Source: Cylindrospermum sp. FACHB-282
GTDB lineage: Bacteria; Cyanobacteriota; Cyanobacteriia; Cyanobacteriales; Nostocaceae
DNA length: 46,596 nucleotides
Reading direction: 5' to 3'
NCBI RefSeq assembly: GCF_014697195.1
Contig: NZ_JACJRJ010000048.1
Span: 1-46,596, forward strand
Below the pieces are notes generated by a model. That model had not been told where the DNA came from, made no database searches, and saw only the letters and a program-made list of their open reading frames with translations. How positions within the stretch are numbered: the stretch's first letter is position 1; every line of letters starts with the position of its first letter. Positions 1 through 46,596 of the stretch are shown piece after piece. The position numbers and the translations under genes were made by a program.

Positions 1-15
1 TCAGAAAAGCAATCC

Positions 16-1611
16 CTAATGCTTTTGCAGATGGGATACAGGGGATTGTAGTTTCCCCAGTAAAGGTAACACTTTCAAAGTAAAAGATATTTGTCTATAT
101 TTTTTACAACTATCACTTCCCTTACACACACCGATCAAGTTCTTAGTCCCCTGGAGACGAGAAATTAAATCTGGCTGTTCTGCGGAAAAGTCACGGTAGA
201 TATCCAAGCCAATTGCTCTGGGTTGGTACTCTTCAAATCTGGCTAGGAGTTTATTGAGAGATTTGTCAGACAGGGAAGTTCCTTTCAAATACTCGCCATT
301 TTGTCGTTGATTTGCCAAGTCTTGATCGTCAATTGTCACCACCAGCAAGCGCTGATCCATCCCCTCATCAGGGCGCGATCGCATCATTTGGTCAAAGGCT
401 TTTAGTTCTCCACTTTGTAGCAGTCCCAAAAACCTCACCCCACAGATTAAGGCAGTCATCAACAGATTAGATAGCAAAGCTGCCTTAATGGGGTAGATGC
501 GGGGCACTAGTCGACTAAGTGGTATTACGGTTGTACACCTTAGCTCCTCCCAAGTGAGTGGTATCTGCGCCGGATTTTGGCAAATCACTGGCAGCCAAGT
601 AGCACAAGGAAATTTATCTTCAATCCCTTGCAACCTTTCCCGCCCTTGCCGCACCGCTTGATATAAACTTTCTCCACTAGCAAAACCTTGGAGAAAATAC
701 TTTAAGAACTCCTGGGCCACTTTATCTGGCACCGGTTCACGCATGACAATAATCTGAGGGATTTGTAAGTCACCTAGTTCTCGCGCCAACCCCAACCCAT
801 CACAAGAATTGAATATTGCTAGCTGCAAGCCACGTTCAATGGCTTTTCTGAGGGCATACTTTAACTCGCTGATTGTCAGGCTATCGGTTTTATTCAGGTA
901 TATCCGCCCAATTTCCCCATTTTCCTGACTGGAACTATGTCCGGCGAAGAACAGAATATCCCAATTTTTTGCCCAGAGGTGCTCTGTCAATTCTTGGCGC
1001 TTTGGTTCTACCACAAACTTGACATCTGCGTGATTACACTGCTGTAGTAAAGCTTGGTCAGCCTCGGTGTCAATCCCCTGACTATCACCCACAATTGCTA
1101 GAATATTTACCAATGGGTTGGGAGTACGTGGCTTGGGAATGCGATCGTAGCTTGGCGAAGACAAAGCCAGTTCAGCTTTGGGGTAACGTTCCAGCAAGTC
1201 CCAGAGATGCCAAGGTAATCGTTGCAATTGGCTATTTTCTGTTTGTACTATCACCCTGACTTCTTCTGAGGGCGATAATCGTTCCAGCCATTTCTCCTTT
1301 AGGGGACGAAACGCCTCTGCTTGGAGCCAGTGGTTGATCTGTGCCCGTAAAATACCAGCAGTGTGCTCACAATTTTGTGTCGTGGACACATTCGTTACCT
1401 GGTCATTGTCAGCATGTAGGCGATAACGGTTGCCCAACTGTCGATAACTAGACTGCCAATGGCTATAGTACAAAGGCATTTCCGGTGATGGAGGTAGCTT
1501 CCCCGATATTTCTGTTGAGGGATGCTCGCGTTCTTCGCCAATCTGGAGAGTAACTGTAAACCCCTGCTCAAAACTACCCTCTCCGAATTTCAGAACCACT
1601 AACTTACCCAT
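16..1611 (-). CDS. CHAT-CHASE2 domain protein, probably frameshifted near its 3' end
   Basis: Putative caspase-like protease coupled to an extracytoplasmic sensor. A CHAT (caspase HetF-associated) domain lies at about residues 165-345, with the His-Cys dyad visible as FFAGHSSS (His225) and AIFNSCDG (Cys270). One membrane segment follows (about 376-397), then the start of a CHASE2 domain (FDQMMRSRPDEG, LLVVTIDDQDL, IGLDIYRDF). The reading frame stops at 'SHLQKH' inside CHASE2, so the rest of that domain and its usual trailing membrane helices are missing. Another minus-strand frame is open to the window edge and reads AKALGIAFL, which resembles the 'LGFSD' part of CHASE2; this suggests a frameshift near positions 20-90. 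It lies 77 bp downstream of the DUF1822 gene on the same strand and is the last gene of the cassette. Domain calls are from motifs; the frameshift is inference. Confidence 0.8.
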   Translation of the reverse strand: MGKLVVLKFGEGSFEQGFTVTLQIGEEREHPSTEISGKLPPSPEMPLYYSHWQSSYRQLGNRYRLHADNDQVTNVSTTQNCEHTAGILRAQINHWLQAEAFRPLKEKWLERLSPSEEVRVIVQTENSQLQRLPWHLWDLLERYPKAELALSSPSYDRIPKPRTPNPLVNILAIVGDSQGIDTEADQALLQQCNHADVKFVVEPKRQELTEHLWAKNWDILFFAGHSSSQENGEIGRIYLNKTDSLTISELKYALRKAIERGLQLAIFNSCDGLGLARELGDLQIPQIIVMREPVPDKVAQEFLKYFLQGFASGESLYQAVRQGRERLQGIEDKFPCATWLPVICQNPAQIPLTWEELRCTTVIPLSRLVPRIYPIKAALLSNLLMTALICGVRFLGLLQSGELKAFDQMMRSRPDEGMDQRLLVVTIDDQDLANQRQNGEYLKGTSLSDKSLNKLLARFEEYQPRAIGLDIYRDFSAEQPDLISRLQGTKNLIGVCKGSDSCKKYRQISFTLKVLPLLGKLQSPVSHLQKH

Positions 1612-1688
1612 GACTCAGCTATTGCGTCTTCAATTTGTTAGGACTGATAATTACCCATTACTGACAGAGTTATGCAAATCTACTGGCT

Positions 1689-2708
1689 TTAAATCATGAA
1701 ATGTTCTATCACACTATGATCGTTTAATGAAATTGTCACGCTAAATTGCTCTTTGGCTTCCCCTGTCAACTTCAACTGTATATAATCATCGGATTCTCTG
1801 GCAACAACTGTCCGAACCACAGAGCCTGATCCGTCTAGAACAGTAAATTTTAATCCCTGTGGCAGGTGTATTTGATTACCTGTAGGCCACAAATTGAGGA
1901 GAATACCAGTTTGTTGGTTAACTTCGGGACTGATTTCTACCTTTAAGATAACAGGCTGATTATAGCTTTTGAGTCCCCAATCAATCAATTTTGCCCTGTT
2001 GGGGGTATTTTTTTCAACAGTCGCGCGCCAGCGAAAGGCATAGGCTGGGATGATATCCGGCATATCCCACAAGGATTCAACAGTTTGCCAGCCCTGGTCA
2101 AATATACCAGCAAACCACTGGCTTAGATTCACCAATTGCTTCTGTTGTGTCGATTGTTTGTTTAAAGCAGCACAAGGTTGCAGTTGATTTAAATGTAGTT
2201 TTTCCGTAGCAACACTAGGCACAAAACTCAGTTGCTCTATGTGCTCGATTAAGGCTTCGAGGGGTTGCAGTTGACTTAAAGGTAGTTCTTCAGTGGCAAC
2301 ATTAGGAACAAAACCCATTAGTCTTGCCTCTTGGCACGATTCGTCAATTTGTACTACCACATAACCCACCCGTTCTTCCCATGTCTCTGGGGGAATGGAG
2401 CATATAGGCTGATTTACAAGCATAGGACGACACTCCAGGCGTCCAACGGAGGGTAACTCCAAGTCAGCCACATTTGCACAGAAGCGCATAAAGCGGTTCC
2501 AACTGTCACTGACTTCGAGATTAGTAGGAATGTCCATCATTTGCATATAGTCATTCACCACCCATACAGCCAGTGTATTGAGCCTGACTTGCTCTGCTTT
2601 TTCAGAATTAGGCTGTTGGTTAGCAAACTCCTGAGCAGTTTTGATAGCTCTTTGGGTAATTGGCAAGGTTAAAGCAAAATCTTCTAGCTGATGGGTGGTG
2701 TTATTCAT
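1689..2708 (-). CDS. DUF1822 family protein
   Basis: A 339-residue cyanobacterial protein of unknown function. The N-terminal half has the typical DUF1822 pattern: helices with LNTLAVWVVNDYMQ, then WEERVGYVVVQID, and later a PAYAFRW segment. The C-terminal part is beta-rich, with strands around LKVEISPE, ILLNLWP and KFTVLDGSG. There is no signal peptide or membrane segment. Residues 133-149 (FVPNVATEELPLSQLQP) recur at 162-178 as FVPSVATEKLHLNQLQP, a 29-residue internal duplication visible in the DNA as an 87-bp period. Its neighbours are a CHAT-TPR gene upstream and a CHAT-CHASE2 gene downstream on the same strand, a recurrent arrangement in filamentous cyanobacteria as I recall it. A scaffold or substrate role for the CHAT proteins is inference only. 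Confidence 0.8.
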   Translation of the reverse strand: MNNTTHQLEDFALTLPITQRAIKTAQEFANQQPNSEKAEQVRLNTLAVWVVNDYMQMMDIPTNLEVSDSWNRFMRFCANVADLELPSVGRLECRPMLVNQPICSIPPETWEERVGYVVVQIDESCQEARLMGFVPNVATEELPLSQLQPLEALIEHIEQLSFVPSVATEKLHLNQLQPCAALNKQSTQQKQLVNLSQWFAGIFDQGWQTVESLWDMPDIIPAYAFRWRATVEKNTPNRAKLIDWGLKSYNQPVILKVEISPEVNQQTGILLNLWPTGNQIHLPQGLKFTVLDGSGSVVRTVVARESDDYIQLKLTGEAKEQFSVTISLNDHSVIEHFMI

Positions 2709-2869
2709 AGTTCAATTCCGATCCGAGTCATCTATGCTGCTATATAAATATCGCTCGCATTAACTAAATTTATGCCAAAAATTGACATTTTCCCCAGGGC
2801 AAAAAAGCTGGAGGGTGGGGATTCATTAAAGTTATCCAAAATTGTTTGTTCTCAACCCCAGGGAGTAAG

Positions 2870-2890
2870 CCCATTCCTAGAAGGGATGGG
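2870..2890 (-). terminator. Stem-loop directly after the CHAT-TPR stop codon
   Basis: An 8-bp stem with one G-T wobble (CCCATTCC at 2870-2877, GGGATGGG at 2883-2890) and a 5-nt loop sits one base beyond the stop codon of the minus-strand CHAT-TPR gene. No long U-run follows in the minus direction, so it may attenuate or stabilise the transcript rather than terminate fully before the DUF1822 gene. Confidence 0.35.
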
Positions 2891-2891
2891 T

Positions 2892-5564
2892 TTAAAGCCA
2901 ATTGCCAATTAGTACATAGGCAGCCCAAAAGCCTGGTTTGTTATAGTTGGGATGTTTGAGCAGTTTGATTTGGGCAAGACGGAGAGCTTCGGCTTTGGTC
3001 ATATTGCTGCCTTTGAGTTGTCGATAGAATTCACCTACAAACAAGGCTGTCGATTCATCATCAATTTGCCATAGGGATGCTACAGTACTGTGGGCCCCCG
3101 CTCTGATTGCTGCCCCTGCTAGACCAAGGGCAGCACGGTTATCTCCGGCGGCTGTTTGACAGGCACTCAAGACTAATAATTCTATTCTGGTTTGATTTTG
3201 ACTGCCTAAAAGAAGCTCGAAATCTTTGACTTTGATTGGACGGTCGGCGGTTAAAATAAAAGTGTTCTCAGCACGGGAACTAAATTCACCGTGGGTTGCT
3301 AAATGCACGACGTTGAATTGAGTAGCATTAATTTGCCTCTCTAGTGCCCCACGAGTGAATTTTTCATCCACTAAACTGGTTGTGGAAACTCCTGATTGGG
3401 CAATGAGTTTGAGTTCAGATTTGATGGCAGGCAAGGGGGCAAACTTGGGAAACTCTGGTGGGGGCTGAGTTAACCCAGCGGTTAGGGCGTTTAGCAGTTG
3501 TGGTACTAGTGGTTTAGGATTGAGGAGTTGCAATCCCATGCTGAGGGCGATCGCATATTTTTCAACTAAGAATTTTTTGCCATCATAGAGGGATGCCATT
3601 GGTAAATTGCGTAATGGCCCATCTAGCACAAACACCAGAGTTTTCACCCCCCTGGCTTGCAATTCTAAGTCGATGGGTTGGAGCAGCCAGTTATAAACTT
3701 TTTGTGACTGGATTTTAATGTCATTAAGGGCAGAGGGGCTAACAAGATTTTTTCGCAGTTGTAACAGGATTTTTTCTACATCTGCTTGGGAAATTTTGGT
3801 AATGTAATTCCGCAGGGGTTTGTGGGGAATTTTGACAATTACCTGAATCTCTTGAGGAAGAATAATTGGATAAAGGATTGCAGCAGTGGGATTATCTTTG
3901 TCTACCAATTGATCGAGGGCTACCTTCTGACCTTGTAGGCAAGCTTCCCGGAAAAAATTGTCTAATTCTGCCAATTGTAGGGCTTCAATCCGCTCTCTTG
4001 CTTTCTCTAAGATGATTTCGTCCTGTTTTCCTTCTAGGGATTGCAACAGTAACTCTACGGACTCTCGATATACTGGTTCTACTGTATCCCGGAAGTTAAA
4101 TTGCACCTCTGGATTAACTGCTACCAGGTCACTGCGGAGAGATTGGAGGGTTTCCACCGCTACATCATAGGCGGCGATCGCACCCGTGAAGTCTTTTTGC
4201 GCCCGCAGCAATCTACCTAACTGCCACTCTAAGCGATAGGCAATCTCTGGTGCATTGCTGAACTGAGCCAGGGTTAATCCTTGCCGGGTGAGATTTTGGG
4301 CGTATGTAATCTGTCCAGTTTTCTCGTACAAGCCCCCCAGACTTTCCAGAGTATAAGCCTCTGCCTGCTTGTCACCCAAACTCTGGGCTTGCTGGTTGGC
4401 TCTGGCAAGTAATAAGGCTAAGTCTTTAGTAGTCAATACTGAGTGAGAACCTTTATTTCCCATTTTCGACTCAGCAGCGATCGCTTTCATCACACTTTCG
4501 GCAAAGTTGATGTGAGCATAAATAGTGCTACGGCTGGGGGGGAGTTGATCGAGTTGGGAACGAATTAAGGGAAATAAAGTTTGAGCATCTACCAATTGTT
4601 GAGTCTGAATCAGTAGGCTGAGGTGATTTAGTTGTGCTTGAACCTTTGTTAATCGTGAAGGAGATACTGCGACTGCTTGTTGATAGTATTTGATTGCCTG
4701 ATCTGTTTGTTGTAAAGTCCGGGTGTGGTTTCCTAAGCTGAAAAGACTGGCTCCAATATCTACCGGGGATGACAAGCGTTGAGCAATTGCTAGACTTTCC
4801 TCTAATGCCTTAATGGACTCTTCTGGCTTGCCCACTAACAAGAGCATATCACCGAGAGCTCGGCACCCTATGGCCTTTTCTAGAGAATCTGGTTGAGATT
4901 GTAATGTCTGATTTACAAGTTTTAGTTTTTCTAGAGCCCGATTGTAAAATCCCTGCGATCGCCAGGCCTGAGCTTGATTGATCTGAACTCGCACCACACC
5001 GCTTTTATTTTTTGCTTGTTTATAAATCTCTTCTGTCTGCTTCCAAGTTGCTAAAGCTACTTCTGGCTGTCCCATTGTCAGTTGCAGACGACCTTGGATA
5101 TCGAGTGATTGGGCCAATACTGGCAAATTTTGGCTTTTATCCTGTCCTTTGAGCAACTTTAAGCTATTTTCAATTGCTTGCTTTGCCTCAGTCCACGCAC
5201 CGAGTTGCTGGTAAGCCAAGGAAAGATTGCTCAGACTGGTAGCAAGTCTGAGGATATCGCCCTGCTGTTGATATTCCTCAACTGCCTGCTTTAACACTTG
5301 TACTGCTTGAGCAAACCTTCCAGATTGATATAACACTTTACCCTGTTGCAGTAAAGAGGCAGGAGCAGACTCTGGAATGGAGGAATTAATATTGTTGATT
5401 GCCAGTTGGTATGAGGTATTGATTCTAGGAACGCTTGCTAGTACGGGTGAACTAAGGATGCACAGCAAAGCCGTTATAAAGTATAAAAACAAACGTATTG
5501 CTTTTTGCCTTTTAACTTTGACAAAATTGGAGACAGAAAGCCTAGTTACTGTATTTATGAGCAT
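2892..5564 (-). CDS. CHAT domain protein with TPR repeats and N-terminal signal/anchor
   Basis: An 890-residue TPR-CHAT protein. The chosen ATG at 5564 gives a basic N-terminus followed by a hydrophobic stretch (IRLFLYFITALLCILSS...VLA), a plausible signal peptide. The frame is open 51 codons further up, but that part only translates tandem repeat DNA. About eight TPR-like units span residues 60-480 (LLQQGKVLYQSGRFAQAVQVL, TSLSNLSLAYQQLGAW, ASLFSLGNHTRTLQQ, YTLESLGGLYEKTG). The C-terminal CHAT domain has both predicted catalytic residues, VVHLATHGEF (His about 758) and LVLSACQTAAG (Cys about 802), plus the conserved VASLWQIDDESTA and GFWAAYVLIG motifs. It follows the sigma-like gene by 127 bp and precedes DUF1822 by 183 bp. 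Family members are often annotated as CHAT/filamentous-haemagglutinin-linked proteins; the substrate is unknown. Confidence 0.85.
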   Translation of the reverse strand: MLINTVTRLSVSNFVKVKRQKAIRLFLYFITALLCILSSPVLASVPRINTSYQLAINNINSSIPESAPASLLQQGKVLYQSGRFAQAVQVLKQAVEEYQQQGDILRLATSLSNLSLAYQQLGAWTEAKQAIENSLKLLKGQDKSQNLPVLAQSLDIQGRLQLTMGQPEVALATWKQTEEIYKQAKNKSGVVRVQINQAQAWRSQGFYNRALEKLKLVNQTLQSQPDSLEKAIGCRALGDMLLLVGKPEESIKALEESLAIAQRLSSPVDIGASLFSLGNHTRTLQQTDQAIKYYQQAVAVSPSRLTKVQAQLNHLSLLIQTQQLVDAQTLFPLIRSQLDQLPPSRSTIYAHINFAESVMKAIAAESKMGNKGSHSVLTTKDLALLLARANQQAQSLGDKQAEAYTLESLGGLYEKTGQITYAQNLTRQGLTLAQFSNAPEIAYRLEWQLGRLLRAQKDFTGAIAAYDVAVETLQSLRSDLVAVNPEVQFNFRDTVEPVYRESVELLLQSLEGKQDEIILEKARERIEALQLAELDNFFREACLQGQKVALDQLVDKDNPTAAILYPIILPQEIQVIVKIPHKPLRNYITKISQADVEKILLQLRKNLVSPSALNDIKIQSQKVYNWLLQPIDLELQARGVKTLVFVLDGPLRNLPMASLYDGKKFLVEKYAIALSMGLQLLNPKPLVPQLLNALTAGLTQPPPEFPKFAPLPAIKSELKLIAQSGVSTTSLVDEKFTRGALERQINATQFNVVHLATHGEFSSRAENTFILTADRPIKVKDFELLLGSQNQTRIELLVLSACQTAAGDNRAALGLAGAAIRAGAHSTVASLWQIDDESTALFVGEFYRQLKGSNMTKAEALRLAQIKLLKHPNYNKPGFWAAYVLIGNWL

Positions 5565-5600
5565 GGCAAGAAGTACCTGACCAGGAGATTTTACCCAATT

Positions 5601-5687
5601 GGGGACTGGGGACTCTTTACTGGGTAAGAGTTTGACTAATGACCAATGACCTGTTTGACCAATGACTAATGACCTGTTTGACCAATA
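5601..5687. repeat. Short tandem repeats between sigma-like and CHAT-TPR genes
   Basis: Two copies of GGGGACT (5601-5614; complementary to the CCCCAGT heptamer repeats known from heterocystous cyanobacteria) are followed by AATGACC-type units. The latter include a 19-bp direct repeat at 5645-5663 and 5668-5686 (period 23). The same AATGACC heptamer forms a longer array at 10955-11010. Confidence 0.7.
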
Positions 5688-5691
5688 ATCT

Positions 5692-6333
5692 TCATAAATA
5701 GCCCTCAGCTTCAGCAAATTTACGCAAGCGTGGGAGACATTGGCGCTGATAAAAACTGCTTAATGTGGGAATTGGCAGATTGAATTCCGCAGACAATTCT
5801 TTCCAGCTAACTTCCGGGGGTAGACGCTTCAAAATTAACACCTGACAATTTACGTCAGGATGCCCTTTAATATAAGTAGCGCGCAGTTCTCCATCCGGGT
5901 CTGTGCTTGCCCAAATTTCCAAGTTTTCCAGTATGGGAGGTGCTTGGGGAGGAGCCACTAAATTGTCTTCAGGGTGAATGATGTCATTTTTATCACCTTG
6001 ACGGATTTTGATAGAGACTGTTGTGGCCTGTTCATGGTGCTGGGCAATGTAAAAGTCTTGCAATCTACGTTTGAGATAAGCATTCAGCCAGGTAATGATA
6101 GTGCCATAAGCGGGGTCATAGGTTTGACCTGTCAGACCGTCACAAACATTGCGGCAAAAATACAACCAAGTTTGTTGGACGGCGTCTTGATAATAGGGAG
6201 TACTTTCCCTCCAGAGCCTATTGGCAGTCAAGCGAATAATTTGCGTGAGCAGCTTTTGACGCTGAGGGCTTCCTGGTGGGTATCCACAGGCTTGGGTAAC
6301 TAAACAGCGTAGCTGTTCATCGAATTCAAGCAT
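5692..6333 (-). CDS. Sigma-70-like (ECF-type) factor, cyanobacterial cassette type
   Basis: A 213-residue cytosolic protein with the outline of a short sigma factor. The region-2-like segment contains YYQDAVQQTWLYFCRN (compare the D-x-Q-x-x-W pattern of region 2) followed by TIITWLNAYLKRRLQDF. The C-terminal region-4-like helix-turn-helix includes EVSWKELSAEFNLPIPTLSSFYQRQCLPRL. The linker between them is Pro-rich. It is the first gene of the minus-strand cassette that continues with CHAT-TPR, DUF1822 and CHAT-CHASE2, so it may control that cassette, or its promoter specificity may be tied to CHAT signalling; both ideas are inference. It lacks the extended regions 3 and 1.1 of housekeeping sigma factors. 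It could also be a degenerate sigma-like adaptor without promoter recognition. Confidence 0.7.
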   Translation of the reverse strand: MLEFDEQLRCLVTQACGYPPGSPQRQKLLTQIIRLTANRLWRESTPYYQDAVQQTWLYFCRNVCDGLTGQTYDPAYGTIITWLNAYLKRRLQDFYIAQHHEQATTVSIKIRQGDKNDIIHPEDNLVAPPQAPPILENLEIWASTDPDGELRATYIKGHPDVNCQVLILKRLPPEVSWKELSAEFNLPIPTLSSFYQRQCLPRLRKFAEAEGYL

Positions 6334-6521
6334 AACAATCTTGGCGAAAAAGGCAAGAATATCTTAAGTATTACGGATAAAAATGTTCTAGAGAATTTTC
6401 CTTGATGATTACTTTGTTTATTTTAGAAATTTTTTCCATGAGAAAATTTTTATACATCTATGGGGAAAGCACAACGATGAGTGGAGACTTGCTCCGGGTA
6501 TAAATGTGCTTCCCCACCTAT

Positions 6522-7898
6522 CTACAGTCCCAGCCAAGAGATCAGGTTTTCCCACCAGGAATTAGCCTGATAAGGAGTGGTTAACTTCATTTTTTGGCGA
6601 ATGTCTTGAATTTTCCAGTTGGTTAACTTGGCCAGGGTTTGGGCCTCTTGTTCAAAGCGTTGGGGCAAAGACCGCTTGTATTCTCTGCCTGCTTGACACT
6701 TAAGTGTGCCTGTAAACGGATGTTGTAAGATGTAACGTCCTTGGAAAGATTCGCGGTTGGCTGTTTCTTGGAACATCGGGTCTTCAGGGAATTTGTCACG
6801 GGTATAGCGGACGTGTAGACGGGTGATGAAGACATTGCTTGTTGGCAAGGGACGAGGAAAGCCAGGAGGTGCTGAACTATCCCATGTAGGATTATTATCC
6901 TGCCAAAATACACCGGCTTGTTTGAGTTCCTCTGGAGTCAGGGGTTCGGCAGAACAGGGATCGCAACTACTCATATCCCAGGCATATTCGACAAAACCAA
7001 CTTTCCGGTCTTCTTTAACGTAGGAGTTTTGGAACAGGGATTTATAAAATTCGCCAAATTCATTTTTGACAAATATGGGAATATTGGCGTTGGAGGGAAT
7101 TTTGACTGTTCGGTAGTTGGTGATTTCTGAGAATCCCTTGGGGGATAAAATGTAGACAATCAGGTCTTGCTCAGTGGTGGCGTTAATCATCCCCAAACGA
7201 ATGGGCAGCATGAACTTGGGTGATTTGTAGGAAATTTGCAGTGGACGCAAGAGTTGATAGCCGGATGCCTCGAATTTATCTAAGTTGACTTTGGCAACAA
7301 AGAATTTCATTGAGGAACGAATGTAGGGTTTCAGTAACTGTTTCGCTCCTTTGGGAATTTTGTAGCCATTGCGGTTGAGCCAAGTTTCTAGTCCACCAGA
7401 TTCTTTGGCGCTGAGAATCAAAATATCGTATTCACCAACGTTGAAACGGGCCTCAATTGTGACGCCTAAACTGCGATCGCCTCTCTGCTTGGTCTCAGAT
7501 AAACGGCTTGCTCCTAAGTTAGGTGCTGCTGAGGGCATTACATTTTCGTAAGCTGTGGCACAGGGGTCAGAGTCGAAATATTCTACCAATCGGGGGGCGC
7601 TAAAAGCATCCAGACGCTCGATAATCTTGGGTTCGGCAACACGAACTTGCTCTTTTTGCAACACTGTTGGCACTGGTATGACGATCGCAAAATCTTTGGC
7701 TGGGCCTTGAAAGTCGTTGGCCATGGTGAGCACGGTGCGATCGCCTGATCGCGCCATCACCACCTGAGAAGTCTTGTTATATAGCTTGGCATCGGCTTTG
7801 GCCACATAAAATCCACAAAATGCCCAAGCTGCGGGGGCAAAGCACAGAACTGCTACAAATACCACCAGTAATGAGGCTAAAAATCGAAAATGTTTCAT
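6522..7898 (-). CDS. DUF2330 domain exported protein
   Basis: A 458-residue protein with a clear Sec signal peptide (FRFLASLLVVFVAVLCFAPA, cleavage probably after AWA) followed by the family hallmark CGFYVAKADAKLYNKTSQVV. The body matches DUF2330 in pattern: VVMARSGDRTVLTMANDFQGP, FAIVIPVPTVL, and a Cys pair in SSCDPCSAEPLT. The protein ends with an amphipathic Trp-rich tail (SWWENLISWLGL). Function is unknown; a periplasmic or outer-surface location is inferred from the signal peptide. It lies 25 bp downstream of an RnfD-like membrane protein on the same strand, a pairing that suggests co-expression and perhaps a membrane-associated redox or assembly role. Confidence 0.85.
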   Translation of the reverse strand: MKHFRFLASLLVVFVAVLCFAPAAWAFCGFYVAKADAKLYNKTSQVVMARSGDRTVLTMANDFQGPAKDFAIVIPVPTVLQKEQVRVAEPKIIERLDAFSAPRLVEYFDSDPCATAYENVMPSAAPNLGASRLSETKQRGDRSLGVTIEARFNVGEYDILILSAKESGGLETWLNRNGYKIPKGAKQLLKPYIRSSMKFFVAKVNLDKFEASGYQLLRPLQISYKSPKFMLPIRLGMINATTEQDLIVYILSPKGFSEITNYRTVKIPSNANIPIFVKNEFGEFYKSLFQNSYVKEDRKVGFVEYAWDMSSCDPCSAEPLTPEELKQAGVFWQDNNPTWDSSAPPGFPRPLPTSNVFITRLHVRYTRDKFPEDPMFQETANRESFQGRYILQHPFTGTLKCQAGREYKRSLPQRFEQEAQTLAKLTNWKIQDIRQKMKLTTPYQANSWWENLISWLGL

Positions 7899-7923
7899 TT
7901 TTTTATTTTTCGATGATATTGAG

Positions 7924-8754
7924 TTAAGACTCAGGAGTTATCAAAACTTCTCCCATTACCTGATTACTTTCTTCCTTTATCCAAGAAAATCGTGGACTTA
8001 GCCAGAGAGTATCTAGGAGAATGGTTAAGGGAGCTAGGGCAAACAGCGCCCAGAAAACTGCGGTAGAGAGAAAAAAATAATTCCGCAAAATAAAAGTCAA
8101 TATGGCGATAGATACTGCCCAAGTGATCCGCCCAATTCGGGCATTGGGAATTGACCGGGGATCAGTCACCATAAATAGGGCAAATAGCAGCAAAGACCCA
8201 CTCATCAAGCGATGCCAGTATACATCCCAAGTCCACCCTAGCCAGAGATTACGCACCGCTTCCAGCAAGGAGTAAGCGCCTAAAAAAGCTGCTGTGGTGT
8301 CCCAACGACCAACCCGTTGCAAAATCAGTCCGCCAGTTCCAGCAAATAGCAGCCCATACCACCATTGTTCACCCCACTGTCCTGGGGAAACCCAAGCATC
8401 GTTTGTGAGTACTAAGGCGGAAATGATGCCAAAATTGGCAGGATTAAAGAAATGCTTTTCACCAACTTGGAAAATAAATTTGCTGGCGATCGCCATTACT
8501 GCGGCTATTGCCATTGTCGTCCAGTGGTCTGCCCGCAATAATAAGCTGAGTCCCAGAGAGGTAATTAAGGGACTGCGAATATTGAGCTTTGGTTCTTTGG
8601 TGACTAATGACAATAGCCATTGGGTGATTAGACAAGTGGCGATCGCCACCCCAATCAATTCTGGTCTCAGTGTCCAGTCTCTTGTACCAATCCCCAAAAC
8701 CAAAAACAAACTGAGAAAAAGAATTTGATAGTCTCGTATATCTTTAAGCAACAC
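7924..8754 (-). CDS. RnfD/NqrB-like polytopic membrane protein
   Basis: A 276-residue, about nine-helix membrane protein related to the D/B subunits of Rnf and Na+-NQR complexes. Visible family motifs are FNPANFGI, a Gly-rich helix pair, and VTDPRSIPNARIGR. In NqrB/RnfD the covalent FMN sits on Thr of an S-G-A-T motif; here the corresponding stretch reads MSGSLLLFALFMVTDP, without the Thr, so covalent flavin attachment looks unlikely. No other Rnf/Nqr subunit is nearby; the gene is instead paired with the downstream DUF2330 gene (25-bp gap). It is therefore probably a solitary cyanobacterial RnfD-like protein of unknown role rather than part of a sodium pump. Confidence 0.7.
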   Translation of the reverse strand: MLLKDIRDYQILFLSLFLVLGIGTRDWTLRPELIGVAIATCLITQWLLSLVTKEPKLNIRSPLITSLGLSLLLRADHWTTMAIAAVMAIASKFIFQVGEKHFFNPANFGIISALVLTNDAWVSPGQWGEQWWYGLLFAGTGGLILQRVGRWDTTAAFLGAYSLLEAVRNLWLGWTWDVYWHRLMSGSLLLFALFMVTDPRSIPNARIGRITWAVSIAILTFILRNYFFLSTAVFWALFALAPLTILLDTLWLSPRFSWIKEESNQVMGEVLITPES

Positions 8755-8952
8755 TACCCCTTAAGTCGGGGATTCCCCCTAGACGTCTCATCAATTTAAA
8801 TGAGTGGGAGTTCAAATCATGTTGCTGTTACAAATTTTGTTACAAACTGAGAGTTTGGCTAATCAAAAACTGTCTTAAAATTGGTTATCCTATCCTTAAG
8901 TCTGCTGTCTACACTCATGGCAGCAGGATTAAAAGCTAGGCCCAGATAAAAG

Positions 8953-9636
8953 ATGCAACTAGCACCCCTGTTCCCGATTATTTACCGTCTTCTCCAACCG
9001 AGTTTTCCTAACTGCCTTTGGGGTGGGGATGGGAATAAAAAAGCGATCGCTTTAACCTTTGATGATGGCCCCCATCCGCAATACACACCGCAGGTTTTGG
9101 CAGTTTTAGACCGTTACCAGATTCCCGCTAGTTTCTTTTGGTTGGGTGCTTGTGTCAACCGTTCTCCAGAAATTGCTGCCTCTGTTTGCGATCGCGGACA
9201 CTGGATTGGCTTGCATGGTTATGATCATCGTTCTTTTCCCATGCTTTCCCCCACTGACCTAAAAGACAGTTTAGAAAAAACCCAAGCCGCTATTTATCAC
9301 GCTTGCAACATCCAACCTGAACAAGTGCGCGATGTTCGACCCCCCAATGGTTTATTCACTCCCGCTACTTTAAAATTATTGCTTCAGTGGAATTACAGAG
9401 CAGTAATGTGGAGCGTTGTACCGGAAGATTGGGTGCGTCCAGGGGTGACAACTGTAGTCCAGCGAGTACTTCAGCAGGTGAAAAACGGCTCCTTAATTGT
9501 CTTGCATGATGGTGTTTGCGGTGGAGAGGATGTTGCCGCTACTATCGAAATACTCATTCCTCAACTATTGCGACAAGGCTATCATTTTGTGACGGTTGAT
9601 GCTTTGTGGACACAAATTCCAATTAATTTGGTTTGA
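8953..9636 (+). CDS. Polysaccharide deacetylase (NodB homology, CE4)
   Basis: A 227-residue CE4 deacetylase, expected to remove N-acetyl groups from peptidoglycan or exopolysaccharide using a divalent metal. All five CE4 motifs are present: TFDDGP (Asp37, Asp38), HGYDH (metal ligands His88 and His92), RPPNG (motif 3), WSVVPEDW (motif 4) and LIVLHDG (motif 5). No clear signal peptide is visible, although the first 15 residues are hydrophobic. It converges with, and overlaps by 14 bp, the mltA-like gene on the opposite strand, placing two wall-modifying enzymes tail to tail. Confidence 0.88.
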   Translation: MQLAPLFPIIYRLLQPSFPNCLWGGDGNKKAIALTFDDGPHPQYTPQVLAVLDRYQIPASFFWLGACVNRSPEIAASVCDRGHWIGLHGYDHRSFPMLSPTDLKDSLEKTQAAIYHACNIQPEQVRDVRPPNGLFTPATLKLLLQWNYRAVMWSVVPEDWVRPGVTTVVQRVLQQVKNGSLIVLHDGVCGGEDVAATIEILIPQLLRQGYHFVTVDALWTQIPINLV

Positions 9637-10915
9637 GTAGTAGATAAAATAATTGCCCGTTACTAACTGTTACCCCTGCGCGATCGCCTGCTAATGTGCC
9701 AGTACCTAAAAAGTAATCTACTCTACCTGCACCTTTAATTGCACCCCCCGCATCTTGGTCAAGAACAAAACGGCTAATGGTGCGATGTTCTATTTTATTG
9801 GCATTATTGGCAAAGGGAATAGCAGCGCGAATTAAGGCTAAAGCACCAGGAGGCATGAGGGATTTATCTGTAGCAATTGAACGTTCTGCTGTTAAGGGTA
9901 CGTTGATTGAACCTGTTGCTGGTGTACCGTGGTTTTCTTGAAAAAATACAAAACTGCGATCGCGGGGGATATAAATATTTAAGTCTTGAGGATGTTTGTG
10001 GAAATAGTCGAGAATCATGGGCATAGTCACACCTGTTGAGGGTAATTTGCCATCATTTATCAGTTCTCGACCAATGCTTTTATAATCATAAGCGATATTA
10101 CCCGCATAACCGATGGTTGTTTGAGTGCCATCAGTTAGCTGAAGTCGCGCTGAACCTTGAATTTGCGCTTGATATGGTTCTAGGCGATCGCGAAACCAAA
10201 ACAATTCTAGCCCCCGCAGTTTACCTTTTGCACCTTGCAAACCATCTGCACCTTCTAACTCTAAACGCGGGGGATGAGGCTTAGTCCAGGAATTTAAATC
10301 AGGGGGTAATCGATAAACAGGATAACGATACTCTGCTGTAGGAGTCCGACTTGCAGCATACATCGGTTCATAGTAAGCGGTAAATAAAACAGTTCCTTGA
10401 CTATCCTTACCAACTGACTGATAAAAGACAAATTCTTTTTCTATCGCTGCGTGAAGTGCTGCTGAGGAATTAGTTGTGAGTAGTAGTTCGCGAAATCTTT
10501 GTAAACTTTTGAAAACGCGATCGCGAGTAATTCCCACCACGGGATACCTTTGATAAACAGCCACAGCGCCAGATGTTTGCAAGTATCCCAAACTGCGATC
10601 TATAGCCGTCAACAATGCCTTTTTGTCGGCAATTTGACTATTTTCACCCTCATAAATTACCTGATCCAAACAAGAGGGATCATCTTGACAACAAGTAACT
10701 GATGCTCTTTGTAAAAGTACTGGACGTAAAGATGTTTTTTGCTGTTGTGTGGTAAAGTCAACTGGTAAATTCCACTTCTTTAGCTGACATTCTGGCAGAC
10801 TGAGTTGCGGTTTTCCCATTGGTTGAATCCGCACCAGAAAAATCAACAAAACTATCGGTAGGCTGATAGTGATGGCAATGAATATCTTTTTCATCCAAAA
10901 AATCAAAATTTTCAA
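9623..10915 (-). CDS. mltA: MltA-type murein lytic transglycosylase with 3D domain
   Basis: A 430-residue membrane-bound lytic transglycosylase that cleaves the MurNAc-GlcNAc bond of peptidoglycan. Residues 8-30 form an N-terminal signal anchor (MKKIFIAITISLPIVLLIFLV). The MltA domain shows TAYYEPMYAASRT, EYRYPVYRLPPDL, RDRLEPYQAQIQGSARLQL and YAGNIAYDYKSIGREL. The C-terminal 3D domain carries FVLDQDAGGAIKGAGRVDYFLGTG, with the Asp residues expected in the active site. There is no lipobox, so it is probably anchored by the N-terminal helix. The 3' end overlaps the convergent deacetylase gene by 14 bp. Confidence 0.9.
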   Translation of the reverse strand: MKILIFWMKKIFIAITISLPIVLLIFLVRIQPMGKPQLSLPECQLKKWNLPVDFTTQQQKTSLRPVLLQRASVTCCQDDPSCLDQVIYEGENSQIADKKALLTAIDRSLGYLQTSGAVAVYQRYPVVGITRDRVFKSLQRFRELLLTTNSSAALHAAIEKEFVFYQSVGKDSQGTVLFTAYYEPMYAASRTPTAEYRYPVYRLPPDLNSWTKPHPPRLELEGADGLQGAKGKLRGLELFWFRDRLEPYQAQIQGSARLQLTDGTQTTIGYAGNIAYDYKSIGRELINDGKLPSTGVTMPMILDYFHKHPQDLNIYIPRDRSFVFFQENHGTPATGSINVPLTAERSIATDKSLMPPGALALIRAAIPFANNANKIEHRTISRFVLDQDAGGAIKGAGRVDYFLGTGTLAGDRAGVTVSNGQLFYLLLKPN

Positions 10916-10954
10916 TCAATTTTAAATTCAACAATTAAAACCTTCTCCCCAACT

Positions 10955-11010
10955 ACCAATGACCAATGACCAATGACCAATGACCAATGACCAATGACCA
11001 ATGACCAATG
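10955..11010. repeat. Heptanucleotide tandem array (ACCAATG) x8
   Basis: Eight perfect head-to-tail copies of ACCAATG lie in the gap between the mltA-like gene and pcxA, ending 7 bp beyond the pcxA stop codon. This matches the short tandemly repeated repetitive (STRR) sequences described in heterocystous cyanobacteria. Copy number is likely to vary between strains. Confidence 0.95.
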
Positions 11011-11017
11011 ACCCATT

Positions 11018-12331
11018 CTATTCATTCATATTACGGTAAGTAGCGACTGCTGAAGGCGATATCCGATTCAAGTAACGGAAAATCCAGTATTTAAAAATTG
11101 TATCTAAAATCACGGGAAATGTCGCAATAAACAAGAAGATAAAATCTCTATTTGCTGGTAATCCCCAATGATGCGATATCCCTTCAAGAACTACTTCCCA
11201 GCCATGAGGGGAGTGAAAACCAACAAAGACATCAGTAAACAAAATGATAATAAATGCTTTGGCACTATCACTCAAACCATAAACAATATGATCAAAGAAA
11301 TCTTTTAGCACCACAATAGAAGAATTGCTAATTAGCAAAAGCCAGATGAACGCCCCAACAGAAAAAATATCTGCAAACACATTTTTAATAGCATTGGCGC
11401 TTTCTTTGCTAAATTCTTCAGCCACCTCCCGCGCTTTCTCTTTCATCTTGGTTTCTGCTTCTTCATTAGAAAGAGGTGGTGCATTGCTAATGAGGTTTTC
11501 AAACTTGATTCTCTCTTCAAACCTTTGCAGTTGTTCAAGTGCTTCTTCTTCCATCTCAAAATTGAGAAATACTTGCACTGTCTCTGAACTTCTCAAACGA
11601 TCAACTAGCGGACCTACCACCAAAAATTTTGATAGCTGATGAGTTAGCAGTGGTACTATAATTAGTAGGAGAATAAATCTGATAGATATAATTGTTCTTT
11701 TTTGGTTCTGACGAAAACTTTTAACAACATCTTGCTCAGAGTTGGGATCTAATTCTACTTGTAGACGATTGATGGTACTTAAAATCGAACGGGGTAATAT
11801 ACCAGTTGTATCAGCTTTTCTCTGTGGTTTTTTATCAAGATTTTGAGCGGGTAAGTTGGGGGATATTGGTTGAGCAATTGCTGAATCAATGGATGTAGTA
11901 GAAGCTTGATTAACTAAACTTGAAGAAGTTGTTTCCAGATTAAAGGTAGTATATTTTGATATAACTTGATCAATGAATTTTAGCTTTTCTAAAATTGAGG
12001 AACGACTGGGATATTCGATATCTGCTTTATCAGCAGCTTTTTGATGACTTTCATCTGAAAACCAACGACTAGCTTTAAACTCTGTCAGCCGCATTCTGGC
12101 ATTTTTTATCAGTTTTTTGAGGTCTGACTCAAAATAATCCATCACACTACTGCTATAGATAGCAGATTCACAGTCTATTGGATTACCGTTAAAATGCTTA
12201 TTTTCGATTTCCTTAATTTTTAATGCCGCTTGGTAAGCTTCATCTAAAGCACGTTCTGGTGTCCTTAAATACCATCGGTAAGCAGCCAGTAAGAATGGGT
12301 AAATTTTTTGGCTAAATACAGAGTTTTTCAT
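11018..12331 (-). CDS. pcxA: Proton extrusion protein PcxA (CemA/CotA family)
   Basis: Cytoplasmic-membrane protein needed for light-dependent, Na+-linked proton extrusion in cyanobacteria and homologous to chloroplast CemA. The 437-residue protein has a long N-terminal cytosolic region (YRWYLRTPERALDEAYQAALKIKEIE) found in cyanobacterial PcxA but not in CemA. Four hydrophobic segments follow in the C-terminal half (IRFILLLIIVPLLTH, FADIFSVGAFIWLLLISN, AKAFIIILFTDVFVGFHSPHGWE, FLFIATFPVILDTIFKYWIF). The HSPHGWE motif and final YLNRISPSAVATYRNMNE are strongly conserved features. The ATG at 12331 is preferred over an in-frame TTG nine bases upstream because GGATG-like sequence lies about 10 nt before it. 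Confidence 0.9.
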   Translation of the reverse strand: MKNSVFSQKIYPFLLAAYRWYLRTPERALDEAYQAALKIKEIENKHFNGNPIDCESAIYSSSVMDYFESDLKKLIKNARMRLTEFKASRWFSDESHQKAADKADIEYPSRSSILEKLKFIDQVISKYTTFNLETTSSSLVNQASTTSIDSAIAQPISPNLPAQNLDKKPQRKADTTGILPRSILSTINRLQVELDPNSEQDVVKSFRQNQKRTIISIRFILLLIIVPLLTHQLSKFLVVGPLVDRLRSSETVQVFLNFEMEEEALEQLQRFEERIKFENLISNAPPLSNEEAETKMKEKAREVAEEFSKESANAIKNVFADIFSVGAFIWLLLISNSSIVVLKDFFDHIVYGLSDSAKAFIIILFTDVFVGFHSPHGWEVVLEGISHHWGLPANRDFIFLFIATFPVILDTIFKYWIFRYLNRISPSAVATYRNMNE

Positions 12332-12418
12332 CGTAAACAATCATCCAGCATTTTTTGGTGATTCTTAAACTTAAGTTAGCGCACGAGGTATACTAACAAA
12401 TCTACAAGGAGACTGTTT

Positions 12419-14626
12419 GTGGTTTCTCATTCTGTTTGGATTATTGGCACTAGTCGCACTGGTAAGACCACTTGCTTGGTAGAGCAGTTTTGTCGCTGGG
12501 TGCAAGGTGATAGCCAAGATATCGAATCATTTTATACTAAAAATCAAGGGCAAAAGAAAACAGATAGCACTCCAAAACCTTTGTATCTTCGACAAACAGA
12601 ACCAGGAGTTTTAGTCTTAGCGGCTAATGATGATAATCGCCGAGAATTCAGTGATGCGATTGTTACAAAAACTGTAGGTAAATATCCAATTCGTGCCAAA
12701 ACACCACTAGGTTTTTTTCAGGATGAGGTGATTTTATTTTGGCCGTTGCTGATTCAGTCATTGCAGCTAAAAGGACAATTTCCGGTAAGATTACGCCCAG
12801 AAACTGAGCAGGAATTGGCGACAAAACTCTGGCGTTCTCAGTTAGACGAAGAAACTTTGCGTCGTGCGGGAGTGAATGAGTACCGCTTGGTGCGTCGCAT
12901 CTTGGACTTATGGCAATTAGCGGCTTACAGTGGTACACCATCTGAAGATATTGCCCAGATTTTGCAAAGTGGCTTACAGGAGAATGCCATAAATTTAGAA
13001 CCAGAATTTTTGGTGTCTTTGTTGCTAGATTGGCGTAACTGGTGTTTAGAGAGGGGGTTACTGACTTATGGAATGATTACCGAACTCTACAGCCAGCACT
13101 TATTAACTAATTGCCAATATCAGCAGCGTCTAGTGCAACGTTATCAGGCGGTGCTAGCGGATGATGTTGATGATTATCCTGCTATAGCCTATCACTTGTT
13201 TAAGTTTTTGTTAGATCAAGGTGCTGTAGGAGCGTTTAGTTATAATCCCGATGGTGCAGTACGTTTGGGATTGGGAGCAGATCCCAATTATTTGCAAGGG
13301 TTAGCAGGGCTTTGTCAGGTAGAAAATTTAACTGGGCCGCCGCTAGATAGTTTGGCTGTTCAACTTGTAACACCAATACTTGAATTAATTATACAACCGA
13401 TAGAAATATTGAGTTTGCCAGAGTCTGTGCAGTTAATTCAAACTACCTCTCGCGCTCAATTATTGCGGGATACAGCAGAGGTAATCATTAATGCCATCAA
13501 GTCTGGGCAAGCAGAGCCGGAGGAAGTAGCGATTATTGCCCCTGGGTTAGATGCGATCGCACGTTATACCCTCATAGAAATCCTGACCAAGCAAAATATT
13601 CAGGTAGAACCGCTTAATGACCAACGTCCCCTAATTAGTGTACCCGTAGTTCGCGCTTTACTCACCTTGATCTCCCTAGTTTATCCTGGCTTGGGGCGGT
13701 TAGTAGATCGGGATGCTGTAGCTGAGATGTTAGTTGTCTTGAGTCGGAGACAACAACCACCAGAAAACTCCTCAGAACTGAAAACGAGGCAACCAGCATG
13801 GACTACAGATATTGATCCTGTACGCGCTGGGTTAATTGCCGATTACTGCTTTGTACCCCATCCCGATCACCCTAACTTGTTACCAGTCAAAGCCTTTGAG
13901 CGCTGGGATAGGATCGGCTATGCTGCCACCACAGCCTATCATCGGATATTGCAGTGGTTAGAAAAACAGCGATTTACTGAAAGCAACCCTACAGAAACGC
14001 GCCTCCCCAGCCCGATTTACCTGTTATACCTGGCAATTGTGCACTTTCTGTGTAGCGAACGTCATCCTGCCTACGACCAACTGGCAGTACTGCGGGAATT
14101 ACTAGAAACCGCCCAACACTACTGGGAAATTGATACCAGACTCAGACAAATTGATCTAGTAGAGACAACAGATCATGCCACCATTGCCGAATTTATTCAA
14201 CTGCTGCGGCGTGGTACTATCACCGCTAACCCTTATCCCCTGCGTTCCATCGGCCCAGCCTCTAAGGCTGTCACCTTAGCCACAATCTTTCAATATCGCT
14301 CTAGTAGACGATTTCACCGTTGGCATTTCTGGCTTGATGCTGGTTCACCTCTGTGGGCAAAAGGTGGTGCGGCTACTCTGTTTGGTGCCAACTTGTTTCT
14401 GCAAGAAAGGCTAGGAGAGCCTTGGACAGCAGAAGATGAAGCATTAGCCGAACAACAACGATTGCGGAGGATTTTAGCCGATTTACTTGCCCGTGTATCC
14501 CAGAAAGTTTATTTGTGTCACAGCGATTTAGCCGTGAATGGACAAGAACAACTAGGGCCGCTTTTACCCTTGGTAAGTGCCTGTGTTGCAGATATTCCGG
14601 TGGCTAGTGTTAGTAGCTGTAAGTAA
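12419..14626 (+). CDS. Large P-loop protein, degenerate SF1 (UvrD/AddB-like) helicase fold
   Basis: A 735-residue protein starting at GTG with a good ribosome site (AAGGAG, 7 nt upstream). It opens with a Walker A loop, GTSRTGKTT (about residues 10-18), in the position expected for an SF1A helicase. VLADDVDDYPAIAYHLF (about 245-260) sits where UvrD-type helicases have Walker B 'DE-QD'. VAIIAPGLDAIARYTLIEIL and PLISVPVVRALLTLISLVYPG resemble the C-terminal RecA-like domain of UvrD/PcrA/AddB proteins. Canonical motifs III and VI are not clear, so helicase activity is doubtful; the fold could serve DNA-end processing without translocation. It is divergent from pcxA and has no partner gene. I recall homologues in cyanobacteria under the loose name 'recombinase family protein'. 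Confidence 0.55.
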   Translation: MVSHSVWIIGTSRTGKTTCLVEQFCRWVQGDSQDIESFYTKNQGQKKTDSTPKPLYLRQTEPGVLVLAANDDNRREFSDAIVTKTVGKYPIRAKTPLGFFQDEVILFWPLLIQSLQLKGQFPVRLRPETEQELATKLWRSQLDEETLRRAGVNEYRLVRRILDLWQLAAYSGTPSEDIAQILQSGLQENAINLEPEFLVSLLLDWRNWCLERGLLTYGMITELYSQHLLTNCQYQQRLVQRYQAVLADDVDDYPAIAYHLFKFLLDQGAVGAFSYNPDGAVRLGLGADPNYLQGLAGLCQVENLTGPPLDSLAVQLVTPILELIIQPIEILSLPESVQLIQTTSRAQLLRDTAEVIINAIKSGQAEPEEVAIIAPGLDAIARYTLIEILTKQNIQVEPLNDQRPLISVPVVRALLTLISLVYPGLGRLVDRDAVAEMLVVLSRRQQPPENSSELKTRQPAWTTDIDPVRAGLIADYCFVPHPDHPNLLPVKAFERWDRIGYAATTAYHRILQWLEKQRFTESNPTETRLPSPIYLLYLAIVHFLCSERHPAYDQLAVLRELLETAQHYWEIDTRLRQIDLVETTDHATIAEFIQLLRRGTITANPYPLRSIGPASKAVTLATIFQYRSSRRFHRWHFWLDAGSPLWAKGGAATLFGANLFLQERLGEPWTAEDEALAEQQRLRRILADLLARVSQKVYLCHSDLAVNGQEQLGPLLPLVSACVADIPVASVSSCK

Positions 14627-14685
14627 GTATGCCAAAAGGAATCAAACTATATTAAGTAAAGTAACAAATGTTGAAATTAGCTCCT

Positions 14686-14707
14686 AGGGAGGGCTAAAGC
14701 CCTCCCT
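14686..14707 (+). terminator. Perfect 9-bp hairpin after the helicase-like gene
   Basis: AGGGAGGGC (14686-14694) and GCCCTCCCT (14699-14707) form a perfect 9-bp, GC-rich stem with a TAAA loop, 60 bp downstream of the preceding stop codon. There is no T-run after it, so it is either a weak terminator or part of a dispersed palindromic repeat. Confidence 0.45.
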
Positions 14708-15173
14708 ATCTCCTGTACTCGCCCTAGGCGGTAAGCGCAGCTATGCCCCCTTCTCTTGACAAAGTAGGGCACAGAGCCGCTTACTACAAACCTTTAATTA
14801 TTTACATTGCTCTACTTAGGCTGAAAATTTGCGTTTTTGTTTTTTTACCAAAAATTTACATAAGATTAATTTTTTTGGTCTGTATTAATTACATTATCTA
14901 AGTATAATAATGAAAGTTTTCAGCAGTTTACATTTGAAGAAACTACATTGTACAGAGGTTGCACAAACAGCCTCTAGATATGTTTAAATTTTCCCACTAT
15001 AGTTCCTTCTACTTAAATGTGCTGTAACTTAAAACATCTGAGAATCAAGGCAAACATTGGGTAAGTTATGTATGTAACTAATACTTAATGACGAGTTAAT
15101 TGTACCAAAGCTCTTTTTAACTAAGTAGATATCTCTGCGGCTCACTTCTAGATGCTTTTTGAGCAAAATCAAC
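14708..15173. other. Intergenic region upstream of cyanoexosortase A
   Basis: No credible gene was found on either strand. The left part (14715-14790) has imperfect inverted sequence (GGCGGTAAGC near 14726 against GCCGCTTAC near 14778), typical of a decayed palindromic repeat. The remainder is AT-rich and presumably holds the exosortase promoter, but no specific operator can be named. Confidence 0.5.
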
Positions 15174-16028
15174 ATGAATAACCTCAGCTCACTGAAATTC
15201 TTCAAACATGAGCCGTTCTGGCTTTTGAGCATTGCTGCTGCCTTAGAGGCAATTTGCATCACTTTAGTTTGGCGTGCTGATGATTCTGGTCATTTGGCGA
15301 TGAATATTCTGTTTTTGTGCGCCACAGGTAGCCTGCTGTGGGACAAACGCCATAAACTGACTTTTGAGACGGGAGTCTTGCCCAGCATTGTGGGTATAGT
15401 ACTGATTGGTTGGGTGCTATGGCAAAGTGCTACTTTGAATGTGGATCATACTCTTCGTCTACTATCATTCACTTCTGCCCTTGGCGTCAGCTTGCTGGCT
15501 TCTGGTTTTAAAGGATTAAAGCAATATTGGGAGGAACTGATAATCCTGTTTTTCCTGGGCGTACCAAGTGTAGTGGCTAAACTCTTGTTTGATCTTTCGC
15601 CCTTGACTGCCAGATTTTCAGGTTTGATTTTGTGGTATTTGGGTTTTGATGTTTCCGTGACTGGCATCAGCGTCCATCTGCCAAAAGGAAGCATCAAGGT
15701 TGTTTATGAATGTTCTGGCATCGATATTATTACTTATATCTTGGGAATAGCCGTAATTGCCCTGGTGATGTTTCCTATTGCCCGCAGCAAGCGACTTCTG
15801 GTGGCGATTTTCGGCATTATCCTGGGATTTTTTATCAATGCGGTTCGAGTTGCCATGTTGGCACTAATGGCAGGAGCAAATCATGCTGCCTTTGATGACT
15901 GGCATGGGGGAAAGGCTTCCTATTCATTTGCTCTCATAGCTATCCTAATTTTTGGGGCTGTTTATATGTTTCTGCTATGGCAAGAAGAACAGCAAGCCAA
16001 GAATATTCAGAAGCCTGAAGAAGTTTAG
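15174..16028 (+). CDS. crtA: Cyanoexosortase A
   Basis: A 284-residue polytopic membrane cysteine protease/transpeptidase of the exosortase family, predicted to process PEP-CTERM-type substrates at the membrane. About eight helices are visible. The three catalytic residues of the family are present in context: Cys180 (VYECSGID), Arg225 (INAVRVAML) and His244 (DDWHGG). The ATG at 15174 is chosen over an in-frame TTG five codons upstream. The gene usually found beside it, encoding the cyanoexosortase A-associated protein, is not seen in this window; the next gene is an unrelated YbjQ-like fragment. The symbol follows TIGRFAM use and is unrelated to carotenoid crtA. Confidence 0.85.
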   Translation: MNNLSSLKFFKHEPFWLLSIAAALEAICITLVWRADDSGHLAMNILFLCATGSLLWDKRHKLTFETGVLPSIVGIVLIGWVLWQSATLNVDHTLRLLSFTSALGVSLLASGFKGLKQYWEELIILFFLGVPSVVAKLLFDLSPLTARFSGLILWYLGFDVSVTGISVHLPKGSIKVVYECSGIDIITYILGIAVIALVMFPIARSKRLLVAIFGIILGFFINAVRVAMLALMAGANHAAFDDWHGGKASYSFALIAILIFGAVYMFLLWQEEQQAKNIQKPEEV

Positions 16029-16139
16029 GTGCCATCTGTGTTGAGTTGACTGAAGAGGCAGGGGACAGGGAGCTTTCTAGCAGGGGGAGAGTTTTCAGAT
16101 TTTTGCACAGAAGCAGAAATCATAACTAATCAGCCGGAC

Positions 16140-16481
16140 ATGATATTAAGATATCCCTGGTTGGGGCAGTGGTTTAGAACTCTTGGTAAAAATACTGAAA
16201 TGACCAACTTCACCGAAGGGCTTTATGATGCCCGTGAACTGTCAATGGAACGGATGCAGGTTGAAGCTGCCCAACTCCAAGCCGAAGGAATCATTGGTGC
16301 AAATATTCATGAGCATCAATACTCTTGGAGTTCTCATGTAATTGAGTTCTTTGCTTTGGGAACAGCAGTTACACCCACCCGCACAGATCACCATATACCT
16401 ACGCCGCACTTAACCCTCTCTTTGAATGACCCACCACCGGTAATCAATACAGTGTTGGCTCCTCCAAGTGCAGACCACTAA
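16140..16481 (+). CDS. YbjQ/DUF74-like heavy-metal-binding domain protein, probably a C-terminal fragment
   Basis: A 113-residue product containing one recognisable domain (about residues 25-80): LYDARELSMERMQVEAAQLQAEGI, then HEHQYSWSSHVIEFFALGTAV. This is the YbjQ-like/heavy-metal-binding pattern, in which an R-M-x-x-E-A-x-x-L-x-A-x-G-I helix precedes an EFFA-GTAV strand. Proteins I recall with this ending carry an additional upstream copy of the domain; here the sequence starts abruptly with LGQWFRTLGKNTEMT. No upstream remnant was found in the 111-bp gap after the exosortase gene. It may be a short real gene or the tail of a decayed longer one. The last 30 residues are Pro/His-rich and unstructured. 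Confidence 0.6.
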   Translation: MILRYPWLGQWFRTLGKNTEMTNFTEGLYDARELSMERMQVEAAQLQAEGIIGANIHEHQYSWSSHVIEFFALGTAVTPTRTDHHIPTPHLTLSLNDPPPVINTVLAPPSADH

Positions 16482-16587
16482 AAAAGCATCAAACCCATGG
16501 CAGAGCAGGGGACATTGCATCATGGCCAAACTCTTTAAAATATATAAGTAAGGCAAAATCTCACATGACAAATCAGAGTTAGAATCA

Positions 16588-17256
16588 ATGGCGTTATTTG
16601 GATTTGGTAAAAAGCTGGCTATCCCTACTCCTGAGCAAGCTTTGCCAGGAAGAGCAGAGTCTATATCTGTACCTGCTAAACACTATGTCAATGGCAATCG
16701 GCTGAAATCTCCTTTTCCCGATGGATTGGAAACAGCCATGTTTGGACTAGGCTGTTTTTGGGGTGCAGAACGCAAATTCTGGCAACTTGACGGAGTTTAC
16801 ACCACAGCAGTGGGTTACGCCGCAGGCACTACGCCTAATCCCACCTATGAAGAGGTGTGTACTGGCATGACTGGTCACAATGAAGTAGTATTGGTGGTAT
16901 TTGACCCAAAAGTAATTAGTTATTCCCAACTACTGAAAGTTTTTTGGGAAAGCCATAACCCCACCCAAGGGATGCGCCAAGGTAATGATACTGGCACTCA
17001 ATATCGTTCAGGAATTTACGTCTATTCTCCAAGTCAAAAGCAGCTGGCAGAAGCATCGCGGCAAGCTTATCAGCCAGCCCTCAGCAGTGCTGGTTATGGG
17101 CAAATTAGCACAGAAATCTTGGATGCTCCTGAGTTCTACTATGCAGAAGCCTACCATCAGCAGTACTTGGCCAAAAACCCTAGAGGTTATTGTGGCTTAG
17201 GAGGTACTAATGTAGCTTGTCCTGTAGGAATCAATGAAGCCCAAGTGACTGGCTAA
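16588..17256 (+). CDS. msrA: Peptide-methionine (S)-S-oxide reductase MsrA
   Basis: Repairs oxidised methionine (the S-epimer of methionine sulfoxide) in proteins, using thioredoxin as reductant. The 222-residue protein has the catalytic motif GCFWG with nucleophile Cys56, followed by [33 protein letters not shown] and GTQYRSGIY, all typical of MsrA. Candidate recycling cysteines lie near the C-terminus ([15 protein letters not shown]). A 50-residue N-terminal extension ([19 protein letters not shown]) is normal for cyanobacterial members. It is apparently monocistronic; no msrB is nearby. Confidence 0.95.
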
Positions 17257-17309
17257 ATGCTAACTACCGTACCTTTATGGGTGCGGTGGTTAGCTTTGGC
17301 TGAAATTTT

Positions 17310-18503
17310 TCACAGTAAGGATTTCAGTGCGATGAATGCCCCAACCCACAAGATAATGCTCAGAGGTGCGCCAATGAGAACACCGGCGATTGCCCAACCT
17401 CTTTGATGGGCTTTGAATTGTTCAATACTATTCCACCGTCTACTTTTCCAAGCCCATTCATTACCTTTTGCTCCCAAGGCGATGGACATTACCCAGCCAA
17501 CCTGGGGTACAAAAGAAAACAATCCAATCCAGACTTGATTAGTCCACACCCACAACCAAGGTAGGAGAAAGGCTCCCCAGTTCCAGCCGAGAATTTCTTC
17601 AGGGACTGTTTCTGTTTGATTATTGATACCGCAGCCAGAATTATTGATTATTTCTTTTGGCAATAAAGGCCGATTCTGGCTTGAGGATTTGACAGCTAGA
17701 CCAGATTTGAGAGCTTCTATTGCTTGGCGGGAACTAGCAAATCGTTGTTCTGGTGCGGGTTCTATTAACTTTTGCAGCCAGCTAACAAAACTGGGACTGA
17801 GGTTAACTCGGTCAGCAAATTGCAGCCGCAAATCCTGCTGGGGTAAATCAGCTGGAGGTGTGCCAGTTAATAAATGTATTAAACTTGCTCCCAAGGCATA
17901 GAGGTCTGATGCCGCAATCGCCCGACCGCCAAATTGTTCCATTGGGGCATAACCATAAGTACCCACAACGGTAAAAGTAACGCCTTCTTTGGCAGCTTTA
18001 TCTTGAACTGCACCGAAATCAACTAAATAAATCTGATTATCTTCACCCCAGATTAAATTACTCGGTTTAATATCCCGATGCAATACGCCAGGGTTTAATT
18101 CATGCAGATATATGAGAATTTTTAAGACCTCAAAGGCAATTTTCCGAGTTTGCTTTTCGCTAAATCTTTTACCACTAACAAGTTTTTCCTTGAGAGACTC
18201 GCCAGGGATATATTCTTGGACTAAGCCAAACCAGAGATTGCGGTCATCGATACAAAAATAATCGATATATCGGGGAATGCGGGGATGATTTAGCTGTTTG
18301 AGAATTTGCGCTTCTCGCTCAAAGAGTTTCAGGTCATCCCATTGTACAGTACCGCCAAAGGCTAGGAGTTTAACCACAACTAGCGCCTTTTTCTCATCAG
18401 AGGCTCGTAAGTCCAATGCTTGCCAAGTTTGACGAATTCCATTGTTGCCGAGTTGGCGCTGAATTTGATAACGGTCTTGTAAAATTTGTTCTGTTTGCAG
18501 CAT
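17310..18503 (-). CDS. Serine/threonine protein kinase with C-terminal membrane segments
   Basis: A 397-residue Hanks-type kinase. The N-lobe loop is atypical (LGNNGIRQTW, missing the usual GxGxxG pattern) but the catalytic Lys (VVVKLL), HRDIKPSN loop, DFG (VDFGAVQD), APMEQ and DLYALG motifs are intact, so activity is plausible. A Ser-rich linker (about 275-300) leads to a Trp-rich C-terminal module (GWNWGAFLLPWLWVWTNQ) with about three hydrophobic segments, placing the protein in a membrane with the kinase in the cytosol. It is convergent with msrA (53-bp gap) and has no co-directional partner. The substrate is unknown. Confidence 0.85.
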   Translation of the reverse strand: MLQTEQILQDRYQIQRQLGNNGIRQTWQALDLRASDEKKALVVVKLLAFGGTVQWDDLKLFEREAQILKQLNHPRIPRYIDYFCIDDRNLWFGLVQEYIPGESLKEKLVSGKRFSEKQTRKIAFEVLKILIYLHELNPGVLHRDIKPSNLIWGEDNQIYLVDFGAVQDKAAKEGVTFTVVGTYGYAPMEQFGGRAIAASDLYALGASLIHLLTGTPPADLPQQDLRLQFADRVNLSPSFVSWLQKLIEPAPEQRFASSRQAIEALKSGLAVKSSSQNRPLLPKEIINNSGCGINNQTETVPEEILGWNWGAFLLPWLWVWTNQVWIGLFSFVPQVGWVMSIALGAKGNEWAWKSRRWNSIEQFKAHQRGWAIAGVLIGAPLSIILWVGAFIALKSLL

Positions 18504-18689
18504 CTGACACCTGCTGGCAATTTACTCTAGACTTATTCCCCTACTATTTAAAGATAGTGGTATTTTTTGAAAATGGCAGGTGAGTTAGTCCTAGGCTGAC
18601 AATTTTCTAGACAAAGCTATACATATATTGACAAAAGTCAATATATTTTATAGCGATTAAGAGTTACGTGAGGTACAGATAATATTTTG

Positions 18690-18732
18690 AAACGCAAAGG
18701 GACGCAAAGTAAAGCGCAGAGGTACGCAGAGA
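18690..18732. repeat. Dispersed 'ACGCAGAGG' repeat, copy 1
   Basis: Runs AAACGCAAAGG, GACGCAAAG, AAGCGCAGAGG, TACGCAGAG in succession. The inverse complement of 37177-37217 follows the same order with few changes (AAACGCAGAGG, TTCGC, AAGCGCAGAGG, TACGCGGAG). These are two copies of one dispersed repeat family common in Nostocales intergenic DNA. Confidence 0.7.
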
Positions 18733-18949
18733 TTTGTACCTCAGCAGACTAGGAAATGCTATAGTTGAAAAAATCAAATACTTGATGATTCTGTCTCCTA
18801 GCTACAAGCCCCATCCCCTTGTCGGTGGGGCATTTGACCTTTTTTGAATTCAAAATTCAAAATAGAGCCTACGGCTCCCGTAAGGGATACAAAATTCTGT
18901 TAGGAAGAAGAATTAAGATTTTGAATTGATTAATTTTGGGTACAAGCCC

Positions 18950-19011
18950 CCGCCATAATCTTTGATTATGGCGGTCTTCAATTAGTGGGAGCTTGAAGGA
19001 GCCACTAATTG
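18950..19011. repeat. Pair of inverted repeats (possible mobile-element end)
   Basis: CCGCCATAATC (18950-18960) and GATTATGGCGG (18964-18974) form a perfect 11-bp stem with a TTT loop. This is followed at once by CAATTAGTGG (18979-18988) and CCACTAATTG (19002-19011), a perfect 10-bp stem with a 13-nt loop. Two adjacent hairpins of this type can be element ends or structured RNA; neither is proven. Confidence 0.55.
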
Positions 19012-19116
19012 TCTTTAATTTTCAATTGATAATTTTGAATTGAATTGACGTATTTTCTGTCCAGCTGATAAGTAAAATGCCGAAAACCCCGAAGTGAATC
19101 CTTCAAAACTTTTTAG

Positions 19117-20121
19117 TTACTGCATTCCCTGAAAATATTTCTTTTTCAGTTTACCAAGTATCCTTTGTGTGAATAATTTGGCTGCCCGCCTTCTTGTAAA
19201 ATTCTTGATATTAGATGAATGCTGGTTTTGATGATCAAAAAAATCATTTAATTCAGCTAAAATAACTGTGAACCGTTGAATAATATTTTCGGTTCGATGC
19301 TCTGCTAAAAGCTGATCAGATAAAGCTAAGGATGTTGACGATTCCAGGGTTTTGAGAATACGCTGAACATCATATTCTTGAGAATATCCAGCAATTTTAT
19401 AACAATTAAATCCCGGATCTAAATAATCAGCAAGTCCACCATTGACACTAGAAAAGACTTGACAGCCACAGGCGAGGGCTTCCATCGGTTGCAAGCCAAA
19501 TCCTTCGCTCACTCCCTGTTGTGCCCAGTATTCAGCGGAGTCATAGAGGTAAATTTTAGCCCGATTGAATAGTCCAGGTAAATCCTTAACATAAGCATCA
19601 ACAACAAAGACTTTACACCGTTGCTGCAATGCTGGAATCAATTGTTTGATTAAATATTCTGAAGATTTACGCGACTGAACTAAAACATCAATATCTCGCT
19701 GAAGATGCAAATTTACAAATTCATCAGCGATTTGATTGGGTAAATAATAAATTAAAGAATTAGGTGATTTTTGCCCCCAATATCCCATGGTACTGCGGCT
19801 GACAGTGATGATAGGAATACTTGCTGGTAAATTGAATTTGTAACCCGCACTGTGGGCATGGTAAACGACATTGTATTGCTTGAGTTTAGGGGCGAGTTGG
19901 GCTATGTCAAATCCCCAGCTAATGATAAAAATGGCATCATCTAAATTTTTCTCCTTGAGCAGGTCATCAATGAAAAGTTGCCCTTTTTCCCGCTGACGGT
20001 AAGTTACAACATCAGCACTACAGACTTGCTGGGCAAAAGTAACTGTTTTTAACTCTACCCAAAGACCACCACAGGCAAATTTGCCATCTGTCCCAGGTAC
20101 TAAGAAATAAAGCTTTCTCAT
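19117..20121 (-). CDS. Glycosyltransferase, GT-B fold (GT4-like)
   Basis: A 334-residue GT-B-type glycosyltransferase. The N-terminal half has LYFLVPG...CGGLWVELKTV (acceptor-side domain). The C-terminal donor domain carries the diagnostic EGFGLQPMEALACGCQVFSS, with the Glu pair of E-x7-E-type retaining enzymes, followed by NGGLADYLDPGFNCY. The last 40 residues are basic (RRRAAKLFTQRILGKLKKKYF), suggesting peripheral membrane contact. The frame is open 19 codons upstream of the chosen ATG (20121), but that extension would overlap the upstream DUF6391 gene; with the ATG used the two genes are 11 bp apart and probably co-transcribed. The sugar donor and acceptor cannot be told from sequence. 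Confidence 0.75.
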   Translation of the reverse strand: MRKLYFLVPGTDGKFACGGLWVELKTVTFAQQVCSADVVTYRQREKGQLFIDDLLKEKNLDDAIFIISWGFDIAQLAPKLKQYNVVYHAHSAGYKFNLPASIPIITVSRSTMGYWGQKSPNSLIYYLPNQIADEFVNLHLQRDIDVLVQSRKSSEYLIKQLIPALQQRCKVFVVDAYVKDLPGLFNRAKIYLYDSAEYWAQQGVSEGFGLQPMEALACGCQVFSSVNGGLADYLDPGFNCYKIAGYSQEYDVQRILKTLESSTSLALSDQLLAEHRTENIIQRFTVILAELNDFFDHQNQHSSNIKNFTRRRAAKLFTQRILGKLKKKYFQGMQ

Positions 20122-20132
20122 TTTTTCTCTAA

Positions 20133-20786
20133 TTAATCTTGCCAGCCTACCTGAACTAAATGCCCTTGTCTTCCCCAAACATCCCGTGCGATCGCAATAT
20201 TTTCAATTGCTAGATTAAAGGGGATGGCGGTTGTCAGGTAACGCTGTGCCATAAAACCTACATCAGGTGCAATTTCCGCTGCTGTCGTCGCTGCTAACCC
20301 TAAACCTATAAGTTGTTCAATTGGTCGGAATGGTAGCAACAAATGCACACTCACCGCTAGTCCAGCGGTTAACAGCATTGCTACTGATAAATTTGTGCCG
20401 CAACGGGGATGTACGGCTAAATCCCATTCTCCACTGATCAAGCGTTGTCGGGCAAGGGTTACTGCACGTCGCAAATCGCTAATATTTACCTCACCATAGA
20501 GGTAAAATCCCTTTTCGGTAGATAAACCGCCTAATCGCTCATTATCAACTTGAACTTTAGTCGGTTCCCCTGTGGGAGAATAAACGCTTTTGGATTCGCT
20601 GAGTACCCAAACTGTAGCGTGTTCTAGAGCATGAACCTGCCGCACCATGAGAATTTCTTTCAGCCCAGGAATAAATGATAGCTGTTTGAGTAAATCAGCA
20701 TCTTGGGTGGGATGCGGTGCTGTCAAGTCAAAGCTAAAAAAATCAAAGGGAGACGAGTTACCTTGAAAAGAAGCAGAAGTATTCAT
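20133..20786 (-). CDS. DUF6391 family protein
   Basis: A 217-residue protein conserved in cyanobacteria, recognised by RQVHALEHATVWVLSE, LGGLSTEKGFYLYGEV, DLAVHPRCGTNL and PDVGFMAQRYLTTAIPF. It has two or three hydrophobic segments in the middle (NLSVAMLLTAGLAVSVHLLLPF, LIGLGLAATTAAEIA), so it is probably an integral membrane protein. The HALEHAT motif recalls metal or cofactor ligation but no function is known. The ATG at 20786 is preferred to an in-frame TTG at 20804. It is closely followed by the glycosyltransferase gene (11-bp gap). Confidence 0.7.
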   Translation of the reverse strand: MNTSASFQGNSSPFDFFSFDLTAPHPTQDADLLKQLSFIPGLKEILMVRQVHALEHATVWVLSESKSVYSPTGEPTKVQVDNERLGGLSTEKGFYLYGEVNISDLRRAVTLARQRLISGEWDLAVHPRCGTNLSVAMLLTAGLAVSVHLLLPFRPIEQLIGLGLAATTAAEIAPDVGFMAQRYLTTAIPFNLAIENIAIARDVWGRQGHLVQVGWQD

Positions 20787-20804
20787 CGGAACACTGCTCT
20801 CCAA

Positions 20805-21170
20805 GCCGAGGGAGCAATATAGATTTCTTTTAAATGTAGCGCTTGCACCCCTTGATTGTTGCTAATTTTTGTTGTTGATTAGCCGTGTTAATCATCTGGG
20901 GCGGTGTTGATCAAGTTGCTTACTGAATCAGCCACACCGTTTCAACCGTTCTTAAATACTACTGCCATCCTGAAACGGTGGTGACTGAATGACCAGAATT
21001 TTGAGTAGCAGATGCACCTCCTGCTACTCAACAAGCGCTGAAAGGGTAATAGAGTCTGAGGTGGTAGAGGTTCACACTGAAATAAAGGAGTGAGGAGGAA
21101 AACAATCGGTAAACCTCAAAATTTACTTGGAGCATCCCAGAGTGGCGATCGCACTCTACTGGCAAATAGT
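20805..21170. other. Intergenic region with two inverted repeats
   Basis: No gene seen. CACCGTTTCA (20935-20944) pairs with TGAAACGGTG (20971-20980) across a 26-nt loop. TTGAGTAGCAG (21001-21011) pairs perfectly with CTGCTACTCAA (21021-21031) across a 9-nt loop. Both lie downstream of the minus-strand PedR-like gene and upstream of the DUF6391 gene; the second could terminate the former although no T-run follows. Confidence 0.5.
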
Positions 21171-21434
21171 TTAATCGTTCTCGCTAGGCAAAATACAACA
21201 ATTCACATCATTCAAACAGACTTTTCCCCACTGCAAAGCCCAGCGGACTAGTGCTACTCGGTTTTCCGTTTGGGTCTTGGTGAGAACGTTGCTAATATGG
21301 TTATCAACTGTACGTTTACTAATTTCCAGTTTTCCTGCAATCTCTTGGTTAGTTAAGCCAGCGGCCACTAAGTCGATAATTTGCAGTTCTCTGTCTGACA
21401 GACTAACAGGGGTCTGAGACTCACTAGTAGCCAT
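21171..21434 (-). CDS. pedR: Small LuxR-type regulator, PedR-like
   Basis: An 87-residue stand-alone GerE/LuxR helix-turn-helix protein (LSDRELQIIDLVAAGLTNQE, then ISKRTVDNHISNVLTK). It has no receiver or ligand domain. Size, sequence and the Cys-containing tail (VCLNDVNCCIL; Cys73, Cys79, Cys80) match PedR of Synechocystis (Ssl0564), which senses photosynthetic electron transport through thioredoxin-controlled oxidation of a Cys near position 80 and adjusts high-light genes. The redox role here is by homology. It is transcribed away from the sugar kinase gene. Another small LuxR paralogue cannot be excluded. Confidence 0.65.
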   Translation of the reverse strand: MATSESQTPVSLSDRELQIIDLVAAGLTNQEIAGKLEISKRTVDNHISNVLTKTQTENRVALVRWALQWGKVCLNDVNCCILPSEND

Positions 21435-21784
21435 GACTTATCCGTTTCTCCCTTGGTATATGTACTCAATCGCTCATTCTAATTCTAGAAGATTCTTTTA
21501 AAGGTAGGAGTTTTAATTGTTAGTAGTAATTCGATTATCAATATTTTCTTTGGATTTGGGCTTGGCAGTAATTCAAGTTCTAGATATATAAGTAACAAAT
21601 ATTACAATTATCTCAAAAAATATTTTGACTACGGAGGTAAAAAAGTAGGCTAAAAATCAGATACATCCTTTATAAGTAGCAAAAATTGCTATTTTATTCT
21701 GTCAATGACTGGCGACAGATGAGTAAAGATTGTTGTAGATTTTATACTGGAACGCCTAATCCCAAATCGAAAATCTAAAATGAG
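21435..21784. other. Divergent promoter region between PedR-like and PfkB genes
   Basis: A 350-bp AT-rich region that must contain the start sites of two divergent genes. No convincing operator, riboswitch or small gene could be identified by eye. Confidence 0.5.
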
Positions 21785-22762
21785 ATGAGCAATCCCCGTG
21801 TTTTGTGCCTTGGTGAAATTTTGTTCGATTGTTTAGCTGATCAATTGGGGCTAGAGATGGAAGCCGTAAAATCCTGGACTCCCTACCCAGGGGGGGCACC
21901 AGCTAACGTAGCCTGTGCTTTGGTAAAACTGGGAACCCCGGCGGGTTTTATTGGATGTGTTGGTGAGGATGAACCAGGAAATACACTGGTTAAACTATTA
22001 CAAGAAGTCGGTGTAGAGACAACAGGGGTGCAACGCCATACCACAGCACCAACGCGGCAAGTTTATGTGGTGCGGGATATGCTAGGCGATCGCACTTTTG
22101 CCGGCTTTGGCAAGTATGATACCGCTGAGTTTGCCGATACCCGCCTACAAGCCAAGCAATTACCACCATCGCTGTTTGAAGAAGCGGATTTCTTGATTTT
22201 GGGTACTTTGGAATTAGCCTATCCTGAAAGTAAGCAGGCAATTCACCGCGCCCTGGATTTGGCTGAACAATATGACCTGAAAATAGTCCTGGATGTCAAC
22301 TGGCGTCCTGTATTTTGGCAAGATGCCGACATGGCACGGCAAAAAATTCAGGAATTATTAAAGCGAGTGGATTTCCTCAAACTTACCAAAGAAGAAGCCC
22401 AATGGCTTTTTGATACCACTGATGCAGGAGCCATTACTTATCGCTTAAATTCAGTTGATGGGGTGCTGGTGACAGATGGGGAACATGGTTCCACCTATTG
22501 TCTGGGTGAAAACGAAGGCAAATTAAGCGCATTTTCTATCCCCGTTGTTGATACCACCGGTGCGGGAGATAGTTTTTTGGCTGGGTTTATCCATCAGTTG
22601 AGTCAGCAAGGTATCCACAGCTTGAGTGATCCAGAAATAGCAAAAGGTATCGTTACCTATGCTAGTGCTGTGGGGGCGCTAACTACAATTAAACCTGGTG
22701 CGATCGCTTCTCAACCTACCGCTGCTGAGGTTGAAGCTTTTCTCGCCTCCCATCAACTTTAA
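21785..22762 (+). CDS. PfkB-family carbohydrate kinase (fructokinase-like)
   Basis: A 325-residue ribokinase-fold kinase that phosphorylates a sugar with ATP; fructose is the best guess. The N-terminal PfkB signature is seen as PGGAPANVACALVKLG and the C-terminal signature as DTTGAGDSFLAGF, with Asp of GAGD as the catalytic base. LDVNWRPVFW is typical of bacterial fructokinases. The last 4 bp overlap the convergent HIRAN-like gene. With the nearby gluconokinase it suggests sugar salvage, but the two genes are not in one operon. Confidence 0.85.
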   Translation: MSNPRVLCLGEILFDCLADQLGLEMEAVKSWTPYPGGAPANVACALVKLGTPAGFIGCVGEDEPGNTLVKLLQEVGVETTGVQRHTTAPTRQVYVVRDMLGDRTFAGFGKYDTAEFADTRLQAKQLPPSLFEEADFLILGTLELAYPESKQAIHRALDLAEQYDLKIVLDVNWRPVFWQDADMARQKIQELLKRVDFLKLTKEEAQWLFDTTDAGAITYRLNSVDGVLVTDGEHGSTYCLGENEGKLSAFSIPVVDTTGAGDSFLAGFIHQLSQQGIHSLSDPEIAKGIVTYASAVGALTTIKPGAIASQPTAAEVEAFLASHQL

Positions 22763-23523
22763 GTAGTAGCACAACCAACTGGGATATCAGCTAAAATCGG
22801 CTGATACTCCCAGCTTGAAAATGGGCGAAATTCTTCATCCCATTCTGCCGTCATATTACACAACAAACGTAGCTGTAGTGGTGCTGGTACTGGGTTGATG
22901 CGTTCAACTTGTACTTTTACAAGTTCTGGATTTTTGTTCTTGAGTTTAAAAATATCATCCACGATATACCGAGGACAATAACCAACAATGTGATGATCCT
23001 TAGTACATAACAGCAAAGCACAAGGGTCATAGGGATTTTGAAATTCGTTAGCTAGATACAACAATTCGCTTGTTTGTAATTGACTAATCCTTTCAATTGC
23101 AGATGGAGGAAGGTGTCGCAGTCCATGTGCAAAAAAATGGATACAATATAAACCATTTTCATCTGGTTCTGGACAGGGAAAAACCTCATAATTATCAGTT
23201 ACCTTTTGCCCACCACTACGAGAAAGGATGGTAATTGGTTCATCCTCATGTTCAGGAATATTTAGCCATTCAATATAACTTTTATAGTCAGGGCGAGAGG
23301 GTCGCATTAATCTATTAGAAAATAAGGGAAAAAGTTCAACAGATGTATATACTCTGTTCAATTCTGGAAAAGAGAGCAATGCTTGAAACCCAAATTTAGT
23401 TTGAGCTTCTGTGGCTCCTTGAGTATACACAAACTGGTATTGTGTCCCATCATAAGTTAAGCGACCGATGGGAAACCAAGACCGACTTTTGGGATCTTGC
23501 CAAGCTAAAAAAAGTGTTTTCAT
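22759..23523 (-). CDS. HIRAN / HipA_N-like two-part protein
   Basis: A 254-residue cytosolic protein. The N-terminal half (FLAWQDPKSRSWFPIGRL, then YQFVYTQGA...FGFQALLSFP, ELFPLFSNRL) resembles the small beta-barrel N-domain of HipA. The C-terminal half contains ELLYLANEFQNPYDPCALLL and HHIVGYCPRYIVDDI, the NPYD...GY-PR pattern of HIRAN DNA-binding domains. No kinase domain is present, so it is not a HipA toxin. Its ATG overlaps the stop of a small frameshifted reading frame upstream (ATGA), indicating translational coupling. Function is unknown; binding of damaged or unusual DNA ends is known for some HIRAN domains. Confidence 0.6.
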   Translation of the reverse strand: MKTLFLAWQDPKSRSWFPIGRLTYDGTQYQFVYTQGATEAQTKFGFQALLSFPELNRVYTSVELFPLFSNRLMRPSRPDYKSYIEWLNIPEHEDEPITILSRSGGQKVTDNYEVFPCPEPDENGLYCIHFFAHGLRHLPPSAIERISQLQTSELLYLANEFQNPYDPCALLLCTKDHHIVGYCPRYIVDDIFKLKNKNPELVKVQVERINPVPAPLQLRLLCNMTAEWDEEFRPFSSWEYQPILADIPVGCATT

Positions 23524-23652
23524 AGTAGGGTGTCTCGTAGCTTCAGTAGTCTATTTTGATTTAATTCCAATATCTTCTGTGCAAATTCAATTGCAGTTTT
23601 TGATATTCGAGGCATCTGGTGGAACTTCAATTATAGGAAATGGCTCTAACAT
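23520..23652 (-). pseudogene. Small frameshifted gene coupled to the HIRAN-like gene
   Basis: From an ATG at 23652 the frame reads MLEPFPIIEVPPDAS and soon stops at 23587. The neighbouring frame then reads RISKTAIEFAQKILELNQ up to LLKLRDTLL and ends in a TGA that overlaps the next gene's ATG (ATGA at 23520-23523). Joining the frames near 23607-23613 gives a coherent protein of about 45 residues with a helical, antitoxin-like C-terminus. The precise 4-bp overlap argues that the second half is a real coding tail. The frame change may be a one-base deletion, a sequencing error or programmed frameshifting. A 31-residue product from an internal ATG at 23615 is also possible. Confidence 0.5.
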
Positions 23653-23688
23653 GATTTATTTTCAAAGCCAACATAATATATAGCAATC

Positions 23689-24171
23689 TTAAACCGCTAA
23701 AGCTGCTCTCAGGTTTTTCACAATCACCTCTGGTGGTTCTGAAACATCCATGTAAATAGCATTATCTGGCTCTTCAAGGGCATCAAACTGACTTTTGAGA
23801 AGTTTTTCGCTCATGAAATGATTTTGCCGCTCTTGCAGGCGTTTTTGGAGGATTTCAAAAGAACCTTTGAGGTAAACTAGCTGGATGCGGTTATCAAATA
23901 AGAGAAATTGCCGATAACTAGCTTTTAATGCAGAACACGCCAGCACAACATTTTTATTTTCTTTTAACCACTGTTGGATAGCTGTTTGCAAATCTTGTAA
24001 CCAAGGCATTCTATCGGCATCACTGAGGGGGATACCATGCTGCATTTTCTCGATATTCGCTGGTGAGTGGAAGGTGTCAGCGTCGCTAAATTCCCAGTTT
24101 AATGATTCTGCTAGGAGTTGGCTGATGGTGGTTTTGCCGGCACCGGAGACACCCATTACTAAAATAATCAT
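23689..24171 (-). CDS. gntK: Gluconokinase
   Basis: A 160-residue P-loop kinase that converts gluconate to 6-phosphogluconate. The Walker A motif GVSGAGKTT (about residues 7-15) is followed by the family signature FSDADTFHSPANIEKMQHGIPL and DADRMPWL, which bind gluconate. VLACSALKASYR and VYLKGSFEILQKRLQER are also characteristic. The full length is normal for short gluconokinases. It lies 28 bp downstream of sfsA on the same strand, so co-transcription is possible. No gluconate transporter is seen nearby. Confidence 0.88.
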   Translation of the reverse strand: MIILVMGVSGAGKTTISQLLAESLNWEFSDADTFHSPANIEKMQHGIPLSDADRMPWLQDLQTAIQQWLKENKNVVLACSALKASYRQFLLFDNRIQLVYLKGSFEILQKRLQERQNHFMSEKLLKSQFDALEEPDNAIYMDVSEPPEVIVKNLRAALAV

Positions 24172-24199
24172 TTGAAAATAATAGGTTTGATATTCGTGA

Positions 24200-24925
24200 T
24201 CAAATTTTTAGTTTTGCTAGACCTAAGTAACGGATGCCTTCGGGGGAAACTTGAAATCGGCAGGGTAGGACTTCTAAACCGAGTGCGATCGCATCCCGCA
24301 ATAATTTACTATATACAGGATCTGTGGTGTCACCAGGGGCAAACTGTTCACAATCACCCCGATTGATAAAGTAAAGCATTACCGCACGAGTTTGGGGTAA
24401 AAGTGCCATTAGTTCCCGCAAATGCTTTTGTCCTCTTGTCGTCTCTGTGTCGGGAAATAAGGCCAAAGTTCCTTGGGCCCAAGTTGTGTTTTTCACTTCT
24501 ACATAAATCGGCGGTTGCTGATCACTTCCTGTCAAGAAAAAATCTACCCGACTTTTTTTATCATGTCCATAAACCACCTCACCCTTGATTTGGGTATATT
24601 CCCCCAATTCTGAAAACAGGTATTTTGCCAAAGCTAGTTTCACCACCCGATTTGGTAAAGCTGTATTCACGCCTACCCAAGTCGGCCCGTTATCATTTAC
24701 TTGAATCAATTCTAAGGTGTAAGCTAATTTGCGGTTGGGATTATCGCTTTTGGAAAGCTGTACCGCACTCCCAATAGTTGAAACTCCAGTCATTGGCCCT
24801 GTATTGGGACAGTGTGCTGTCACAACTTCGCCAGAATCTAGTTGAATATCAGCAAAAAATCGCTTGTAGCGTTTGAGCAAAATACCGGGATATAAGGTTG
24901 GGTATTGGTAAAGCCAATCAATCAT
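24200..24925 (-). CDS. sfsA: DNA/RNA nuclease SfsA
   Basis: A 241-residue SfsA family protein (sugar fermentation stimulation protein). Key segments are the N-terminal OB-like part (LLKRYKRFFADIQLDSGEVVTAHCPNTG), MTGVSTIGSAVQLSKS, and the PD-(D/E)XK-like core (SRVDFFLTG..., IYVEVKNTTWA). DTETTRGQKHLREL and VMLYFINRGDCEQFAPGDTTDPVY are typical. The ATG at 24925 starting MIDWLYQYP is preferred to an in-frame TTG at 24949. The biological role in cyanobacteria is not established. Confidence 0.92.
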   Translation of the reverse strand: MIDWLYQYPTLYPGILLKRYKRFFADIQLDSGEVVTAHCPNTGPMTGVSTIGSAVQLSKSDNPNRKLAYTLELIQVNDNGPTWVGVNTALPNRVVKLALAKYLFSELGEYTQIKGEVVYGHDKKSRVDFFLTGSDQQPPIYVEVKNTTWAQGTLALFPDTETTRGQKHLRELMALLPQTRAVMLYFINRGDCEQFAPGDTTDPVYSKLLRDAIALGLEVLPCRFQVSPEGIRYLGLAKLKI

Positions 24926-25027
24926 TGTCAGAGTGAGCAGATTATGCAATTTATTACATTACTTAAAGTAGCTCTATAGTCCTAATTTTTAAAGGGAATA
25001 TTAAATATATTGCTTTAGGGGGATGAT

Positions 25028-26164
25028 ATGAGCAAAGGAATCGACTCACCACTTTATTGCAAGCTGCTGGTGGATTCGCAAGATATTGGCATTCAGCACT
25101 ATCTACAGGAAATGGAACGTCTGTTGCTAGCGCTTCAAGATTTGTCTTTAGCCCGCAGTTTGGAACGAATTATGGAAATTGTGCGGGTGGTGGCGCGGGA
25201 ATTAACTGGGTCAGATGGTGCTAGTTTTGTACTGCGGGACAATGGTTATTGCTATTATGCCGATGAGAATGCGATCGCACCTTTGTGGAAAGGTCAACGA
25301 TTTCCCATGGATATCTGCATCGGTGGCTGGGCAATGCTCAACCGTCAACCTGCCATTATTGATGATGTATTTGTTGATGAGCGGGTTCCCTATGCTGCCT
25401 ACAAGCCCACCTTCGTTAACAGCATGGTGATGGTGCCCATCCGCACCCTAGACCCAATTGGCGCTATCGGCACTTATTGGGCAAAGCACCATCAACCGAC
25501 AATGGAAGAAGTGAAGCTGTTGCAAGCGCTGGCTGATACCACAGCGGTGGCGATGGAGAATGTGCAGGTGTATTCTGAATTAGAGCAGAGAGTGTGCGAT
25601 CGCACCGCTGCCTTAAACGCCGCCAACTTCCACCTAAAACAAGAAATTCACGAACGGGAAGCCGCCGAAGCCGAAGTCCGTCGTCTTTCCCTCACCGACG
25701 AACTGACCGGACTGCACAATCGGCGTGGCTTTTTCCTATTAGCTGACCAGCAGCTAAAGTTAGCCTATCGATCATATACCCTCACCAATCTGCTGTTTAT
25801 CGACCTGGATGGACTCAAGACTATCAACGACACTCTAGGGCACGAAATCGGAGATGCAGCCATTGTTGCTGCTGCAAACTTGCTCAAGGAAACTTTCCGT
25901 AATTCTGACACCATGGCCCGACTGGGGGGTGATGAATTTGTAGTGCTGATGCAGGGTAATGACCCCAATTCTGAGGCAATACAGGAGCGACTGCAAGCCG
26001 CTATCGACCAATTTAACCAGACTCAGCAGCAGCCATTTCAGATGTCCATGAGTATTGGTGTTCAGTCCTATGACCCGAAAGAGCCGATTTCACTAGATGA
26101 TTTGATTACTCTGGCTGATATCCAGATGTATCAACAAAAGCGAGCCAAGAGAGCCAACCGATAA
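25028..26164 (+). CDS. GAF-GGDEF diguanylate cyclase
   Basis: A 378-residue cytosolic protein predicted to make cyclic di-GMP. The N-terminal GAF domain (about residues 30-180; LTGSDGASFVLRD, FPMDICIGGWAML, SMVMVPIRT) is followed by a coiled-coil linker (about 185-220; EIHEREAAEAEVRRL) and a GGDEF domain with the intact active-site motif LGGDEF. An RxxD inhibitory site (RNSD) lies exactly five residues before GGDEF, so product feedback inhibition is expected. The GAF lacks the Cys pattern of bilin-binding phytochrome GAFs as far as can be judged, so the signal is unknown. AGGGGG-like sequence precedes the ATG. No EAL domain is present. Confidence 0.9.
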   Translation: MSKGIDSPLYCKLLVDSQDIGIQHYLQEMERLLLALQDLSLARSLERIMEIVRVVARELTGSDGASFVLRDNGYCYYADENAIAPLWKGQRFPMDICIGGWAMLNRQPAIIDDVFVDERVPYAAYKPTFVNSMVMVPIRTLDPIGAIGTYWAKHHQPTMEEVKLLQALADTTAVAMENVQVYSELEQRVCDRTAALNAANFHLKQEIHEREAAEAEVRRLSLTDELTGLHNRRGFFLLADQQLKLAYRSYTLTNLLFIDLDGLKTINDTLGHEIGDAAIVAAANLLKETFRNSDTMARLGGDEFVVLMQGNDPNSEAIQERLQAAIDQFNQTQQQPFQMSMSIGVQSYDPKEPISLDDLITLADIQMYQQKRAKRANR

Positions 26165-26267
26165 CTTTGTGATCTTATTTCCTTTTCTTCCTATATCATA
26201 GTTTGGTAACTTTTGCAGTTAAATAAGCGACATTTTTATAAAAATAGCTTATATTAGCTTTTATCAG

Positions 26268-26293
26268 CCTCCCTTAAAGAAAAATTTGGGAGG
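26268..26293 (+). terminator. Hairpin between GGDEF and 2OG-oxygenase genes
   Basis: CCTCCC (26268-26273) and GGGAGG (26288-26293) can form a 6-bp GC stem with an A-rich 14-nt loop, about 100 bp after the GGDEF stop codon and 28 bp before the next ATG. It could terminate the first gene or sit in the leader of the second. No T-run follows. Confidence 0.3.
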
Positions 26294-26320
26294 ATTTCAA
26301 AATGCTAGGGGGTAAACTCT

Positions 26321-26989
26321 ATGCAAAAAGTATCAGTTGCCACAGAATTAGAATATGCTTTTCTCTTCACCTTGAGAAAGGTAAATTCAATCAATTCCGC
26401 AGGATTTAAGCCATTTTTTAATGATTTGCCGATTGATCCTTATGTCAAAGGTAAATATCGCTTTAGAAGATTATCTCGGTTTATGGTGTCTGGAGATAAT
26501 TTGATTAAATTACCTCATGGCTATCTTTTTCAAAGCAAAGACTATAATCCATTAGTGGGTGATATAAAACGAGAGTTTGCCGAATTAGATGATGCCATCA
26601 TACAACTGGATATTTTTAAACATCTTGTTTTGGCATTTAGTGATTCTTGTAAACTTCACCCTGAAGCAGAAATCGGAGTTCACCAAATCAGAACTACCTG
26701 TTCACTAACTAATTTAGGAAATCCTGCACCTGAAGGCATTCACCAAGATGGTACTGATTTTATCGGGATTTTCTCTGTTGATAGAGATAATATTCAAGGT
26801 GGAGAAACACACTTATATAATGCCAAAAAAGAAAAGCCAGTTTTTAACAAAATCCTCCATCCGGGAGAACTGCTTTTAGTGAATGACCATGATTTTTTCC
26901 ATTTTACCACTCCCATTAAACCGCAGACTGACGGACAGGGAATTAGAGATGTATTTGTTTTGACTTCTCCTAGCCTACTTTCAGATTAA
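26321..26989 (+). CDS. 2OG-Fe(II) dioxygenase, PF10014 type (amino-acid hydroxylase-like)
   Basis: A 222-residue stand-alone non-haem iron, 2-oxoglutarate-dependent oxygenase. The iron triad is visible as His141-x-Asp143 (GIHQDGTDFI) and His194 (DFFHFTTP), with Arg209 in IRDVFVL placed to bind 2-oxoglutarate. The sequence GGETHLYNAKKE and the overall size match the PF10014 family, whose characterised members (e.g. L-isoleucine 4-hydroxylase of Bacillus) hydroxylate free amino acids. The substrate here cannot be inferred from sequence. There are no biosynthetic neighbours: upstream is a GGDEF gene and downstream, past a strong palindrome, a TPR gene. A ribosome site (AGGGGG) lies about 10 nt before the ATG. 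Confidence 0.8.
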   Translation: MQKVSVATELEYAFLFTLRKVNSINSAGFKPFFNDLPIDPYVKGKYRFRRLSRFMVSGDNLIKLPHGYLFQSKDYNPLVGDIKREFAELDDAIIQLDIFKHLVLAFSDSCKLHPEAEIGVHQIRTTCSLTNLGNPAPEGIHQDGTDFIGIFSVDRDNIQGGETHLYNAKKEKPVFNKILHPGELLLVNDHDFFHFTTPIKPQTDGQGIRDVFVLTSPSLLSD

Positions 26990-27012
26990 GAATTTATAAG
27001 ATATTCCTCACA

Positions 27013-27045
27013 AGATACCCGACTTCTCTAAGAAGTCGGGTATCT
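27013..27045. terminator. 15-bp perfect palindrome (terminator or dispersed repeat)
   Basis: AGATACCCGACTTCT (27013-27027) and its exact complement (27031-27045) flank a 3-nt loop, 24 bp after the 2OG-oxygenase stop codon. It is strong enough to stop transcription in either direction, though there is no T-run. Near-identical 'GAAGTCGGG' palindromes are widely dispersed in Nostoc-type genomes, from general knowledge. Confidence 0.6.
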
Positions 27046-27121
27046 GACTCACTTTATGTTCACAAATCAAATAGGATTGCTATATATACCTTGTTTATAA
27101 CTCATTTAGTAGGATGGCTAT

Positions 27122-28387
27122 ATGAATGACGAATTTTACAATCAGGGATTGGAAAAAGCTAAACAAAAAGATTATGCTGGGGCAATTGAGGACTTTAACC
27201 AGGCTTTACGGGTAAATCCTTACTTGGGCGCAGCTTATCTACAAAGAGGTTTGGCTTATTATAATTCAGGGGTAATTCTTCAGGCTGTTTCTGATTATAC
27301 CGAAGCTTTAAAGCTGGATTCCCAAAATGTGGAAGCTTATTATTGTCGCGCTTTAGCAAGGGTGGGGCTGAAAAATCTGCCGGGGGCGCTGGAAGATGTG
27401 GATAAAGCCATTAAGCTAAATCTTAATTATGCAGCTGCTTATAGTTTGCGGGGCATAGTGCGGCGGAAAGAGGGATATATTCAAGATGCGATCGCTAATT
27501 TTAAAAAAGCCGCAGAATTATATCTAGAACAAAAGGATAAAGAAAATTGTCGCCTGTGTTTGGAAAATATTAAACAGCTACAACCACCAGAGAAAACAGC
27601 ACCAACGCCAACAACAGCTACACCTGGAACTATTGGAACCACAGGGGATTATTTCACGCAATTATTAGACAAGGCTGAAAAGGGTGATACACGAGAAGCG
27701 ATCGCTGATTTAAACTGGGTATTGCAAGCTGATCCCCAAGATGCCCAAGCTTATTGCTGTCGCGGGGTGGTGCGTTGCAAAATGGGGAATTATCGGGAGG
27801 CGATCGCCGATTTTAACCAAGCACTACAATTAAATTTTATCGATGGGATTGTCTATCGTAACCGCGGAAAAGCTCGTTCGCAGTTAGGTGATCATTTTGG
27901 GGCGATCGCAGATTTGAATCAAGCCATCCAGATTCAACCCCAAGATACCTTAGTCTATGTTGCCAGAGGGAACGTCTATCGGGCAATGGGGGACTATCTC
28001 CGGGCGATTCAAGACTACTCTCAAGCATTGCAAATTAAGGTTGATGATGCCCAAGCTTACTACAATCGCGGCATTGCCTATACTTTTTTAGAAGAACTGC
28101 AAAAGGCGATCGCTGATTTTCAAAAGGCAGCAAGTATATTTTGTCAACAAGAAGATTGGGATAATTACCAACAAGTATTAAATAGCCTCAACAAAATTCA
28201 GTCATCTAGCCCAGAGTCCACCAAAGCAACGTATAACACCCTACGTCAGCGATTATTGAGCATGGTGGGGGGACACTGGGAAATTGCCCAAAGACTAATT
28301 CAGCAGCAGCGGGAATTTAATCCGGGAATGTCTGAGGAGTGGTATGTGCAAAAAGTGATTTATGATTTACAGCGCGATCGCGGTTGA
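27122..28387 (+). CDS. TPR repeat protein
   Basis: A 421-residue soluble protein with two blocks of tetratricopeptide repeats, about residues 1-140 and 185-350 (YAGAIEDFNQALRVNP, YREAIADFNQALQLN, FGAIADLNQAIQIQP, YLRAIQDYSQALQI). They are separated by a Pro/Thr-rich linker (TAPTPTTATPGTIGTTG). A final module (LLSMVGGHWEIAQRLIQQQREFNPG, then EEWYVQKVIYDLQRDRG) is a short C-terminal domain I associate with cyanobacterial TPR and kinase proteins. The gene ends in TGA followed directly by TAG; the next reading frame, a truncated kinase, continues in the same frame. Likely a protein-interaction scaffold for kinase signalling; partners are unknown. Confidence 0.85.
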   Translation: MNDEFYNQGLEKAKQKDYAGAIEDFNQALRVNPYLGAAYLQRGLAYYNSGVILQAVSDYTEALKLDSQNVEAYYCRALARVGLKNLPGALEDVDKAIKLNLNYAAAYSLRGIVRRKEGYIQDAIANFKKAAELYLEQKDKENCRLCLENIKQLQPPEKTAPTPTTATPGTIGTTGDYFTQLLDKAEKGDTREAIADLNWVLQADPQDAQAYCCRGVVRCKMGNYREAIADFNQALQLNFIDGIVYRNRGKARSQLGDHFGAIADLNQAIQIQPQDTLVYVARGNVYRAMGDYLRAIQDYSQALQIKVDDAQAYYNRGIAYTFLEELQKAIADFQKAASIFCQQEDWDNYQQVLNSLNKIQSSSPESTKATYNTLRQRLLSMVGGHWEIAQRLIQQQREFNPGMSEEWYVQKVIYDLQRDRG

Positions 28388-28390
28388 TAG

Positions 28391-29350
28391 TTAGATTTTG
28401 TTCAAAATCTAGCTAATTCTGAATATGCTCCCCTAACACCACAAGAACGGGACAGACTGGAGTCGATGTTTTTGCAAGAAGCCGTGAAACTGGCTCGGTT
28501 TCGACATCCTCATATAGTGTCCGTCGAAGCACCATTTAAGCAAGATTCCCACTGGTGTCTAGCAATGGAATATATTGATGGCATCAGTTTAGGCGATCGC
28601 AATAAACAAGTGTTGTCTGAGTCACAAGCGCTGACATATATTCAGCAAATCGGTGAAGCGCTGATTCTGGTTCACGAAAATCAATTGATTCATCGAGATA
28701 TCAGACCAGAAAATATTATGCTTAGAGTGCGGGATGGTAAGCCAGAAGCGGTTTTGATTGATTTTAGTTTAGCGCTGGATTTTGACCATACCCTCACCAC
28801 AGCACGCACCAGAGAAACTTCTGAGGGATTTACCCCCCTAGAGTTATATTCCCAACAAGGTCAACCCACAGGAGCTTATACTGATATCTATTCCTTAGCG
28901 GCTACCCTCTACGTTTTGCTGACTGGAAAAATTCCTGTGAGTGCCATTAAGCGCAAACTAGATAAAAAACCTTTTGTAAATCCTAAAAAACTGAATTCGC
29001 AAATTAGCGATCGCACAAATCGCCAAATTCTTGAAGGAATGAAATTAGACGCGAAAAAACGTCCCCAATCTGTGCGCGAATGGCTAGATGCATTGGGATT
29101 AACCAGTGCAAATGCAGCACCAGATACTTCTCCCGCGAAATCAGAGCCAAAAATCAATTGGTCAGTAATTTGGACAGCCGCAGGGGTAATAGTTACACTT
29201 TTGGTAGGTATACCAGCCTGGATTGGTATATTCAAACCGTCTCCTGATAATCCCCCAGCGATAACACCTAGTCCAGCAGTTACCCAAAAACCGTCTCCTG
29301 ATAATCCCCCAGCGATTACACCCAGTCCAGCAGTTACCCAAAAACCATAG
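28391..29350 (+). pseudogene. 5'-truncated Ser/Thr kinase (pseudokinase remnant)
   Basis: Kinase-like coding sequence that lacks the start, Gly-rich loop and catalytic Lys. It begins right after tandem stops (TGA TAG) of the TPR gene with VQNLANSEYAPLTPQERDRL, matching the piece just before helix alpha-C. The first ATG is internal (28466). Retained parts are alpha-C Glu (FLQEAVKLARF), HPHIVSVEAPF, the hinge EYIDG, and HRDIRPENI (normally HRDIKPEN). The DFG motif has become DFS (IDFSLAL). A TM helix (IWTAAGVIVTLLVGIPAWI) and two copies of an 18-residue Pro-rich repeat form the tail. Phosphotransfer should be lost. It may be a decayed gene or an expressed pseudokinase starting at 28466. Confidence 0.7.
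29237..29344 (+). repeat. 54-bp tandem repeat x2 in the kinase remnant
   Basis: Two adjacent 54-bp units (29237-29290 and 29291-29344) differing at two positions encode two copies of PSPDNPPAITPSPAVTQK at the C-terminus of the truncated kinase. The unit length is a multiple of three, so gain or loss of copies keeps the frame. Confidence 0.95.
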
Positions 29351-29581
29351 TTAAAAGGGCGGTTAGAAACCGCGTCTACACAGGCAAAACCCACCTTCGT
29401 GGGTTTCAAACCCGCAATTTTTCCTTAGTTAAAAGGGCGGTTAGAAACCGCGTCTACACAGGCAAAACCCACCTTCGTGGGTTTCAAACCCGCAATTTTT
29501 CCTTAGTTAAAAGGGCGGTTGGAAACCGCATCTACACAGGCAAAACCCACCTCCGTGGGTTTCAAACCCTTAATTTTTCCT
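29348..29581 (+). repeat. 78-bp direct repeat x3, each with two hairpins
   Basis: Three units start at 29348, 29426 and 29504. Each begins TAGTTAAAAGGGCGG and contains hairpin 1 (GCGGTT-AGA-AACCGC), the linker TCTACACAGGCAAA, hairpin 2 (CCCAC-CTTC-GTGGG) and a TTTCAAACC...TTTTTCC tail. Units 1 and 2 are almost identical; unit 3 has several substitutions. The first unit begins inside the kinase stop codon region. Non-coding. Confidence 0.95.
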
Positions 29582-29583
29582 TA

Positions 29584-29652
29584 GTCCACGTTCGCGTAGC
29601 GTGCCGTAGGCATAGGTGGACTTCGTTTGTGTAGCCGCGAATTCCATTCGCC
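29584..29652 (-). repeat. Inverted copy of the two-hairpin repeat
   Basis: Read on the minus strand from 29652, the order is hairpin 1 (GCGAAT-GGA-ATTCGC), linker GGCTACACAAACGAA, then hairpin 2 with arms GTCCAC and GTGGAC. A CG-rich insert (CCTACGGCACGCTACGCGAA) lies within the hairpin-2 loop. It is the same design as the three direct copies to its left, in opposite orientation. Confidence 0.85.
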
Positions 29653-29722
29653 TTGGCTTAGGTTATTTAGGGTATGATTATAGCTACATCACCCTCATCA
29701 GTAAAATCACCAGAAAACATAC

Positions 29723-31390
29723 ATGGTCTGGGCAGCAGGGCAACAACTACAAAATGGTAAATATCGGATTGAGGAGGTCTTGGGACAGGGTTGTTTTGGC
29801 ATTACCTACAAAGCGCTGCACCTCCGGCTATGGCAACAGGTAGTAATTAAAACCCCTAACGAATTTCTCAGCCGAGATCCAGATTATGACAAATATGTAG
29901 AGCGTTTTATCAATGAAGGACAGATATTAGCACGTCTGTCTCAAGACCCCCATCCCCATATTGTCGGAGTGATTGACCTGTTTCAGGAAGGTGAAATTCA
30001 CTGTTTGGTGATGGATTACATCGCCGGGGAAAACTTATTTGGTATAGTCAAGCGCCAGGGAGCATTGCCAGAAGCAGAAGTTTTGGAATGTTTTCGCCAA
30101 ATTGGGGAAGCATTGACAGTGGTACATCAAGCAGGGTTGGTGCATCGAGATGCTCACCCTGGAAATATTATGTTGCGGCCTAATGGCAAAGCAATATTAA
30201 TTGATTTTGGGATTGCGGGTGAGTTGGTTCCTACTACAGTTAGCTCAATGAATCCTGGAAACCAGAGATTTGCGCCTTATGAGCAGATGAGTGGCGATCG
30301 CAATCCTACAGTTGATGTCTACTGTCTAACTGCTACTCTCTATTTTGCTGTCACTGGTCAAAAACCGCCTACTTCCTTAGACCGGAAGTTATATGCTGTT
30401 CGTCTAATTCCACCGAAGGAAATTTTTCCCAGCATCAGCGATAAGTTGAATCAAGCAATTCTCAAGGGGATGGCGTTGGAAGCGAAAAACCGTCCGCAGA
30501 CTATGGAAGCGTTGCTGAAGTTGTTGGAGGTGTCGCAGGTAGTTAAGCCACCAATTCTGAAGCAAGCATGGCTCAAGCTACTGAAAGCTTTGCAGCCTGT
30601 CAAATCGCAGGTAGTTAAGCCACCGATTCCTTGGTTAGCGTTGACAGGATATATTCTGCTTTATGCTGGGATAGGTTTTTTGTTAGCAATGCCCAATAAA
30701 CCGCCCGAACCACCAGCCATAGGTGGGGCTTTAGCTGTGATGATATCTTTCTCTCTAATTTGGTTTTTAACTAAGGAAACCTGGGCTGAAAAGGTGGCTG
30801 TATCAGTGAGTATGATTGTGGCTATCCTTGTTACAGTAGCTGTCGCTGTAGGTATGACAATGGCTGGTGATTGGGCTGGAGCCATATCTATCACTTCGGT
30901 TTTGTTTGGGGCTTGGGCTTGGGCTTGGGCTTGGGCTTGGTTTGGGGCTGGGGCTGGGGCTTGGGCTGGGACTTGGGCTGGGGCTGGGGCTGTGGGTGCG
31001 ACTGTAGCGATGACTTGGGTTGGGGATGGGAATTGGGCTATAGCTATGGTTTTAGTAGGGGTTTTGAGTGTTGCTCTATTTTTGATACTTAACTCACAAG
31101 ATGACAGAGTATTTAATAATTTATTTATTACTGGGGTTTTATTTGCGGGAGGTGCTTTGGTTGGGGCTGGAGGAGGGGCTTTGGTTGGTTCTAGAGGTGG
31201 GGCTTTGATTGGTTCTGGGGCTGGAGCTTCGGCTACGTCTATCATGTTTGTCGGATCTTTTACTATCACTGAAGTTGGAAAGAGATTGGATAAGCATTTC
31301 AGCAAGTTCAACACATTTATTACAATGGCTATAACTTCGGGAATCGGTTTAGTTTTAGGCTGGTTAGGACATTGGGTATTTTGGCGGTGA
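29723..31390 (+). CDS. Serine/threonine protein kinase with Ala/Trp/Gly-rich membrane tail
   Basis: A 555-residue Hanks-type kinase with all main motifs: GQGCFGITY loop, VVIK Lys, HRDAHPGN catalytic loop, IDFG and APYEQM. The kinase domain ends near residue 270. A linker has a repeated 'QVVKPPI' motif (three times between 270 and 305). The C-terminal 250 residues are strongly hydrophobic with about nine segments, including low-complexity WAWAWAWAW and GAGAGAWAGTWAGAGA encoded by hexanucleotide repeats, and a GGALVGSRGGALIGSGAGA stretch. The kinase should face the cytosol. It follows an N-lobe-less kinase and the hairpin-repeat array. What the membrane part senses is unknown. Confidence 0.85.
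   Translation: MVWAAGQQLQNGKYRIEEVLGQGCFGITYKALHLRLWQQVVIKTPNEFLSRDPDYDKYVERFINEGQILARLSQDPHPHIVGVIDLFQEGEIHCLVMDYIAGENLFGIVKRQGALPEAEVLECFRQIGEALTVVHQAGLVHRDAHPGNIMLRPNGKAILIDFGIAGELVPTTVSSMNPGNQRFAPYEQMSGDRNPTVDVYCLTATLYFAVTGQKPPTSLDRKLYAVRLIPPKEIFPSISDKLNQAILKGMALEAKNRPQTMEALLKLLEVSQVVKPPILKQAWLKLLKALQPVKSQVVKPPIPWLALTGYILLYAGIGFLLAMPNKPPEPPAIGGALAVMISFSLIWFLTKETWAEKVAVSVSMIVAILVTVAVAVGMTMAGDWAGAISITSVLFGAWAWAWAWAWFGAGAGAWAGTWAGAGAVGATVAMTWVGDGNWAIAMVLVGVLSVALFLILNSQDDRVFNNLFITGVLFAGGALVGAGGGALVGSRGGALIGSGAGASATSIMFVGSFTITEVGKRLDKHFSKFNTFITMAITSGIGLVLGWLGHWVFWR
30905..31010 (+). repeat. In-frame hexanucleotide microsatellite in the kinase gene
   Basis: GCTTGG is repeated five times perfectly at 30911-30940 and continues as imperfect GGGCTT/GGGGCT units to about 31010, encoding alternating Ala-Trp and Ala-Gly residues of a membrane segment. 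Unit changes of six bases keep the reading frame. Confidence 0.9.
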
Positions 31391-31458
31391 CGCGCAATTC
31401 TCTACCAGCAACTACAGAAAATTTTCAATAGCCACTCCACGCTTCCACCTCAGAACCC

Positions 31459-31542
31459 GAAACTACTAGCTCAGAACTTGAAATTCCGAGCCTAAAGCTG
31501 GAAACTACTAGCCGAAGGGTGGAAATTACTAGTTCACAGGTA
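31459..31542. repeat. Degenerate 21-bp tandem repeat x4
   Basis: Units at 31459, 31480, 31501 and 31522 each start GAAACTACTAG or GAAATTMCKAG. In one plus-strand frame they would encode heptads of the type ETTSSEL / EIPSLKL / ETTSRRV / EITSSQV. That frame has no start codon and differs from the upstream kinase frame. It lies between the kinase and the PIN toxin-antitoxin pair. Confidence 0.75.
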
Positions 31543-31590
31543 GACAATAGAGAAAGCTATTAATAAAATAATTGAGTCGGTAAAATAGTG

Positions 31591-31851
31591 ATGAGCGCAG
31601 AAAATGAGTTGTTAGAAAAGTGGCGGGAATTACCAAAAGACAAACAGCAGGAAGTTATAGATTTTGTAGAATTTCTCCACTTTAAGACCATAGATCATCC
31701 ACTAACCCAAAAAACGAAAACTCCGCTGGGAGAACGTTTGCGGCAACTTCGTACTAAAATAGTTGCTTCTGGTGCGCCTTTGCTAACTCAAGATGATATT
31801 GAAAAAGAAATTACTAGCCGTCGAGGTGGGTTACAGGAATTTACGGAATGA
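31591..31851 (+). CDS. DUF2281-type antitoxin
   Basis: An 86-residue protein with the DUF2281 pattern near the N-terminus (LLEKWRELPKDKQQEVIDFVEFL) and a basic-acidic C-terminal tail (LRQLRTKIVASGAPLLTQDDIEKEI). It overlaps the PIN-domain gene by 4 bp (ATGA), the usual layout of a type II toxin-antitoxin operon in which the antitoxin is made first. It should neutralise the PIN nuclease and probably represses the operon. The ATG is preferred over a GTG one codon upstream. Confidence 0.8.
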   Translation: MSAENELLEKWRELPKDKQQEVIDFVEFLHFKTIDHPLTQKTKTPLGERLRQLRTKIVASGAPLLTQDDIEKEITSRRGGLQEFTE

Positions 31852-32252
31852 AGATAACCTTTATTGATGCTGGCGTACTAGTTACAGCGGCGCGTGGTGT
31901 AGGGGAAATGTCAGAAAAAGCATTATCTATTTTAGAAGATTCTGAACGTGAGTTTGCTGCCAGCGATTTTGTTAAATTAGAAGTGCTTCCCAAGGCCATT
32001 TATAACCGACAAACCACCGAAGCCGAATTTTACGAAGCTTTTTTTAGTGCTGTCACTTACTGGGCTAATGATTTAGAACAGATTGTGGAAGATGCCTATA
32101 AAATTGGTTGTCAGTATGGTTTAGCGGCAATGGACGCCCTGCATCTGGCGGCTGCATTGTCAGTTGGTGCAGAGGAATTTGTGACAACTGAGAAACAAAC
32201 AAAACCTATGCACCGAGTTACAGGTATTCGAGTTATTTCAATTTTCAAATAA
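31848..32252 (+). CDS. PIN-domain ribonuclease toxin (VapC-like)
   Basis: A 134-residue PIN-domain nuclease. The conserved acidic residues are visible as Asp7 (FIDAGV), Glu45 (VKLEVLPK), Asp96 (AAMDALHLAAA) and a fourth acidic candidate at Glu115 (VTTEKQTKPM). The AMDALH-AAA and TTE motifs are typical of VapC-like toxins, which cleave RNA with Mg2+. It overlaps the DUF2281 antitoxin by 4 bp and is convergent with mutS (8-bp gap). Confidence 0.85.
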   Translation: MKITFIDAGVLVTAARGVGEMSEKALSILEDSEREFAASDFVKLEVLPKAIYNRQTTEAEFYEAFFSAVTYWANDLEQIVEDAYKIGCQYGLAAMDALHLAAALSVGAEEFVTTEKQTKPMHRVTGIRVISIFK

Positions 32253-32260
32253 TCAATTGA

Positions 32261-34879
32261 CTATTCCAAATTTTGCAAACCCATGGCAATTTTACTGTGT
32301 TGTTCAATTTGTCCCATCACCTGTTTTGCCCGTTTAATTACCACCGCAGGTAAACCCGCCAACCTTCCCGCCTCAATACCGTAAGACTTATCAGCACCTC
32401 CTGGTTGAACTTGGTGCAAAAAGATAATTTGGTCAGGTAACTCCTTCACCGTCACTTGATAATTAGCCACATTTGGCAAAATACTCGCTAACTCATTTAA
32501 CTCATGATAGTGCGTAGCAAAAATTGTCCGCGACCGAATATCAACCGCCAAATATTCTGCCACCGCCCAAGCGATAGACAAACCATCAAAAGTTGCCGTC
32601 CCCCGACCAATTTCATCTAACAACACCAACGACCGAGAAGTGGCATGATTAAGAATATTTGCCGTTTCATTCATTTCCACCATAAAAGTAGATTGACCAG
32701 TGGCTAAGTCATCTACCGCCCCCACACGAGTAAAAATGCGATCGCACACTCCCAAATTCGCCAACCGTGCCGGCACAAAACTACCAATTTGCGCCATCAA
32801 CTGAATCAACCCCACCTGCCTTAAATAACAACTCTTACCACTCGCATTCGGCCCCGTCAAAATCACCAAATCAGGCTTCTCTTCCTCCTCCTTGGCGTCC
32901 TTGGCGTCTTCTCTTCGAGACGCTTCGCGAACGCGGTTCGTTTCTCCACCCAACCCCGTAGAATTCGGCACAAAAAACCCAGCAGGTAAAGACTGTTCCA
33001 CCACCGGATGACGCCCATCAAAAATTGCAACCTCCCGCCCCACAACCATCTCCGGACGACAGTAACCTTGATGCACCGCCAACTCAGCCAAACCGCACAA
33101 CACATCCGCCGCAGCCACCGCGCGAGAAAGATTGCGAATTATCTCTGCTTCCTGTGCCACCTCAGCCCGCAAAGTGGCAAAAATCTCATATTCCAACTCA
33201 TTTAAATCATCCCGCGCCGAGAGAATTCGCGCTTCCCGTTCCTTCAAATCTGGGGTGATGAAACGTTCCTCATTAGTCAGAGTTTGCTTGCGAATGTAAT
33301 TAGTCGGTACAGAGTCAGACTTACTCCGGTTAATACTAATGTAATAACCAAAAGTTTTATTAAATCCCACCTTCAAATTAGGAATTCCCGTTCTCGTTCT
33401 TTCATCAACTTCTAAATTAGCAATCCATTGCTGATCCCCTTCCACAGTCGCCTTTCTCTCATCCAACTGCGGATTGATTCCTGCACGAATTAACCCCCCT
33501 TCCTTGAGGTGTATGGGTGGTGATTCTACGATGTGGAGGTGTAACTTTTGTGCCAATTCTTCTAATACCGTTGGCACCTTCTGCAAAGCTTTCAAAAAAG
33601 GGGAATGGGCATCAGCGACTAAGCGGGATAGTTGCGGTAAACGGGCGAGAGAATCAGCTAAAGCTACCAAATCTCGTGCATTTGCAGTACCAGAACCCGC
33701 CCTTCCCGTTAACCGTTCCAAGTCGTAAATTTGCCGTAACAACTGGCGCAAATCTTGACGTAGGGGGGTATTTTCTATCAATTCCTGGATGGTATCTTGG
33801 CGGGAACGAATGCCTTTAATATCCAGGAGGGGTTGCAATAACCATCGCCGTAGAGCACGTCCACCCATGGCTGTGCTGGTTCTATCTAAAGCCCACAACA
33901 GAGAACCGTGAAAAGTGCTATCGCGGACGGTTTGGGTGATTTCTAGGTTACGGCGGGTTTGCTGGTCAACAATGAGAAAATCGGTAATGGTGTAGGTGCG
34001 TAAGGTTTGCAGAACAACTGTGTTTTCTTTTTGGGTGTCTTCCAGGTATTCTAGAAGACCTCCGGCGGCGCGAACAGCGAGGGGGAGATGTTCACAACCG
34101 AGTCCTTCTAGCGATCGCACTTTGAATTTTTGTAATAATCTAGGTCTAGCTTCTGCTTGGGAAAAAGGAATTTGCGATCGCAAGCTATAACAAAATGAAG
34201 GTGGTAAACATTGGGGAAGAGATGGCGAAGTTTCCCCCGGACGCAGTAAACTACCTAAATCCGGGGCGTTGGTGGGAAACAGCACCTCTGAAGGCTGCAA
34301 CCGCATTAATTCCTGAGTCAGATGTTCTAAATCACTACCTTGACAGGTGAGATATTCCCCCGTGGAGATATCTGCATAGGCTAAACCCCAATGATTTGCG
34401 GCAATTACCACCGCCGCCAGGTAATTATTGCGACTTGCTTTCAGCATTCCCTCTTCTAGCAAAGTCCCTGGGGTGAGGATGCGCGTTACCTCACGCTTGA
34501 CCAAACCGATAGCATCAGCGGAGTCTTCCACTTGGTCGCAAATCACCACAGCATAGCCTTTTTCCACCAACAGGGTTGTGTAGCGTTCCCATGCGTGGTG
34601 GGGTACACCTGTCATGGCGACGCGTCCAATTTCGCCGCCGTGTTTGCTGGTGAGAACCAGTTCTAGTTCTCTGGAGATAATTACAGCGTCTTGGAAAAAT
34701 GTTTCAAAAAAGTCACCCACCCGATACAGCAGCAAATAATTAGGATATTTATCCTTCATTTCTACATAGTGCTGGTACATCTTACTCAGCTTGCTGCGGT
34801 CTACCATTTGGGTGTTGGTGTGAGGCGCACTAGGGTTATTGGGTTCCGTTGGTTGGGTTGCAGATGGGGAGGCGGTCAT
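32261..34879 (-). CDS. mutS: DNA mismatch repair protein MutS
   Basis: An 872-residue MutS1 that recognises base mismatches and small loops. The mismatch-reading motif is RVGDFFETF (Phe-x-Glu), followed by the connector, lever and clamp regions. The ATPase has Walker A GPNASGKS (about residues 676-683), [14 protein letters not shown], Walker [17 protein letters not shown] and the THYHEL motif. Between the lever and Walker A there is an unusual charged insert (about residues 648-668, including [20 protein letters not shown]) encoded by repeat-like DNA (32878-32945). The N-terminal 25 residues are Pro/Thr-rich and probably disordered. No mutL is adjacent, as is normal in cyanobacteria. Confidence 0.97.
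32878..32945 (-). repeat. Repeat-derived insert inside mutS
   Basis: On the plus strand the DNA carries two CCTTGGCGT units in tandem followed by CTTCTCTTCGAGACGCTTCG and CGAACGCGG. These resemble intergenic dispersed repeats of Nostocales (TTGGCGTCC units and GCGAAGCGTCTCGAAGAG palindromes). It is in frame and adds about 20 charged residues just before the Walker A strand. Confidence 0.65.
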
Positions 34880-35051
34880 AGATGCTTAGGATGTTACACA
34901 CGGAGAAACCACAATATCCTGATGATAGCGTTTTGTGGGTTCGTGGATGCGATCGCTCAAAGTTTTTTTTTCTGCGATCGCTGCGACGGGTGTAAAATTA
35001 GGAGGTGTCACGCTCCAGACGCTGAGGCGCAAAGAAAGAGAAGGAGAGAGA

Positions 35052-35576
35052 TTATGTTTTTCTGCGACTACTGCGGCGAGTGAGTGGGGTTGGTTGGGGT
35101 GGTTCTTGAGATTTTAAGCCCTTATCATCAGTCAGAAATTCTACATGATAGCCTTTTTGGTGATAATGCCAACCTAATATCACAATACTGGCATCACCCA
35201 TAGAAGTTTTTTCTACAGCTTGATTGGGAAATTTATCTGCTAATTTTTTCAATCCTTCTGCTTCCCAAAGTACAATTTGTTCACGAAAAGCAGCCCAAGG
35301 ACTTTTTTCATCAGCAGCATAAATCATAATTTCGGCAAATCTTTCCGATGTTGTCCTTTTACTATCTGAATTTGTGGTTTTAGCTTGTGCAATATGATTA
35401 CCTGTTTCAATAACTGTTGCTAATGGAAGTACTAAAGTTGTTCCTTTCTCAATTTCTGTGATAATTTTCTCATTAACAAGCTCAAAATCCCATTTATTAT
35501 TACCAGCAGTTTCTTTACCTGGAACTTTTAACCAGACACACAATAAAGATGTATCTATTAATAAAACTTTTCTCAT
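35052..35576 (-). CDS. PIN-like nuclease paired with AAA ATPase
   Basis: A 174-residue protein with a PIN-type acidic set: Asp8 (VLLIDTSLLCVWL), Glu57 (ATVIETGNHIA), Asp128 (TSMGDASIVILG) and Asp150-Asp151 (EFLTDDKGL). It is longer than VapC toxins and has an extra insertion (KTTNSDSKRTTSERF). The tail is Pro/Arg-rich (PPQPTPLTRRSSRRK). It starts 8 bp after the stop of the upstream AAA ATPase gene, so the two form an operon. By analogy with ATPase-nuclease defence modules it is a candidate effector held in check by the ATPase; that role is inference. A role as an ordinary RNA-processing nuclease is possible. Confidence 0.65.
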   Translation of the reverse strand: MRKVLLIDTSLLCVWLKVPGKETAGNNKWDFELVNEKIITEIEKGTTLVLPLATVIETGNHIAQAKTTNSDSKRTTSERFAEIMIYAADEKSPWAAFREQIVLWEAEGLKKLADKFPNQAVEKTSMGDASIVILGWHYHQKGYHVEFLTDDKGLKSQEPPQPTPLTRRSSRRKT

Positions 35577-35584
35577 GTTTTAAA

Positions 35585-36832
35585 TTACTCCCCATGAGAA
35601 AGGCTGCGTTCAATTGCGCCTTTAGTTGTCATCTCACCGACGGAATAAGATGCAAACAACTTGGGAAAATTATCAATATCTTCTAAAAGGGTAAGTTTAC
35701 TTTCTCCGGTTTCTGAGTTGCGGTGTGCGACAACTACAAAGGGGACTATTTCGGGGCCTAATGCATCAAGCAAAGCTGGGTTATGGGTAGTTAGTAAAAT
35801 ATCAATTTTTCTTTTTGTGCCAATTTCTTTTAAAATTTTCACTAATAAAGCTGCACGGGAAGGATGTAAACCATTATCTATTTCTTCAATTACAATTTGA
35901 CTACCTTCTGGGCGGGTGAGTAATGCGGTGAGTATTCCTAGAAATCGCAGGGTTCCATCTGACATAGTTCTAGCATCAATTTCTGTGATGTGTCCTGGTT
36001 CCCATTCTTCCTGACAATATAGCATGGCATCAGTACCAAATCTGCCTACTTTTTCCGCCCATACTTTTTTAATATCACCTTCTGGTAAATCTTTGATATA
36101 TTCAGATAGAGTTGTTTCGGCTTCGGCTTTCTGTTCGTCGGGTAATGCTGCTAGTACACCTGCAATATTTGAAGCATCGCTTTCTAGGGTGTCAGAGAGA
36201 CGTGAATAATCGCGCATTTTAGATGGGACTGGATTTAGAATTAAAATATTTTGAATTGTTGGCACTATTACATTATTAATTATATTTAGGCAATTTTCCT
36301 TAATTATTTTTGTTTGATACAATTCTTTCTCAGTCATCTTCTCAAAAAGATCCCAATTTCCCAAAAAATCCAGAGAAATTCCATTAAGAGTACTGCGATT
36401 AATCAAGCAACTTTTTAGAGACAATTTATTAGTTGACAACCCAAATTTAATAGGATAATATTCATTGTCTTTATTGTTGTATATAGTTATTTTTTCTGTT
36501 AAATTATTAATAGCTGGTTTTGTTTGTAATGTAATGTTGTAAAGGTAGTCTGTTTGATCATCTTCTCCTGAAACCAGTACCTTTATTGTAAACTCATTTT
36601 CACCCATTCTTGCAGCCCATTCTACGCCACCGCGAATAGGTGTAAGCATTTTATCTCCTGCTAAAGCTACTTCAATACTTTCTCCTCTAGCGAATCTTTG
36701 CAAAAATTCCAAGGCTTCAACTACATTAGACTTACCACTTGCATTAGTCCCAATGAGAACCGTTAACGGGTCTAGGGGAAGTTCTGCATAACGGAAGCTT
36801 TTCCAATTTTCTAGAATGAGTTGCTTAAGCAT
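35585..36832 (-). CDS. AAA/ABC-type ATPase (AAA_15/AAA_21, OLD/SMC-like)
   Basis: A 415-residue ABC-type ATPase of the RecF/SMC/OLD group. It shows LKQLILENWKSFRYAELPL (the N-terminal strand typical of this family), Walker A GTNASGKS (residues 28-35), a diverged middle insertion, signature-like MSDGTLRFLGIL, Walker B IVIEEIDNGLHPS, and the H-loop in LLTTHNPALLDAL. No TOPRIM or nuclease domain is fused. The nuclease partner is probably the PIN-like protein encoded 8 bp downstream. The ATG at 36832 has GGAG 8 nt upstream and is preferred to a TTG at 36844. A truncated, different ATPase lies just upstream on the same strand. Confidence 0.8.
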   Translation of the reverse strand: MLKQLILENWKSFRYAELPLDPLTVLIGTNASGKSNVVEALEFLQRFARGESIEVALAGDKMLTPIRGGVEWAARMGENEFTIKVLVSGEDDQTDYLYNITLQTKPAINNLTEKITIYNNKDNEYYPIKFGLSTNKLSLKSCLINRSTLNGISLDFLGNWDLFEKMTEKELYQTKIIKENCLNIINNVIVPTIQNILILNPVPSKMRDYSRLSDTLESDASNIAGVLAALPDEQKAEAETTLSEYIKDLPEGDIKKVWAEKVGRFGTDAMLYCQEEWEPGHITEIDARTMSDGTLRFLGILTALLTRPEGSQIVIEEIDNGLHPSRAALLVKILKEIGTKRKIDILLTTHNPALLDALGPEIVPFVVVAHRNSETGESKLTLLEDIDNFPKLFASYSVGEMTTKGAIERSLSHGE

Positions 36833-36879
36833 GACCAACTCCAAAATTTACTTTCACTAAATACACTTAATTAATATCA

Positions 36880-36928
36880 GGCGATTAGAAATCGCGGCTA
36901 CACAAACAAAGTCCGCCTTCGCGGACTC
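36880..36928 (+). repeat. Two-hairpin repeat, distant copy
   Basis: Hairpin 1 is GCGATT-AGA-AATCGC, followed by GGCTACACAAACAA, then hairpin 2 AGTCCGC-CTTC-GCGGACT. It has the same layout and linker as the array at 29348-29652 but with different, still perfectly paired stem sequences. It lies between the AAA ATPase gene and the ATPase fragment. Confidence 0.85.
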
Positions 36929-36940
36929 AATAGATATAAT

Positions 36941-37111
36941 TTATCTTGGTAATTCTCGTAAAATTGCAATTGCTTCAATTAAATTAGATTTACCAGATGT
37001 GTTAGCACCAATTAACACATTTAGCGGCTGCAATTCAATTTCTTCTCCCTCACTTCCATAAGAAAGAAAATTTTGTAATTTAATTTTCTGAATAAATCTT
37101 TTACCTTCCAT
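36941..37111 (-). pseudogene. Truncated second AAA ATPase (N-terminal 56 residues)
   Basis: The minus-strand frame from ATG 37111 reads MEGKRFIQKIKLQNFLSYG and then VLIGANTSGKSNLIEAIAIL, ending RELPR plus a stop at 36941. This is the N-terminal strand and Walker A motif of an AAA_15/AAA_21-type ATPase, cut off right after the helix that follows Walker A. Full-length relatives are several hundred residues long. The rest is absent: a dispersed two-hairpin repeat begins 13 bp downstream, followed by an independent ATPase gene. It is likely a deletion remnant; a short peptide could still be expressed. Confidence 0.8.
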
Positions 37112-37176
37112 CTTCTCCCCCTATTTAGCTACTCATCTAAATTTGACTAAACTCTTTAACCTCATCCAAAAAAACC

Positions 37177-37217
37177 TCCGCGTACCTCTGCGCTTACCTT
37201 AGCGAACCTCTGCGTTT
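37177..37217. repeat. Dispersed 'ACGCAGAGG' repeat, copy 2, overlapping a gene end
   Basis: On the minus strand this is AAACGCAGAGG, TTCGCTAAGG, TAAGCGCAGAGG, TACGCGGAG, the same order as 18690-18732. Its first part supplies the last seven codons (SLNAEVR) and the stop of the AI-2E transporter gene. Confidence 0.75.
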
Positions 37218-38302
37218 AAACTTAAACCTTCAACCTCACTCACCACCTCAATAGATGCCGACTCCTGATTAAATTCCCCCGCCCGCAAAGTATCAGTTAT
37301 ATCCTTAATAAAACTGGCAATAGGAATAGCAATTAACAAACCTAAAACCCCGCCCAACTTCGCACCAATCAATAAAGAAATCACCACCCAAACAGGATTT
37401 AGACCAGTTAAATTACCCAGAAGACGCGGGGCAATAATATTAGAATTAACTTGGTCAATGGCTACTGCTACACCTAAAACTTCTACCCCTAGCCAAAAGT
37501 TTTGCAACGCTACCAACAGACTCACAATGGCAATTCCTATCCCCGTACCGAAGGGGAAAAGCGAGAATAAGCCAATCCCAATCCCAAAAAGCAGTGCTAA
37601 AGGAACTTGTAGCGCCAAAAACGCCAGTATAACCGTCACTCCCAACACAGCGCCCAATGTTGCCTGACCGATAAAATAATTATGAAAATCTTCTCGCAGT
37701 AATTCCCGGACTTTTGTGCCAATATGGGTAGGAAACCATTGATAAATGCCATCCCACAAGCGATCGCCATTTAATACCAGATAAATAGTCAGAACCACCG
37801 CCAGTAGCAGGTTGACAACAACACCGATGGTATCGAAAGCGAAACTGAGTATTTTACCAGTAAAAGACTGAAATTGACTAGATAATCGGTCTAAAAGTTG
37901 AGTAACTAAACCACTTAAATTCACAGGAAGCTGTTGTGTTGCTGCCCAATTTTGAAAAGCATCGAGTTGTTGGGAGCCAGATTCAATCCAACTCGGTAAA
38001 ATATTAGCTAGCTCGTTAAGCTGCTCTATAATCAGGGGAACCAAGGTAATGCCTACAGCCGCTAAAATTACCACAGCCGACAGCAAAACTCCCCCAATAG
38101 CCAAATCACGCTGCACCCCACGTTGTTGAAGAAAGTGGATGGGATAGTTCAAGACAAAAGCGAGGAGGATGGCTGCGGCACAAATGCTTACCTGGGGTTG
38201 AAAGTACTGCACAACCTGGAGTAGTAGCCAACCGTTGAGAATGGCTACGGGAAATGCTAATCCGATACTTAACCATCGTGGTAGTTTGTTTGCTGATTGC
38301 AT
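37199..38302 (-). CDS. AI-2E/PerM family membrane transporter
   Basis: A 367-residue polytopic protein of the AI-2E transporter (PerM) family. About eight hydrophobic helices are visible, with the family pattern in the N-terminal part (ILLAFVLNYPIHFLQQRGVQR), a long amphipathic middle region (SWIESGSQQLDAFQNWAAT), and the C-terminal motifs LFGIGIGLFSLFPFGTGIGI, NIIAPRLLG and LNPVWVVISLLIGAKLGGVLGLLIAIPIA. Many members export unknown small molecules or act as Na+/H+ antiporters; quorum-signal export is not implied. The extreme C-terminus (SLNAEVR) is translated from a dispersed repeat and is probably a recent extension or replacement. Confidence 0.88.
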   Translation of the reverse strand: MQSANKLPRWLSIGLAFPVAILNGWLLLQVVQYFQPQVSICAAAILLAFVLNYPIHFLQQRGVQRDLAIGGVLLSAVVILAAVGITLVPLIIEQLNELANILPSWIESGSQQLDAFQNWAATQQLPVNLSGLVTQLLDRLSSQFQSFTGKILSFAFDTIGVVVNLLLAVVLTIYLVLNGDRLWDGIYQWFPTHIGTKVRELLREDFHNYFIGQATLGAVLGVTVILAFLALQVPLALLFGIGIGLFSLFPFGTGIGIAIVSLLVALQNFWLGVEVLGVAVAIDQVNSNIIAPRLLGNLTGLNPVWVVISLLIGAKLGGVLGLLIAIPIASFIKDITDTLRAGEFNQESASIEVVSEVEGLSLNAEVR

Positions 38303-38500
38303 GATGGTGACTCCACTATAGTTATTAGTTGATTGCGACTTCTAGATACTGGATTAATGCAAACCCAGCATCAGCGATCAAAATAATTGTAGGTTGGGTT
38401 GAGGGATGGCGAAACGCCCCCTGGGAAGCAATAAGACAAAACCCCAGAAATGCTAAACACCGATTTTCAGCCCAACCTCTTTTTGCTACTAACCCAGCAA

Positions 38501-38938
38501 TTAGGATTGATGGTGTTTCTCGATGAAATCCAGCATAATTTCCTGATGTATTACCCCCAATGGTCGCACTTCACCAGCCTTTGGCGAATAACAACTACCC
38601 CGGTGAATATCTTCTGGTGTCAATAAACCCATATCCCAGCCTTCATTGAGCACCAGTTGGTTTACTTCCACCAATAGGGGTGCTTGAAAAACATGGCGGA
38701 AAATATTGTTATCGGAATAACAGCCGAATTCAGAAAACGACGGTAAGTCGTAGCCTATTTCTTCGATAAGTTCCCGCTTGAGTGCCACATTTGGACTTTC
38801 ACCCTTTTCGATGTGACCACCAAACAGTCCCCAGCAACCTGGGTAGGCAATACCAGGGACGTTGTCTCGCAGTTGCATGAGAAATTTGTTGTCTTGGTAG
38901 AGAATTGCGATCGCTACATACACCAGTTGATTATTCAT
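38501..38938 (-). CDS. Nudix hydrolase
   Basis: A 145-residue Nudix protein that should hydrolyse a nucleoside-diphosphate-linked substrate. The Nudix box is complete: GGHIEKGESPNVALKRELIE followed directly by EIGY, fitting G-x5-E-x7-RE-U-x-EE-x-G-U. The N-terminal strand has AIAILYQDNKFLMQLRD, typical of MutT/ADP-ribose-type hydrolases; the substrate cannot be named. Its ATG overlaps the stop codon of the upstream lipoprotein gene by 1 bp (TAATG), so the two are translationally coupled. Confidence 0.9.
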   Translation of the reverse strand: MNNQLVYVAIAILYQDNKFLMQLRDNVPGIAYPGCWGLFGGHIEKGESPNVALKRELIEEIGYDLPSFSEFGCYSDNNIFRHVFQAPLLVEVNQLVLNEGWDMGLLTPEDIHRGSCYSPKAGEVRPLGVIHQEIMLDFIEKHHQS

Positions 38939-39306
38939 TACTCTTCTTCTAGGTAAACTTCCCCAAATTCTTTGCCAGCTAAGGGGATACTTCTATAACG
39001 CACTTTACCTTTAAATACCACTTGCTGCCCCTCTTGGAGATTAGTTTGCTTGGTAACCACCCAAATTTTGCCAGTTGTGTCATCGATTTGATACAACTGT
39101 TCCTTGATTAGAGGAGCTTGCTTAGACACCTTACCTTGGATGTAGACTGTAGACTGATTGTCTTGTGGTGGTTTAATTGCCCGAATAGGCGTGACGTTAG
39201 TGCCAATTCCCAGTTTGCCACCACTTAAGCCAGAGTTACCACAACTACAAAGTCCCACCACCAGCAAAAAGGTCAATCCCAGGCGGTTCTTAACAAACTT
39301 CGACAT
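38938..39306 (-). CDS. Small OB-fold-like lipoprotein
   Basis: A 122-residue protein from the chosen ATG at 39306, which puts a typical lipoprotein signal (VKNRLGLTFLLVVGLCSCGNS, lipobox LCSC with Cys22) at the N-terminus. The open frame extends 37 codons further but without a signal-like start. The mature part (VYIQGKVSKQAPLI, YQIDDTTGKIWVVT, QQVVFKGKVRYRSI) has the strand order of a small OB-fold. It is anchored in the plasma or outer membrane by inference. Coupled with the Nudix gene through a TAATG overlap. Function unknown. Confidence 0.65.
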   Translation of the reverse strand: MSKFVKNRLGLTFLLVVGLCSCGNSGLSGGKLGIGTNVTPIRAIKPPQDNQSTVYIQGKVSKQAPLIKEQLYQIDDTTGKIWVVTKQTNLQEGQQVVFKGKVRYRSIPLAGKEFGEVYLEEE

Positions 39307-39637
39307 CCAAAAGAACACTAGGGAAGAATTTATCGCTTGCTGCATAAAAGCTACAGGTTGAGCAAATTTTCGCATCATTGCTTGCCTTGTCGCCAGTTTT
39401 CTCAAGTCAGTTCCCATCCATACTATGTTGTGCTGGCCAAAAAAAAGTTTTGTCTTGATCCTTTATCCTTCAGTTGACGCAGCTAATCTGAGAAGATAAA
39501 CAATATGGTCTTGCTGTTTAAGAAGCGCTACGGCAACAAAAGGCCAGGCGATCGCAGTCAACTCTCAAGGGTCAAGAGTTAATATATTCACTCTCAACTG
39601 CCGAAACGACTCAAGGCGAATATAGCTGGAAATTCTC

Positions 39638-40516
39638 ATGGAAACACAAACTGCCAAACTACTTGATGGCAAAGCCTTAGCCGAAAAAATCTATCATCAA
39701 CTTACTGTAGCCATTACAGAATCACAAGCCAAAATTGGCCGACCCCCAGGTTTAGCAGTGCTGATGGTTGGTGACAACCCAGCCTCAGCCGCTTATGTAC
39801 GCAATAAAGAAAAAGCCTGCGCTAAAGTGGGTATTGCCTCTTTTGGCAAGCATTTTCCCACCAATACCAGCCTGGGGGAACTGGAAGAAGTGATTGCGGC
39901 ACTCAACCACGACCCACGGGTAGATGGCATTTTGGTACAGTTACCCTTGCCTAAACACTTAGACGCTGTCACCCTCTTACATCAAATTCACCCCGACAAA
40001 GACGCCGATGGACTGCACCCGGTTAACTTGGGGCGATTAGTCCGGGGAGAAGCAGGTTTACGCAGTTGCACCCCCGCTGGTGTGATGCAGCTGTTGGCAG
40101 AATATAAAATTCCTCTGGTAGGAAAACAAGCAGTGGTGGTGGGACGCAGTATCTTGGTAGGTAAACCAATGGCGTTGATGTTATTGGCAGCTGATGCTAC
40201 TGTTACCATTGCTCACTCGCGATCGCACAATTTAAAAGCCATCACCCAGAATGCTGATATTCTAATTGCAGCAGCAGGTCTTCCAGGATTGATTACTGCT
40301 GACATGGTGAAACCGGGTGCTGTTGTGGTAGATGTGGGAATGAATCGCGTCACCGATGCCAGTGGTAAAAGTCGTTTAGTCGGCGATGTCCACTTGGAAG
40401 CAATTGCTGATGTGGCAGCATTTCTCACCCCAGTTCCTGGCGGAGTTGGCCCCATGACTGTGGCCATGTTGTTGCAAAATACAGTTTCTAGCTATTTGCG
40501 AGCAGCAAGAGAATAA
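39638..40516 (+). CDS. folD: Bifunctional methylenetetrahydrofolate dehydrogenase/cyclohydrolase FolD
   Basis: Interconverts 5,10-methylene-, methenyl- and 10-formyl-tetrahydrofolate with NADP, supplying one-carbon units. The 292-residue protein shows [13 protein letters not shown] (active-site Lys region, Y-x3-K pattern AAYVRNK), [18 protein letters not shown]-like [14 protein letters not shown], and the Rossmann motif [31 protein letters not shown] near the C-terminus is the second family signature. It is the first gene of a folD-crtE-DUF212 cluster that recurs in cyanobacteria. Confidence 0.97.
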
Positions 40517-40560
40517 ATTGCCATCGAACCTTCTTCCTTATTGATCATTGATGATTACTC

Positions 40561-40580
40561 ACTCTTGGGTGAGAGTTTTT
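40561..40580 (+). terminator. Possible intrinsic terminator after folD
   Basis: ACTCT (40561-40565) and AGAGT (40572-40576) can pair across a 6-nt loop and are followed by TTTT. An alternative CTCAC/GTGAG stem overlaps it. The stem is short, so termination may be partial, leaving some read-through into crtE. Confidence 0.4.
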
Positions 40581-40645
40581 GAGCCACAGCGCCGTAAAAT
40601 TGTGACTTATATGCAAAAAAAACCAAAAATTTCAGGAATTTTAGC

Positions 40646-41575
40646 ATGGTAGCAACGGATAACCTTCAAAAGACGCCAGAGCAAGCCGGGTTAAACCTCG
40701 CTGCCTATCTCAAAGAGCGACAAAAGCTTTGTGATACTGCTTTGGAACAATCGATTCCCGTCGTTTATCCAGAAAAGATTTATGAAGCCATGCGCTACTC
40801 GCTATTAGCGGGAGGTAAGCGTATACGCCCTATTCTCTGCCTTGCTACCTGTGAAATGATGGGCGGCACCATCGACATGGCCATGCCAACAGCCTGTGCC
40901 TTGGAGATGATTCACACCATGTCTTTGATTCACGACGACCTGCCAGCGATGGATAACGACGATTACCGTCGCGGTAAGTTGACAAATCACAAGGTTTATG
41001 GTGAAGATATTGCAATTTTGGCTGGGGATGGCTTGTTGGCTTTCGCTTTTGAGTTTGTGGCTTTGGAAACGCCCCAAAATGTACCTAGAGAGCAAGTCTT
41101 GCAGGTAGTTGTCCGCCTCGGTAGAGCCTTGGGGGCTGCTGGCTTGGTCGGTGGTCAAGTGGTGGATTTAGAATCGGAAGGTAAGTCAGATATTTCCCTA
41201 GAAACCCTGAATTTCATTCATAACCACAAAACAGCCGCCTTATTAGAAGCTTGCGTGGTTTGTGGCGGAATTTTAGCCGGAGCATCATCTGAAGATATCC
41301 AACGGCTGACTCGTTACGCTCAAAATATTGGGCTGGCATTTCAAATTGTTGATGATATCCTGGATATCACTGCTACCCAAGAGCAATTAGGCAAAACCGC
41401 TGGTAAAGACTTAACAGCCAAGAAAGTAACCTATCCCAGCCTTTGGGGAATTGAGGAATCACGCTCTAGGGCTACACAGCTAGTTGAGGCAGCTTGTGCG
41501 GAATTAGCACCATTTGCAGAAAAAGCGGTTCCTCTCCAGGCGATCGCTCACTTTATCATCAATCGCAATCATTAG
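40646..41575 (+). CDS. crtE: Geranylgeranyl diphosphate synthase CrtE
   Basis: A 309-residue trans-prenyltransferase that extends farnesyl diphosphate to C20, feeding carotenoid, phytol and quinone synthesis. The first Asp-rich motif is [10 protein letters not shown] (residues 97-106), preceded by GGKRIRPIL (Lys/Arg diphosphate ligands). The second is FQIVDDILD. The pattern around [10 protein letters not shown], with a small residue upstream, fits the C20 chain-length class. A single copy of this gene normally serves all C20 needs in cyanobacteria. It precedes the DUF212 gene by 90 bp. Confidence 0.95.
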
Positions 41576-41665
41576 TCCAATTTTGAATTTTGGACTTTGG
41601 GTTGCATCTAAAATGGTTCCTCAAACAACACCGTCGCTAATATTTATTAACCTAACCAAAATACC

Positions 41666-42121
41666 ATGCAGGACATAGGCGACATCCTAGAGAACCGGGT
41701 ACTGCTGGTTGCTCTGGTAGCTTGTTTCATTGCTCAAGGATTGAAACTCGTAATTGAAATAGTCAAAAATCGCAAACTGAATGTACGTGTTTTAGTCACC
41801 ACCGGCGGGATGCCTAGCGCCCACTCAGCCCTGGTGACAGCCCTTGCAGCTGGTGTGGGGCAAACTATTGGTTGGGCCTCTCCTGACTTTGCTCTGGCTA
41901 CGGTTTTTGCCATCATCGTCATGTACGATGCCGCTGGTGTTCGTCAAGCCGCCGGAAAACAAGCTCGTATCCTCAACCAAATGATTGATGAATTGTTTGA
42001 TGAAAAGCATGAATTTAGCCAAGACCGCCTCAAGGAATTGCTCGGACATACACCAGTTCAAGTAATAGCTGGGTCGGCTTTGGGTGTAACTATTTATTGG
42101 TTAGCTAGGTCGGCTTATTAG
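41666..42121 (+). CDS. Divergent PAP2 / DUF212 family membrane protein
   Basis: A 151-residue protein with about four hydrophobic segments and the DUF212 core: GGMPSAHSALVTALAAGVG, VMYDAAGVRQAAGKQARILN and LKELLGHTPVQVIAGSALGV. PSAH resembles one part of the PAP2 phosphatase active site, but the full PAP2 triad is not obvious, hence 'divergent'. It lies directly after crtE, a layout conserved in cyanobacteria, which suggests a role in prenyl-phosphate or lipid metabolism; that remains inference. Confidence 0.88.
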   Translation: MQDIGDILENRVLLVALVACFIAQGLKLVIEIVKNRKLNVRVLVTTGGMPSAHSALVTALAAGVGQTIGWASPDFALATVFAIIVMYDAAGVRQAAGKQARILNQMIDELFDEKHEFSQDRLKELLGHTPVQVIAGSALGVTIYWLARSAY

Positions 42122-42255
42122 TCATTCTTTGTCTGTTTTGACTAAACACCTTGATTGAAATTCTACGAACTTAGTTAAGCATCGCGCACATTGCCTCAGA
42201 TGCTTTATTTCGCATTTCAGAATTGGGTTGAATTCTGTGCCACATAGACCATTCG

Positions 42256-42282
42256 TAGGGACACAGCAATGCTGTGTCCCTA
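42256..42282. repeat. 13-bp near-continuous palindrome
   Basis: TAGGGACACAGCA (42256-42268), one A, then the exact complement (42270-42282). It is a dispersed palindromic element of a type common in cyanobacterial intergenic regions. It may also stop transcription after the DUF212 gene, although no T-run follows. Confidence 0.85.
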
Positions 42283-42407
42283 ATGCGTATTACATCCAAG
42301 GGAGAACCGCTAACGTTATCGCAATTTGTCGCCGCTTACCACAGGTATCGCACCAAAAGACAACAGTACAATAGTTAACAAGTCTTATTCACAGCAGAAT
42401 CACAGCT

Positions 42408-42641
42408 ATGACTCAGTTACTTGAACAAGCGATCGCACGAGTAAAGCAACTTACGGGACTTGAGCAAGATAGAATTGCTACTTTAATTCTACAAGAACTA
42501 GAAAATCCTTTAGTCCAGCAAAACCTATCTATCATTGACGAAAGTGATAGCTGGACGGAACAAGACCAACTTGAACTAGCTTCCTTATCCTTACAGTATG
42601 CTGCTGACCTATTTCCAGAAAGTGAGGAAATAACAGAGTGA
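42408..42641 (+). CDS. Antitoxin of MazF/PemK-type pair
   Basis: A 77-residue acidic protein (EQAIARVKQLTGLEQDRIATLILQEL then SWTEQDQLELASLSLQYAADLFPE). No AbrB-like DNA-binding domain is evident; identification rests on position, size and the 4-bp overlap (GTGA) with the toxin gene that follows. It probably binds the toxin through its acidic C-terminal helix. Confidence 0.7.
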   Translation: MTQLLEQAIARVKQLTGLEQDRIATLILQELENPLVQQNLSIIDESDSWTEQDQLELASLSLQYAADLFPESEEITE

Positions 42642-42985
42642 CATTTAATCCTGGTGATGTTGTGACAGTTGATTTTCCGGGTGTCGCTGGTATTAAACGC
42701 CGTCCGGCTGTAGTTTTGTCATCCGCTATTTATCACGCAAACCGTCCTGATGTGATAATTGGATTAATTACAACTCAAACAACAGCATTAGGACTTACTG
42801 ACTACATACTTCAAGATTGGTCAGCAGCCGGTTTGCGAATTGCGTCTGTTTTCCGCAGTTTTATTGTTACCCTTCCACCTTCAGCCAATGCGGTTTTGAT
42901 TGGTCATTTATCAGAACGTGATTGGCTGGGCGCTTGTGCCTGTGTCAAAATATCTCTTGCTGAGTTAGATAAACCTCAGCCATAG
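42638..42985 (+). CDS. MazF/PemK-family endoribonuclease toxin
   Basis: A 115-residue PemK/MazF-fold protein. Diagnostic features are FNPGDVVTVDFPGVAGIKRRPAVVLS near the start, LITTQTT in the middle and SVFRSFIVTLPPS, which supplies the RNA-contacting loop. It starts with GTG inside the antitoxin's last codons (GTGA). It should cut mRNA at short sequence motifs when free of antitoxin. This is the second toxin-antitoxin pair in the window and is unrelated to the PIN pair. Confidence 0.85.
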   Translation: MTFNPGDVVTVDFPGVAGIKRRPAVVLSSAIYHANRPDVIIGLITTQTTALGLTDYILQDWSAAGLRIASVFRSFIVTLPPSANAVLIGHLSERDWLGACACVKISLAELDKPQP

Positions 42986-43030
42986 CGAATAGGGAAAGGC
43001 AAAAAGTGCTATTTAGTAGAGATGACAAAA

Positions 43031-43693
43031 CTACTTTAAAGACACAGTTGAACGCAGCAACATCACTTTACGACTATCTACTAAAAGGGCAAAAAAACCG
43101 CGCTCATTCAGCTTTTGCAATGTGTTGTATGCTTCTTTTTGGTTAGTTGTATAAACTGCCAACAAGTAAGGGCGTTGTCCATAGGAAGCAAAACCCACAT
43201 TACCTTCCACCACCTGTTGCACAGTATTTGCCAGTTCTGGACGGTTGAAATAGTCCACCAGCACTGCATAACCCTCTCCTAAAGCTTGGGGACGATAGCT
43301 AATTGTCTGAGATGTTGTTGTTGGTGCTATTGCTGTTACTGGCGCTGTTGGTTTAGTGGTAATAATCGCCGACAACCCAACAATATTGTTAACATACCTC
43401 GCCCAACGATTGGCATCATCAATTTTTTTAAATCCGCCGATGCGCGTCACAGTTTCGTTGAGATATTTGCAGTTTATAGGTTTAAGTTCAGGTGGTAAGG
43501 CGCTACGCAACTGCTTTTGATTATCTGCTGTGGGGCTGACAACCAATAAAACATACTCCCCAGGGGTTGGAGGTTGACAACTGGGAATAGCTTGTTGGGC
43601 AAAGACAGGACTGATGCCACCAATCAAAGGGGCGATTGCTAACGCTAAAGTACTTGGTAAAGTTGGAAATCTTTGCACAAACGTTATACACAT
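43031..43693 (-). CDS. Exported SPOR-like domain protein
   Basis: A 220-residue protein with a signal peptide (LPSTLALAIAPLIGGISPVFA, cleavage after FAQ/A region). Two SPOR-like units follow: PGEYVLLVVSPTADNQKQL...RIGGFKKIDDANRWARYV and GYAVLVDYFNRPELANTV...YLLAVYTTNQKEAYNTLQKL. SPOR domains bind denuded peptidoglycan, so a periplasmic wall-binding role is plausible. The linker (TKPTAPVTAIAPTTTSQ) is Thr/Pro-rich. Apparently monocistronic. Confidence 0.65.
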   Translation of the reverse strand: MCITFVQRFPTLPSTLALAIAPLIGGISPVFAQQAIPSCQPPTPGEYVLLVVSPTADNQKQLRSALPPELKPINCKYLNETVTRIGGFKKIDDANRWARYVNNIVGLSAIITTKPTAPVTAIAPTTTSQTISYRPQALGEGYAVLVDYFNRPELANTVQQVVEGNVGFASYGQRPYLLAVYTTNQKEAYNTLQKLNERGFFALLVDSRKVMLLRSTVSLK

Positions 43694-43841
43694 AAATTCT
43701 ATTTTTTTAAGAGATTCATAAAAATATCTTTTGTTCCCCTCATCATAGATGGGGAGTTGGGGAAAATTTAAACTATATTTTTCTCTACTTCCCCATCCCT
43801 CAACTCTACTTTGTGGGCGATACTTAGAACCTAATAGTATA

Positions 43842-44171
43842 TTAGGAAACGGTAGCTAGAGATGCCAAGGCATCAGGGATTGTTTCCGAGGGAGCCTGAA
43901 ATTCCCCAGTGATTACATATTCTAGTCGCAGTTTTAGCCAAGTAATAAATTGGGAATTGGTGGAAATAATTGCCACAGAGTGTTTTGGAGACTTGGCCTT
44001 TACCTCTGCCAACTGGGGAGCTTCCAAAAAGGCTGGTTGCTTAACCAACCAAAAATCAATCTGTTTTTCTTGTTCGTGGTAGTGACGAGTGCGTTCCTTT
44101 AGCACTTCCTGAATTGGTTCTTCATGGAGGAGAAATTGTTGACTAGCCAAAACGTAATAGTATGTTTGCAT
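43842..44171 (-). CDS. ycf54: Ycf54 (Mg-protoporphyrin monomethylester cyclase complex subunit)
   Basis: A 109-residue soluble protein matching Ycf54 along its length: YYYVLASQQFLLHEEPIQE, VLKERTRHYHE, IDFWLVKQPAFL, VAIISTNSQFITWLKLRLEY, VITGEFQAPSETIPDPLASL-like end. Ycf54 is required for assembly and activity of the aerobic cyclase (AcsF/CycI) in chlorophyll synthesis. Next to a SnoaL-like gene on the same strand (66-bp gap); whether they are co-transcribed is not clear. Confidence 0.93.
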   Translation of the reverse strand: MQTYYYVLASQQFLLHEEPIQEVLKERTRHYHEQEKQIDFWLVKQPAFLEAPQLAEVKAKSPKHSVAIISTNSQFITWLKLRLEYVITGEFQAPSETIPDALASLATVS

Positions 44172-44237
44172 CTTCGTCCTGTGGTTGGTTAATGAATAAT
44201 TTATAGGGTACAGTACTGCATCCTGTACCCCGAAGAA

Positions 44238-44957
44238 CTAACTTTTCTTGAATCCCTTGAACCAAGAACTGAAGGGACAAGCATTACTTTGGTGTTCACC
44301 CAATACCTGTTTACCACCTGCCGTCAGCTTATCTAAGAACAGGGTGTTATCAAAGTAGTGTTCCAAGGAAACAATCTTTAAGTCGTCGGTAACGCGGGCA
44401 ATACTCATACCAATAATTTCCACTGTTTCTCCAGTCGGTGCATGGTCTTTGTATGCACCCTGAAAATGTCCCCAGTGCCGCCATTTGAATGTTACATTGG
44501 GTGGGCCTGAATAAACTTCTAGCACTTCCCAAGGAAATCCTTGAGGAAATGTGGACTGAAAGATTTTTGCTGATGATTCAAAGTTTTCTTCAGAAGCTTT
44601 GTAATGTTCTGAGTCAGCCATGAATAAATTGTAAGTACCTTGGGCTGATACATCTGCTGCTGTATATTCTACTCCACCGTTGGTACTAACACGAAATTTG
44701 TCATTGACAACTGACAACCACTGCTGCGGGTTGGTTTTGAAGGACACCTCCATCTCGAAGGTTCTCACCAAGTTTTGGACGATCGCCTCTAGTGTACCTT
44801 CTAGGTGATTCTGTGTGCTTTCTTGGGCGAGATTTTCTTTAGAGCGGGTATAATCTGGGGGTGTCTGATAGCGCCATTGGGCATCACTACTTTCTGCAAT
44901 CACCTGATCCCGATCCTGTACCCAAAGGGGAAGGTTGTTAGACTGTGTTGAGGTCAT
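44238..44957 (-). CDS. SnoaL/NTF2-like protein
   Basis: A 239-residue protein with a cone-shaped SnoaL-like fold by pattern: an N-terminal helical part (EAIVQNLVRTFEMEVSFKT), then FKWRHWGHFQGAYKDHAPTGETVEIIG and ISIARV-like strands with KIVSLEHYFDN. It resembles 'pathogen-related' SnoaL-like proteins conserved between plants and cyanobacteria. The final segment (ACPFSSWFKGFKK) has one Cys. The ligand is unknown. It is upstream of ycf54 on the same strand. Confidence 0.65.
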   Translation of the reverse strand: MTSTQSNNLPLWVQDRDQVIAESSDAQWRYQTPPDYTRSKENLAQESTQNHLEGTLEAIVQNLVRTFEMEVSFKTNPQQWLSVVNDKFRVSTNGGVEYTAADVSAQGTYNLFMADSEHYKASEENFESSAKIFQSTFPQGFPWEVLEVYSGPPNVTFKWRHWGHFQGAYKDHAPTGETVEIIGMSIARVTDDLKIVSLEHYFDNTLFLDKLTAGGKQVLGEHQSNACPFSSWFKGFKKS

Positions 44958-45070
44958 AGAAGGAGTTTTAGATTCAAGATGTAACTCTAAGTTTTGAGGA
45001 TTTCGCAGCTAATACCCCCCTAGGATCAATTAAAAATTAAAAATGAAGCAAAATTTTTAATTCTTAATTT

Positions 45071-45817
45071 TTAATGGGAGCGAAGCAACATGGCTTGTTT
45101 CATCTCTCGGACTGCTCGTTCTATACCTACTAATGCTGCTCGACTGATGATGGTATGGCCGATATTTAGTTCTTCCATGCCTGGAAGTGCAGCCACAGGA
45201 TAAACATTCCAATAGGTGAGTCCATGACCAGCATTGACGCGCAATCCAGCTTTTATGGCTTGTGTACAGCCTTCAGCTAATATCGCTAATTCTTGCTGGC
45301 GTTTTGTTTCATTTTTAGCTTCTGCATATTGCCCAGTGTGCAGTTCGATAAATTTCGCCTGGACATTGACAGATGCTTGAATTTGTGCTGGTTCGGCGTC
45401 GATAAATAGACTCACAGGAATGCCAGCGCTCTGCAATTTATCGACTATCTCCCCTATTCTAGCAATTTGCCCGACGATATCTAAACCGCCTTCTGTGGTG
45501 ACTTCTTGCCGTTTTTCGGGTACTAAAGTTACATAATCGGGTTTGATGTCGAGTGCGATCGCTAACATTTCATCTGTAGCCGCCATTTCTAGATTGAGAT
45601 GCGATCGCACCGTTTCCCGTAAAATACGTACATCCCTGTCTTGAATATGTCTTCTATCTTCCCGTAAATGTACTGTAATTCCATCTGCACCCCCTAATTC
45701 TGCCAGCACCGCCGCCGCTATAGGGTCAGGTTCCACCGTCTGCCGCGCTTGCCGGATGGTAGCGATATGGTCAATATTTACACCTAATGTAGGCACGCCT
45801 GGTTTCTCCAAATCCAC
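45071..45817 (-). CDS. pdxJ: Pyridoxine 5'-phosphate synthase PdxJ
   Basis: A 248-residue TIM-barrel enzyme that condenses 3-amino-2-oxopropyl phosphate with deoxyxylulose 5-phosphate in the DXP-dependent vitamin B6 pathway. Family motifs: [15 protein letters not shown] at the start, [47 protein letters not shown], and [12 protein letters not shown], and near the end [16 protein letters not shown]. Length is normal. Divergent from the Uma2 gene. Confidence 0.97.
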
Positions 45818-45941
45818 AGTCCTTAGACCTTAATTTTACCGGAAATACGGGTTAGGAGGTGTGTGTAAATTCGATTTTAAGTTTTGGTCATATTATTAAA
45901 GAAAGAGAATAATAATTGCCAAACCAAATTTCTGAGGCGAT

Positions 45942-46457
45942 ATGCTTTTAGAACTGCAACAAATTATCGTCAAACCAGGTCAACAAATGTTACTTAAAGA
46001 TATTAGTTGGCAGCAGTTAGAAAATATTCTAGAAGAAATGGGAGAAAAGCGTGCAGCGCGTATTTCTTATAGTCACGGCTGGTTAGAGATTATGGTTCCC
46101 CTACCCGAACACGAAAAAGATAAAGAGTTTCTTGGTGATTTAGTTAAAATTTTATTAGACCAACTCCAAATTGATTTTGAACCTTTAGGTTCTACAACTT
46201 TAAAAAATGAACGAATGAGGCAAGCAGTAGAACCAGATGCTTGTTTTTATATTCAAAATCAAGCCGTTGTAATTGGCAAAAATCATATTTACTTAAATAT
46301 AGACCCACCACCAGATTTAGCTATCGAAATTGATATTACCTCCCGTACTCAATTTGATAACTATCAGCTTTTGGGAGTTCCTGAACTTTGGCGATATAAA
46401 CAAAAAGGTTTAGAAATTTTCTTGCTACAACAGGGAAAATATAGGAATAATATTTGA
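45942..46457 (+). CDS. Uma2/DUF820 family PD-(D/E)XK nuclease, C-terminally short
   Basis: A 171-residue Uma2-type protein. The core motifs are present: EPDACFYIQN (Asp) and PPDLAIEIDITSRTQFDNY (Glu-x-Asp pattern) followed by LLGVPELWRYKQKGLEIFLL. In typical family members about 30-60 more residues follow this last segment; here the frame stops after QQGKYRNNI. This may be a natural short version or a frameshifted gene. Uma2 proteins are highly multiplied in cyanobacteria with no settled function. The region after the stop does not recover the missing C-terminus in any obvious frame. Confidence 0.75.
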   Translation: MLLELQQIIVKPGQQMLLKDISWQQLENILEEMGEKRAARISYSHGWLEIMVPLPEHEKDKEFLGDLVKILLDQLQIDFEPLGSTTLKNERMRQAVEPDACFYIQNQAVVIGKNHIYLNIDPPPDLAIEIDITSRTQFDNYQLLGVPELWRYKQKGLEIFLLQQGKYRNNI

Positions 46458-46513
46458 TTTTTGAAAAAAAATAAGAGATAATACGGAGAGAGCATACAAG
46501 TCTAAAACAGAAC

Positions 46514-46596
46514 AATGATAAAGCAGTATTTAGAACAAGAGATACCTGCGGTGGGTGGAGTCATCGGCGAACTACAGGAATTTATAGCTCAAAATC
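46514..46596 (+). CDS. Start of an unidentified gene, cut by the window edge
   Basis: An ATG at 46514 opens a frame (MIKQYLEQEIPAVGGVIGEL...) that stays open to the end of the window. GGAGAGAG lies about 25 nt upstream, which is too far for a normal ribosome site. Too short to identify. Confidence 0.3.

Follow-up and report, generated by a model that had tools for sequence, protein, structure and literature searches.

Regulated proteolysis of the DegS/RseA/sigmaE type passes an envelope signal through a protease and an anti-sigma factor to an ECF sigma factor; the zf-HC2, or ZAS, proteins are a family of anti-sigma factors. DegS/RseA/sigmaE-type proteolysis is mentioned in the available part of a 2022 account of type III-E CRISPR (PMC10028731), according to which the TPR-CHAT protein Csx29 cleaves Csx30, an inhibitor of CASP-sigma. 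Kaur et al. 2021 (eLife; PMC8195603, as far as its accessible text goes) described EACC2-caspase proteins, some of them with CHASE2, in the neighbourhood of DUF1822 and an ECF sigma factor, and proposed autopeptidase activation with the ECF sigma factor as an output; a preliminary description of the DNA analysed here had proposed a similar scheme.

The present locus has the same gene set as the EACC2-caspase system in the accessible text: a constant N-module plus caspase-like domain, a CHASE2 C-terminus (split by an insertion in the present genome), an ECF-like sigma factor and DUF1822. The association of these genes is, on that text, already published. The same text makes no mention of DUF928, of a TPR-CHAT gene in this place, of co-occurrence in trans or of an anti-sigma-like fusion, and the additions made here are a broken CHASE2, a DUF928-containing core, co-occurrence in trans and a distant fusion. 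Type III-E CRISPR CASP, as the available part of PMC10028731 presents it, likewise combines in one place a CHAT protease, an ECF-like sigma factor and a partner made of two domains joined by a flexible linker, and the common point would be a probable protease-controlled release of sigma; the difference is that the present system would sense through a membrane CHASE2 domain. DUF1822 is likened to Csx30 by domain layout only. An envelope signal, a protease, an anti-sigma factor and an ECF sigma factor are common to DegS/RseA/sigmaE and the switch proposed below, although in the present case a caspase-like protease would be anchored in the membrane itself, and DUF1822 is without a membrane segment. 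The reading preferred, with belief and doubt about equally balanced, is that the locus is an interrupted cyanobacterial variant of the EACC2-caspase/ECF sigma/DUF1822 system, in which DUF1822 restrains sigma and CHAT gates its release.

The window (the whole 46,596-nucleotide stretch analysed, one entire contig of a filamentous cyanobacterium) contains the four same-strand ORFs of the preliminary description, on the minus strand and at the coordinates given for them; their features are listed in Table 1. Pfam matched CHAT and CHASE2 in the frame 16–1611 (CHASE2 positions 3–100 of 257), and TPR and CHAT in 2892–5717 (CHAT E 1.1e-56). Both CHAT domains possess the expected His and Cys motifs, GHS/NSCDG and THG/SACQ, as read from the translations, and both motifs were recovered in 139/147 EACC2-CHAT and 59/65 TPR-CHAT proteins (loose patterns, length-filtered, duplicates removed). 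The N-module, equated with the published EACC2 domain by architecture only, was constantly joined to the caspase-like domain: 72 of 73 N-module-profile matches were also matched by the adjoining CHAT profile. Among proteins of >700 aa the C-terminus was CHASE2 in 55/56 and 81/81, from loci collected through DUF1822; this nearly uniform C-terminus differs from the highly variable C-termini in the accessible text of PMC8195603. The host genome has two further sigma-DUF1822 loci, which the preliminary description had passed over; one of them, a paralogous locus on contig C66, contains an uninterrupted CHAT-CHASE2 frame. There were 18 CHAT matches in the host genome.

Table 1. Positions in the window of the cassette genes, their domains and the adjoining insertion-sequence end.
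Feature	Position	Strand	Basis
ECF-like sigma factor, 213 aa, first cassette gene	5692..6333	-	AlphaFold2 model and PDB fold match
TPR-CHAT protease, ~890 aa, signal-peptide-like N-terminus	2892..5564 (longest ORF to 5717)	-	Pfam
DUF1822 protein, 339 aa	1689..2708	-	Pfam E 2e-79
EACC2-type N-module, CHAT and start of CHASE2, interrupted	114..1611	-	Pfam; junction compared with relative L216
CHAT domain of interrupted gene (protein 148-328)	628..1170	-	Pfam; independent match 628-1206
CHASE2, first part (profile 3-100)	133..456	-	remainder on G000:C32:89180-89785
Insertion-sequence end, repeated in genome	1..113	.	copies in genome

The CHAT-CHASE2 gene had been taken as complete, and this proved false. 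The window's first 113–116 bases have eight other copies in the genome at 98–100% identity (three at contig starts, one inside contig C29 and four at high contig coordinates), so that some 30 residues at the C-terminal end of the 531-aa ORF come from insertion-sequence DNA, which the mechanically called frame 16–1611 takes in; the gene is broken at about position 114. A related copy in C29 encodes Resolvase and OrfB_IS605 proteins. The remainder of CHASE2 (profile 101–257) lies at the end of contig C32, followed by a DUF928 gene, a fifth cassette gene absent from the preliminary description, and together with the insertion-sequence end it rules out the 531-aa ORF as a complete protein. In the Cylindrospermum relative L216 the five-gene order is unbroken and CHASE2 intact. 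The C-terminal sensor domain is present in the host genome but split by insertion, and for this reason the window copy of the cassette is probably non-functional or deregulated there. It is unlikely, nonetheless, that the locus is a decaying pseudo-operon that does nothing in its host: the insertion sequence does split CHASE2, but the frames of the remaining three genes are unbroken, and the interrupted gene still encodes CHAT and its first membrane segment.

The 213-aa protein had no Pfam match, and Sigma70_r2 was matched weakly in 4/21 members of the sigma alignment (best E 0.0013); in a PDB sequence search with the sigma profile the best match, a weak one, was ECF SigE (E 0.071). Its AlphaFold2 model (pLDDT 75.5) had E. 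coli sigmaE as best Foldseek match in the PDB (E 0.019, TM 0.35), and the titles of the top 17 matches name sigma factors, complexes of sigma with anti-sigma, or transcription complexes. The sigma fold ascribed to this protein is thereby upheld as a predicted, ECF-sigma-like fold, the best E being only 0.019.

The DUF1822 model (AlphaFold2, pLDDT 80.3) comprises an alpha+beta N-domain, a low-confidence linker (164–189) and a beta-sandwich C-domain. Its Foldseek matches were mostly Ig-like sandwiches, and among the PDB matches listed an anti-sigma domain was absent; the one PDB sequence match (E 0.61) was not credible. The accessible text of PMC8195603 labels DUF1822 a TPR protein, a label that does not suit the window protein, which has no TPR Pfam match and in whose model sixteen strands are accompanied by seven helices that do not form tandem repeats. 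The HxxxCxxC motif was found in 0/191 cyanobacterial DUF1822 ORFs; the family is therefore not classed as ZAS, and a zinc-type (ZAS, zf-HC2) anti-sigma factor was rejected for it. A literature search covering few subscription journals returned no statement of DUF1822 as an anti-sigma protein.

Gene order was compared across 100 cyanobacterial regions with 104 DUF1822 ORFs in all (two from the host genome; one gene, split by a stop, was counted twice). A sigma-like gene lay directly upstream on the same strand within 300 bp in 81/104 (median gap over the 81 pairs 25 bp) and downstream in none; a CHAT-CHASE2-type gene lay directly downstream within 300 bp in 55/104. In 19 control regions sigma-like, DUF1822 or EACC2-CHAT matches occurred in none, and TPR-CHAT in one. 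Association of these families had been claimed beforehand, and it is clear that it lies far above chance. Of 80 named loci, 77 had EACC2-CHAT no more than 400 bp after DUF1822, and in 69 DUF928 followed within 5 kb. The recurrent core is, by gene order, sigma-DUF1822-(EACC2-CHAT-CHASE2)-(DUF928). It is not invariable: 38/104 DUF1822 ORFs had a sigma gene and no EACC2-CHAT within 1 kb, and 11/104 the converse, some contigs ending early, and no sigma of the cassette's family was seen within 7 kb in 50 of the 71 named loci with room upstream. Across 60 genomes of the host's family, 36 contained both sigma and DUF1822 of the cassette's clade, three sigma only, none DUF1822 only and 21 neither, as raw genome counts with phylogeny not taken into account. 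More than 20 kb of the same contig separated the two genes in 10 of the 36 pairs, and in 13 the genes were on different contigs. Within-genome partner shuffles reached the observed sigma-DUF1822 correlation in 0/500 cases for the long sigma class and 17/500 for the short class, congruence which linked inheritance alone could produce; the distances of within-genome pairs alone showed no significant correlation (5 pairs, p 0.62; 24 pairs, p 0.21).

By the same gene-order comparison, TPR-CHAT is an addition that most relatives lack. As its start, the ATG at 5564 (890 aa) is preferred to the listed TTG, which overlaps the sigma gene. The signal peptide attributed to the protein is matched by a signal-peptide-like N-terminus, with a hydrophobic segment at residues 76–94 of the longest ORF, and a simple hydropathy scan detected such an N-terminal segment in 23/25 relatives, compared with a hydrophobic segment in 0/82 DUF1822 and 0/27 sigma proteins. 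TPR-CHAT is thus probably exported, as judged by sequence; DUF1822 and sigma appear to be cytosolic, so the CHAT domain on their side of the membrane should be that of the EACC2 protein alone. The proposal that the two CHAT proteases act jointly on sigma is not supported on this ground, nor by gene order, as just 8/80 named relatives have TPR-CHAT between the sigma and DUF1822 genes (some loci being cut by contig ends). The PDB sequence search matched TPR-CHAT to TPR proteins only and CHAT-CHASE2 to nothing. That two unrelated modules lie side by side, one a unit running from sigma through DUF1822 and EACC2-CHAT-CHASE2 to DUF928 and the other an exported TPR-CHAT that simply landed between the first two genes of that unit, falls just short of an even call. 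TPR-CHAT lies ≤1.5 kb upstream of DUF1822 in 21/80 named loci, as set against the eight in which it separates the two genes, it is not in that place in more distant loci (L235, L241 and L248, for example), and in relative L098 a TPS secretion-domain protein is also encoded at that place. The window order, on the other side, recurs in records from Nostoc, Anabaena and Cylindrospermum as well as in congener G313, and so has been kept in the clade.

The bearing of DUF1822 on sigma was approached through a distant Cyanobacteriota family with genomes of ~1.8 Mb, in which a profile of the DUF1822 N-domain plus an anti-sigma-like segment had matches in 72/78 genomes. The fusion gene has a sigma gene directly downstream in 19/22 loci (15/16 when six loci inspected first are left out), and homology of its N-domain to DUF1822 is supported by Pfam (8e-17) and hhalign (E 2.4e-7). 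This is a zf-HC2/ZAS-like segment fused to a DUF1822 N-domain beside a sigma gene, in which it differs from the motif-less cyanobacterial DUF1822. zf-HC2 exceeded the Pfam cut-off in one genome (L280/L286), fell below it in two others (L289 and L285) and was recognisable in only 2/25 fusion proteins; most copies of the segment are hence without zinc, and it is by alignment that the segment is assigned an anti-sigma nature. Eleven secondary matches to the fusion profile were obtained, and each of the four inspected was a short zf-HC2 protein encoded immediately behind a canonical ECF sigma gene; a profile rebuilt from the 25 distant proteins recovers one of these four at E 1e-3. The sigma factors of the two lineages align over region 4 only (hhalign probability 30, E 5e-4). 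CHAT was found in 0/22 distant-family genomes searched, which makes the sigma-DUF1822 link independent of CHAT. Comparison with these distant relatives suggests that DUF1822 holds sigma in check, and DUF1822 probably regulates sigma as an anti-sigma factor. A broader view, plausible but leaning towards doubtful, is that DUF1822 would be a phylum-wide sigma-restraining family older than its caspase-like partner, fused in one family, where it would need no CHAT, to a zinc-finger-type anti-sigma segment; in photosynthetic cyanobacteria it would instead bear a linker and beta-sandwich under a membrane-tethered CHAT, a caspase-gated sigma release convergent with CRISPR CASP.

Sequence supplies the domains, the topology-like features, the gene order, the co-occurrence across genomes and the distant fusion beside a sigma gene; from these we infer how sigma would act, how DUF1822 would restrain it, which way the signal would run and where cleavage would come in, as follows. 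The 213-aa protein would act as an ECF-type sigma factor, and DUF1822 as its dedicated regulator, most likely an anti-sigma factor binding it in the cytosol. The EACC2-CHAT-CHASE2 membrane protein would have its CHAT domain facing the cytosol and its CHASE2 domain the exterior, and a signal at CHASE2 would activate CHAT, perhaps conditioned by exported DUF928 and, in the host's clade, by TPR-CHAT. Active CHAT may then cleave DUF1822, or itself, freeing sigma to redirect transcription. Sigma as output, with DUF1822 as adaptor or substrate, is the part of the preliminary scheme that fits the distant fusion.

DUF1822 might instead be a positive partner of sigma (a chaperone, coactivator or promoter-recognition subunit), with CHAT cleavage ending the response or maturing the partner. 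Co-linearity, co-occurrence and co-divergence would fit any obligate partner, and cyanobacterial DUF1822 has no recognisable anti-sigma domain, but the anti-sigma-like segment of its distant homologues, beside a sigma gene, makes this improbable. Kaur et al. 2021 proposed, in the accessible text of PMC8195603, an autopeptidase with an ECF sigma factor as one output, and CHAT could accordingly process its own protein, sigma-DUF1822 serving a conflict or cell-death system as its transcriptional arm and not as a protease substrate. We give this reading a small share of our belief: it sits poorly with the 38/104 DUF1822 ORFs that have a sigma gene but no nearby EACC2-CHAT gene, with the sigma-DUF1822 link in genomes where CHAT was not found (0/22 searched), and with PADLOC, which returned only TPR and BovA matches for TPR-CHAT and none for the other three window proteins.

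To our knowledge, cyanobacteria have many caspase-like proteins, the substrates of most of which are unknown. If DUF1822 is an anti-sigma factor cut or released by EACC2-CHAT, the substrate of one such protease would be pinned down, together with its membrane sensor and the transcriptional response that it controls, in a switch open to test in genetically tractable Nostoc or Anabaena strains, and CHAT proteolysis controlling a sigma factor would have a non-CRISPR case.

The window comprises contig C57 in its entirety, from a genome of 6.1 Mb, and carries four cassette genes on the minus strand, read from 6333 to 1 (see table). For the TPR-CHAT gene, the ATG at 5564 makes a better start than that of the listed ORF, because it yields a signal-like N-terminus and avoids overlap with the gene before it; with this start, the gaps between cassette genes are 127, 183 and 77 bp. 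Apart from the Pfam matches tabulated, no cassette protein matched NCBIfam at curated cut-offs, and in a PADLOC scan of the same proteins TPR-CHAT alone gave matches, to TPR and BovA. The gap between the genes for the 213-aa sigma-like protein (hereafter sigma) and TPR-CHAT is filled with short repeated words (window 5630–5690), possibly a scar left by TPR-CHAT insertion. ORFs similar in size to the two upstream of sigma in the window, judged by size only, precede sigma at L216, L253, L257, L258 and L269, and in some genomes with such ORFs DUF1822 is located elsewhere.

Cassette genes, their upstream neighbours and a related insertion sequence in the same genome
Feature	Position	Strand	Remarks
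213-aa protein (sigma)	window 6333–5692	-	no Pfam match
TPR-CHAT protein	window, listed ORF 5717–2892; preferred ATG 5564	-	Pfam TPR and CHAT
DUF1822 protein	window 2708–1689	-	Pfam DUF1822
CHAT-CHASE2 protein (EACC2-CHAT)	window 1611 to contig end	-	Pfam CHAT and CHASE2
DUF2330 protein and NQR2/RnfD-like protein	window 6522–7898 and 7924–8754	-	upstream of sigma
Related insertion sequence (L279)	G000:C29:85300–87800		resolvase-type 187 aa and TnpB-type 403 aa; frames overlap by 4 bases

By sequence comparison, the CHAT-CHASE2 gene is interrupted in this genome. Window bases 1–113/116 recur as eight further copies at 98–100% identity (three at contig starts, one inside contig C29 and four at high contig coordinates), and there is a ninth match of 48 bases at 79%. 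A CHASE2 profile search placed profile positions 3–100 in the window and positions 101–257 some 120 bp short of the end of another contig, C32, the final ~108–113 bases of which have seven further copies (five at 100%, one at 95% and one at 83%). Set against the unbroken 774-aa orthologue in Cylindrospermum sp. NIES-4074 (L216), the junction falls within CHASE2. The related element copy on C29, which has matches to the two ends at its borders, encodes a resolvase-type and a TnpB-type protein, a pairing suggestive of the IS607 group. Next after the C32 half of the gene lies a DUF928 gene (Pfam E 2.4e-60) with a signal-like N-terminus; the original order was therefore most likely sigma, TPR-CHAT, DUF1822, CHAT-CHASE2, DUF928, matching L216. 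At a second locus of the genome, on contig C66, the CHAT-CHASE2 frame is uninterrupted.

The preliminary description had proposed testing whether these families co-occur, and the association proved real. DUF1822 matches were found in 187/291 genomes of the phylum at E ≤0.001, in 176 of them above the family cut-off. Using profiles built iteratively from proteins of the window or its genome, we compared 100 DUF1822 regions (covering most of the places listed by this search, two of them in the window genome) with 19 regions from genomes of the same group as controls. A sigma-like gene lay within 300 bp on the same strand, always upstream, for 81/104 DUF1822 ORFs, and an EACC2-CHAT gene within 300 bp downstream for 55/104; the 19 controls contained no sigma-like, DUF1822, EACC2-CHAT, DUF928 or CHASE2 match, and one contained a TPR-CHAT match. 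Classified by sigma ≤4 kb upstream and EACC2-CHAT ≤1 kb downstream, with some regions ending at contig ends, 48 of the 104 ORFs had both partners, two had TPR-CHAT as well, 38 had sigma only, 11 had EACC2-CHAT without sigma (four of these with TPR-CHAT upstream) and five had no partner. The window genome itself has three DUF1822 genes, two directly after a sigma-like gene; in the window, TPR-CHAT separates the two genes.

The sigma-like genes fell into two non-overlapping profile groups, short (the window type) and long; two long sigmas scanned had Sigma70_r4 above and Sigma70_r2 below cut-off. At L034, L035, L039 and similar loci, the next gene after several CHAT-less long-type sigma-DUF1822 pairs encodes a protein of 364–381 aa; its start, where seen, presumably resembles those of Gfo/Idh/MocA oxidoreductases. 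At L103, L112 and L134 the expected place of sigma upstream of DUF1822 is held by a 474–481-aa protein (no Pfam match in the L103 copy, the sole one scanned), possibly a third class of partner.

A scan of GTDB genomes, which may lack records close to the genome of the window, gave named relatives that overlap the 291-genome set, so that the two sets of counts are not additive. Among the best 80 of 184 loci, EACC2-CHAT followed DUF1822 within 400 bp in 77, DUF928 lay within 5 kb in 69, and sigma was directly upstream in 11 and no more than 7 kb away in 21. Of the 71 loci whose upstream sequence extended for 4.5 kb or more, 50 had no member of this sigma family within 7 kb. The window-like order of sigma, TPR-CHAT and DUF1822 was found in 8 of these best 80. 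Loci of Oscillatoria (L235), Symploca (L237, L248), Pantanalinema (L225) and Scytolyngbya (L250) had the order sigma-DUF1822-EACC2-CHAT-DUF928 with no TPR-CHAT in that place, and Moorena loci the same order with no recognised DUF928. At L099 (8067–10288) the same place shows a second type of insertion, with a Bpu10I-like restriction endonuclease and a C5 cytosine methylase between TPR-CHAT and DUF1822. At L098 (10860–13406) a TPS secretion-domain protein stands between sigma and TPR-CHAT, a hint that TPR-CHAT may be part of a two-partner secretion set.

Sigma and DUF1822 also kept company at a distance. Across 60 genomes belonging to the window's family, with cut-offs set by eye at breaks in the scores listed, sigma scored >300 bits in 39 and DUF1822 >470 bits in 35, to which the window genome is added (its DUF1822 match is split by an insert into 299 + 216 bits). 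All 36 DUF1822-positive genomes were among the 39 with sigma, and 21 had neither (Fisher p 2.5e-13, a test that ignores kinship); the three with sigma alone (G089, G315, G320) each had lower-scoring DUF1822 matches. Of the 36 pairs, 8 lay within 5.5 kb, 5 at 5.5–20 kb, 10 farther apart within a single contig and 13 split between contigs. Among 20 regions surrounding sigma genes matched by this profile, several had sigma beside TPR-CHAT and several had neither partner near. Sigma and DUF1822 distances were correlated (Spearman 0.78 over 53 long-class loci, 0.59 over 35 short-class loci), and swapping partners within genomes lowered the correlation, the observed value being reached in 0/500 (long) and 17/500 (short) swaps; within-genome locus pairs alone (24 and 5) gave no significant correlation.

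The predicted structure of sigma (21 sequences, pLDDT 75.5, pTM 0.40) was mainly helical in its N- and C-terminal parts, with a low-confidence joining stretch at 105–131; its 17 best PDB matches were by title sigma factors, sigma/anti-sigma complexes and transcription complexes, none at E <0.001. That of DUF1822 (53 sequences, pLDDT 80.3, pTM 0.56) had a confident alpha+beta N-domain (about 11–160), a low-confidence linker (164–189) and a beta-rich C-domain; no TPR was seen, and the best listed PDB matches were mostly Ig-like sandwiches, one at E <0.001.

A distant family in the same phylum but outside the window's class, with genomes of ~1.8 Mb and probably the gut Gastranaerophilales group, includes many genomes with one weak DUF1822 match. 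In five of these and in G214, of a further family, the match began near the N-terminus of proteins of 520–1040 aa, ending at profile position 131–170 in five and 258 in one. In G230 (L280/L286, one gene) zf-HC2 follows directly, above the Pfam cut-off; zf-HC2 matches fell below cut-off in G256 (L289) and G214 (L285), and none was found in the L284 protein. A profile of this fusion matched 72/78 distant-family genomes. All 25 loci parsed, of 30 retrieved, contained the DUF1822 match; zf-HC2 and HxxxCxxC each occurred in 2/25, both times the G230 and G256 genes, the remainder being zinc-less at the aligned place. Secondary profile matches fell at 11 places, and each of the four fetched was a short zf-HC2 protein encoded immediately behind a canonical ECF sigma gene; when rebuilt from the 25 fusion loci, the profile recovered just one of these four at E 1e-3. 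A sigma gene lay directly downstream of the fusion gene in 19/22 loci (lacking in L289, L291 and L335; profile built from 4 of the 22, matching 15/16 later ones), and the four such sigmas scanned had Sigma70_r4 or r4_2 at or above the Pfam cut-off. CHAT was found in 0/22 of these genomes, and the sigma-DUF1822 partnership thus exists without CHAT. On these matches, the DUF1822 member of the pair in the distant family resembles an anti-sigma protein. At L288 (11347–14307) and L290 (11779–14745) the sigma is followed by a protein of 986–988 aa, with double zinc ribbon and TPR matches in the L288 copy.

Topology was assessed by a simple hydropathy scan of length-filtered proteins rather than a trained predictor. 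In L216, the intact CHAT-CHASE2 protein carries a single membrane segment ahead of CHASE2 and a pair of adjacent ones at its end, and 76/79 relatives have two to four; hydrophobic N-terminal segments were present in TPR-CHAT (23/25) and DUF928 (75/75) and absent from DUF1822 (0/82) and sigma (0/27). This pattern would place EACC2-CHAT, DUF1822 and sigma together, probably in a common cytosol, with TPR-CHAT, DUF928 and CHASE2 probably outside it. In the probable mechanism, sigma would be restrained, or otherwise controlled, by DUF1822, and EACC2-CHAT, tethered to the membrane through its CHASE2 sensor, would relieve that control through proteolysis. We consider it probable that DUF1822 is a dedicated sigma regulator, rather likelier than even that it is an anti-sigma, and a tentative proposition, at somewhat under even chances, that it is a CHAT substrate, in which case any cut would be expected in its linker, close to residues 164–189. 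The nearest tested precedent for such a switch is Csx29-Csx30-CASP-sigma, in which, according to passages of PMC10028731, a TPR-CHAT protease cleaves an inhibitor of an ECF-like sigma. The gene set and the idea of an autopeptidase with a sigma factor as its output already appear in sections of Kaur et al. 2021 (PMC8195603); since the gene set is already published, the main interest of the locus lies in DUF1822 as a putative anti-sigma.
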